38,903 nt of DNA from the IMG/VR virus record IMGVR_UViG_3300042731_006157, positions 1 to 38,903 of that record, one strand, 5' to 3'. Positions 1 through 38,903 of the stretch are shown one piece after another. A program made the translations under genes and the position numbers. The stretch comes from a virus. Every line of letters starts with the position of its first letter. The stretch's first letter is position 1. The notes below the pieces were generated by a model, which saw only the letters and a program-made list of their open reading frames with translations, made no database searches and was not told where the DNA came from.

Positions 1-129
1 ATTTGCTCGCACACGCAGCGATTTTTCGCTAACTGCGGCGCACACCTTGCGCGTTTTCCGAACATGTTGACACACGGTCAACCATGTGCGCGGATTGCGG
101 CGATTGCGCAAGTGTGCTATCAGGTATCT
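1..129 (+). promoter_or_regulatory. Left-end leader with inverted repeats and a weak promoter candidate
   Basis: No convincing gene lies before position 130. Seen: an inverted repeat GTTGAC-5 nt-GTCAAC at 66-82, and a palindrome TTGCGCAA at 104-111. A weak sigma70-like pair TTGCGG (95-100), 17 nt, TATCAG (118-123) would put the transcription start close to the ATG at 130, so the first gene might be read from a nearly leaderless message. The same half-site GTTGAC/GTCAAC appears, everted, at the 37.55 kb promoter. The functional reading is inference; if the genome ends are cohesive, part of this stretch may instead belong to the packaging site. Confidence 0.3.
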
Positions 130-555
130 ATGCCCTCATGTGGAACATGTAGTGAATGCTGCAAAGTGTTTTCGGTTGTTGACGTTGGGTCACGGCTCGG
201 CGAACCGTGCCCTGAGCAGCTCGAGGGCGGTGGGTGCGCGGTTTATGACGTGCGTCCAGAGGTTTGCCGTGGTTTCCACTGCGTGTATATGGCGCTCGGC
301 GCGCATGAGGGCGAGCGGCCGGACCGGTCTGGAGTGCTGGTCTGTGTGGCGCCTGCCATCAATAGGTTTTCGGGCAAGGCTGATATCGTGAGGGCCGTGT
401 TCGAATGTCGCCCTGGCTCCATCGCGTCCTATTGGGGCTATCGTGTGATCAACAGGTTTTCCGCGCACAGCATCAGACTGGATGAGGTCGTGATCAAGGG
501 CGACCATCTAGAGACTACGGGTAGACACTGGCTTAGCGGATTGGAATATTGGTAG
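130..555 (+). CDS. YkgJ-like cysteine-cluster (metal-binding) protein
   Basis: A 141-residue protein beginning MPSCGTCSECCKVF, followed about 30 residues later by a second cysteine group in a CAVYDVRPEVCRGF context. The C-x2-C-x2-CC start plus the later Cys-x-x-Y-x-x-RP-x-x-C pattern is typical of the YkgJ zinc/iron-chelating family (established family knowledge). Its biochemical role is unknown in phages. An upstream in-frame ATG at 64 would add 22 residues, but family members normally start directly before the first CxxC, so 130 is preferred; neither start has a good ribosome binding site. It lies directly before the HNH and terminase genes, so it may belong to the packaging module or be an independent accessory gene. 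Confidence 0.75.
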   Translation: MPSCGTCSECCKVFSVVDVGSRLGEPCPEQLEGGGCAVYDVRPEVCRGFHCVYMALGAHEGERPDRSGVLVCVAPAINRFSGKADIVRAVFECRPGSIASYWGYRVINRFSAHSIRLDEVVIKGDHLETTGRHWLSGLEYW

Positions 556-570
556 TGACTAGGAGGCTGT

Positions 571-921
571 GTGGCGCTAAGTAAACTATGCCCGTACTGT
601 TTCAGGGTCCATCCCGGGTATCACCTGACGTGTGACGCGTGCTGGGCGAAGCGACAAGCGCAGCGCCCTCCCCCTGCGCAGCGTCCGGGCGGAGCCAAGA
701 GGGGCTATGATCACAAGTGGGCCAAGGTGGCGAAGGCTCACAAACAGAAGAACCCGCGTTGCGTCAAGTGCGGAGCTCCTGTTCAGATGACAGATCACAT
801 CCAAGAACTTAGGGACGGAGGCGCCCGTCTCTCTCACCGTAACCTGCAGAGCCTATGCCGCAAGTGTCACGGTAAGAAAACCTACATCGTGCGCAAACGG
901 AGGATGCATGCGCAGGGTTAA
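571..921 (+). CDS. HNH endonuclease (packaging-associated)
   Basis: A 116-residue protein starting at GTG 571 behind an AGGAGG at 561-566. It has an N-terminal CPYC/CDAC zinc pair, then the HNH core: RCVKCG, TDHI-x-EL-x-DGG, NLQSLCRKCHGKKT. The DH and final CxxCH are the metal/catalytic positions of small phage HNH proteins. In cos phages with HK97-like terminases an HNH protein next to the terminase stimulates TerL cleavage at cos (established knowledge). Its position immediately before TerS and TerL supports that role. The final 14 bases overlap the TerS start, which suggests translational coupling. Confidence 0.9.
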   Translation: MALSKLCPYCFRVHPGYHLTCDACWAKRQAQRPPPAQRPGGAKRGYDHKWAKVAKAHKQKNPRCVKCGAPVQMTDHIQELRDGGARLSHRNLQSLCRKCHGKKTYIVRKRRMHAQG

Positions 922-1282
922 GAGCATTCCGGTGCGCGAAGAACACCCGCCGCCAGATGAATTCGATGAGATGGAGAGTGAAGAGTGGAATCGGGTAGTG
1001 GAAGAGATGGACAGGCGCGGGATCCTCGGGAAGGCTGATCGCTCGATGATCGAGTCGTATTGCCAGTCTATCACTCTAGCTCGACGACTACTACAACAAG
1101 TAAAGAGCGAGGGATTCATGGTCCAGGGCAAATTTGGTCCGATGATGCATCCGGCGATAGGCGCGCGCAACGCCGTTCTAGCACAGACAGTGAGGCAGGC
1201 TAAGGAGCTGGGGATCACGGTCACCTCGAGGGGCCAGGCAAAGCAGAGGGCGAAGGGTAGGAAGCTGCGTGACCTCGGGTAA
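908..1282 (+). CDS. terS: Terminase small subunit, P27 family
   Basis: A 124-residue, highly charged helical protein. The core has the P27-type features: an acidic N-terminal helix, then GILGKADRSMIESYCQS, a long helix, and HPAIGARNAVLAQTVRQAKELGI, where the HPA-x-x-x-x-N motif is typical of P27 small terminases. It recognises the packaging site and loads TerL. The start ATG at 908 sits inside the 3' end of the HNH gene; the stop overlaps the GTG of TerL. Length is normal for the family (about 120-160). Confidence 0.88.
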   Translation: MRRVKSIPVREEHPPPDEFDEMESEEWNRVVEEMDRRGILGKADRSMIESYCQSITLARRLLQQVKSEGFMVQGKFGPMMHPAIGARNAVLAQTVRQAKELGITVTSRGQAKQRAKGRKLRDLG

Positions 1283-3011
1283 AGCAAAGAAGCGCACGTC
1301 GAGCCCTAGAAAGAAGCCAACCATCAAGAAGAAGGCCGCGCGGCCGTACTGGGAGCTGGGCCGGGTGGGCGCCGATCAGATGGAACAGCACACCTATGCG
1401 CGTGCGCAGCGAGACCACGCGCGCGAACGAAACAAGACTTTTGCCTATCGTTGGGATGCTGCGCGGGGGGAGCGGCCGGTTCGGTTCATTGAGTCGTATT
1501 GTCGCCTGGTCACTGCCGAGTGGAGAGGCAGGCCGATGATCCTCTCTGACTTCCAGAAGTTCATTCTCCGTGAAGGGTTCGGGTGGGTGCGGAAGGATGA
1601 CGGGGCCAGAAGGTTCACGACTATCCTCCTGTTCGCCGGCCGGAAGTTTGGCAAGTCTGAATTCGCAGCGGCCATAGGCCTTTACATGCTTTGTCATGAT
1701 GACGAGGGGACACCCGAAATCTACTCGAGCGCAACGGATCGTGAGCAGGCCGCGATCGTGTTCGACAAGGCCGCGGACATGGTCACGCTCGATGAAACCC
1801 TGTCATCTCTCGTTGAGAAGCGAGGTGGGCAATCGAACACTGACCACTCGCGCGCTGAGCTGGCCTGTCCCGAGAATGGCGGCGTATTTCAGCCGTTGGC
1901 GGCCGAGTCAAGGCGTCTGCACGGTCTGGCAACCAGCTGTCATCTGTGCGATGAGCTCCACGCCCACCGGGATTCGAGGCTCTGGAACGTGATCGAGACC
2001 GGGACAGGATCCAGGCGCCAGCCGTTGACTTTCGGCATATCTACTGCGGGCGTCGCTGATATTACGCGCATCGGATATCAGAAGTATGACCTTGCGCGGA
2101 AGGTGGTAGAGGGCGCGATCCCGAATGAGAGCTTGTTCGTCATGATCTGCGAACCGGATGATGACCGGGACATGTTCAGTGAGCAGGCGTGGCTCGCAGC
2201 AAACCCGCACTTCCCGATCACACCGAAACGCGCGTATCTCGAAAAGATGGCGCTGCAGGCGCAACAGGAGCCGTCGTTCTTCGGTGAATACCTTAACCTG
2301 TGCGCGAACAAGTGGACAAATGATGATGAAACCTGGATCAGGATGGAGTTTTGGGCTGAGTGCACATCGCCATCAGGTACAGAAATACAGGATGGAGCGC
2401 AATGCAGCCTCGGGCTCGACCTGTCCAGCACCAATGACCTGACATCCTGGTCCGCTGTCTTCCCGCTGGGAAGCGGCCGGTACGCCGTTAGGTCCCGATC
2501 CTACATGCCTGAAGAACGGGTGGCCTATCACTTTCGAGCAGGCCGCAAGCACTTCGCCCAGTGGGTCGAATCCGGAGACATCATCGCAACGCCTGGACGT
2601 GTGATAAACTATGAGTACATTCACAAGGACATTCTGGAATTCGGGCAGACCTATCAGATCACGGCGATCGGGTATGATCCTAGGATGATGGCCCAGACGA
2701 TCAACGCGCTTGGTGAGCGGGACGGGTTCAACCTGGTCGAAGTGGGCCAGGGATTCGGTGCTCAGACGCCTGCCTGTAGAATGACGGAACGGCTGATCAC
2801 CGAGGGCAAGCTCATCCATTTTGACGATCCAGTTCTCACGTTCTGTGTACGCAACGCCTCGGTAGACAAGTCACCGGATGGCGGGCTGAAGCTCAGCAAG
2901 AAGCGGCTGGCGCCACATTCCAAGATCGACGCTCTAAGCGCAACGGTCAACGCGCTAGCTCTATTCGTGAAAGATGACCAGGAACCGCCTGAGGAGCTCG
3001 AATTCTACTGA
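1269..3011 (+). CDS. terL: Terminase large subunit (ATPase-nuclease)
   Basis: A 580-residue packaging motor. The Walker A is AGRKFGKS at residues 123-130, Walker B HLCDEL at 225-230 with the Asp-Glu pair, and the RNase H-like nuclease starts at LGLDLSSTNDLTS (Asp384, Asp390) with a late acidic site in SKIDALSA near residue 557. Family: Terminase_1 / HK97-like TerL, usually 500-600 residues. The N-terminal 30 residues are rich in Lys, unlike the rest. The start is GTG 1269, overlapping the end of TerS by 14 bases; no other start gives a complete N-terminus. Confidence 0.95.
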   Translation: MTSGKAKKRTSSPRKKPTIKKKAARPYWELGRVGADQMEQHTYARAQRDHARERNKTFAYRWDAARGERPVRFIESYCRLVTAEWRGRPMILSDFQKFILREGFGWVRKDDGARRFTTILLFAGRKFGKSEFAAAIGLYMLCHDDEGTPEIYSSATDREQAAIVFDKAADMVTLDETLSSLVEKRGGQSNTDHSRAELACPENGGVFQPLAAESRRLHGLATSCHLCDELHAHRDSRLWNVIETGTGSRRQPLTFGISTAGVADITRIGYQKYDLARKVVEGAIPNESLFVMICEPDDDRDMFSEQAWLAANPHFPITPKRAYLEKMALQAQQEPSFFGEYLNLCANKWTNDDETWIRMEFWAECTSPSGTEIQDGAQCSLGLDLSSTNDLTSWSAVFPLGSGRYAVRSRSYMPEERVAYHFRAGRKHFAQWVESGDIIATPGRVINYEYIHKDILEFGQTYQITAIGYDPRMMAQTINALGERDGFNLVEVGQGFGAQTPACRMTERLITEGKLIHFDDPVLTFCVRNASVDKSPDGGLKLSKKRLAPHSKIDALSATVNALALFVKDDQEPPEELEFY

Positions 3012-3058
3012 TCGCCCGGGGTTGACTCTGCATATTTTGCATGTTACGCGGGCGATGT

Positions 3059-4867
3059 ATGGGATTGTTGTCTCGCCTGTTCGGGCGCGCGGCACACGCC
3101 CCTAGCAGTTCTGGTGTAGGCCTCCTGTATTGGGGGACGGAGGCTCCGCCTGTTCGCGTCGATTTCGAGACAGCGTGGCGGGTGAGCGCGTGGTTTTCGT
3201 GCGTCGACCTGATCGCAAACACGATATCCAGTAGCCCTTGGTCAGCGTTCCGCCGTGGTGCCTCGGGGAAAAAGGAACAGCTACCACGGGATGATAGCCT
3301 AGTTTGGTTGCTGAACGTCAAGGCAAACCCGCTGATGACCGCCCCCGTGTTCTGGGGCGGCATGATGTGGTCTGCCTTGACCGCCGGTAATGCATACGCT
3401 CAGATAGTCAGAAACAGGATTGGGAATCCGGTCGAGCTCTGGCCGATACCGTTTCATCGCATAAAACTGGAGTACAAAGTACCCGGCGATATCCGTACCA
3501 TGTACTGGCAGTATAGCGGAGACAGTTACAATCCTTCAGCCGAGCTGGAGATCAGGGACGTGTTTCACATTCGCGGGAACTCGTTGAGCCACGCGATGAC
3601 CGGTGACCCACAGCTAATGGCTGCGTTTGACGCTCTGACGCTGGCGGTCTGTGCGGAGAAATTCGCGACCAAGTATTTTGGGAACAACGCGCACGTGGGT
3701 AGCATCGTCGAAATGCCGGAGAGCCGGGTCCGGGCCGAGCTCAAGAAGGATGCGAACGCGATTCGTGAGCAGGTCGCTGAGAACAAGCGGGGGATAGACA
3801 ACGTTGGGAAGCCGATCGTCCTCCCCCCTGGCTTCAAGTTTACCCCGCTCAGCCTTAAGGCGAAGGACGCTGACCTTGATGTGATGATCGGACGCGGTAT
3901 CGAAAGCATAGCCAGGTTCTTTCACGTTCCGCTTACGATGCTTGATGTACACGCCAGCGCGCAGGGGTACGGCAACAATCACCAAGCGTTGAGAACGGGT
4001 TACATCCAGGACGGGGTCATTCCTTGGACCACCAGGATCGAGGCCGAGGGAACCGACAAGCTGTTCCCGGTCCGCGGCATGTGGAACGGCATTTTTGTTG
4101 ATCTGTCAGAACACAGGCTTGGCACGGCACAGGAACGCGCAGAGACGATCAAGACCTATGGCGAATCTGGAACCAGAACAGTCAATGAGCTGCGTGCAAT
4201 CGACAACATGCCTGCAATAGATGGTCAGGATGAGTTGCCGGCGTACACGGCCAACCCTGAGAGAGATGAAAAGATTCACGAGGGCAGGGTGACAAAGGGT
4301 ATCGAGACCCGGAACGAGGCGCGGCTAGCCTTGGGCCTCGGACGTCTCGAGCAAGAGGGAATGGATGAGGCACAGATCGACAATCGGCCCGAACCAGAAC
4401 AAGAACCAGAACCCGCGCCCAATGATCAGCGGGAAAACGAGCCGGCCTCTGAGCCGGCCGAGGAGCTCCCGACTCCAGAGCAACCGGGAGGAATGGCAGA
4501 TGAGAACGAGGATCAGGAACTGGAAAGCCTGCGCTCGAAGCTCCGGGATACCGATAGTGTAGTCGATGCTCTGATGATGGACCTCGAGGCCGAGCGCGAA
4601 GCGCATAAGCGAACAGCAGCCGACCGGGACCGGGTCTATCAGAGGTCGCGGGAGTGGGTTGCCAGGACGCAGGAAGCCGCACAGGAGGCTGACGCGTGGC
4701 GCGATCAGGTAGTGTCAGAGCGTGATGCGGCGAAGGCTGATGCAAAGCGGCTTGCCGGCGAGGCATTGTCAGCCAATCAGGAGGCCGCGGACTTGCTCGT
4801 CAGGCTTAAACGTCAGGCGGACGAAATTCAGAAGCTCCAACAGAAGAAGGGTAGGCGGCGAAAATGA
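3059..4867 (+). CDS. Portal protein, HK97 family, with long C-terminal coiled coil
   Basis: A 602-residue portal from ATG 3059 (MGLLSRLFGR, the usual HK97-portal N-terminus); an in-frame ATG at 3041 would add six residues. The core runs to about residue 400, with typical segments TAWRVSAWFSCVDLIANTIS, LTAGNAYAQIVRN, WPIPFHRIKL and FHVPLTMLD. After residue 430 follow an E/P-rich linker and about 120 residues of Glu/Arg/Ala-rich heptads ending in KKGRRRK. HK97-type portals normally end near 400-430, so this tail is an extension. It could act in scaffolding, which otherwise has no gene here (inference). The last four bases overlap the protease start. Confidence 0.92.
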   Translation: MGLLSRLFGRAAHAPSSSGVGLLYWGTEAPPVRVDFETAWRVSAWFSCVDLIANTISSSPWSAFRRGASGKKEQLPRDDSLVWLLNVKANPLMTAPVFWGGMMWSALTAGNAYAQIVRNRIGNPVELWPIPFHRIKLEYKVPGDIRTMYWQYSGDSYNPSAELEIRDVFHIRGNSLSHAMTGDPQLMAAFDALTLAVCAEKFATKYFGNNAHVGSIVEMPESRVRAELKKDANAIREQVAENKRGIDNVGKPIVLPPGFKFTPLSLKAKDADLDVMIGRGIESIARFFHVPLTMLDVHASAQGYGNNHQALRTGYIQDGVIPWTTRIEAEGTDKLFPVRGMWNGIFVDLSEHRLGTAQERAETIKTYGESGTRTVNELRAIDNMPAIDGQDELPAYTANPERDEKIHEGRVTKGIETRNEARLALGLGRLEQEGMDEAQIDNRPEPEQEPEPAPNDQRENEPASEPAEELPTPEQPGGMADENEDQELESLRSKLRDTDSVVDALMMDLEAEREAHKRTAADRDRVYQRSREWVARTQEAAQEADAWRDQVVSERDAAKADAKRLAGEALSANQEAADLLVRLKRQADEIQKLQQKKGRRRK

Positions 4868-5622
4868 AACTACTGGCCTGGCAAAAACGTGCGACCTCTC
4901 TGTCAAAGCAGTTTTCCGCGGCGCTCCCCAAGCCAAAGTCTTTGCTCCAGATCGAGGGCGACGTTGCTACTCTCTTTATCTACAGTTACATCGGTGTGTC
5001 GTACTGGGATGATGAGGACGCGGTTACAGCGAAGCAAATCGCAAAGCAGCTTGATGAGCTTCCGGTTGACTGCGAGCTGGTGGTGGCCATCAATTCGCCG
5101 GGAGGTGACACGTTCGAGGGTGAGGCGATCGCATCGCTCATCCGTCAGTGCACCAAGCCGAAGAGCAAGACTGCTAGGATCGATGGCCTCTGTGCATCGG
5201 CTGCTACGTTCATCGCGTGCGCGTGCCCGAATGTCGAGATGTATGTGGATGCCGTGTACATGATCCACAGGACATGGATGTTCACTATAGGCAATGCCGA
5301 TGACCATCGGGAATCCATCACGCTCCTAGAGAAGATGGACGGGATCGCGGCTGGGATGTTCTCCCGGAGGACCGGAAAATCGGTAGATGAATGCCTAGAC
5401 ATGATGTCAGCTGAGACCTGGATGACCGCCGGAGAGGCAAAGGACCAGAGCTTTGTTGACAAGGTATTTGGTCAGGACGGAGAAGAGAAGGAGGAGGGGT
5501 CACCCGATTCTCGCATCCCAGCCCGTTCATTGCTCGATGACGATTGGCCCCGCAGACGAGCACAGGCCAGGGTAATTGTGGCTCAATACGATCGTGACGC
5601 ATTGTCACAGAAAGGGAAATGA
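4864..5622 (+). CDS. ClpP-like prohead maturation protease
   Basis: A 252-residue serine protease of the phage ClpP/S14-S49-like type. Visible motifs: INSPGGDTFEGEAIA at about residues 76-90 (oxyanion region), DGLCASAATFIA with the nucleophile Ser112, and YMIHRTWM with His135. It should cleave the delta domain of the capsid protein during head maturation. The start ATG 4864 overlaps the portal stop (ATGA). The last 40 residues are charged and poorly conserved. Order portal-protease-capsid is the standard HK97 morphogenesis module. Confidence 0.92.
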   Translation: MKLLAWQKRATSLSKQFSAALPKPKSLLQIEGDVATLFIYSYIGVSYWDDEDAVTAKQIAKQLDELPVDCELVVAINSPGGDTFEGEAIASLIRQCTKPKSKTARIDGLCASAATFIACACPNVEMYVDAVYMIHRTWMFTIGNADDHRESITLLEKMDGIAAGMFSRRTGKSVDECLDMMSAETWMTAGEAKDQSFVDKVFGQDGEEKEEGSPDSRIPARSLLDDDWPRRRAQARVIVAQYDRDALSQKGK

Positions 5623-5623
5623 G

Positions 5624-6976
5624 ATGCCAGGAAACAGAATGGAAGAGTTGCGAGACGAGCTCGCGACTGTGACCGAGAACATGCGAGGTATCCTCGCGCG
5701 CGCGGATGCCAGCGGCCTGCCTCCGTCTGAGGAAGACCAGAAGCACATCGATCAGGGGATTGCACGCGAAAGAGAACTGCGGTCCGAGATCGATCGGCGG
5801 GAAGCCGTTGAAGCCGCCTACGTGCGTGCGCACGATGAGCCCCAGGGCTCCGCAGTCCACAGGCCAGGGAGCGGGGTCCAGGTGGGAATGGAGGGGAACG
5901 CAGATCGACCGCTGGTCAGCCCGATCAACGATCCACGTGCGGAACAGCGCCATCAATTCCGATCGGCGCACGAGTTTTTCATGAAGGTTCGCCATGCCGG
6001 GATCACGGGACAGCGTGACCCGCGCCTCCGGTCTACCTTGCCGGACGCATTCGGGAACGAGGGGATCGGTGCTGACGGCGGTTTTTTGGTGCCTCCAGAA
6101 TGGTCGAGCGAGATCGCGAGAAACGTGGTTGGAGAGGAAAGCCTCCTGAGCATGACCTCGGTCATCAACTCGACTACCGGCCGATTTGAGTTCCCGGCGG
6201 ATGAGGATCACGCGCATGCGAGTAGTGGAGGGATCCAGGCGTACTGGGAGACTGAGGCCGATACCGCGACCGCCAGCAAGGTCAAGGTCAACAAGGTCTC
6301 GCTCAAGGCGCACAAGATCACGGTTCTCGTTCCGTTGACCGATGAGATCATTCAGGACGCTGCAGCGATCTCGAGCTTTCTACAGCTGAAGGTTCCGGAG
6401 AAGCTCAACTACAAGGTCAATGATGCTCTGATCAGGGGAAACGGCGTCGGCATGCCGCTCGGCCTCACGCAGGCTCCCTGCCAGACTGGGCCGACCCGGA
6501 ACACCAAGCTCACGATCACGATCGAGGACATCCTCGGTTGCTGGTCCAGGATGCCTGGCCCGTGGCGCTCGAGCTGCGTCTGGCTCGTGAACTCGGAGAT
6601 CGAAGAGCTTTTGCCGACCATGACGCTGAGTGGTTCGACGTCTGGCGTTCAGGCGCTCTACATGCCTCCTGGTGGTCTGGCTGACGCGCCGTACGCGCGG
6701 CTCCTAGGTCGGCCGATTTTCGTGTCGGAGGCCTGCAGCGCACCCGGGTATCTCGGGGATTTCATCCTCTGGAATCCGAAGAAGAACGCGACGATCGTAG
6801 TTGGAGGAGGCATGCGGACCGATGTCTCGATTCACTGCTACTTTGAGCACGGGCTGACCGCGTACAGGTTTGTGATGCGGCTCGATAGCCAGCCGATGCT
6901 CAAGGATGTCATCGCGCCGGCTCACGGCTCGAAGAACAAGAGCATGGTCGTGATGCCGACCCAGAAGATCAGCTGA
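5624..6976 (+). CDS. Major capsid protein, HK97 fold
   Basis: A 450-residue coat protein. ATG 5624 is chosen because an AAAGGGA lies just before it and the protein then begins with the expected delta domain: a charged coiled coil of about 110 residues. The mature part begins near the GIGADGGFLVPPEWSSEIAR segment, and contains ISSFLQLKVPEKLNYKVNDA followed by IRGNGVGMPLGL, both hallmarks of the HK97 phage major capsid family. The delta domain should be removed by the upstream protease. The gene is followed by a strong hairpin. Confidence 0.95.
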   Translation: MPGNRMEELRDELATVTENMRGILARADASGLPPSEEDQKHIDQGIARERELRSEIDRREAVEAAYVRAHDEPQGSAVHRPGSGVQVGMEGNADRPLVSPINDPRAEQRHQFRSAHEFFMKVRHAGITGQRDPRLRSTLPDAFGNEGIGADGGFLVPPEWSSEIARNVVGEESLLSMTSVINSTTGRFEFPADEDHAHASSGGIQAYWETEADTATASKVKVNKVSLKAHKITVLVPLTDEIIQDAAAISSFLQLKVPEKLNYKVNDALIRGNGVGMPLGLTQAPCQTGPTRNTKLTITIEDILGCWSRMPGPWRSSCVWLVNSEIEELLPTMTLSGSTSGVQALYMPPGGLADAPYARLLGRPIFVSEACSAPGYLGDFILWNPKKNATIVVGGGMRTDVSIHCYFEHGLTAYRFVMRLDSQPMLKDVIAPAHGSKNKSMVVMPTQKIS

Positions 6977-6987
6977 TGCTTTGTCCG

Positions 6988-7016
6988 CCTCTGCCCTCCG
7001 GCCCGGAGGGCAGAGG
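6988..7016 (+). terminator. Perfect 13-bp hairpin after the capsid gene
   Basis: CCTCTGCCCTCCG (6988-7000), loop GCC, CGGAGGGCAGAGG (7004-7016): a perfect 13-bp GC-rich stem with a three-base loop. It is followed by TAAAAG, not a U-run, so it is not a canonical intrinsic terminator. Between an abundant capsid gene and lower-expressed genes such a hairpin may act as a partial terminator or protect the capsid mRNA 3' end (inference). Confidence 0.6.
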
Positions 7017-7052
7017 TAAAAGGAGTCAGACTTTCACAGAAAGGAAACGAAA

Positions 7053-7559
7053 ATGGGATCCATGATCTTGAGAGAGGGGATGCGACGTGTGGCGCTCGCT
7101 CCCGTCGACACGCACAGCGCCGCGAAGTCGTCCCCGTATCTGGATGTGCGCGGTTGCACCAGGCTTCGGCTCGAGGCGATCGCATGCTCTGATGCTGGGT
7201 CGTTCGATGACGTAATCGCGTTTGACGTCGACCAGGCAACGGACAGTTCTGGGACCGGGGCGAAGGCTGCTACCGGTCAGCTGGCCGATGCGATTCTCGC
7301 CGCGGCAGATGGCGGTGCGGTTGCCTACACGCCTGCGAGTGAGGATGAGGGCGACGCGGCTGCGAACGCCTTTGCGTTCACGGCGGCTGACGATGGCAAG
7401 AAGCTGGTTCTGGACATCGAGCTAGCGAACGATGACCTCGACTACGCCAACGGGTTCGGATACATCACGCTGACCGCGACCAACGCGGCCGGCGGCTCGT
7501 CTGGCATCATCAGCATGGAGCTGTTCGCCTACCCGGCTCCCTACCAGCCTGAGAACTGA
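7053..7559 (+). CDS. Small capsid-associated protein (putative decoration/head protein)
   Basis: A 168-residue protein starting after AAAGGA, right behind the capsid gene. It is rich in Ala, Asp and Gly and predicted beta-rich. The pattern YLDVRGCTRLRLEAIA, followed by an acidic stretch and ADDGKKLVLDIELANDD, resembles small proteins often encoded after the major capsid gene, described as decoration or head-stabilising proteins. I do not recognise a named family with certainty. No signal peptide, no membrane segment. Gene position is the main argument. Confidence 0.5.
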   Translation: MGSMILREGMRRVALAPVDTHSAAKSSPYLDVRGCTRLRLEAIACSDAGSFDDVIAFDVDQATDSSGTGAKAATGQLADAILAAADGGAVAYTPASEDEGDAAANAFAFTAADDGKKLVLDIELANDDLDYANGFGYITLTATNAAGGSSGIISMELFAYPAPYQPEN

Positions 7560-7567
7560 GGTCAACC

Positions 7568-8485
7568 TTGTCCAACCTGATCGCTCAGAGCGAGCTAAAA
7601 CAGTACCTTCGAATGTTCCCGACATTCGATCAGGCTACTGGTTCGCTCGCCCTGAGCGGTGTTCTCGCTGGGCACGCCTGCTCGATCGCGAACATCGAGC
7701 TGGTGGCAGACACTGATTTCGCAGTGGGAGCGAACGACACGATCACGACACAGAACTTTGTGACCGCGATCGCTGCGCACGCGACGCTTAGCAAGCTGGT
7801 GATCCCGGAGGCTGATGGAACGGATGCTAATCTGACGTCTATCGTCTCTGGTTCGGTCGGAAACTCGATAGAGCTATCGAGTTCCCAGGCTTCGATCGTC
7901 GTAACCCCAATGTCCGGGGGCGACGGTGATGCAACCGACCAGACCGCAAACACTGACGCGGAGCTCCTGCGTGCATGCGCCGCGGCCAGCGAATGGATCC
8001 GGGGGCGCATCGGCTGGGGCATCTTGTCGGACAGCTACACAGAATACTTTGACTGGTCGGTAAATGCATATCCGAGGCTGACAACCAAGCGCTTCACGCT
8101 CGCTCAACCGCTGGTAACTGCCATCTCATCCGTGACCTTGAACGAGGAAGCGATCTCAGAGTCGAGTTCCGGGAGCGCAGGATGGAAGTTGTGGAACGGC
8201 AGGCTCGAGCTGGTGCGTTGGCAGGAGCTGGATTATAACTCAGACGTCATTGACGACCGCCACAACCTGACAGTTGTTTACACTGCAGGTTATGATGATT
8301 TGCCTGACGATCTGAAGAATGCGGTTTTCGAGGTGGCTGCAGACATGTTCCGAAGGTATTCGCGCATAGGCCAGCGGGCCTGGTCGACCGGCGGGAACAA
8401 TGAGACATACTACGTCGATCCAGTACTGCCGAGCGTCCAGGCTGTGATCGAGACCTACAGGCTTCCAGAGATGGAGATCTTGTGA
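7568..8485 (+). CDS. gp6-like head-tail connector with an inserted beta domain
   Basis: A 305-residue protein starting at TTG 7568 behind TGAGGT. The first 18 residues (SNLIAQSELKQYLRMF) and residues from about 128 (DAELLRACAAASEWIRGRIGW) together make the helical core of gp6-like head-tail adaptors; further typical pieces are PLVTAISSVTLN, LTVVYTAGYDDLPDDLKNAV and a terminal helix. Between them sit about 105 residues of a Thr/Ser-rich beta domain (ANDTITTQNF ... GSVGNSIELSS ... MSGGDGD) of the type seen in tail tube and sheath proteins. So the adaptor is split by a domain insertion. It joins portal to the tail. Confidence 0.78.
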   Translation: MSNLIAQSELKQYLRMFPTFDQATGSLALSGVLAGHACSIANIELVADTDFAVGANDTITTQNFVTAIAAHATLSKLVIPEADGTDANLTSIVSGSVGNSIELSSSQASIVVTPMSGGDGDATDQTANTDAELLRACAAASEWIRGRIGWGILSDSYTEYFDWSVNAYPRLTTKRFTLAQPLVTAISSVTLNEEAISESSSGSAGWKLWNGRLELVRWQELDYNSDVIDDRHNLTVVYTAGYDDLPDDLKNAVFEVAADMFRRYSRIGQRAWSTGGNNETYYVDPVLPSVQAVIETYRLPEMEIL

Positions 8486-8940
8486 CCAGTGAATGGATCG
8501 ACATTCCGAATTCTGAGGCCCTCATCAAGCGGTTTAGGGACAAGGGCGACAAGCTCAAGCGAAACATGCGAGCGGCGCTCCGAAAGATCGGCGATCGAAT
8601 CGCCGCGGATGCCGCGCGCCGCGCGGCGCGCGATACAGGGAAGCTGGCAGGAGGGATCCGAGCGCGGATGACGAACGTTAGTACGACTGGGACTGCAGTC
8701 GTAGTATCGCCGGATAAGAAGACTGGTTGGCATGGCGCGTTCTTCGAGTACCCACAAAGGTCTGCGACCGCTACTGTCCGTTGGAGGACGGTCAACGGGA
8801 TCGAGATCAAGAGAGAGCACCCGTTCGAGCGTCGCGTAAACCTGCATTACCGCCCGTTCATGCAGCCAGCGTTCCGCGCTACGCGTGAAAGCGTGCTCAA
8901 GGATTCGGTTGAGGCGATCAATGAGGCGGTGCAAAAATGA
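8482..8940 (+). CDS. HK97 gp10-like neck/tail completion protein
   Basis: A 152-residue basic protein from GTG 8482, overlapping the connector stop. It shows the HK97-gp10 pattern: an amphipathic N-terminal helix with LIKRFRDKGDKLKRNMRAAL, then a basic helix, DTGKLAGGIRARM, a beta segment, GAFFEYPQR, and HYRPFMQPAFRATRESVLK near the end. Members of this family act at the head-tail joint as stopper or tail completion proteins. Position between adaptor and tail terminator fits. Confidence 0.8.
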   Translation: MTSEWIDIPNSEALIKRFRDKGDKLKRNMRAALRKIGDRIAADAARRAARDTGKLAGGIRARMTNVSTTGTAVVVSPDKKTGWHGAFFEYPQRSATATVRWRTVNGIEIKREHPFERRVNLHYRPFMQPAFRATRESVLKDSVEAINEAVQK

Positions 8941-9353
8941 GCGATGAATTCGACGCTTTGTATGACCGGATCATGTTGGCTGAGGATGCGAATTGGCAGA
9001 CCCCGTCAAAGTTTCTGCGCTCGTCTTCCCCTTATACGCCTCCCACGTTCGACCTGGTGAGGGTCGCGGAGGACTGGAACCACTCCCACCCGTGCAAGGC
9101 TCCGATCTACGAGCACCATTTCGGGATCAAGATTGTGCTCGGTCCCAGCAATGATGCGCTCACCTACAGGGACGCGATCCGTGATGCTCTGCTTTGGGAT
9201 CGGGAGCGGGGGGACAACGGCCAGGTCCAGTACTGGACCAACCTTGGGGGCTTGGTCAGATATGCTCGAATTCAGGGCGTGGAATACTACCGCACAGAGT
9301 GCGCAGAGATGCACGAACTGGTACTAACAATTGCGGCGAGGGCCGCTGAATAA
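8937..9353 (+). CDS. Putative tail terminator/completion protein
   Basis: A 138-residue protein overlapping the gp10-like stop (ATGA). No clear family motif. It is placed where tail terminators occur, directly before the tail tube gene, and has the usual size. Seen: an N-terminal helix, a central beta region (FGIKIVLGPSNDALTYRDAI), a WTNLGGLVRYARI segment and a C-terminal ELVLTIAARAAE strand. Function is inferred only from gene order; a minor tail protein is the alternative. Confidence 0.5.
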   Translation: MSDEFDALYDRIMLAEDANWQTPSKFLRSSSPYTPPTFDLVRVAEDWNHSHPCKAPIYEHHFGIKIVLGPSNDALTYRDAIRDALLWDRERGDNGQVQYWTNLGGLVRYARIQGVEYYRTECAEMHELVLTIAARAAE

Positions 9354-9365
9354 CGGAGGGTAACT

Positions 9366-10115
9366 ATGAGTCTCGAACCACGCAGAATCTTCGGACCTGG
9401 GAACGGTTGGCTCAAGCCGTTGAGCGGAGCCGCGACGCGGAAGATCTTGCACCCGCAAGAAGTGACAATCGACCTGAACATCGAGACCGTCGAATGGAAT
9501 GGCGGAATGGAATTCCCACAGGCAAGTGCTACGATCGCACGCGGGCTATCTGGGACATTCAAGGTGTTTGCCCCAGACGTTCAGACCCTCGCCCTGTTCT
9601 CTGGCGGTACCAAGACGACTGGGAGCGAGAACGTGATGGAGGATGAGGAGGACACGATCCCCGGAACTCCATACGAGGTCACGGTGGATGAGTCTGCAAC
9701 ATTCGTCGAAGACCTTGGGGTCTACAACGTGACCAATGGAGAATGGATGACGAAAGTAGCATCCTCACCGGCCACTGGCGAATACTCGGTTTCGGCTGGC
9801 GTTTACACATACGCGGCTGCAGATGAAGGGGACCTTGTTCGTGCGTGCTATGTCTACACGTCGGCCAGCGGCGAAAACCTGATCGTGCCAAACGCCGTCC
9901 CGATCCCCTCGGTGGAATTCGAGCTCAGAGCGGCGAACAACTGGAACGGAAACAAGCATTCCATCGTCTGCTATCGGATCATCTTCAAGAGTCTTTCGCC
10001 GATCTATGCTTCGAAGCGGGATGAGGACATCAACGAGTATGCCGCGGCGTTCGCTGGACTTGCTGACTACAGCGGAAACGCCTACAAGCTTTCAGCCCTG
10101 CCACCTGCGGCATAA
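9366..10115 (+). CDS. Major tail (tube) protein
   Basis: A 249-residue protein with GGAGGG at 9355 before ATG 9366. It is mostly beta, with repeated strand-like segments (EVTIDLNIETVEWNGGMEFPQ, GTFKVFAPDVQTLALFSGG, FELRAANNWNGNKHSIVCYRIIF) and a terminal GLADYSGNAYKLSALPP. This is the order and composition of siphovirus tube proteins lying before the tape measure. The middle (residues about 100-190) looks like an added beta domain (VTVDES ... VASSPATGEYSV). No overlapping chaperone frame with a slippery site lies between it and the tape measure. Confidence 0.75.
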   Translation: MSLEPRRIFGPGNGWLKPLSGAATRKILHPQEVTIDLNIETVEWNGGMEFPQASATIARGLSGTFKVFAPDVQTLALFSGGTKTTGSENVMEDEEDTIPGTPYEVTVDESATFVEDLGVYNVTNGEWMTKVASSPATGEYSVSAGVYTYAAADEGDLVRACYVYTSASGENLIVPNAVPIPSVEFELRAANNWNGNKHSIVCYRIIFKSLSPIYASKRDEDINEYAAAFAGLADYSGNAYKLSALPPAA

Positions 10116-10125
10116 CGGTTAGTTG

Positions 10126-11691
10126 ATGGCCAATCAGCAGCCAGAAGACCTTGTAATCAAGATCACTGCCGAGCTCTCGGAGGCCCAGAAGCGCTTTCAG
10201 CAAGCGCAGAAGGAAATCCGGGAGCTAACGAATCAGGCGAAGAAGGCTGGGCTCGAGCTGAAGAACTTGCCAGGCGGCAAGGGCGAGCCGTCCGCGCTCG
10301 ACGCGCTATCACGCAGTGCCCAAAACCTAAACTCTCAGTTTATGAGGGGACGCGCGGCCACCTCGCTCCTGATCGGACAGCTCAACCGATTGGGTGATGG
10401 TGCTACTTCTACGGAAACGGCGATCACCGGGCTTGTTGCTGGGCTTGCGCTTGGTGGCCCGCTCGGCGCGGTTGGTGCCGCGATCAGCTCCGCGGTGGAA
10501 GAGCTGAAGAAACTCAGCGATCAGGCGAAGGCGAACAAGAAGGCCTTGGCCGACTTGAGCTCAGGCATAAGCAAGGGCTTGGTCGCGTCGCTCGACATGA
10601 TGGCCGAGCGGGTCCAGAAAGCCAACGGTGTATTGGAGGGCTCGATCGTTATCTGGAAAATGCAGAACGATGCGGCGAAGGAAAATGCGAAGCTCACTCA
10701 GAGAATAGTAGACGAGACCAAGAAGCTTGCGGATCTCGAGAAAGCTGCAGACGGTCACCGGTTCAAGTCGATCAAGCAACAAAGAGAGCTGATCAAGGAG
10801 CTGAAAGACCGGCTCGAGCTTCAGCGTGCGTCCGCAAAGATCGCGGTTATCCAGGAACAGGCGGCCCAGAATGCAGAGGCCGTAAGAGCCGCAAAGGAAG
10901 GCGCCCGCGCGATCGTCGACGCACAGTCTCAGGAGCGGAAAAAGGCTGGGGAGAAGGCCGCGGCAGACGCCCAGAAACAGAGAGAGAAGGAGGCAGAAGA
11001 GAGAAAGAAGGAAGCCGAAAAGCTGGAAAAGGATCTGTTCGATGCTGAACAACGTGAACGCCAAGCAGCTGAGAAGGAATGGAGGGGCGAACAGGAGGCG
11101 GCGCAGGCTGAACGGAAGGAACGGCTTGCGCTTGAGATGGCCGCTGCAGGAGAAGCGACCGAGGCCATGCGTTCGCAGGCTCAGGCGGTCGCGGACGGCG
11201 TGGGAGAGGTATTCGAGCGACTTGCAGCCGGCGAGATGGACCTTGGGGAAGCTATTCAGGAAGTCATGACCAAGACGCTCGACCTGGTCCTAGAGACGGC
11301 ACAGAAACAGATCCTAGCGTCCGCGGCTGTGTCGGCGGCCGAGGCCTTCCAGTCTCAGGCTGCAGCCCCGTTCATCGGTCCAGCCCTTGGCGCTGCAGCC
11401 GCAGCCGCGGCACTCGGGCTAGTCAAGGGGTTCATCTCGAGTCTTCCTAAGCGTGAAGCCGGCGGGCCGGTGACCGGAGGGCGTGCGTACGTGGTGGGCG
11501 AAAAAGGTCCAGAGGCATTCGTCCCAGGCTCATCGGGATCTGTCGTGCCAAACAGACAGCTGACCGGAACCACCATCAATCTTCACGTGTCTGCAATGGA
11601 CAGCAAATCGTTCGAGCGTGCACTCAAGGATAACAGCTCGTCGCTCAGCCGCGTGCTGAATGACATGACCAGGCTCAGGAGAATCGGCTGA
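10126..11691 (+). CDS. Tape measure protein (short)
   Basis: A 521-residue, long-helical protein from ATG 10126. An Ala/Gly-rich hydrophobic block lies near residues 100-125, then extended Lys/Glu/Ala coiled coil to about 340, and a hydrophobic block near 390-440. The C-terminus carries the typical tape measure signature AGGPVTGGRAYVVGEKGPEAFVPG. It sets tail length. At about 520 residues it predicts a short flexible tail of roughly 75-80 nm by the common 1.5 Angstrom per residue rule (inference). The stop overlaps the next start. Confidence 0.9.
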   Translation: MANQQPEDLVIKITAELSEAQKRFQQAQKEIRELTNQAKKAGLELKNLPGGKGEPSALDALSRSAQNLNSQFMRGRAATSLLIGQLNRLGDGATSTETAITGLVAGLALGGPLGAVGAAISSAVEELKKLSDQAKANKKALADLSSGISKGLVASLDMMAERVQKANGVLEGSIVIWKMQNDAAKENAKLTQRIVDETKKLADLEKAADGHRFKSIKQQRELIKELKDRLELQRASAKIAVIQEQAAQNAEAVRAAKEGARAIVDAQSQERKKAGEKAAADAQKQREKEAEERKKEAEKLEKDLFDAEQRERQAAEKEWRGEQEAAQAERKERLALEMAAAGEATEAMRSQAQAVADGVGEVFERLAAGEMDLGEAIQEVMTKTLDLVLETAQKQILASAAVSAAEAFQSQAAAPFIGPALGAAAAAAALGLVKGFISSLPKREAGGPVTGGRAYVVGEKGPEAFVPGSSGSVVPNRQLTGTTINLHVSAMDSKSFERALKDNSSSLSRVLNDMTRLRRIG

Positions 11692-12038
11692 TGGCAACCT
11701 ATCCGACTTTCGCGCTCACAGGCCTAGCGATCCAGAAGATCCCTGTTCTTCCGAATGTCACTGTCCAGGAGACCATATCTGGGAAAGAGATCAGAATCGG
11801 GCATTCATCCACGGTCAGGTGGCGGTACAGGATACCGATCGAGATGATGACCGCTTCAGAGAGGACGGCTTTCTACGCGTTCCTCACGGATGCAGGTGGG
11901 GCATTGACCTCTTTTACGATCACCGATCCAGACACAGCTGCCACGGTCACCGTGAGGCTTGAGGATCCGGGTGTGCTGACCCGGCTGTTCCAAGGCGGGT
12001 GGGGGGACACGGATATCGGCCTGATCGAGGTGCTGTGA
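11691..12038 (+). CDS. Distal-tail-like protein
   Basis: A 115-residue beta-rich protein placed between the tape measure and the hub protein. Sequence features: an opening strand set (FALTGLAIQKIPVLPNVTVQ), GKEIRIGHSSTVRWRYRIPIEM, and TSFTITDPDTAATVTVRL. The family of short proteins at this spot corresponds to lambda M- or GTA g12-like distal tail proteins. The start overlaps the tape measure stop by one base and the stop overlaps the next ATG. Assignment rests on position and fold-like pattern rather than a decisive motif. Confidence 0.6.
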   Translation: MATYPTFALTGLAIQKIPVLPNVTVQETISGKEIRIGHSSTVRWRYRIPIEMMTASERTAFYAFLTDAGGALTSFTITDPDTAATVTVRLEDPGVLTRLFQGGWGDTDIGLIEVL

Positions 12039-12898
12039 TGAGGACGGGTTCCGCGGCCAAGACGCTGATCGAGGGCAACGACTTCTGGTTCCAGGCCGAT
12101 TTGCTCGAGCTGACGCTGGTCTCTGGCCAGGTGATTTATGTGACGACCTGGGACCAGAATATCACGAACGACGGGGATACCTTTCTGACGGCTGGTGGGG
12201 AAGACGACCGGCCTGGAATGAAGCGCGGGCTCATCCGGTGGGCAGTGGGAACCGAAGTTTCGACTTTCGGACTCGTGTTCTGGATCAATGCACCTGACCA
12301 GGGTTTCGGGGGAGAGGAATTCGCGACGCTAGCGGCAAACGGAGGTTTATACGGAGCGCAAATCAATTTCTGGCGGCTTGTCTCAGCGACTACCGGCGGA
12401 TTTGCGACTGCCGATCGTGTGTGGCTGTTCAGCGGCGATGTCACGGATATCTCGATCGACGGGAATGAGATCGGGATAACCGTTCAGTCACAGCTAGCCA
12501 AGCTTGGAGTCATGCTGCCAAAACGGAAATTCCAGGCGAGCTGTCCATACGCCTTTTGCGATGCCGCCTGTGGTCTGAGCGCTGCGACCTATACAACGGC
12601 GCGAACGGTTTCCAGCGTAACTGATCTGAGTCACATCACGGTCTCTGGCTCGATCACGAACGACTACTATAAGGGAGGGAATATTGTTTTTACTTCTGGT
12701 AACCTGATCGGCGTGCGGCGCAATGTGCTTGGGAACACGGCTGGATTGGTGACGCTCGATGCTCCCCTCCCGGCGGCCCCGTCTGTGGCCGATGACGTCG
12801 ATACAATGAGAGGCTGTGCCAAGACGCTGGCCGCGTGTACGGCATACAGCAATCAGACGCGGTTCCCTGGTTTCCCGTTTGCAACTAAGGGTGCATGA
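12038..12898 (+). CDS. Tail hub protein, DUF2163/BR0599 (lambda L / GTA g13-like)
   Basis: A 286-residue protein from ATG 12038 (overlapping TGATG). It has the two-part architecture of DUF2163 plus the phage BR0599 C-terminal region: an N-terminal beta part (FWFQADLLELTLVSGQVIY), FSGDVTDISIDGNEIGITVQS, a cysteine site SCPYAFCDAACG, and the terminal GCAKTLAACTAYSN-x-x-RFPGFPF. The conserved cysteines are the ones that hold an iron-sulfur cluster in related hub proteins such as lambda gpL (family knowledge). It forms the baseplate hub that binds the tail-tip protein encoded next. Confidence 0.85.
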   Translation: MRTGSAAKTLIEGNDFWFQADLLELTLVSGQVIYVTTWDQNITNDGDTFLTAGGEDDRPGMKRGLIRWAVGTEVSTFGLVFWINAPDQGFGGEEFATLAANGGLYGAQINFWRLVSATTGGFATADRVWLFSGDVTDISIDGNEIGITVQSQLAKLGVMLPKRKFQASCPYAFCDAACGLSAATYTTARTVSSVTDLSHITVSGSITNDYYKGGNIVFTSGNLIGVRRNVLGNTAGLVTLDAPLPAAPSVADDVDTMRGCAKTLAACTAYSNQTRFPGFPFATKGA

Positions 12899-15800
12899 TG
12901 GGCCTTGGATTTCTGACAGATAAGCTCAAGGCGCAGCGGGCGCAACTCGAGGGAGCGAACTACGCCAACTCGTTTGCTGGGTTGGGTGGTGGCGCGGACC
13001 TCGATATTTCCTCGATCTGCGTCCCGCTCGTCTATGGCAAGACCAAGGTCAAGGCACAGCCGATTCTCGTACCCAGTGATCTCAGCCGTCAGGAAACATA
13101 TGAGATCACCGTTTGGGGTCAGGTGATTCAGACGGGGCTTTCCTATATCTCGCAAGCCGGACAGTGGGCGCTCTGTCAGGGACCGATACTGGGTACCGTG
13201 TCCAAGGTCTGGCTAAACGATAAGTACAGTTCTACGCTCACCAAGCTACATCCGTTCACGGTGACGAGCGGCCCGCTGTCCCAGTCTCCATGGTCCTATC
13301 TGACCGGTCTATCTTGGTACATCTCAACAACCCTCACAGTGAGCGGTACCACTGTAACGATCAGCGATCCCGACTACTCGCCTTCGAACGTCATCGGCTG
13401 CGTAGTCAAATCAAGCAACAAATACCTGACGGAGATTTCGAGTGGATCTCCGACTGTCGACGAGTTTCTCCCTACGGGCGGCGGGATCACTGTCAACGCT
13501 GCTTGGGACGGCTACGCGCTTGGGATCACGTACATCGTTTTCACTGATCACACGTATAATGACTACGGGTATGGTGGTACCGCACTTCTAAGGTGCGCCG
13601 ATCTCAACCTGTCGAAGAACTATGACGGGCGGACGCCAGAGATCTGGTGCGAGGTTCAGGGACTACTCGGAACATCCGATCAGAACCCGATCGATATCAT
13701 TGAGGATCTACTGACCGATACCGTGCATGGAGCCGGGATTGACAGTGGTCTTTGTAGCTTTGAAAATGGTCAGGCTGGCGACGCAGCGTCCAGCCTCAGG
13801 CGATGGTCCGATCAGGCATCGCTCCTCATATCGGCTGCGATTGAAGACCAGCAGTCCGTTGCATCGATCATCGAAAACATCCTTGTCGGGTGTGATGGCG
13901 AGCTCGTGTGGAGTGATGGCCTGTTCCGGCTCTACCCGTATGCCGAGGCTGACCTCGGCACGTTCTCTGCCTGGCAGACCCCACAATATGAAATCACGGT
14001 CGACGATCTGATATCGGCCCCTGTCCTCAGGGTGGTTGACGCGGACAACACGTATAACGTCGTTCCAGTCGCATACACACAGAGAGCACCTGATGGAACC
14101 GACTGGAGCGAAGATCAGGTGTACAAGACAAAGGAGGTTGCGACTACCGAACTGGCTACCGCGGACTCGACTGGGACGCGAAAAGCTCCGACCGTTGCCA
14201 CCTACCTTCACAGCAAGACAGCGGCCCAGAAGCTGTCAGCGATCCTCGCTCGCCGGCTCACGTACCAGCGCACAGAATACGAACTACACGTCACGGCCCG
14301 TTACATGATGCTCGAACCGTTTGACATCATCGAGCTGACCTTTGCGCCACTCGGGATCAGTGAACGGACGCTGCGCATCGTGTCTATGGAACTGAATGAA
14401 GACGATACCGTCAGGCTGACGTGTGTCGACTGGCTAGGGATGCCTGACTTCGATCCAGAGCCCTTGGAGCCAGACGAGCCGCTGTCCCAGGACGTCACCC
14501 AGGATCCCGGCGATATCTCGGTTTCCTATTGTCGATTGGATCCCAGGTCGATGAACGTCTTGTTGGCCGCAGGCCTCGGGCCGAGCCAATGGTGGGGTGG
14601 GGCGGAATGCTGGATCAGCTGGAACGGGACCGACTACCATCAGGTTGGGTTCACGACCGGCTGTAACTTTGGCCAGCTGACCGGTGCTCTGACGACGGGT
14701 CCGGTCGAGGATACGCAGACACCACAGGTAGATCTGCAGATGGCCCAGGGGGTGCTTCCCGACACCTCGACAAACGAGCGGGATGCAGGGCTTAGGGCCA
14801 TGATCATCGGTGATGAATGCGTCTGGTTCGGTGACGTGACAGAGGACTCTGATCACGTTTATACGCTGGATGACATCCTTCGGGGTCAGGAAGGATCGGT
14901 AATCGAAGCCCACGCGGCTGGCGAACCTGTCCTCTACATTGATGACAAAGTCCTCAGACTACCCGTTACCCCTGACAAGGCAAACGCGACGCTCTACGTA
15001 AAATGGCTGACAGAGAACCTATTTGGGAGCGTGAAGCAAGAGCTGGCGGACGTCACTCCCTACACGTATACGATCCCCGCGTCAGTCGGCCAGTATCGAC
15101 TGTTCAGTTCTCCTGTCCGTGATGAGTTTCAGGGTCTTGATCTGAAGGAGTGGGAGCCGGTCAGCGGCGAGACGAACACGGGGATCCCAACCCTCGACAC
15201 GGATGCGGATGCTACCGGCGGGAAGATCCTATTGATCTCCGGTCAGCTAACGCTCGCCCTTGACAAGGTTATCCCGTTCAATCCGACAAGCGTCTATACG
15301 CTAAGTGTTAAATACCGTCTTGGGTCGACGAACCCAACGCTAAAGGCCGGTCTTTATGGCTTGGATGGCGATCGCGTGACATGGCTGGGTAAGACAGGAG
15401 GAACTGGGCTCAGCGATCAACCGGTAGGACTCGATACGACTGATGTAGATTCCAATTTTCAACTTGCACGGTTCTACTGGTCCGGCATCGATACGAGCGG
15501 CGGAGATGGAGCCTCCGACCTGACAGAGCTTTCAGCAATCAACGATGACACGCGGTACCTTGGGATATGGATACAGGCTGGCGCAGGGGCCGGTGCTGAA
15601 ACAGAAGTCGACTTCATTGAGCTGCGCGAGGAAGTCAGCGGAAGAACGATTGTCTATCAGTCACTTCCGTTCGTTGCACTTGTTCCCGACGGCGATGGTC
15701 AGATGTGGCCCAATGGTCACAGCGAAAGAGAGCCTGGCCCCGATGACCCGATCAACATGATCGACAATGAGGAGCAGGTTCTTCCGAGCTACACAAATTA

Positions 15801-16494
15801 TGGATCCGAATACGGCTGGATCTCGGATGCGAACCCAAAATTCGGCACATATAGTCGAGAGATTGACGGTTACGCTGGCTCAAGCGGGAGCGTCGTCAGC
15901 AGATATCTAGCGCACAGAAGTGCATGCATTGCGGGTCGTACTTATGCGCTCACAGCGCAGTTAACATGTGATTCAGCCTTGGAACAGGCGAACAGTCGCA
16001 TCTATTTTTATAACGCTGCAGGCAGTCAAATCAGTTACGTTGGGTCGAGTGTCTACATATCCAATGGATCGTGGGTGAAGGCCGGCGTTTGTGGCGTGGC
16101 GCCAGATGGCGCAGTCACGATGAAGGCTGCAATAGGCGTGATTACCAATATCGTCTCCTACACGGCATACATAGATGACATATCGCTGCGTGAAGTTGGC
16201 GGCGAGACTGGCCGTCAAATCTGTTCCGGAAGAATAGATGACGATGGTACAATCTTGGGTTCGCAGGGAGCGTACTTTACAGTGAGTCATGCAGGTACCG
16301 GCCTTTATGAGGTGACGATACCAGGGCTTGCCCCAGGCGCCGCACATTACTGCACTGTCTGTGTCACACCTAGTCCTGGCCAGGGACGATCTGGTACTGG
16401 TGGGTGGAGCGCTAGCGACTACGCAGATATTCGCCTGCTTGCGTTTAACTATTCCGCAGTCGATTGCCCATTCAATTTTATTATTATCGGATAA
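12895..16494 (+). CDS. Tail tip/host specificity protein (J/GTA g15-like)
   Basis: A 1,199-residue tail fibre/tip protein starting at ATG 12895 (or 12898), overlapping the hub stop. The N-terminal part (IPLVYGKTKV-like opening, EITVWGQVIQ) and the middle (PVAYTQRAPDGTDW, ARYMMLEPFDIIELTF, SMELNEDDTVRLTC) are those of phage tail J-like proteins; GEPVLYIDD and LPVTPDKANATLYVKW follow. Residues about 985-1105 look like a jelly-roll carbohydrate-binding module (SYTNYGSEYGWISD ... YIDDISLREVG). A beta-rich end closes the protein. It probably binds the host surface and triggers injection. Unusually long beta-rich C-terminal half. Confidence 0.88.
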   Translation: MMGLGFLTDKLKAQRAQLEGANYANSFAGLGGGADLDISSICVPLVYGKTKVKAQPILVPSDLSRQETYEITVWGQVIQTGLSYISQAGQWALCQGPILGTVSKVWLNDKYSSTLTKLHPFTVTSGPLSQSPWSYLTGLSWYISTTLTVSGTTVTISDPDYSPSNVIGCVVKSSNKYLTEISSGSPTVDEFLPTGGGITVNAAWDGYALGITYIVFTDHTYNDYGYGGTALLRCADLNLSKNYDGRTPEIWCEVQGLLGTSDQNPIDIIEDLLTDTVHGAGIDSGLCSFENGQAGDAASSLRRWSDQASLLISAAIEDQQSVASIIENILVGCDGELVWSDGLFRLYPYAEADLGTFSAWQTPQYEITVDDLISAPVLRVVDADNTYNVVPVAYTQRAPDGTDWSEDQVYKTKEVATTELATADSTGTRKAPTVATYLHSKTAAQKLSAILARRLTYQRTEYELHVTARYMMLEPFDIIELTFAPLGISERTLRIVSMELNEDDTVRLTCVDWLGMPDFDPEPLEPDEPLSQDVTQDPGDISVSYCRLDPRSMNVLLAAGLGPSQWWGGAECWISWNGTDYHQVGFTTGCNFGQLTGALTTGPVEDTQTPQVDLQMAQGVLPDTSTNERDAGLRAMIIGDECVWFGDVTEDSDHVYTLDDILRGQEGSVIEAHAAGEPVLYIDDKVLRLPVTPDKANATLYVKWLTENLFGSVKQELADVTPYTYTIPASVGQYRLFSSPVRDEFQGLDLKEWEPVSGETNTGIPTLDTDADATGGKILLISGQLTLALDKVIPFNPTSVYTLSVKYRLGSTNPTLKAGLYGLDGDRVTWLGKTGGTGLSDQPVGLDTTDVDSNFQLARFYWSGIDTSGGDGASDLTELSAINDDTRYLGIWIQAGAGAGAETEVDFIELREEVSGRTIVYQSLPFVALVPDGDGQMWPNGHSEREPGPDDPINMIDNEEQVLPSYTNYGSEYGWISDANPKFGTYSREIDGYAGSSGSVVSRYLAHRSACIAGRTYALTAQLTCDSALEQANSRIYFYNAAGSQISYVGSSVYISNGSWVKAGVCGVAPDGAVTMKAAIGVITNIVSYTAYIDDISLREVGGETGRQICSGRIDDDGTILGSQGAYFTVSHAGTGLYEVTIPGLAPGAAHYCTVCVTPSPGQGRSGTGGWSASDYADIRLLAFNYSAVDCPFNFIIIG

Positions 16495-16500
16495 TTGGGG

Positions 16501-16848
16501 TCACCATTCGCACATCACGCGAAACAGCTCCCACCCATCCTCAGTCTCGATCCAGTCAACTTTGACCGGAGAGTCCTCACACGACACCTGGTGGCCGTGG
16601 AGCGGGACAAGGTCCGGTTCATCCCAGTTCGCACACTCCCACCTACAGATCACGAACAGGGGCGCACCCTCGTATTCCTGTAGCCGACTGACAATCCGAT
16701 CGTCTGCTGTTCTGCACTCGTGATCGCCATCCGCGATCGCGCACACGGGCCCAGGTTCATCCTCACCACACCCACAGCCAACCAACGATCCAGATACAAC
16801 GAGCAAAGCGCCGAAGAGCGCTGTAATCCTTGATCCTCTTGAGCTCAT
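16501..16848 (-). CDS. Exported lipoprotein (superinfection-exclusion candidate)
   Basis: A 115-residue protein on the opposite strand to all neighbours. The N-terminus has basic residues, a hydrophobic stretch and lipobox SLVGC at about residue 25, so it should be a lipid-anchored envelope protein. The mature part has six more cysteines, a D/E-rich composition and tryptophans. AGGAGG lies six bases before ATG 16848. Its own promoter and palindrome lie just upstream. The gene sits beside the receptor-binding tail tip. Phage lipoproteins of this size in this setting, for example T5 Llp, block the receptor; a matching role here is inference, as no homology is recognised. Confidence 0.72.
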   Translation of the reverse strand: MSSRGSRITALFGALLVVSGSLVGCGCGEDEPGPVCAIADGDHECRTADDRIVSRLQEYEGAPLFVICRWECANWDEPDLVPLHGHQVSCEDSPVKVDWIETEDGWELFRVMCEW

Positions 16849-16867
16849 TCATTGCCTCCTGACAAAC

Positions 16868-16896
16868 AGTATATCAAGGGTAGCGCAGCTGCGCAA
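16868..16896 (-). promoter_or_regulatory. Promoter with palindrome for the lipoprotein gene
   Basis: On the minus strand: -35 TTGCGC (16891-16896), 17-bp spacer, -10 TATACT (16868-16873). The -10 is near consensus. A perfect palindrome GCGCAGCTGCGC (16883-16894) overlaps the -35 and the spacer, a typical repressor position. The half-site TAGCGCA is also found in the inverted repeat at 30083-30118. Operator function is inferred. Confidence 0.6.
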
Positions 16897-16969
16897 TTCA
16901 TTTACACACATCCCGTGCCTTGACCCGGACCCCGTGCCATGCTAGGCGCGAATAAAGGAGGAATGTCAG

Positions 16970-17461
16970 ATGTTGCCAAGAAGAGCGAAAATCCTAGTGA
17001 TTCTATCAGCCGTAGGCCTGTGCATCGCCGCTCCCCTCCGGGTCCTGGCCGCTGACTGTTCCTGGTCTCCGCTCAGCGGTCCCAATTCCGTAATCGCAAC
17101 CGGGGCGGCTGACTGCACCTTCACGCCTGCGACCGGAACGACGTCCGATGGAATGGCCCTTGATGGAGTTGGCGCGATCTCGGTCAAGGTCTGTGCGGCC
17201 TCCGGTCAGACGATTACCACAAAGTTTGTGCTCATCGGCTACACGATGGATCCGTACGACGACGTCTGGAGCAGGGATCCGAGTTGGGATTTGCCGAACG
17301 TCGACGGGGAGACGGGCGCAGAATGTCAGGTGGTTGGCACAAAGTCAGTGGTCGGCCCAGTTGGCCGGCTCGTCTATGGAGTCGAATCGGGCGCCGTCTC
17401 GAGCGGCACGATCACGATCAAGATCATTGCAAGCGAATTTGGGCGCGGGCGGCTGCTATGA
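16970..17461 (+). CDS. Secreted beta-rich protein of unknown function
   Basis: A 163-residue protein after AAAGGAGG (16954-16961). It has a clear Sec signal peptide (basic MLPRRAK, hydrophobic core, cleavage near VLA-AD). The mature domain has about five cysteines and a beta pattern (GAISVKVCAASGQTI, KFVLIGYTMDPYDDVW, GPVGRLVYGVESGAV, GTITIKIIA). It resembles a small receptor-binding or fibre-tip sandwich, but no family is recognised. It is the first of four consecutive signal-peptide genes after the tail tip. A weak promoter TTGACC-17-TAGGCG lies at 16920-16948. The last four bases overlap the next ATG. Confidence 0.7.
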   Translation: MLPRRAKILVILSAVGLCIAAPLRVLAADCSWSPLSGPNSVIATGAADCTFTPATGTTSDGMALDGVGAISVKVCAASGQTITTKFVLIGYTMDPYDDVWSRDPSWDLPNVDGETGAECQVVGTKSVVGPVGRLVYGVESGAVSSGTITIKIIASEFGRGRLL

Positions 17462-18150
17462 AAAGGCTTTTCCCCCTGGTACTACTATGCCTGGTGCCCG
17501 GAGCCAGTCTGGCACAGGTTCCCGGGCCTGAGGTTCCTCCATGGCTTTCTCTTTTGTCTGAGTCCGGCGGGACGTTGACTTTGTCCGGGGACATGATCGC
17601 CGCAAGCCTCACCACAACTACGACCGCAGGGAACCAAGCGCTCACGATTGTTGAGGGCTCGTATATCTGTCTTAACGTATCGTGCACTGTTTACATCTAC
17701 AAATCTGGCGGAACTACTGGTTTGAATTCGGGTGGCGGGCCCTGGTCCGCCTATGGCTTCTATGCTAGCGAATTTGTCAGGTTCGGGGCCTCGGGTCTCT
17801 ATCCATCTGGAAGCAGCTACCCGGCGATAATCAAAGGCAATAGGCCGGTAGGAGCTGGTCCATCCGTTGTGGCGGGATCGAACGACGCTCAGACATCCGC
17901 CACAACCGATGTCTTTGCTGTTTCCTACACCGATACCTTGGACGACGCTGACAATACATTCTACGTTAATGCAGCCGGGATGCCACGTCTCGGGATCGGG
18001 AACACGACCGCGACACCAACCTGTGATGCTACTGAGCGCGGCCGTATCTGGGTCGTTGAAGGTGGGGCAGGGGTTACTGATACAATCTCGATGTGCCTAA
18101 AGGCTGCAGCTGACACTTATTCCTGGATCACAATCACGACTGGAGGCTAA
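17458..18150 (+). CDS. Secreted fibre-like protein with QVPGPE mature N-terminus
   Basis: A 230-residue protein; ATG 17458 overlaps the previous stop and gives a perfect signal peptide (MKRLFPLVLLCLVPGASLA), so longer in-frame starts are rejected. The predicted mature protein begins QVPGPEV. It then has Gly/Ser/Thr-rich fibre-like segments and an end (CDATERGRIWVVEGGAGVTD ... MCLKAA) like the C-terminal domains of phage and metagenome tail fibres. Identical first residues QVPGPE occur in the product of 18545. Exported fibre proteins are unusual for tailed phages. Confidence 0.72.
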   Translation: MKRLFPLVLLCLVPGASLAQVPGPEVPPWLSLLSESGGTLTLSGDMIAASLTTTTTAGNQALTIVEGSYICLNVSCTVYIYKSGGTTGLNSGGGPWSAYGFYASEFVRFGASGLYPSGSSYPAIIKGNRPVGAGPSVVAGSNDAQTSATTDVFAVSYTDTLDDADNTFYVNAAGMPRLGIGNTTATPTCDATERGRIWVVEGGAGVTDTISMCLKAAADTYSWITITTGG

Positions 18151-18157
18151 CAACATC

Positions 18158-18535
18158 ATGAAAACCCTTATCCTTGGCATGACGCTGACCTTTTCCGTTC
18201 TTGGGTTTGCGCTGTTCTTCCTCCCGGCACAGACGGATGCCAACGCATCCGCAAGCTTGCGCGGGCCGGAGGACTATGAAGACTCACAGTGGACAACCGT
18301 CAACATCCGGAACAAGGATGCGGCTGGAAACTATTCTGCGACGATCACAATCTGCACAAACGATCCAACGCCCGGCGTTGAGAAACGCGGAGGCTGTATC
18401 AGTTACACGAGGGCACAAGACACTCTGCCTACACCAGCCAGGACGATTGTCGACGCGATGATTGAGGACTTTTACGATAATGGAATAGATCCCGAGAACG
18501 ATCAGTCTAACGCTCAGTACAGGCCATCTCCATAG
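18158..18535 (+). CDS. Small exported protein, unknown function
   Basis: A 125-residue protein with an N-terminal hydrophobic segment (MKTLILGMTLTFSVLGFALFF) ending at a possible cleavage site near ANASA. The rest is polar with two cysteines, NIRNKDAAGNYSATITICT and a terminal acidic helix (DAMIEDFYDNGIDPENDQ). It lies between two QVPGPE-type secreted proteins in a tightly spaced operon. It could be a chaperone or connector of these exported proteins. No family recognised. Confidence 0.6.
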   Translation: MKTLILGMTLTFSVLGFALFFLPAQTDANASASLRGPEDYEDSQWTTVNIRNKDAAGNYSATITICTNDPTPGVEKRGGCISYTRAQDTLPTPARTIVDAMIEDFYDNGIDPENDQSNAQYRPSP

Positions 18536-18544
18536 GGGTAGATC

Positions 18545-20362
18545 ATGAGGATCGTCATCGCAGTGATATGGTTGTTTCCGGTCCTGGTCCTGGCCCAGGT
18601 TCCTGGCCCTGAGAGCTCGGTCAGCCAGAGTGGGGTTTCAAGCGCTCCGCTCCAGGCGCCGCGGTTCGACGTCACGGATCAAGACTGGGAGTACTATGTC
18701 GCGACGACGGGAAGCGACGCAAACAGTTGCTTGAGCGCGTCCTCTCCTTGCCTGACGGTTGCCGGTGTAATGGCCAAGGTGCCCGATCGATGGAAGGCAA
18801 AGGCCCGGGTACACTATGGCGCTGGCACGTTTGCTGTCCCTGCTCACGTCGCGATCGGTCTTGGCGGAGAGCCGCTCGTCTGGCAGGGCACAATGATTGA
18901 CAGTGGGCTTGGGACGATGACCATCTCGCATTCCCCGGTGGTTCAATACCACTGGGGACAGGATCGAGTTATCGCAGTGCGTGACAGCTCGACATCTCCA
19001 ACTCTGGACCAATACGAGGGCTACACGATTCGGTTCACATCAGGTGATGCCGTTGGTGTTCAGCGAATGCTACGCGGAAACGCCACGGACGGGACCTATG
19101 AATTTAACGTAATGATTTCCTCCTACACTGACATCCCGGCAATAGGCGATACTTTCGTCATTGAGAAGCCGGGGACAATCCTTCAAACGTCAACGAATAG
19201 CATATTTTCCGCAACTTCCAAGGGTCGCGGAGGAAAGGGCGATTCCACGGTTCAGCTCGGTCTCTATCAGATCCAATTAGATCACGCAGCGGGAAGTGGG
19301 GAGGGTTACTTTAAGTTTGACGGTGTCAAAGTTAGAGCAATCAATACGTGGTTCACAGGCATAAGCAGCGGCTACACCGGCATACTGGTTGCAAACGGCG
19401 GCGCGTGGTGGGCTACAGGTGTTGATGGAGCTTACGACGGCGACACTTTGAGCGACAACCTGTTTTCGCTCACAACTCCATATGACACCCTAGGTGTGGG
19501 GTCTTTTTTCAAGAAAACGACCTGTTCGACCGGCGGCCTGTTCATCCAGGACCATTCAGTAGGCGGTGGGTTTTTCGTCGGAAGAAACTCAAAGATGTGG
19601 GCTCAAAATTCACTATTCCGAAACGTGCACAACCTATCATGGCGCGGCTGTAAACTTGACTTGGAGGCGGGATCTGGGCTCGTGCTGTATAACTACTACG
19701 CCCCTACCGGCCGGATTGACTCGGCGTCGTATGGAATCCAGCTCAATATTCTGAGCTGGGCACAGATCAATGGTCCGCTCGATATTTCCGATTCTGCGCC
19801 AGGAATGTCGATCACCAATAGCTCGTATGCCTATATCACCAATCTAATTGGTACAGGCAACACATACGGGATCACAGTCGAGGAATTCAGTAGACTAGCC
19901 GAGGGAGCCGGCAATACGATCACTGGGTCATCTGGGGACATTGCAGTTGCGGGTCTTGTGACTTCACACGCTGACGTATACACCAACGATATACCGTTGT
20001 GGGGCGGAACGGGCGGCGTAGCGATGAAAAACACGAGCACTGCGTTGCCGGTCGTGCGTAGTGGTCCGACTACCATCGGCTCGGGAGGCACGGAAATCGA
20101 TAGTTCGATCAGGTGTACCGATACCCTTGACACGAATCTGATCGCGGCTGGGACCACAGTATCCCAGTCGGTATCCTGCTCAGGCGCCGTTGTGGGCGCC
20201 GAATGCTCGGTTGGTGGCCCCTCCTCCCTTGAGGCTGGATTGACGCTCTCATGCGTGGTGTCTGCAGCCGATACGGTGGATCTGCGGGTGGCAAACGTGA
20301 CCGTCGGCGGTATCACTCCAGCGGGCAGTCAAACGGCCAGCGTGAGGGTCTGGAATCCATGA
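18545..20362 (+). CDS. Secreted beta-helix tail-spike-like protein
   Basis: A 605-residue protein with signal peptide (MRIVIAVIWLFPVLVLA) and predicted mature start QVPGPESS. From about residue 57, YYVATTGSDANSCLSASSP is the usual entry of right-handed beta-helix (pectate-lyase-like) tail spikes; many short Gly/Ser/Thr turns follow to about residue 470. The C-terminal 100 residues (RCTDTLDTNLIAAGTTVSQS ... DTVDLRVANVTVGG) resemble the beta-sandwich end of tail spikes. Likely a polysaccharide-binding or depolymerase spike. Catalytic residues cannot be assigned. The signal peptide is the odd part. The stop overlaps the next ATG. Confidence 0.75.
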   Translation: MRIVIAVIWLFPVLVLAQVPGPESSVSQSGVSSAPLQAPRFDVTDQDWEYYVATTGSDANSCLSASSPCLTVAGVMAKVPDRWKAKARVHYGAGTFAVPAHVAIGLGGEPLVWQGTMIDSGLGTMTISHSPVVQYHWGQDRVIAVRDSSTSPTLDQYEGYTIRFTSGDAVGVQRMLRGNATDGTYEFNVMISSYTDIPAIGDTFVIEKPGTILQTSTNSIFSATSKGRGGKGDSTVQLGLYQIQLDHAAGSGEGYFKFDGVKVRAINTWFTGISSGYTGILVANGGAWWATGVDGAYDGDTLSDNLFSLTTPYDTLGVGSFFKKTTCSTGGLFIQDHSVGGGFFVGRNSKMWAQNSLFRNVHNLSWRGCKLDLEAGSGLVLYNYYAPTGRIDSASYGIQLNILSWAQINGPLDISDSAPGMSITNSSYAYITNLIGTGNTYGITVEEFSRLAEGAGNTITGSSGDIAVAGLVTSHADVYTNDIPLWGGTGGVAMKNTSTALPVVRSGPTTIGSGGTEIDSSIRCTDTLDTNLIAAGTTVSQSVSCSGAVVGAECSVGGPSSLEAGLTLSCVVSAADTVDLRVANVTVGGITPAGSQTASVRVWNP

Positions 20363-20697
20363 TCTGCGGGCATGCATTCCAGCTGGTCGCGGGCGTGGCC
20401 ATGGCAGTCATTTCGTGCGCTCATCAGCCGGTGCCACCTGAGCCGCGCCCAGCACCCTGCCCCTGTCCAGAGCCGCCTGTCCAAGGTTCGCCAGTCGTGT
20501 CTGTGTGTCCTGTGTGTCCGGATATCCATCTCACGAACCCGCCAACCGAGCCGAAGATCGACTGGGTACCTGAAGGGTGCCCACCGCAGTTTCTCTCGTG
20601 CCTATCTGGCGCGGATGCGGAGCGCCTGAATCGATACATGCGCGCTGTGCAGCGGTGGGCGCTCGAGACAAGCCGGAGGTGTCGTGCCATACGATAA
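20359..20697 (+). CDS. Proline-rich lipoprotein, outer-spanin (Rz1) candidate
   Basis: A 112-residue protein from ATG 20359, which overlaps the spike stop. It has a hydrophobic N-terminus with lipobox VISC at about residue 20, followed by a Pro/Cys-rich stretch (PPEPRPAPCPCPEPP) and a helical end. A short proline-rich lipoprotein just before the lysis genes fits an outer-membrane spanin subunit. It is larger than typical Rz1 (60-80 residues). It is not embedded in the inner spanin gene. Confidence 0.6.
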   Translation: MICGHAFQLVAGVAMAVISCAHQPVPPEPRPAPCPCPEPPVQGSPVVSVCPVCPDIHLTNPPTEPKIDWVPEGCPPQFLSCLSGADAERLNRYMRAVQRWALETSRRCRAIR

Positions 20698-21049
20698 CGA
20701 CATGAGACCGAGAACCGGGCTGCTATGGCGTATTCTCGAGGTTCTGTTCTCACAGGAGGGCCGGCGAGCCGTGGACAAAAGCAGGGTCCGTACAATCGTC
20801 ATAGCTTTCGCGTTGCTCGAGGTGGTGATCAGGCTGGGCTATCGTATCATTGACACACAGTTCAATGCGTATGCACAAGCAATGACCCGGGTACAGGTTC
20901 AGGAGGTCGAAGAACGGCGCATCGCCACCCAACGGCAGATCGACGCGCTCGATCGGATGGGCGTGAAGATCGATGGCCAGGCGAATGCGATCCAGGACCT
21001 CGTGAGCACGATCAGAGAGGCGTTTCTCGTTCGCGGTGGGACGCGATGA
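20684..21049 (+). CDS. Membrane-anchored coiled-coil protein (inner-spanin candidate)
   Basis: A 121-residue protein from GTG 20684 with GGAGG four to five bases before; an in-frame ATG lies at 20702. One hydrophobic segment (RTIVIAFALLEVVIRLGY, residues about 36-53) is followed by a coiled coil rich in Gln, Glu and Arg. This N-in, single-TM, coiled-coil plan is that of inner spanins or of small holin-like accessory proteins. It overlaps the lipoprotein end and the next start, so it is co-translated in the lysis cassette. Confidence 0.5.
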   Translation: MPYDNDMRPRTGLLWRILEVLFSQEGRRAVDKSRVRTIVIAFALLEVVIRLGYRIIDTQFNAYAQAMTRVQVQEVEERRIATQRQIDALDRMGVKIDGQANAIQDLVSTIREAFLVRGGTR

Positions 21050-21363
21050 CCCAATCAGAGGTAAATACGAGGATAGACGAGATCGCTGCGGCTGCGCGCG
21101 ATTACAAGGTGGTCGTAGAGTGCAGGATCGGGAAGCTCGCTGAGGCTACCGCACAGTGCACAGCAATCGCGCTTGAACTCAAGACGTGGGGCGAGAATAT
21201 CCGGGACTCTGCTGAACGCATTGAGCGCCGTCAAAAACATGATGAAGATCGTTGGCGCATCTGGCATGCGAAATATATGGAGGCTCTCTCAGATCATGAG
21301 CGCCGACTGAAGAAGATCGAGTCTAAAAACGGCAAGAACGGAAATGGAAAGCGGGTGACGTGA
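21046..21363 (+). CDS. Small coiled-coil protein in the lysis cassette
   Basis: A 105-residue, soluble, mainly helical protein (Arg/Glu/Ala-rich) with a basic C-terminus (KNGKNGNGKRVT). No membrane segment or signal peptide. It overlaps the membrane protein before it (ATGA) and ends at the start of the endolysin. I recognise no family. It may work with the upstream coiled-coil membrane protein. Confidence 0.55.
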   Translation: MTQSEVNTRIDEIAAAARDYKVVVECRIGKLAEATAQCTAIALELKTWGENIRDSAERIERRQKHDEDRWRIWHAKYMEALSDHERRLKKIESKNGKNGNGKRVT

Positions 21364-21902
21364 TGGCAACCTTTGAACTGGCGATCGGCGCAACACTCCA
21401 ACACGAGGGAGGCGCGAAATACACGAACAGGAAGAACGATCATGGAGGCCCCACCAAATACGGGATCACGCGCCGAACCCTACAGGACTGGAGACAGCGG
21501 AAGGTCACTGCTGCCGATGTGAAGGCACTCACAGAAAAAGAGGCTTGCGATATCTATCGAGCGCGATACTGGGATCTCGCACAGTGCGATCGGATTCGTG
21601 ACCAATCCGTCGCAGCCAAGATCTTCGATATGGCCGTCAATTTCGGGATCATGCGGCGCGGCACGGACGCGGCGGAGATCACGCAACGCGCTGTGGTCGC
21701 CTGTGGCCGGCCGATACGGATCGATGGATGGGTGGGGCCGGAGACCATCGGCGGCGTGAACGGTTGTCACCCCACGCGCCTCCTGCCTGAGCTTTGCGCT
21801 GAGCAGAAAAGGGCATACCTGGCTATCATCAGATGTGATCCAACACAGGAAGAGAACCGCCGGGGCTGGCTGAAGCGTGCTCGCTGGAAGGGCGGTGCAT
21901 GA
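21363..21902 (+). CDS. Endolysin, GH108-type N-acetylmuramidase
   Basis: A 179-residue muramidase from ATG 21363 (a GTG three bases before is also possible). Start FELAIGATLQHEGG holds the catalytic Glu of the EGG motif of the GH108 family, followed by NDHGGPTKYGITRRTLQDW. The C-terminal half (FDMAVNFGIMRRGTDAAEITQRA, DGWVGPETIGGVN) is the peptidoglycan-binding type 3 domain that accompanies it. It cuts glycan strands. It has no signal peptide, so it needs a holin to reach the cell wall. Confidence 0.93.
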   Translation: MATFELAIGATLQHEGGAKYTNRKNDHGGPTKYGITRRTLQDWRQRKVTAADVKALTEKEACDIYRARYWDLAQCDRIRDQSVAAKIFDMAVNFGIMRRGTDAAEITQRAVVACGRPIRIDGWVGPETIGGVNGCHPTRLLPELCAEQKRAYLAIIRCDPTQEENRRGWLKRARWKGGA

Positions 21903-22162
21903 TGAAACTCTTCGGATACCGCAAGATTCTTTTCGTTGTCCTATTTTGTGTTGTTGCGTCGTTCGGCCTGTACATCGCGCTGCAGGCTATTCTCAACGTC
22001 GAACCGACAAAAGCGGCCTGGATCTCCAGCATCACTGCTGCGTTTTTCGCTTTCCTCGGAACTCTGTCGGTGAACGCTTTCCGCGCGTTGCGCGGGGGCT
22101 ATGAGCGCGACGCAGCGATCGGCGTTGCCAAGTGCCAGAACGGGGCCAAGCCTGAGAAATGA
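21899..22162 (+). CDS. Two-TM membrane protein, holin candidate
   Basis: An 87-residue protein with two hydrophobic segments (residues about 11-32 and 41-58), a basic N-terminus and a charged tail. Size, two transmembrane helices and location directly after the endolysin fit a class II holin or pinholin. It overlaps the endolysin stop (ATGATG) and the next start. Confidence 0.68.
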   Translation: MMKLFGYRKILFVVLFCVVASFGLYIALQAILNVEPTKAAWISSITAAFFAFLGTLSVNAFRALRGGYERDAAIGVAKCQNGAKPEK

Positions 22163-22347
22163 CCAGGGAGGAGAAAGGCGTCAGACTGGCTGACCTCGTG
22201 ATCCTGGAGATCGCGACTACCGCTCTGTGTTTCCTGGAGCCTCGCCGCGCCTCAGAATTCGATGGCCTTGCGCTGATCATCAGGCACCTCGAAGGCCTGC
22301 GGGCAACCGAGAAATCGATTCTTGACCAGGAGGTGACCGATGAGTGA
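22159..22347 (+). CDS. Small protein of unknown function
   Basis: A 62-residue helical protein (MTREEKGVRLADLVIL) starting in an ATGA overlap with the holin candidate and overlapping the next gene. Slightly hydrophobic first helix, but not a clear membrane segment. No family recognised. Tight coupling argues that it is real. Confidence 0.5.
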   Translation: MTREEKGVRLADLVILEIATTALCFLEPRRASEFDGLALIIRHLEGLRATEKSILDQEVTDE

Positions 22348-23104
22348 GGTTCGGAAGGTTCTTTTGACGGCCGTCAAACAACTTGCTGGTTGGCTTGCAT
22401 TCGCAATCGGGATGTTCGTTTTACTTGTGCTCCTCAGCCGCTCGTGTGGACGTGAAGCTGAGGCCATGGCCAGGCTCGAGCGCATGGAGAAGGCCTCAGA
22501 GCTCAAGGATCAGGGGTTCCTGGTGGCGATAGAGGCTCAACAGGGTGTGCTGGATTCTCGCGCTGCACAGATCCCCGAGCTACAGGAGCAAATCAAGAGG
22601 CTGAAGAAGTCCGTGAAAGAGGCGCGGATAATCCGGGTGGGGCACATTGAGACTGAGCCAGCCGAGGCCCAAGGCGATTCCCTGCCACAGCCAGCAGCCG
22701 GCGAACCGTGCCCTGACTGCAAGTTCGCGACCGGGAACAGGGGAAAGATCGTGATCGACTCTGTCGACCTGGAGACCAAGGAAGGCGTTCAGGTGGCGGT
22801 TGTTTCCGCTGGATGCGAGCGGATATCCCCCGGGCCTAAAACGCGCTTCCTGTCTGGAGTTGGGAGCGCTGAGCTGTCCGAAATGATGACATCAGACAGG
22901 CCTGCTGAACGGAGCGCAGAGAAAGAGAAGGGGCTCGTGATCTCCGCGCTCGCTGGCGTGGCGCTCACGGAGACTGGCGTAACCCCGGTAATCGGCGGGT
23001 CATTCGTCAGCAAGCCATTCCTCTTAGATCGCATTGCTGGTACAGCTCACATGTCCGGCGGCCCGGGCGTGGTCACCGTCCTTGGTGGCCTTTCCCTTAG
23101 GTGA
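22340..23104 (+). CDS. Membrane protein with periplasmic coiled coil (inner spanin-like or structural)
   Basis: A 254-residue protein with a strong AGGAGGTGA at 22328-22336. One transmembrane helix (residues about 16-34), then a long coiled coil to about 95 (QIPELQEQIKRLKKSVKEAR), a CPDC pair near residue 133 and a Gly/Val-rich C-terminus (GLVISALAGVALTETGVTPV). A single-TM, coiled-coil protein next to the endolysin fits an inner spanin, but the long C-terminal part is not typical and the exact function is open. It ends the rightward late operon. Confidence 0.55.
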   Translation: MSEVRKVLLTAVKQLAGWLAFAIGMFVLLVLLSRSCGREAEAMARLERMEKASELKDQGFLVAIEAQQGVLDSRAAQIPELQEQIKRLKKSVKEARIIRVGHIETEPAEAQGDSLPQPAAGEPCPDCKFATGNRGKIVIDSVDLETKEGVQVAVVSAGCERISPGPKTRFLSGVGSAELSEMMTSDRPAERSAEKEKGLVISALAGVALTETGVTPVIGGSFVSKPFLLDRIAGTAHMSGGPGVVTVLGGLSLR

Positions 23105-23153
23105 ATTATCAAACCAGGATCTTGACATTATGCCTGGGTAAAACTACATTGCG
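23105..23153. promoter_or_regulatory. Convergent junction with promoter-like sequence and palindrome
   Basis: The late plus operon ends at 23104 and the minus operon ends at 23154. On the plus strand TTGACA (23122-23127), 17 bp, TACATT (23145-23150) is a near-consensus promoter pointing into the minus operon. The inverted repeat ACATTG-CGT-CAATGT (23146-23160) overlaps its -10. No U-tailed terminator hairpin is seen. A promoter here would make antisense RNA; activity is unproven. Confidence 0.4.
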
Positions 23154-23882
23154 TCAATGTTCGTTCGTCTTGCCAGGTTCGTCTGCGACCACGCTAGCTT
23201 CGGGGTCCTCTGGTGCGACCACTGCGGGAGCGGCTTTTGCGGCCGGTGCGACGGTCTGAGCGGCGTGCTCCAGCTCTGCCCCAGGTGCGCCCTGATGTGG
23301 TTCGACGAGAGGGCGTGAGCCTGTGGTCTCTTCACGGGTGATCCACCGTATCTGTTTTTCTAGTGCCCACATCCTGTCGCCGGCCGCTAGGCATAGCTCC
23401 CTGGCCCCAGTCATTTCGCTGAAAGCCTCGGATGCATGGTTTGCTACTTGTGATAGTAGGTCCTCCAACTCCCTCACGCGCGCCTCGGCCTTCTCCGCGC
23501 GCTCGGTCAACTCAAAGTAACACTGCCGGGTATACCTGAGGGCATCAGGTCGAACCATGCGCTCCAGCTCAAGTAGCACCATGAGCGGTACCCGCGGCTC
23601 GTGAGAGGTACCGAACATCTGACCGCCACGCTCGCGACGCTCGTGCTTCTTTCGTTCCTCATCAATCCATTCCGAGACCTGGACCAATCCGATCAGGTAC
23701 TCATCTTTTTCGCTTTTCAACTCCCTCATCCGCGCCTCGGCCCTTTCGCCTGCGTCAAGCGCAGCATCGATTACGAAATCATGATCGTTTTCCTTGTCGA
23801 CCGGAACTGACATCGATATATGCCCATGGGCGCATGCTTGATGAAGCGCCGTTCTGGCACGCTCGTATATGCTGTCACTCAT
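23154..23882 (-). CDS. Coiled-coil phage protein, unknown function
   Basis: A 242-residue soluble protein, mostly helical with Glu/Arg-rich segments (residues 45-75 and 125-150). The C-terminal 45 residues are Ala/Pro/Val-rich and look disordered. No motif recognised. It is the last gene of the leftward operon and overlaps the upstream gene by ATGA. Confidence 0.7.
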   Translation of the reverse strand: MSDSIYERARTALHQACAHGHISMSVPVDKENDHDFVIDAALDAGERAEARMRELKSEKDEYLIGLVQVSEWIDEERKKHERRERGGQMFGTSHEPRVPLMVLLELERMVRPDALRYTRQCYFELTERAEKAEARVRELEDLLSQVANHASEAFSEMTGARELCLAAGDRMWALEKQIRWITREETTGSRPLVEPHQGAPGAELEHAAQTVAPAAKAAPAVVAPEDPEASVVADEPGKTNEH

Positions 23883-24271
23883 GGCTCACCTTTCGCATTC
23901 TTTACCATTATAAGCGACCCTTCCGCGATTCGGGCGTTGCGCTCGACTTCCATTTCTTTCGACGTTGGTTCTCTGATCTCTGTAATTCGGCCACAATGTC
24001 GACACTTACATCGACTACGCTTTTCAAGCGCCTTTCGGGCATCCTGATACCGATCGGCCGAGGCCTTGATGCGTGAGAAAAACTCTGCTGCGTTAACGAT
24101 CCAGATAACCGGATTTAGGCGTATTCCACAATCACGGCAGATCAGATCAGACTGCTCTTCATTCGCCATGACCTTGGTATGGTGGCAACCGCCACCAATG
24201 AACCGCAGCCCTCGCCGGCTCCGCTCAACGCTGATATCTATGACGTCGTGATCATTGATCTCGTCAGTCAT
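23879..24271 (-). CDS. Zinc-ribbon-like phage protein
   Basis: A 130-residue protein with two cysteine pairs: a C-HH then CRDCG near residues 29-49, and KCRHCG near residue 90. Between them lies an aromatic stretch (PVIWIVNAAEFFSRI). Looks like a small double zinc ribbon that could bind nucleic acid or protein. GGGAGT precedes ATG 24271. Function unknown. Confidence 0.7.
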   Translation of the reverse strand: MTDEINDHDVIDISVERSRRGLRFIGGGCHHTKVMANEEQSDLICRDCGIRLNPVIWIVNAAEFFSRIKASADRYQDARKALEKRSRCKCRHCGRITEIREPTSKEMEVERNARIAEGSLIMVKNAKGEP

Positions 24272-24280
24272 TTCGACTCC

Positions 24281-24454
24281 CTATGTCTCCTTTTTCGCGC
24301 GCTTACGCCGACCTGCTTCGATTTCGTCACACGCCTGTTCGATCAGTGTATCCGGCGAGCTACATCCCAGTAGCGCGCCGTACTCGTACAGGCCCTCCAG
24401 GCGCGTGAGTGCAGCGTGGAGACGTTCCTTGGCTGCTTGTTTACCTTTTTTCAC
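24281..24454 (-). CDS. Small basic helical protein (57 residues)
   Basis: A short gene from GTG 24454 to TAG 24281. It starts MKKGKQAAKERLHAALTRLE and ends with a Lys/Arg-rich tail (RRKRAKKET). GAGGA lies seven to eight bases before the GTG. The start overlaps the stop of the gene before it (GTGA). No family recognised. Tight overlap and a clean reading frame support it. Confidence 0.6.
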   Translation of the reverse strand: MKKGKQAAKERLHAALTRLEGLYEYGALLGCSSPDTLIEQACDEIEAGRRKRAKKET

Positions 24455-24663
24455 GTTCTTTCCTCATTGAGCCACCAGAAAAATACGTCGTTCAACAGAT
24501 CGACCTGCTTTTCTGATAGCGTGATGCAGGACACGCTATTGTTCTTGCTGTGAATGAGCGTCAGAGTCTTGTCTGCGCTCGATGCATTGATCTCGAGTGT
24601 CTCATCGACACGAGTTCCACACACACCTTTGAGCTCCAGTACGAGCTTGATGCTCGTTGTCAT
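24451..24663 (-). CDS. Small phage protein, unknown function
   Basis: A 70-residue acidic protein with strong AAAGGAGG before ATG 24663. It has a beta opening (TTSIKLVLELKGVCG), a middle with DKTLTLIHSKNNSVSCITLS and a helical end (QVDLLNDVFFWWLNEE). No known family. It overlaps the next gene by four bases. Confidence 0.65.
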   Translation of the reverse strand: MTTSIKLVLELKGVCGTRVDETLEINASSADKTLTLIHSKNNSVSCITLSEKQVDLLNDVFFWWLNEERT

Positions 24664-24724
24664 CTCGCCTCCTTTGGATCAGTAAGCCCGGTTGCGTGGT
24701 GATGGTCGGCTTGAACGGATTCAT

Positions 24725-24751
24725 CACTTCCCCTACTTTCCCTACTTCCCC
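24725..24751 (-). repeat. Three tandem 9-bp purine-rich units
   Basis: On the minus strand three adjacent units GGGGAAGTA, GGGAAAGTA, GGGGAAGTG lie between the HerA-like gene and the next gene. They make a pure G/A strand of almost 27 bases interrupted by T at fixed spacing. Could be an iteron-like protein site or a mere polypurine tract. Confidence 0.6.
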
Positions 24752-24768
24752 TCTAAATCATCGAGCAT

Positions 24769-26463
24769 TTAGACGAGTTCATTGCTTGCGTACAGCTCGC
24801 CGCGGCCAATAATGAGCTCCAAGGATCGAAGACGAGAAAGGTACGTGGAGAATGTTCCCGACCGGTGGGAGATGGCGGCCCGTTGGCCCAGGGTCTCCGC
24901 ATCAAGCGAGCGGGGGTAGGCCTCCAGGAGCACGCGCAGCATGCGGCCGGCTCCACTTTCGCCGAGTTGGCGCAGCCAGTAGTCCGCCAGCGCAGGCCCT
25001 TCGGGAAGGGGATCGTAGTCCCCGAGCGCGGCAATGCCTTTGTCGGTGATCTGGATTGTGCCCCGACCACCGATCCACCCACTGGACCTGGCGCGCGAAA
25101 GATAGGTGGAGAACGTCCCACTGCGAGAGGAGATGCCGGCGCGCACCCCGAGCTGTCTGGTAGTCAAGCCGTTTGGTCTTTGGGCAAGCGCAATCATCAT
25201 GCGACGTAGGCCGCTGGAACCGAGCTTCGGATCTCCTTCTGATGGAGGTCGCGTTACCACTTCCTCTTTTTTGCCCTCAAAGGAGGACAGGGGTCGTCGA
25301 ATCTCAGGATTGCGAGAGACGTCAGCGACTCGGGCGAGATCGTGTCTGACGCCATCAGCAACCCGCTGCAACACGTCGATTCCATGGAGCGCTCGATTCG
25401 CCACCACTTCCAGCCGTTTGATCTGTCCGTCCTTCAGCAAGGGCACTTCGACGCGCTTTTCGACCGTACGCTCGAGCTTCTTGTCGATACGCTCGGCCGC
25501 GGCGTTCGCTTTGGCGAGGATCGCCTCGAGCTCCGCGATGCGCCGGCGAAGCGCCTTGGGATCGTCGCGTTCGGCTTCCTTCACGACGTCGGCAAGGTCT
25601 ACCTTGAGAGCTTCCACGTCGACCGCCGAGAGGCTGGCTGCCTTTGCGGCTCGGCCGACTTCGGGAGTCGCGGAGGCATCAAAGGTCGTCTTCGTTGCAA
25701 AGTGAACGCGCCGAAAGATGCGCAGCCAAGAAGGCGACCAAACGTACCCCTCACCTCGGGCCAGACCGGGGAGCTCACCAACGAGCTTCCGATCGGCTCC
25801 GGCTTCCTGCACCCACTCTTCGAGCGCCTTCCGCTCGTGAGTGCCATTGACCTGGAGGACGCACAGACACTCGACCTGGGAGAGAACCTCCTTGTTGACG
25901 GACTGCGGTCGTTGCGTGACGAGCGTGCAGCCGACACCGTAGTTCCGGCCGAGCCGGACTATCGACTCGTAGGCTCCGAGCATACGGGTTTCGTCTGGGC
26001 CGGCGCGCTGAGGGGCAAAGAGCTGAGCCTCCTCAATGAACAAGTGGACCGGCGTTCGCTGGCTCTTCTTGAGGTGAAAGAGCTCCTCGCCGAATTCGGC
26101 GGCGAAACGCTTCCGTTCTCCTATGCGAAACGGCGAGAGGTCGAGCACAGCAGAGACACGACGCTCGACGATCAAACGTGCGATTCGGCCTCCAGCTTCT
26201 GGCGCCATGGGCAGATCTCCGTGATCTCCGCCGATGACAAAGATCTCCTTTCCGCGGCTTTTCCCGTTGGCGCCGACGCGGAGCCCCCACCAATTGCCCA
26301 CGGGGTCGATGGCCACAACCTGGGCTGAGGCATCGAGCATCTGCTCGGCGAGCATGGTCGCGAGATAGGTCTTGCCGGCCCCTTTGCGCCCAATCGCCGC
26401 AAGCGTCTGCGTCACCGCGTCGAGCGGGAGAGAGAGCTCTTTTGAAATGTGAAGTTTCTTCAT
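24769..26463 (-). CDS. HerA/DUF87-type ATPase with duplicated C-terminal winged helices
   Basis: A 564-residue AAA-type motor. ATG 26463 (MKKLHISKEL) has GAGGTG five bases before; a longer in-frame start is unnecessary. Walker A GRKGAGKT at 25-32, Walker B LFIEEA at 141-146, sensor-like LVTQRPQSVNKEV at 181-193, so the HerA/FtsK-superfamily DUF87 core occupies 1-260. Residues 300-340 form a coiled coil. The end holds two tandem helix-turn-helix repeats, about 437-468 and 525-555, with RSGTFSTYLSR identical in both. Base composition is visibly more GC-rich than its neighbours, suggesting transfer. HerA motors move DNA or partner with NurA-type nucleases; no NurA is seen here. Confidence 0.85.
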   Translation of the reverse strand: MKKLHISKELSLPLDAVTQTLAAIGRKGAGKTYLATMLAEQMLDASAQVVAIDPVGNWWGLRVGANGKSRGKEIFVIGGDHGDLPMAPEAGGRIARLIVERRVSAVLDLSPFRIGERKRFAAEFGEELFHLKKSQRTPVHLFIEEAQLFAPQRAGPDETRMLGAYESIVRLGRNYGVGCTLVTQRPQSVNKEVLSQVECLCVLQVNGTHERKALEEWVQEAGADRKLVGELPGLARGEGYVWSPSWLRIFRRVHFATKTTFDASATPEVGRAAKAASLSAVDVEALKVDLADVVKEAERDDPKALRRRIAELEAILAKANAAAERIDKKLERTVEKRVEVPLLKDGQIKRLEVVANRALHGIDVLQRVADGVRHDLARVADVSRNPEIRRPLSSFEGKKEEVVTRPPSEGDPKLGSSGLRRMMIALAQRPNGLTTRQLGVRAGISSRSGTFSTYLSRARSSGWIGGRGTIQITDKGIAALGDYDPLPEGPALADYWLRQLGESGAGRMLRVLLEAYPRSLDAETLGQRAAISHRSGTFSTYLSRLRSLELIIGRGELYASNELV

Positions 26464-26467
26464 GATT

Positions 26468-26794
26468 TCACCTCGGCCAGAGTTTCGTTTCCTGACCATT
26501 GGAGTCGAAAACCATATAGGTCCAGGAGTAATTTTCTAGACCTCGGCCATCGTCCATTGCAGCGTGGTAGAGTTCCTCAAGCGCGTCCCTCATCGTTGAT
26601 CCATGCCCGGCGATTGCATACCCTCTTAGGCGGGCGCAGAAACTTCTCCCGCTCTGAACTGGTTGAATATCAACGACAAGAGAATCCATGACGCCAATCT
26701 GCTCCGCGAACCCTTTCTGCGTACAGCCTGGATCCCGCTTACTCTGGCGATCTATCCACTCCCTAAGCGTCATACATCCCGTCTCTTCCTTCAT
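26468..26794 (-). CDS. Chimeric protein: duplicated HTH start fused to a HicB-like domain
   Basis: A 108-residue protein; ATG 26794 overlaps the previous stop (ATGA), with a second possible start at 26773. Residues 8-34 (MTLREWIDRQSKRDPG-CTQKGFAEQIGV) nearly repeat the start of the Cro-like protein at 30145, at DNA level too. Then the sequence changes to VVDIQPVQSGRSFCARLRGYAIAGHGSTMRDALEEL, which looks like a HicB-type domain (ARL-x-GY ... GSTMRDALEEL). No HicA toxin is visible beside it. It ends near the HerA-like gene. Confidence 0.6.
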   Translation of the reverse strand: MKEETGCMTLREWIDRQSKRDPGCTQKGFAEQIGVMDSLVVDIQPVQSGRSFCARLRGYAIAGHGSTMRDALEELYHAAMDDGRGLENYSWTYMVFDSNGQETKLWPR

Positions 26795-27372
26795 AACGCG
26801 TCACCTCCCGCCAACGCCCTGCGGACCTCGCGCTCGAAGACTGCGAGCTTCGCCGAGTCCTTGCTGTCAGTAAATCCTCCGTGGTGGCCAAGTTCATGGA
26901 TGATAGCCATGTCCGTGAGTTTCTTTGGGGCGAAAAAATGCTCAACAACTCCGCAATCAAGCACCTCGTCATGGTCATATCCTGTGCTCAGCCAGATCGC
27001 GGCCGGCCTGTCCGGCCCGTTTGCAGGTGAGTAGCAGCCGTTGGCCCACTTCCTCCCGCACTTCCGATGACCGTACTCGAAAATCAGATCGAGCGGCCCT
27101 CGAAGCGGCTCATCCAGGACGCACTGGACCGCGGTCAGAACCCTAATCAGCTCCTCCTTGAACCCTTCGGTATGTACCCAGGGCGGGCATCCACGCAGAA
27201 TCCAGACTCGGAGCCCAGTCATGTCCGGGGGAAGGGCGAACGTCGGAGGACCTCGGCCATCGTCCACATCATGCCAATCCCTCCAGATCGCCCAGACAAT
27301 GGATGTGACCACGCACACGATCATGATTATCAGTATCGCATTGTCAGATATGACTCCAAGTATATGGTTCAT
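26791..27372 (-). CDS. Membrane-anchored protein with zincin HELGHH motif
   Basis: A 193-residue protein. An N-terminal membrane helix spans residues about 10-30, then a soluble part ends with DMAIIHELGHHGGFTDSKDS (His159-Glu160-x-x-His163), the HExxH signature of zinc metallopeptidases. A third ligand may be Asp169 or Glu180/182. AAAGGGA precedes ATG 27372. Peptidase activity is inferred from the motif; the membrane anchor suggests action on the inner face or the periplasm. No relative named. Confidence 0.68.
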   Translation of the reverse strand: MNHILGVISDNAILIIMIVCVVTSIVWAIWRDWHDVDDGRGPPTFALPPDMTGLRVWILRGCPPWVHTEGFKEELIRVLTAVQCVLDEPLRGPLDLIFEYGHRKCGRKWANGCYSPANGPDRPAAIWLSTGYDHDEVLDCGVVEHFFAPKKLTDMAIIHELGHHGGFTDSKDSAKLAVFEREVRRALAGGDAL

Positions 27373-27575
27373 GACATTCCCTTTTCCTCTGCAAAGCGGC
27401 GGGCGATGATCAGGGTCCCCGTTTCGTGCTGTTTGTCGAACACCTCAGACTCGTCATCGATGACGCTTTTCGGGATCCAGCGTTCCCAGCCCTCATTCGA
27501 CACGACCAGGATCGCAGCCCTCGTTTCAACCTTGATCTCTGCAATATCAAAACACTCAACCTCATTGTAACTCAT
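27369..27575 (-). CDS. Small phage protein, unknown function
   Basis: A 68-residue protein from ATG 27575 with GAGAGG before it; an in-frame start at 27605 is less likely. Sequence MSYNEVECFDIAEIKVET, ILVVSNEGWERWIPKSVI is typical of single-domain small phage proteins of unknown role, probably a small beta barrel. It overlaps the next gene (ATGA). Confidence 0.6.
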   Translation of the reverse strand: MSYNEVECFDIAEIKVETRAAILVVSNEGWERWIPKSVIDDESEVFDKQHETGTLIIARRFAEEKGMS

Positions 27576-27789
27576 TGTCAAACCTCTCGAGCACTGGGCC
27601 AGCATGTTCGATCAGCTGAGGGAGGCTTTCGCCCCACACCCAAGCCAACCCCTGGCCATGTTCAAAGAACTGGACGCCCCAGACGTGCGCGGGATCCTCC
27701 CGCTCATTTCGCCGGTCACGATGCAGGAAGACAAAAGACGGATGCATCAGAATCACTTCTAGTTGCCTGAGCTGTTTTGCGTCAATCAT
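27562..27789 (-). CDS. Small phage protein, unknown function
   Basis: A 75-residue protein, ATG 27789 overlapping the upstream stop. Contains a Trp/Phe-rich centre (AHVWGVQFFEHGQGLAWVWGE) and helical ends. No family recognised. Confidence 0.6.
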   Translation of the reverse strand: MIDAKQLRQLEVILMHPSFVFLHRDRRNEREDPAHVWGVQFFEHGQGLAWVWGESLPQLIEHAGPVLERFDNELQ

Positions 27790-28544
27790 TCAATCCTCGC
27801 AAGGAGATCAAAAGCCGATAGGCCATAGTCGAATTGGTATCCATCCCACTCGTCGGGCCCGATCCTGAGCCGTTTTTCTGGGTGGGAGCGTAGCGCCTCG
27901 GTCCCTAGTGACCACCTGCGATCGCGGTCCATCTTCGCCCACGCACCATCGCTCACATTGCAGTCGAGCGCATTGGGCCAGGGATTGGTAACACTATAGG
28001 AGAACACGACTGGCAGACCCTTTTTTCGGTGTATCTGGCGCATCTCATGCTCGAGCCATTCCAACTGGTTCGTCGCCTGTTTATGTTGCGCGCGGAAAAT
28101 TGGGATTGACTTTCTGAGCATATCCGCGAACCAGTAAAAATCTTCGTATTCAACGTAGCAGTGCAGCTCACACTGGCCATGGAGTCGAGCGGCGAGGGTC
28201 AGCGCATCAGACCCCAGGCTGACCACGGTGTTGAGCACTGTGGCGAAGAAGAGCAGACGTCTGCCATCCAACACAAGAAATGGATGCTCAAGATTGTCAG
28301 CATGCAGCATGCGGCCCCTGAGCCAGCATTCGGCAAGGTTTTCAAACTCGTAGCCCTGCTCAGCCAAGAGACAGTGACCAGGCGGCAGTAGGGACCTGAG
28401 GCCCGCGGTTTTATCCGGACCGTCATAGATCGCCGGTTTCATGATCCGCATGAAAATATCCCGAAACAGCAAATCCCAGGCACCACGTATCCCGCCTGGG
28501 ATAGCGATATTCTCATTGTGCATGTGGGCGATGATCGCGCTCAT
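27786..28544 (-). CDS. Phage protein of unknown function
   Basis: A 252-residue soluble protein with GGAGG four bases before ATG 28544. Rich in Leu and aromatic residues (ECWLRGRMLHADNLEHPFLVLDGRRLLFF; CYVEYEDFYWFADMLRKSI). No motif recognised, no signal peptide. It may be a regulatory or host-takeover protein. Part of the leftward early operon. Confidence 0.65.
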   Translation of the reverse strand: MSAIIAHMHNENIAIPGGIRGAWDLLFRDIFMRIMKPAIYDGPDKTAGLRSLLPPGHCLLAEQGYEFENLAECWLRGRMLHADNLEHPFLVLDGRRLLFFATVLNTVVSLGSDALTLAARLHGQCELHCYVEYEDFYWFADMLRKSIPIFRAQHKQATNQLEWLEHEMRQIHRKKGLPVVFSYSVTNPWPNALDCNVSDGAWAKMDRDRRWSLGTEALRSHPEKRLRIGPDEWDGYQFDYGLSAFDLLARIE

Positions 28545-28559
28545 CGTGCCTCCGGTCTG

Positions 28560-28970
28560 TCAGTGAACTGGGACTATGAGCTCTACCTCATCGTAGGGCC
28601 CGGGGCCTGTCCGGCCCAGCCGTTCGAATTCCTTGGCCTCTGGCGGGTCTGTGGGTTCCCGCCCAAGGATCAGGTCTGCGGTCTGTGTGAGGGTGATCTG
28701 AGTGCTTTTCAGCACGTCACTTGAGCCACGGATCATATCCATCTTGACCGTTAGCCCCAGGGTCTGCGCGCAGTTACCAGTGATCTCCGCCAAGTTCTGA
28801 AGGGCACGCTCATCTTCCAGGACGTGACGATCTGTGTCCAACGCATCTTCCAAGATCCCGCGAATGGCGCCCAGGGTCTTTTTGATCGCCGGGTGACACT
28901 CTATGGTTTCTGATAGTTCTTCGATTGCGGCCGCTACAATCATCCGAGCCTGTTGCCGAGTCATGTCCAT
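28560..28970 (-). CDS. Phage protein of unknown function
   Basis: A 136-residue helical protein with AGGAG before ATG 28970. Repeated amphipathic helices (RQQARMIVAAAIEELSE, LAEITGNCAQTLGL) and a Pro-rich C-terminus. No membrane segment. No family recognised. Confidence 0.65.
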   Translation of the reverse strand: MDMTRQQARMIVAAAIEELSETIECHPAIKKTLGAIRGILEDALDTDRHVLEDERALQNLAEITGNCAQTLGLTVKMDMIRGSSDVLKSTQITLTQTADLILGREPTDPPEAKEFERLGRTGPGPYDEVELIVPVH

Positions 28971-28989
28971 CTTTATCTCCTGGTGAATG

Positions 28990-29427
28990 TTAGATATGGC
29001 CTTTCCGTGCTGACAGAAAATCTGGTACTGGGTCTCCGTCCAGGCATGCCCACAGATGGAGCACGCGGGGGTGCAGGTTGTAATGGTCGACCGCGCGCGG
29101 GATGACCTGCACTGCTAGTCTATCCTTCCCGATCCAGGCATCCTTGGCGATTCTGAGATCCATCCAGGATGGAGGGTGTTCTTTTAGTGAGACAGACAGA
29201 TGGAGCCAACGCTTGCCATTGCCATCCAGCTCTTTCAATGCGCTGAAAATGATCCTAATTCCATCCCAACGCTCGGCGGCAACAACACCCGGCTCGCGCA
29301 TGATCACTGCCCAACCGGCTGGCGGGACACGCGGGATCAGCTCATCAAGCATTTCTAGGCCGACGTCCGTAGCGCTCGAGCTGGCCAATAGCGCATCAAC
29401 TAATTGTGGAACTAGCTTGTCTGTCAT
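28990..29427 (-). CDS. DUF7694-like phage protein
   Basis: A 145-residue protein from ATG 29427 (MTDKLVPQLVDALLA). The C-terminal 80 residues show a pattern I associate with DUF7694: WDGIRIIFSALKELDGNGKR, WLHLSVSL, PSWMDLRIAKDAWIGKDRLA, VLHLWACLDGDPVPDF. Members occur in phages and have no known function. The domain name is recalled, not tested. Confidence 0.62.
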   Translation of the reverse strand: MTDKLVPQLVDALLASSSATDVGLEMLDELIPRVPPAGWAVIMREPGVVAAERWDGIRIIFSALKELDGNGKRWLHLSVSLKEHPPSWMDLRIAKDAWIGKDRLAVQVIPRAVDHYNLHPRVLHLWACLDGDPVPDFLSARKGHI

Positions 29428-29434
29428 GATCGAC

Positions 29435-29845
29435 CTACAGCGCAAAAAACAGATATACGCCCACTGCGAGCGCGGTAATCGCGGCTGTAACAACGATGAC
29501 GCCTACTGCAGTGCCCAAAGGGTTTTTGATTGCCATTTTTTCCAGCTCCTGGTGTGGCCTGATCGGGTCCATCCATCGCTCATAATCGGTTGAACACTGT
29601 GAAAGACCTGAGCGGCTGGGGGTGCCCGTGGGGGTCCCGCCCCGCGAGGCCCCAGGGGATTCCGTCTCAGGCCTTTCACAACAGTCAACCGATTCCAGTT
29701 CTGCGAACGTATTGAGCACGACCCGGGCCCTACACCATGAGCATTGTACGTCGAGCCCCTTATTCCTCTGCGGCCAGCACGTACAGCGCACGTCGTCGAC
29801 CATGTCTGTGAGCGCAACAAACAGAGCCTTCTCACGATAATTCAT
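29435..29845 (-). CDS. Zinc-ribbon and membrane-tail protein over a large inverted repeat
   Basis: An open frame of 136 codons with ATG 29845 overlapping the previous stop (TAATG). Residues 20-40 hold CTCW and CSWCRA, a zinc-ribbon-like site. The last 30 residues are a single membrane helix (GTAVGVIVVTAAITALAVGV). The middle (about residues 52-88) is encoded by a 111-nt imperfect inverted repeat and looks unstructured. An internal ATG at 29536, with AGGAG upstream, would give a separate 33-residue membrane peptide. So this may be two genes separated by an RNA element rather than one fused protein. Confidence 0.45.
   Translation of the reverse strand: MNYREKALFVALTDMVDDVRCTCWPQRNKGLDVQCSWCRARVVLNTFAELESVDCCERPETESPGASRGGTPTGTPSRSGLSQCSTDYERWMDPIRPHQELEKMAIKNPLGTAVGVIVVTAAITALAVGVYLFFAL
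29584..29694. repeat. 111-nt imperfect inverted repeat (fold-back element)
   Basis: Left arm starts AATCGGTTGA at 29584-29593 and continues TGTGAAAG ... CCTGAG ... CGG; the right arm, read on the other strand, has the same order: AATCGGTTGA, TGTGAAAG, CCTGAG, CGG. About 27 of 33 positions pair. Inside sit GC-rich blocks (CTGGGG ... CCCCAG at about 29615 and 29650) that can form an inner stem. The whole folds as one long hairpin on either strand. Confidence 0.75.
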
Positions 29846-30039
29846 TATCGAAGTTCCTCGGCCTCGAGCCGCTCAACCAACCGGTGTAGTTTGTCCGACA
29901 CCCGGCGCGCGTGGGCTGTGATCTCGTTGTCCAGCGCTCTTGCGGCTCGCGCCTCCCTCAGGGCGTTGACTCTGGCGTCGTGTGCTCGCTCGAGCTTCAG
30001 CATCATTTCTTTTTGCCTGTGGATCGCTGTCTTTTCCAT
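29845..30039 (-). CDS. Small coiled-coil protein, first gene of the leftward operon
   Basis: A 64-residue, highly charged helical protein (MEKTAIHRQKEMMLKLERAH). ATG 30039 is chosen because GAGGG lies just before it and because the promoter's -10 at 30080-30085 would overlap the longer upstream GTG start. Looks like a DNA- or protein-binding coiled coil. No family recognised. Confidence 0.55.
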   Translation of the reverse strand: MEKTAIHRQKEMMLKLERAHDARVNALREARAARALDNEITAHARRVSDKLHRLVERLEAEELR

Positions 30040-30079
30040 GGTGCCCTCGCGGTGCCGGCTCATCCTCGAGCCTGTTTCC

Positions 30080-30118
30080 ACTATAGCGCAACCGTTAAAT
30101 CTTGTCCAGTTGCGCTAT
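30080..30118 (-). promoter_or_regulatory. Leftward early promoter with inverted-repeat operators
   Basis: On the minus strand: -35 TGGACA (30103-30108), 17 bp, -10 TATAGT (30080-30085), both close to consensus. Perfect 10-bp arms ATAGCGCAAC (30083-30092) and GTTGCGCTAT (30109-30118) bracket the promoter with 16 bp between. One arm covers the -10, the other lies just upstream of the -35: repressor-type placement. Confidence 0.65.
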
Positions 30119-30138
30119 CCCACCAGATCTGGTACCTC
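30110..30138 (+). promoter_or_regulatory. Weak rightward promoter candidate
   Basis: TTGCGC (30110-30115), 17 bp, TACCTC (30133-30138). The -35 equals that of the lipoprotein promoter at 16891. The start of transcription would fall at about the ATG at 30145, and no Shine-Dalgarno precedes that ATG, so a leaderless message like lambda cI from PRM is possible. The -10 is poor; low confidence. Confidence 0.35.
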
Positions 30139-30144
30139 TTGGGT

Positions 30145-30402
30145 ATGATTCTTAGGGAGTGGATAGACCGCCAGCGTAAGCGGGATCCAAGCTGGACGCA
30201 GAAGGGGTTCGCATCGCAGGTGGGCGTCAGGGAGGAGACGCTTTGTGGGTACATGTCGCACCCGCCCAGGCGCCGCGCCATTCTCGAGGTGGCGCTGCGC
30301 ATTGAGCAGCTCACAGGTGGCGAAGTGCAGGCTGAGACGTTCGTAAATCCCAAGATCTGGGCCAGGCTACTGCGCCGAGGGAAGGGCCGTCGGGCTGCGT
30401 GA
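30145..30402 (+). CDS. Cro-like helix-turn-helix regulator
   Basis: An 85-residue protein from ATG 30145. It begins MILREWIDRQRKRDPSWT and continues with FASQVGVREETLCGYMSHP and VALRIEQLTGGEVQAETF, a pattern of small Cro/YdaS-type phage repressors (helices 1-4, then the terminal GGEV strand). It lies next to the inverted repeats between the two early operons, so it is the best candidate to bind them. A near copy of its first 27 codons occurs inverted at 26688-26773. Basic C-terminus (RLLRRGKGRR). Confidence 0.78.
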   Translation: MILREWIDRQRKRDPSWTQKGFASQVGVREETLCGYMSHPPRRRAILEVALRIEQLTGGEVQAETFVNPKIWARLLRRGKGRRAA

Positions 30403-30602
30403 TCGCGATCAAGGATACAGAGGCTGCGCGTGACGCGTTCTTCTCCGCGATGTTCAGGCGCAACATTTCATATCTCCCGCCTGGAAACGGCGTGTTCGAT
30501 GTGCGTAACGAGTGCAGATGCACACGCACCATGTTGCGCGCAGCGCTTGACGTACTGTACGTTGAGGCTGGCTGCGCGGGACATACCGGGGGCGAGGGGT
30601 AG
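30399..30602 (+). CDS. Small phage protein, unknown function
   Basis: A 67-residue protein starting GTG 30399 in a GTGA overlap with the regulator. Contains CRC near residue 40 and a helical C-terminus ending GHTGGEG. No family recognised. It is followed directly by the methyltransferase gene. Confidence 0.5.
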   Translation: MIAIKDTEAARDAFFSAMFRRNISYLPPGNGVFDVRNECRCTRTMLRAALDVLYVEAGCAGHTGGEG

Positions 30603-31184
30603 ATGATCGACTTGCCACGGGTTAGAGGCGGGTTCCGATGCCTGATCGTCGACCCACCTTGGCGGTTCTCGGACTCCAATACGCGGGGCGCAGCCGCGCG
30701 TCACTATCAGACATTATCTCTTGAGGAGCTTGCCCTGATGCCGGTCAGCCAGATCTCCGCGCGCGATGCTTTCCTGGCTCTCTGGTTTGTCGACACCCAC
30801 CTGATGCAGGCTATGACCGTAGTTAGCGCGTGGGGGTTTAGGTACCATCACCTGATCCCCTGGGGCAAAGTGCGGCCGGTTGGGCTTCTTACACAGGAGG
30901 AGCGAGACACCGGGTACTGTGGGCGCATCGGTAGGATCCAGATCGGTACGGGCCATAGAATGCGGAAATCTCACGAGATAGCGATGCTGTGCAGCCGCGG
31001 ACATCCAGTGCGCCTGGATCGGGGAATCTCGAGCCTGATCCTGGCTCCGCGGGAAAGGCACTCGCATAAACCTGATGACCTGCACCAAAAGATGGAGCGC
31101 CTTTGTCGCGGCCCGAGGGTAGAGCTCTTCGCGCGGCGAAAGAGAGAAGGCTGGACCTGCTGGGGATCGGAGATCGCGGAATGA
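30603..31184 (+). CDS. MT-A70-type adenine methyltransferase
   Basis: A 193-residue protein with LIVDPPWRF at residues 14-22 (DPPW is the catalytic motif of MT-A70/N6-adenine methyltransferases), then HYQTLSLEELALMPV, LWFVDTHLMQAMTVVSAWGF, YHHLIPWGK and a C-terminal EIAMLCSRG followed by HSHKPDDLHQKMERL. These are all MT-A70 signatures. It likely methylates adenine in phage DNA and so protects it from restriction. It is a solo methylase; no cognate nuclease is adjacent. The last four bases overlap the next start. Confidence 0.9.
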   Translation: MIDLPRVRGGFRCLIVDPPWRFSDSNTRGAAARHYQTLSLEELALMPVSQISARDAFLALWFVDTHLMQAMTVVSAWGFRYHHLIPWGKVRPVGLLTQEERDTGYCGRIGRIQIGTGHRMRKSHEIAMLCSRGHPVRLDRGISSLILAPRERHSHKPDDLHQKMERLCRGPRVELFARRKREGWTCWGSEIAE

Positions 31185-31483
31185 CGGGATGCTGTTCACG
31201 TCACAAGGATCCGGTTCACCTACTCGAGTTGCGCACGGTGACCGGAATAAACGGAAAACCGTATCGACACCTACACACGGCGTGCGGTATTGAGCTGGAT
31301 CACGATGCCGAAAACAAGACCACGGATCCAACGCAATGCAGCTGTTCCCGATGCGCGTGCAATAGTCAGACGATCGTCGGACCGGAAAAGAGAAGGATCC
31401 TGAAGAACGTCGACCAGAGACTTGGGCGGCCCGAAAGAATACGGCGCGGGCGCAAGTACAGAACGGCCTCAGAGCATGGATAG
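31181..31483 (+). CDS. Cys/His-rich small protein
   Basis: A 100-residue protein from ATG 31181, overlapping the methylase stop. It has TGCCSRHKD, TACGIELDHD and CSCSRCACN, so it probably binds zinc. The basic end (RRGRKYRTASEHG) may contact nucleic acid. No family recognised. The stop is directly followed by the next ATG. Confidence 0.6.
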   Translation: MTGCCSRHKDPVHLLELRTVTGINGKPYRHLHTACGIELDHDAENKTTDPTQCSCSRCACNSQTIVGPEKRRILKNVDQRLGRPERIRRGRKYRTASEHG

Positions 31484-32380
31484 ATGAAAGTGACGCTTCC
31501 GGATATAGCCAAGCTTCCAGCTGACCCCTTCCCCAAGGTCGATTTCGTTAGTTTCGCAGTTGTGACGCTCGAATCTCCGTATGCAGGGGACGTGGGTCGT
31601 AACCTACGGTACCTCGCGGCCTGTATGCGTGATTGCCTTCTTCGAGGTGAGGCACCATTCGCAAGTCACGGCCTGTATACGATGGACGGCGTCCTGGATG
31701 ATCGGGTACCTGAGCAGCGCACCCTTGGCGTGAGGGCTGGGTTCTTGGTTCGCCGGAGAACCGATTACACCGTGGTCTATACAGACCTCGGGATCACAGA
31801 CGGGATGCTCCTAGGTATTCACGATGCGGATAACTACGGGCACAAAATCATCTACAGAAAAATAAACTGGGAGGATAAACAGATGACGAACGTCGTTTCT
31901 GATGATGCGCTTGTCGAGGATAACACGCAGTCGACTCCGGTTTTCTCAAGCCGAGTCTGTCCGTTCTGCAGGAAGATTGGGGGCCCGTGTCTGTTCCGGT
32001 TGCCGATCACCGTGCCATCAGGAAATGACTACCTATATCACGTTTCGTGTGCTCCAGAAGCCGGTGGGTGTGGCGCGTCATCTGGTAGATATATGACTGG
32101 GGAAGCGGCCTGGACCGCATGGTTCAGGGTTACTGGACATCCATCGGGTCGGTATTGCCTGGATGAAGCGAAGGCCAGGCTCATAGAAAAGCACTTTGAG
32201 TACAGCAAGCCAACTGCCGACAAAACCCCGAGATTCGAAGCGATCAGGATCGACGGGCGAAGGTTCGCGGAAACGCTGTTCCGCCAAACACCAGAAGGAG
32301 AAGAGCAGAACCTGGCATTCCAAAAAATCCTGGAAGCCGCCATGTGGGCGAATGCAGCGATCGCCCGGAATAACGATTAG
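31484..32380 (+). CDS. DUF7768 domain fused to a Lar-like zinc-ribbon domain
   Basis: A 298-residue protein. Residues about 20-112 match the pattern I associate with DUF7768, a nucleoside 2-deoxyribosyltransferase-like fold (VTLESPYAGDVGRNLRYLAA, HGLYTMDGVLDD, DYTVVYTDLGITDGM). Residues about 155-220 are a zinc ribbon of the Lar restriction-alleviation type (CPFC at 159-162, C189, GCG at 195-197, EAAWTAWFRV). A start inside the frame at 31883 has a very good ribosome binding site, so the second domain may also be made alone. Substrate unknown. Confidence 0.7.
   Translation: MKVTLPDIAKLPADPFPKVDFVSFAVVTLESPYAGDVGRNLRYLAACMRDCLLRGEAPFASHGLYTMDGVLDDRVPEQRTLGVRAGFLVRRRTDYTVVYTDLGITDGMLLGIHDADNYGHKIIYRKINWEDKQMTNVVSDDALVEDNTQSTPVFSSRVCPFCRKIGGPCLFRLPITVPSGNDYLYHVSCAPEAGGCGASSGRYMTGEAAWTAWFRVTGHPSGRYCLDEAKARLIEKHFEYSKPTADKTPRFEAIRIDGRRFAETLFRQTPEGEEQNLAFQKILEAAMWANAAIARNND
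31869..31885 (+). promoter_or_regulatory. Strong internal ribosome binding site and start
   Basis: GGGAGG at 31869-31874 lies eight bases before the in-frame ATG 31883 (Met134 of the fusion). It is better than the start signal of most genes here. It would give a 165-residue protein that is only the Lar-like half. Confidence 0.6.
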
Positions 32381-32385
32381 TATGA

Positions 32386-32457
32386 TGCGGGGTAGCCAAG
32401 TGGAAAGGCGTCGGGCTCATAACTCGATTACCGCAGGTTCGAATCCCGCCCCCGCAA
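32386..32457 (+). tRNA. tRNA with CAT anticodon (Met or Ile2)
   Basis: A cloverleaf can be drawn: acceptor TGCGGGG (32386-32392) with CCCCGCA (32450-32456), D stem GCC/GGC, anticodon stem TCGGG/CTCGA with loop CTCATAA (anticodon CAT at 32418-32420), T arm GCAGG-TTCGAAT-CCCGC with one A-C mismatch. No CCA is encoded. The T1-A72 pair is not the C1-A72 mismatch of bacterial initiators, so elongator Met or, with lysidine, Ile for ATA. Confidence 0.85.
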
Positions 32458-32530
32458 TCAATCTATGCAGCACCCACAAGCCCGATGCTGGGCACGTGTG
32501 CCGTAACCAGAGATCGGCTCCTGGCTCGGC

Positions 32531-32552
32531 GCCCCAGCGAGACCCCTGGGGC
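32531..32552 (+). repeat. GC hairpin after the tRNA
   Basis: GCCCCAG (32531-32537), loop CGAGACCC, CTGGGGC (32546-32552). The loop and right arm GCGAGACCCCTGGGGCATT closely match the motif at 29644-29661. No U-run follows, so this is not a clear terminator. Confidence 0.5.
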
Positions 32553-32583
32553 ATTGAGAGTCGTTCCAACTCGGAGGTAGGTC

Positions 32584-32814
32584 ATGGTTGAGCAGCGATA
32601 TTGCGTTGCGATCATCAGACCGCTTAGGGAACGGAAGGCCAGGCAATGCCGAAAGCCTGTTGCTGGGGAGGTCGAAGGGAGGAAGCTTTGCAGGAGACAT
32701 CTCCAGGTCGCTCGGCGCCATGCGGCCCTCAGGCTCCAGACTGCCGCGGCCGAGCGCGAAGCCGGTATCAGAACCGTGATCGAGAGGATAGAAAATAGGT
32801 ATCCGACTCGATGA
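32584..32814 (+). CDS. Small zinc-finger-like phage protein
   Basis: A 76-residue protein with GGAGGT before ATG 32584. It has the pattern YC ... QCRKPV ... GRKLCRRH, an ordinary Cys-Cys-Cys-His spacing for small phage zinc proteins. The C-terminus is a charged helix. Its stop overlaps the next ATG. Function unknown. Confidence 0.65.
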   Translation: MVEQRYCVAIIRPLRERKARQCRKPVAGEVEGRKLCRRHLQVARRHAALRLQTAAAEREAGIRTVIERIENRYPTR

Positions 32815-33593
32815 CCGCTGGCGATCTATATCAGCTAATAGTAAATAGGTATCCGCTTCCCGAGTGGGCGGTCTTCTCCCAGGTATGTGAGGCTGGAGCT
32901 GGAGGCCGGCGATACATGGATGCGATCGCCTGTAATCTGTTCCCGAGCCGTGGGCTTGAAATCCACGGGTTCGAGATCAAGGTATCGCGCGCCGACTGGA
33001 TACGTGAGAAGCGCTGTCCAGAAAAGGCAGACGAGCTCGCGAGATACTGTGATCGCTGGTGGATCGTGGTCCCTGACAAGACGATCGTCGATCTGAAGGA
33101 TGGAGAACTTCCGGACGCTTGGGGATTGCTCGCGGTAAGCGGGAAGTCGTTGCGGCAGATCGTCAAGGCTCCGCCCCTTGAGACGGTACCGTTGACCCGC
33201 GGGCTTATGGCTACCATTTTTCGCCGGGCCTCGGGTGATGGAAGGTTTTCCTGGGACAGTGCGATGAAGACCGCAATCACAAAGGCAAGGTATGAGGCCT
33301 TGTCGGAGGAGCGAAAACGCAACCAAAAAGAGCTGGAAAGCTTTGAGCAGTTTTTCCGTGAGGCCGGACTCGATAGGTCTGATCTGCAAGACCTACGCGG
33401 AAGGTATGATAAGGAAATGCTCAAGGATCTTGGGAGGGCAATGCGTGTTGCTCTTGCTGGTCAGAGCCAGATCGACGATCTGACTAATCGCCTTGAATGG
33501 ATCAGAGATTCCGCAAGATGGATCGTTCAGCAGGTCGAGGAAAGGCTGGATGGTCATCCAGGAGACCTACAATTCGACCCCCAAAAGGAATAG
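32811..33593 (+). CDS. PD-(D/E)XK nuclease-like protein (MmcB-like)
   Basis: A 260-residue protein. Residues 30-95 carry a nuclease core: MDAIACNLFPSRGLEIHGFEIKVSR with Asp37, Glu55 and Lys57, then KADELARYCDRWWIVVPD. This resembles MmcB-type/PD-(D/E)XK phage proteins. The rest is helical with a coiled coil at residues 165-190 (LSEERKRNQKELESFEQFF). Its role could be in recombination, repair or host DNA attack. ATG 32811 overlaps the previous stop (ATGA). Confidence 0.75.
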   Translation: MTAGDLYQLIVNRYPLPEWAVFSQVCEAGAGGRRYMDAIACNLFPSRGLEIHGFEIKVSRADWIREKRCPEKADELARYCDRWWIVVPDKTIVDLKDGELPDAWGLLAVSGKSLRQIVKAPPLETVPLTRGLMATIFRRASGDGRFSWDSAMKTAITKARYEALSEERKRNQKELESFEQFFREAGLDRSDLQDLRGRYDKEMLKDLGRAMRVALAGQSQIDDLTNRLEWIRDSARWIVQQVEERLDGHPGDLQFDPQKE

Positions 33594-33595
33594 AC

Positions 33596-33763
33596 ATGGA
33601 GATTGTGGTTTTCGTCACTGCGATCGTCGCCATTGTGGTAGCTGGCAGGGCAACGCGTCGACGGCTCCAGCGAGACGATCGGGCCGCGGCGCGGAATTTG
33701 ACATTGGCTGGAGCCCACAACCTGTACGAGCGGATTAGACGCAGTTGGATTGAATACAGGTAG
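33596..33763 (+). CDS. Small single-TM protein
   Basis: A 55-residue protein from ATG 33596 with AAAGGA before it. The first 18 residues are a membrane helix (EIVVFVTAIVAIVVAG), then a basic Arg-rich tail. A membrane-associated small phage protein; function unknown. Confidence 0.6.
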   Translation: MEIVVFVTAIVAIVVAGRATRRRLQRDDRAAARNLTLAGAHNLYERIRRSWIEYR

Positions 33764-33809
33764 GGGACATAATATTGGATGGACGGACAAAAGAACAAAT
33801 GAGACCACG

Positions 33810-34721
33810 ATGAGTGAATCGATCAGAGTCGGGAAATATATGACCGCCGAGCCTCTGGATTGGTACGGGGAGATGTATGAAGTTCGCGGACGTGATGGGT
33901 CGACATTGGGCTACACTGAATGGTACCCAAAATGGCGACGCTTTGTATTTCGTCCGGACAACTACGTGGTCCTGTCGAGCGACTGCTGTGCGGCTATGGC
34001 TGCATTTTTGAGTGAGCAAAAACCACAAGGGACGGATAGATGGCACGGCGCCACCGGTATGAATTCGAGGATGAATGGCATGAGACGGCCCACGCGCGGC
34101 CGGGACATGACGTGGAATAGGCACATGATCGCAGCACTGTTTGTTCAAAAGGGTGGCGTCTATTGGAACCTTCCAGGAGTCGACCCGTGGGATGAGGAGC
34201 GGGACGCGCGGAAGTACGACGGTCCTTGGCCAGTTGTTGCTCACCCGCCATGTTCCAGGTGGTGTCGCCTTGCTGGGCTGGTACAGAAACGGTGGGGGCA
34301 CAAAAAAGGAGATGATGGCGGCATGTTCGCCTCGGCGCTTGCCTCAGTGCGCAGGTGGGGTGGTGTTCTGGAACATCCGGCATGGTCTGATGCATGGCCG
34401 GCTCATGGTCTGCCACGTCCTGCCCGCTCCGGTGGATGGACGCGCGATTTCTGGGGTGGGTGGGGTTGTTGTGTCGAGCAGGGCAACTACGGTCACCCAG
34501 CGAAAAAGGCGACATGGCTTTATATGTGTGGCGTTGTACCTCCTCCTTTGAAGTGGGGATATACGCCGGACAACGAGAGTCAAGCCCTCGTGTCATGGTG
34601 CGGAAACCGCACCAAAGCCGATGATAAACGAAAACGCCTGAGAGCCAAGGAGGCCTCTGCAACCCCACTCGCATTCCGCGACGTCCTGATTTCCATCGCC
34701 AGGTCATGCCGTACTGGTTGA
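33810..34721 (+). CDS. Two-domain protein with a cytosine-methylase-like HPPC domain
   Basis: A 303-residue protein from ATG 33810. Residues about 1-75 form a small phage domain (LGYTEWYPKWRRFVFRPDNY, SSDCCAAMAAFLSEQK). From about 100 on: ALFVQKGGVYWNLPGVDPWD, DARKYDGPWPVVAHPPCSRW, VRRWGGVLEHPAWS, NYGHPAKKATWLYM. The AHPPCSRW motif resembles the PC catalytic loop of cytosine methylases, and such proteins are phage-common but uncharacterised. An internal ATG 34080 (GAGGA eight bases before) could make the second domain alone. So a fusion or two overlapping products. Confidence 0.62.
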   Translation: MSESIRVGKYMTAEPLDWYGEMYEVRGRDGSTLGYTEWYPKWRRFVFRPDNYVVLSSDCCAAMAAFLSEQKPQGTDRWHGATGMNSRMNGMRRPTRGRDMTWNRHMIAALFVQKGGVYWNLPGVDPWDEERDARKYDGPWPVVAHPPCSRWCRLAGLVQKRWGHKKGDDGGMFASALASVRRWGGVLEHPAWSDAWPAHGLPRPARSGGWTRDFWGGWGCCVEQGNYGHPAKKATWLYMCGVVPPPLKWGYTPDNESQALVSWCGNRTKADDKRKRLRAKEASATPLAFRDVLISIARSCRTG

Positions 34722-34736
34722 CCCCCACTCACAATT

Positions 34737-35285
34737 ATGGTCACCAAGAAAAAACAGGTATCTGATAGTGTTACTGTTGATGACATACGCTCTCTCTGGG
34801 AAAGGCACAACGAACGCAAAACCCCACTGGTGTTTGTCGTTCCAGGCCCGCCGGCCCGAGTCAATAGGATGCACGGGAAAGTTGGGAAGCGCGTTTTCAG
34901 GAGTAAGCAAGCCCAGACGTACATGCACTCAATAGCCGCGCTCGCGGTCCAAGCTCGTCATGGTCGGCGTGACTTTCCGATAGAAGGCCTTGTCGATCTG
35001 GCGATCCAGTATTTTTTTAGGTCCCCACGTCAGGACGGAGATAGCCCTGACAAGATGGTTCAGGATGCGTTGCAGTTCCCCAAAACGGGACAGCCGTCGG
35101 CTCGCATTTATCGTGATGATAATCAGATCCATGGCAGGTGGATCACAAAGTATCTGGATCCAGCTCACCCGCGGACCGTGATCGCAGTCGGCAGGGCTGG
35201 ATACGTATTTCGCGCGGAACTCCTTGAGGCGGCGAACTGGGCTGCGGCCTGGGAAACCGATCAGGAGCGCTGCTCAAGCGAGTAA
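34737..35285 (+). CDS. rusA: RusA-family Holliday junction resolvase
   Basis: A 182-residue protein with the RusA pattern: FVVPGPPARVNRMHGKVGKR, FRSPRQDGDSPDKMVQDAL (acidic metal site) and YRDDNQIHGRWITKY. The nuclease resolves four-way junctions during replication or packaging. A 25-residue extension precedes the usual start of the fold. No clear ribosome binding site before ATG 34737; a downstream start is possible. Its last 25 bases overlap, tail to tail, with the winged-helix gene on the other strand. Confidence 0.88.
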   Translation: MVTKKKQVSDSVTVDDIRSLWERHNERKTPLVFVVPGPPARVNRMHGKVGKRVFRSKQAQTYMHSIAALAVQARHGRRDFPIEGLVDLAIQYFFRSPRQDGDSPDKMVQDALQFPKTGQPSARIYRDDNQIHGRWITKYLDPAHPRTVIAVGRAGYVFRAELLEAANWAAAWETDQERCSSE

Positions 35286-35494
35286 TACACCATGATCCTA
35301 CCATTGGGTTGTCGTCGATGCGTCTCGTTGAGACGCACGAACGGCTGATCTCTAAGCCGTTTCAGAATTCGCAGAGCAGTGCTCTCGCTGACCTTGAGCG
35401 CCTTCGCGAGCTCCGTCGCTCGCTTTGGGTGGTGAGCGAGTAGATGCATGGCAAGCATTAGCCGATTAGTGTATTCGCTAAACGTCTGGCTCAT
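35261..35494 (-). CDS. Stand-alone winged-helix DNA-binding protein
   Basis: A 77-residue protein. Residues about 11-50 hold a helix-turn-helix (LMLAMHLLAHHPKRATELAK, ALKVSESTALRILKRLRD), and residues 53-72 look like the beta wing (RQPNGRIMVYYSL). It resembles the MarR/TrmB/IclR-type small regulators. Its ATG 35494 overlaps the stop of the LacI-like gene by four bases (ATGA), so the two are co-translated. It has no ligand domain. It may supply the DNA-binding part missing from that protein. Confidence 0.82.
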   Translation of the reverse strand: MSQTFSEYTNRLMLAMHLLAHHPKRATELAKALKVSESTALRILKRLRDQPFVRLNETHRRQPNGRIMVYYSLEQRS

Positions 35495-36291
35495 GTCGAC
35501 CTCCTCCTTACGGCCGATCCTCTGATGATGAGTTCTGGTGGGAAGGTGATTGTCTCTGGATCTGACAACGCGCGCTCATGATCCTGCACTGCCATCCGGT
35601 AGGCGGCTACGGCCATCTCGCGCAGTGGTTGGGATATTGTCGTAAGGCTTGGTGTGACAATCTGCCCTACTGGAGCATCGTCGTAGCCGACCAGCGAAAG
35701 GTCATGAGGGATCGACACGCGATGGTCTCTCGCGGCCTTCATGATCCCGATCGCGCAGTCGTCACCAGCCGCACAGAACACGGCGGTCCCTGCAATCTGA
35801 TCGAAAAGGCGCTCGCCCTCTCGCGCAGAGTATTGTGGTGCCTGAAGACGCCTGATCGGCATATACCCTGCGGACTGTAAGGCCTCACAAAAGCCGAGGT
35901 CACGTTGAATCGCATTCAGATCTTTGGTCGCTCCTGTGAGAAGCGTTATCTCCTGATGGCCGAGGTCCAGGAGATGCCGCGCGGCCAGGCGCGCCCCCTC
36001 CTGATTGTCGACCAGGATCGAAGCCGCGCCATTCGCGCGCTCGTCAATCAGGATTACTGGAATCCCTGCGGCCCTGTATGCTGAGATCACGTCATCCGGC
36101 GGCCTGAGCGATACACAGACAAGCGCGGTCGATTTGTCCTTGAGCGACTGAGAGAGCACCTGCCTCTGGCGGGTCGGCGAGTGCGTCGCAGGCCGTGATA
36201 CGAGTCGCGGCGCGCAATGCCGAAGGTGCTCGAGGAAATGCACTGTGAAATAGCCAAAAAAATCAGGTGCAATAACTGTTAGTGGTGTCAT
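35491..36291 (-). CDS. LacI-type ligand-binding domain without a DNA-binding domain
   Basis: A 266-residue protein that starts directly with the periplasmic-binding-like fold (MTPLTVIAPDFFGYF). All LacI core motifs are seen: VDNQEGARLAARHLLDLGH (94-112), AIQRDLGFCEALQSAGY (127-143), AVFCAAGDDCAIGI (170-183), VSIPHDLSLVGYDD (192-205), TPSLTTISQPLREMAV (213-228). A LacI repressor normally has about 60 residues of helix-turn-helix and hinge before this; they are absent. AGGAGG lies 11 bases before ATG 36291. Ligand unknown (sugar or purine-like effector by family). It shares an operon with the winged-helix gene. Confidence 0.88.
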   Translation of the reverse strand: MTPLTVIAPDFFGYFTVHFLEHLRHCAPRLVSRPATHSPTRQRQVLSQSLKDKSTALVCVSLRPPDDVISAYRAAGIPVILIDERANGAASILVDNQEGARLAARHLLDLGHQEITLLTGATKDLNAIQRDLGFCEALQSAGYMPIRRLQAPQYSAREGERLFDQIAGTAVFCAAGDDCAIGIMKAARDHRVSIPHDLSLVGYDDAPVGQIVTPSLTTISQPLREMAVAAYRMAVQDHERALSDPETITFPPELIIRGSAVRRRST

Positions 36292-36323
36292 GTCCTATGC
36301 TTCCTCCTGGCTTTGATCTCTTT

Positions 36324-36542
36324 CTACTCTGTCGGCCTGGTCGCAGGGCGCAGCCGAGAACGAAAGTACTCACATTGCTTTTTACGTTTTTTTGGACAGC
36401 ACAACCGACGTCGTCGGACAGCGCACCACTGATACCAGACTCCGGCGATTTCCATGTAGTGTGCGCATTCCCTACAGTGATCATAGGAGTGCAGGAACAC
36501 CCCACCGGTGATCTTGTGTAGTCCGTGAGTATTGGAGCGCAC
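36324..36542 (-). CDS. Cys-rich zinc-binding phage protein
   Basis: A 72-residue protein from GTG 36542 (one base after the previous stop). It has a pattern CRECAHY ... WCAVRRRRLCCPKKRKKQCEYF that is typical of small phage zinc proteins. A GAGGAAGAG lies before the GTG. Function unknown. It directly precedes the LacI-like gene. Confidence 0.65.
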   Translation of the reverse strand: MRSNTHGLHKITGGVFLHSYDHCRECAHYMEIAGVWYQWCAVRRRRLCCPKKRKKQCEYFRSRLRPATRPTE

Positions 36543-36543
36543 G

Positions 36544-36786
36544 TCACTCTTCCTCTGTCAGTCTCTTTTCCGTCCAGAACGCTCCAATGACTGCGTCCTG
36601 ATCACTGGGGCGAAGACCACGCGCCCGATCCCAGAACTCCACGATACCCCTACCGCCGTGTCGGCGCGCCAGCCTCCTGGCCTCCATGACCGCCGCAGAG
36701 CGGGTACGCCTGGTATGAGTCGACCACCTCGTGATGTTTCCCTCCGTGCCACACCCGGCGTGGTAGTAGTAGGTCGTTGTCTTCAT
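36544..36786 (-). CDS. Small phage protein, unknown function
   Basis: An 80-residue protein from ATG 36786 (MKTTTYYYHAGCGTEGNITR). A longer frame upstream crosses the hairpin region and is not used. A GA-rich leader (GAGAGAGAGA) precedes the ATG. The body is Arg-rich with EARRLARRHGG and a C-terminal WDRARGLRPSDQDAV. No known family. Confidence 0.6.
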   Translation of the reverse strand: MKTTTYYYHAGCGTEGNITRWSTHTRRTRSAAVMEARRLARRHGGRGIVEFWDRARGLRPSDQDAVIGAFWTEKRLTEEE

Positions 36787-36830
36787 GGTTTCTCTCTCTC
36801 TTTCTACGAGGGCTCCATCGCCCGCGGGGA

Positions 36831-36912
36831 GGCTCGACACGCGAGCCGTCCCGTAGGCGCCCCTGGGGAGGGGCGAAGGGCTAGTCAGCGGAGGCCCTCG
36901 GCACGCGAGGGC
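36831..36912 (-). ncRNA. Cluster of three conserved hairpins (leader RNA candidate)
   Basis: Three hairpins in 82 bp. H1: GGCTCG (36831-36836), loop ACACG, CGAGCC (36842-36847). H2: CGCCCCT (36858-36864), loop GGGG, AGGGGCG (36869-36875). H3: GCCCTCG (36894-36900), loop GCACG, CGAGGGC (36906-36912). H1 and H3 keep CTCG-R-CACG-CGAG while the outer pairs change together, so the base pairing is conserved. It lies in the 143-base leader before the 36786 gene. Structure is seen; role unknown. Confidence 0.55.
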
Positions 36913-36929
36913 TACCGTGGATGGGGGAG

Positions 36930-37154
36930 CTACTCCGTGGAGTATTCTATCAGTCGCACAGCCGGGCTGGTCCTGTCCGACATTTGTTCTGCGATCTTGT
37001 TGGCTCGAATAATGCCAAGATCGGCCGTGAGCCATCGCGCGAAATTCGCAGCATACATTCCGCCATCATCAGCCGCGGCGCATGGCACAACAAAATGATT
37101 GATTGCGCAGAATTTCACGATTTTGTGTTTCGGGATCCAACTTGACAGTGTCAT
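36930..37154 (-). CDS. Small phage protein, unknown function
   Basis: A 74-residue protein from ATG 37154 (MTLSSWIPKHKIVKFCAINH). A polypurine leader with GAGAGAGAGAGA precedes. Cys/Ala-rich centre (PCAAADDGGMYAANFARW) and helical end. No family recognised. Confidence 0.55.
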   Translation of the reverse strand: MTLSSWIPKHKIVKFCAINHFVVPCAAADDGGMYAANFARWLTADLGIIRANKIAEQMSDRTSPAVRLIEYSTE

Positions 37155-37209
37155 GGTCTCTCTCCAGTCTCTCTCTCTCTTTCTGGGTTTGTCCGAACCG
37201 ATCGATCTA

Positions 37210-37485
37210 TTAGGTCTCAACCGTCCACAGATATTCTTCACGCGTCAGAATACACCGCTGGTGTGTATCTACGACCAGGGCATCAGGTTCCCCGCCCTGG
37301 GCGAGCACCACCTCGTACGCAGCGTCCGTGATTGCAATGACGTCGTATTCGCTATCTGCGTCCCCTGACTGGATCTTGGCGTCCTGGATCGCCTTTTCAG
37401 GAGTGGGACCGACGCCGTACACTGCGCCTGTCGCGCTGTGATTTTCTACTGCGTTCCGTTCGATTGCTGCGAATTTCTGGATCAT
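37210..37485 (-). CDS. Small phage protein, first gene of the right-end leftward operon
   Basis: A 91-residue acidic protein from ATG 37485, with a GA-rich leader (GGGAGAGAGAC). Sequence GAVYGVGPTPEKAIQDAKIQ and ITDAAYEVVLAQGG suggests an alpha/beta fold; Cys only at RCIL. Promoter at 37534-37561 lies directly upstream. No family recognised. Confidence 0.62.
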   Translation of the reverse strand: MIQKFAAIERNAVENHSATGAVYGVGPTPEKAIQDAKIQSGDADSEYDVIAITDAAYEVVLAQGGEPDALVVDTHQRCILTREEYLWTVET

Positions 37486-37533
37486 GTCTCTCTCCCTGTC
37501 TCTCTCCGCTGCTCAATACTTCATCCTGAAACC

Positions 37534-37569
37534 AGTATAGCACACTCATTGTCCCAGTCAACTGTTGAC
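37534..37569 (-). promoter_or_regulatory. Leftward promoter with overlapping palindrome
   Basis: On the minus strand -35 TTGACT (37556-37561), 16 bp, -10 TATACT (37534-37539): both near consensus. The palindrome GTCAAC-T-GTTGAC (37557-37569) covers the -35. A half-site of the same kind occurs at 66-82. It should drive the operon from 37485 leftward to the LacI-like and winged-helix genes, so one of these may bind it. Confidence 0.65.
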
Positions 37570-37807
37570 GGGGAAATATTACTCGGAACTCCTGGCAAAG
37601 CGTGGGTATTCCCCGGTCTATGCTCCATTGACTGGCGCGGTTGCAGCACAATTCGGGCTGTGAGCCGTGATCTCTGCCCGGGCGGCTATCCACGCCCCCG
37701 GGGGCCTTGACGCGCTTCTCGGGGGCACGTAGGCTGTCTGGAGTTAGGCTGTGTCTGGTGAGCTGTGTTCGGTTGCCGTTCCTTTGGGGTGAATGGGTCA
37801 CCTCAAA

Positions 37808-37850
37808 CCCCTACCGGTTGCCACCTCCCAATCGTTCTGACCGGTAGGGG
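37808..37850. repeat. 11-bp inverted repeat
   Basis: CCCCTACCGGT (37808-37818) and ACCGGTAGGGG (37840-37850) are exact inverse copies separated by 21 bases. It lies just before a rightward promoter. Could be a two-site operator or a hairpin. Confidence 0.6.
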
Positions 37851-37852
37851 AT

Positions 37853-37944
37853 TTGACTATCTCGGGACCGCCGTTGTACTGTAATCGCGTCCGAGTCGAG
37901 GTGAGTGCCTGGCCCTGGGGTCTCCTGGCCCCGGGGTTTTCTTT
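37853..37944 (+). ncRNA. Possible small RNA: promoter followed by intrinsic terminator
   Basis: Promoter TTGACT (37853-37858), 16 bp, TGTACT (37875-37880), expected start near 37887. About 25 bases later comes CCCTGGGG (37913-37920), loop TCTCCTGG, CCCCGGGG (37929-37936), then TTTTCTTT (37937-37944), which is a good rho-independent terminator. It would yield an RNA of about 58 nt with no coding frame. Alternatively an attenuated leader of the gene at 38050. Confidence 0.5.
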
Positions 37945-38003
37945 CGCCGTGCGTCCTGGTACTATACGTATCGAAGTACCACCCGCTCGTGAGGCCGGTT
38001 AGG

Positions 38004-38034
38004 GCCGTCAGGGTAATGGTACCCTGACGGCTTT
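38004..38034 (+). terminator. Perfect 12-bp hairpin before the last gene
   Basis: GCCGTCAGGGTA (38004-38015), loop ATGG, TACCCTGACGGC (38020-38031), then TTT. Either a terminator with a short U-run or a regulatory hairpin in the leader of the following gene. Confidence 0.6.
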
Positions 38035-38049
38035 ACCTGGTCTGTCAAT

Positions 38050-38376
38050 GTGATCCCTATTCCTTGGCCTGATGCTGAGCGACTGACAACACCCACAGGA
38101 TTTCTGACCCCAGTCGAATGGTGGGAGGACTTGGGCCACACGAGACAGGAGCGGTGGGCGCCGATCCTCGGGCCGCTGTCCAGAGAGCAGCGTCAGCGGT
38201 TCCATGATGAGCGCCGCGCCCTGTCCGTGGATCTCCCGGTCGACGCCCAGAAGTCGTTTTCCGAGGCGCAATTACTTAACGCAGAGCGCAAGCTGTGGGC
38301 CAAGTGGAAGCGGATATCTACCAGACAGACGCCGGATAGTTGTTCACAAACAGGTACACAGACTGGAGAAAAGTGA
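38050..38376 (+). CDS. Hypothetical phage protein (108 residues)
   Basis: A 108-residue protein, GTG 38050 and no good ribosome binding site. It is Trp/Arg-rich with a pattern LTPVEWWEDLGHTRQERWAP, LSREQRQRFHDERRALS and LNAERKLWAKWKR. No family recognised. Alone on the plus strand at the right end, behind hairpins. Real gene likely but not certain. Confidence 0.5.
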   Translation: MIPIPWPDAERLTTPTGFLTPVEWWEDLGHTRQERWAPILGPLSREQRQRFHDERRALSVDLPVDAQKSFSEAQLLNAERKLWAKWKRISTRQTPDSCSQTGTQTGEK

Positions 38377-38500
38377 TTTGCCATTCTGGCAAATTGACAA
38401 AATGGCAAATCGTATCCGCCCGTAACAATTAAACAAATATTCAATGTGTGTCAAATTTGACACATTCAATTTGTGTGTGTCTTTAAATCCGCAGTTGACA
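38375..38500. promoter_or_regulatory. AT-rich inverted-repeat block (origin/operator candidate)
   Basis: Seen: GATTTGCCATT (38375-38385) and AATGGCAAATC (38401-38411) are exact inverse copies; TTTGCCA (38377-38383), TGGCAAA (38387-38393) and TGGCAAA (38403-38409) are three copies of one half-site. Next, a perfect 18-bp palindrome TGTGTCAAATTTGACACA (38447-38464), then a TG-repeat and TTGACA at 38495-38500. The stretch is much more AT-rich than the surroundings. Confidence 0.55.
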
Positions 38501-38903
38501 CTAGATTGTGAATAGCGGCCATTAGATCACCTGGCAACCACCGGCATTGGACGCGAAGCGTGTAAGCCGATCGCGGCCTGATGCGAGGCGATCTTGGAAG
38601 TGGGTCGACCGCGTGCGCAAGACTGGGACGTGGGCCAGTGCACAAACGGGAACAGGCCGCAATAACCCCCCCTGGTCGTTGCTCCGTGGCATGGAGGTGG
38701 GGCAGGGGTCCCCACCGGGCCAGCGTTGCTCAAGATCTGGTGGTTTGCAGGATTTGCGGTCGGATGGTTGAAAACGAACCATTTGCGCGATTTCATGTGG
38801 GTATCCTGTGGTTTGTGTGTGTGTGCGAGTTGTGTGTAATTGTCCTAGGTAAGGATCCAGAAATTCCTGAGTGTTATCATCATATTAGGTGGCCCCCCGC
38901 TAG
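38501..38903. other. Right-end non-coding region
   Basis: No reliable gene. Several reading frames on both strands are long but have no start signal, no known motif and mutually overlap; the sequence is GC-rich up to about 38760. Then a TG-rich run and TCCTAGGTAAGG, followed by a GC-rich end. May hold part of the packaging site with the left end if the genome is cos-type. Nothing else seen. Confidence 0.5.

Follow-up and report, generated by a model that had tools for sequence, protein, structure and literature searches.

Phage tail fibres normally assemble in the cytoplasm, so export signals on fibre-like phage genes are unexpected. A cluster of such genes in an environmental virus (IMG/VR record IMGVR_UViG_3300042731_006157) raises the question of whether their products leave the cytoplasm and, if so, whether they end up on the virion. 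Here we analyse the window, the whole 38,903-nucleotide record. On the left it carries a siphovirus structural module, whose last genes encode a baseplate hub protein and the J-like tail tip; four genes (hereafter the cassette, with each gene named by its first position) lie beyond this module on the plus strand (Table 1). Their reading frames were confirmed and their spacing is tight, with a 4-bp overlap, in which the start of 17458 overlaps the stop of 16970 (ATGA), followed by gaps of 7 and 9 bp. The cassette has the tail-tip gene on one side and the endolysin gene on the other, as the initial annotation had described, except that a minus-strand gene (16501–16848) intervenes directly after the tail tip. 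This gene encodes a small lipoprotein (lipobox LVGC, eight cysteines), which could be a surface or superinfection-exclusion lipoprotein. On the lysis side, the proline-rich lipoprotein (outer) and the membrane/coiled-coil product of 22340–23104 on the plus strand (inner) resemble a spanin pair, with the endolysin gene between them; neither matched a family above the cut-off. Elsewhere on the minus strand, 35491–36291 encodes a LacI-type sugar-binding domain (Peripla_BP_3, 5e-30) whose DNA-binding domain is apparently missing, and 24769–26499 encodes a HerA-like ATPase (top PADLOC match HerA, 5e-20, with a match to mad8 as well).

Table 1. Coordinates of the cassette, its elements and its neighbours in the window.
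Feature	Coordinates	Strand	Description
Baseplate hub protein	12038–12898		PF09931 and PF09356
Tail-tip (J-like) protein	12895–16494	+	Phage-tail_3, Rcc01698_C
Predicted exported protein 1, 163 aa	16970–17461	+	Signal peptide aa 1–27; four mature Cys; no known family
Predicted exported fibre-like protein 2, 230 aa	17458–18150	+	Signal peptide aa 1–19; mature N terminus QVPGPE
LAQVPGPE copy 1	17509–17532	+	Predicted signal peptidase site
C-terminal fibre domain of 17458, aa 184–227	18007–18138	+	Common to Goe8 spike and predicted exported phage proteins
Protein 3, predicted exported or membrane-anchored, 125 aa	18158–18535	+	Long hydrophobic N terminus; two Cys
Predicted exported spike-like protein 4, 605 aa	18545–20362	+	Signal peptide aa 1–17; mature N terminus QVPGPE; eight Cys
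LAQVPGPE copy 2	18590–18613	+	Predicted signal peptidase site
BR0599-related domain of 18545, aa 147–210	18983–19174	+	Relatives: baseplate hub proteins, including own 12038 product
C-terminal domain of 18545	20096–20359	+	Weakly shared with predicted exported Cys-bearing ctLwi270 and ctUh1700 proteins
Proline-rich lipoprotein	20362–20697	+	Lipobox VISC; candidate outer-membrane spanin (Rz1-like); first lysis-region gene
Endolysin	21360–21902		GH108; further lysis genes also after 20362

The initial annotation had assigned Sec signal peptides to all four consecutive genes. Our own signal-peptide feature scoring, used in place of SignalP and applied to 46 genes, bears this out, with 18158 as the weakest call. 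Judged by a positive n-region, a hydrophobic core and small residues at −3 and −1, as expected for Sec and signal peptidase I, the leaders of 16970, 17458 and 18545 are clear, with predicted cleavage of 16970 after MLPRRAKILVILSAVGLCIAAPLRVLA (ending RVLA, before ADC), of 17458 after MKRLFPLVLLCLVPGASLA (ending GASLA, before QVPGPE) and of 18545 after MRIVIAVIWLFPVLVLA (ending VLVLA, before QVPGPE). Gene 18158 has a long hydrophobic stretch with possible cuts after FFLPA (before QTD) or after ANA (before SA). The remaining N-terminal signals among the 46 genes belong to two lipoproteins (16501–16848 and 20362–20697) and to lysis-region membrane proteins, and the N termini of 29435–29845 and 26791–27372 are hydrophobic without being typical leaders. 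The predicted mature parts of 16970, 17458, 18158 and 18545 contain 4, 4, 2 and 8 cysteines, respectively.

Whole-protein searches, including viral contigs, found no close relatives of the complete cassette proteins, and none of the four had a Pfam, PHROGs or NCBIfam match above the cut-off. At the level of domains, the C terminus of 17458 is a tail-spike domain with a Cys pair; over 40 residues it shares 52% identity with the C terminus of the pectate-lyase-like spike from Bacillus phage vB_BmeM-Goe8 (QDP42877.1, MN043729.1), the gene of which adjoins another pectate lyase gene. Unlike 17458, the Goe8 spike has no signal peptide, and Ala replaces the first Cys of its pair. AlphaFold predicts a small beta domain (pLDDT 86), for which the best Foldseek matches among viral models were Goe8 and other phage proteins; a Foldseek search of the PDB gave no significant match. 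Relatives of the domain, sought with a two-row alignment, were located at 15 IMG/VR loci, one of which (L167) is a poor match. In six unrelated phage contigs the proteins that contain it have Sec leaders, and extra leader-bearing genes lie alongside in five of the six, giving three signal-peptide genes in L153 (in tandem), L155 and L160, two in L157 and L159, and one clear case in L158. Their neighbours are terminase and portal genes (L153 and L159), a tape measure gene (L160), an internal virion protein gene (L157), head genes (L158) and an endolysin gene (L155). These contigs thus resemble the present phage in combining a Sec leader, a Cys-paired C-terminal domain and mostly tandem genes in structural or lysis surroundings, whereas their bodies and mature N termini are unrelated to QVPGPE and their backbones differ. 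In L159, gene 5508 (leader MKKLLLALIMAGALAFG, with Gln at +1) is a clear pectate-lyase tail spike bearing a signal peptide (Pfam PF12708, 4e-17; PHROGs phrog_2234, 1e-13), and gene 9785 carries carbohydrate-binding and lectin-like domains. Going by these leaders, predicted export of fibre-like proteins extends beyond one phage, the same arrangement occurring in several unrelated environmental phages. No fibre relatives of 16970 or 18158 were found.

The cysteines of this domain follow the leader. Leader-bearing proteins have the Cys pair (PTC...VC.K) without exception, whereas the leader-less L154, L161, Goe8 and the group L163–L166 have Ala at the first Cys position; counted by contig or lineage, the pair is present in 7 of 7 contigs with a signal peptide and in 0 of 4 lineages without one (Fisher 0.003). 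Leader and pair are also both present in two bacterial relatives (L178 and L179), chromosomally encoded exported proteins with fibre-like repeats beside a Wzz-like gene, which are possibly adhesins related to phage fibres. The link between cysteines and leader could reflect the host phylum, since low-GC phages make up three of the four lineages that lack a leader. Phylum probably does not account for all of it, because the fourth lineage, L163–L166, has a GC content of 0.61–0.63 and lacks both leader and pair, and L165 has terminase- and portal-like genes.

The second large protein, 18545, also contains a virion tail-protein domain. A BR0599 profile, built from the C-terminal domain of baseplate hub proteins at related loci and of the phage's own hub protein, scores 35.6 bits against residues 147–210, compared with 13.5 for the best of 2,000 shuffles. 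The last 88 residues weakly match a 164-residue protein of Podoviridae sp. ctLwi270 (MW202554.1; E 0.05), the domain of which matches a 146-residue protein of Siphoviridae sp. ctUh1700 (MW202637.1) at 7e-10. Both proteins have, like 18545, a signal peptide and a cysteine-containing C-terminal domain, but they are small, have no spike body and are annotated as hypothetical; one of the genes lies just before a candidate endolysin gene (by sequence reading) and the other directly follows the major capsid gene. ctUh1700 carries a second signal-peptide-bearing fibre-like gene (L181:9986–10519), also annotated as hypothetical, with the stretch HGHG..I..D.SA.A.IAHSKL. The earlier description of 18545 as a beta-helix spike is plausible at most, since the Pfam NosD match (E = 0.038) falls below the cut-off and the single-sequence AlphaFold model (pLDDT 33) was left unused. 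The single match to the N-terminal Cys-spacing pattern of 18545 (L065) was rejected on inspection as chance.

Export of the cassette products and their folding outside the cytoplasm are very probable and well supported, given the signal peptides, the Cys pairs that track them and the recurrence across eight or more further phage records. Since 17458 and 18545 share domains with a tail spike and a baseplate hub, and a relative is a tail spike with a predicted leader, the sequence data strongly support both as exported fibre- or spike-like proteins; for 16970 the data argue for export alone, and for 18158 less firmly. We conclude that the cassette encodes probable exported fibre or spike proteins, which would be cleaved, stabilised by disulfides and made late in infection. 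It is unlikely that the hydrophobic N termini are instead virion or membrane anchors retained in the mature proteins. The long hydrophobic stretch of 18158 could indeed stay anchored, but the clear n-, h- and c-regions, the small residues at −3 and −1, the Cys pairs that accompany leaders and the occurrence of unrelated leaders before the same mature sequence (see below) argue against retention.

The leaders of 17458 and 18545 end at the same point and are followed by QVPGPE, as initially noted. Both genes encode LAQVPGPE precisely where cleavage is predicted; the two 24-bp copies differ at three positions, each of them synonymous, and the pattern CARGTNCCNGGNCC has 2 matches in the window against 0.02 expected. 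The DNA had been described as nearly the same around this site, which is true of the 24 bp only, because the flanks are unrelated: nucleotide identity is 46% over the rest of the signal peptides and 28% over the following 20 codons, none of which is identical. The proposed search for a signal peptide followed by QVPGPE in other phages came back empty in IMG/VR, where 62 contigs encode AQVPGPE in some frame and none has a signal peptide before it; QVPGPE is therefore not a widespread tag, and we rejected it as a general one. The repeat is genuine, coincides with the predicted cleavage site and is specific to this phage. The same phenomenon appears at a larger scale in L153, in which 47 mature codons of the tandem genes 5114 and 7248 are 97% identical, starting from the Gln after the cleavage site. 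Because the leaders (0 of 18 codons identical) and the bodies past the 47-codon module are unrelated, the start of the shared module coincides with the cleavage site. This argues that the mature N terminus is a unit kept common among tandem exported fibres. Of the suggested N-terminal docking tag, the shared mature segment thus stands, whereas QVPGPE as a common tag does not; the L153 module is a precedent in kind and the best support for the proposed docking.

Could the repeat reflect chance together with a signal-peptidase preference for Gln at +1? Such a preference, compatible with a role on or off the virion, is suggested by a Gln at +1 in 8 of 17 of these phage leaders against 1 of 113 in the background (by a crude rule) and in two to three of the four cassette proteins. 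A Gln rule is established in Bacteroidetes (PMC5837995) and is noted for Porphyromonas phage genes (PMC10367356). The Bacteroidetes rule may not apply to the host of the present phage, because the phage has a GC content of 57% and tail genes that resemble those of Pseudomonadota phages. The rule can explain the Q but not VPGPE; with five more identical residues, exclusively synonymous differences, 0.02 expected matches and the 47-codon counterpart in L153, we consider chance an improbable source of the repeat. It is very unlikely that the cassette products are Lom-type adhesins for lysogenic conversion (morons) that a prophage would express. The lambda lom gene is located between J and the gene for the side tail fibre, and its product is exported, which parallels a cassette between J and the fibre/lysis region; Lom is, unlike the cassette products, an outer-membrane barrel from a conversion gene and is not fibre-like. 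The four genes are packed with the lysis genes and show no separate transcription unit: a consensus scan found no promoter-like site on the plus strand of the cassette region, and the proteins searched, which fall short of a full annotation, included no integrase.

The cassette is unusual for phages with a related tail tip, since one fibre-like gene with a leader was found across 84 such loci (80 from bacterial genomes, plus phage records). Downstream of these tail tips, 38 of 377 ORFs passed a loose leader test, and by eye they were mostly spanins, holins and bacterial genes. The one fibre-like gene (15366–16481, leader ending AGA before QTV) lies in a Sphingomonas prophage, L089; the same domains, with no leader in front, are present in a gene from Microcystis phage Mae-JY24 and in a tail-region gene from Mycobacterium phage Funsized. 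No match to the 17458 C-terminal domain was obtained from 398 genomes belonging to the same phylum as this Sphingomonas genome, in a run without a positive control. Pseudomonas phage KT1 has two long leader-less fibre- or spike-like proteins just past its tail tip. A search of the non-subscription literature found no paper on Sec-exported tail fibres.

What is observed directly (gene order, signal-peptide features, the segment at the cut, tail-protein domains, the link between cysteines and leader, and recurrence) suggests a scheme that we hold at slightly below even confidence. The fibre- and spike-like proteins would be produced late in infection and exported by Sec, would lose their leader to signal peptidase I and would fold in the periplasm with disulfide bonds. 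Lysis would release them together with the virions, and as receptor- or polysaccharide-binding proteins they would bind to completed virions, at lysis or later, by way of the short mature N-terminal segment common to the two larger proteins. Against this scheme, the bacterial relatives are exported and are not phage parts, QVPGPE is restricted to this phage, no relatives among fibres were found for 16970 and 18158, and the cassette is almost never present in prophages or phages that have a related tail tip. Furthermore, we know of no way for a protein in the periplasm to be added to a tail assembled in the cytoplasm.

There is a sizeable, though lesser, chance that the exported proteins act without the virion as released or surface-bound binders or depolymerases, which would cover the receptors on debris, prevent superinfection or remove polysaccharide from the surroundings of the lysing cell. 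Consistent with this, exported bacterial proteins encoded beside a Wzz-like polysaccharide gene contain the same Cys-paired domain, L159 9785 has its carbohydrate-binding and lectin-like domains, and a lipoprotein gene adjoins the cassette. In the accessible part of the Porphyromonas gingivalis phage report (PMC10367356), genes with signal peptidase I signals that expose Gln, as in the cassette, are read as possible modifiers of the host surface; they differ in belonging to a Gln-rule host phylum and in not being described there as tail-fibre-like. By contrast, the location of the genes within structural modules in L153, L159, L160 and ctUh1700, and a shared mature N-terminal module that suggests a common partner, favour virion attachment. 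Given export, we regard attachment to the virion and action as a free or surface-bound binder as about equally probable.

More tentatively still, this phage and its counterparts may represent a class that matures adhesion parts outside the cytoplasm, exporting them through Sec and mounting them at lysis by an N-terminal module that cleavage exposes. If disulfide-bonded fibres are indeed exported in unrelated phages, they would imply either a second assembly site for phage adhesion proteins or surface-bound or secreted binders made by phages, and the annotation of genes that are merely 'hypothetical' in two published genomes would change.
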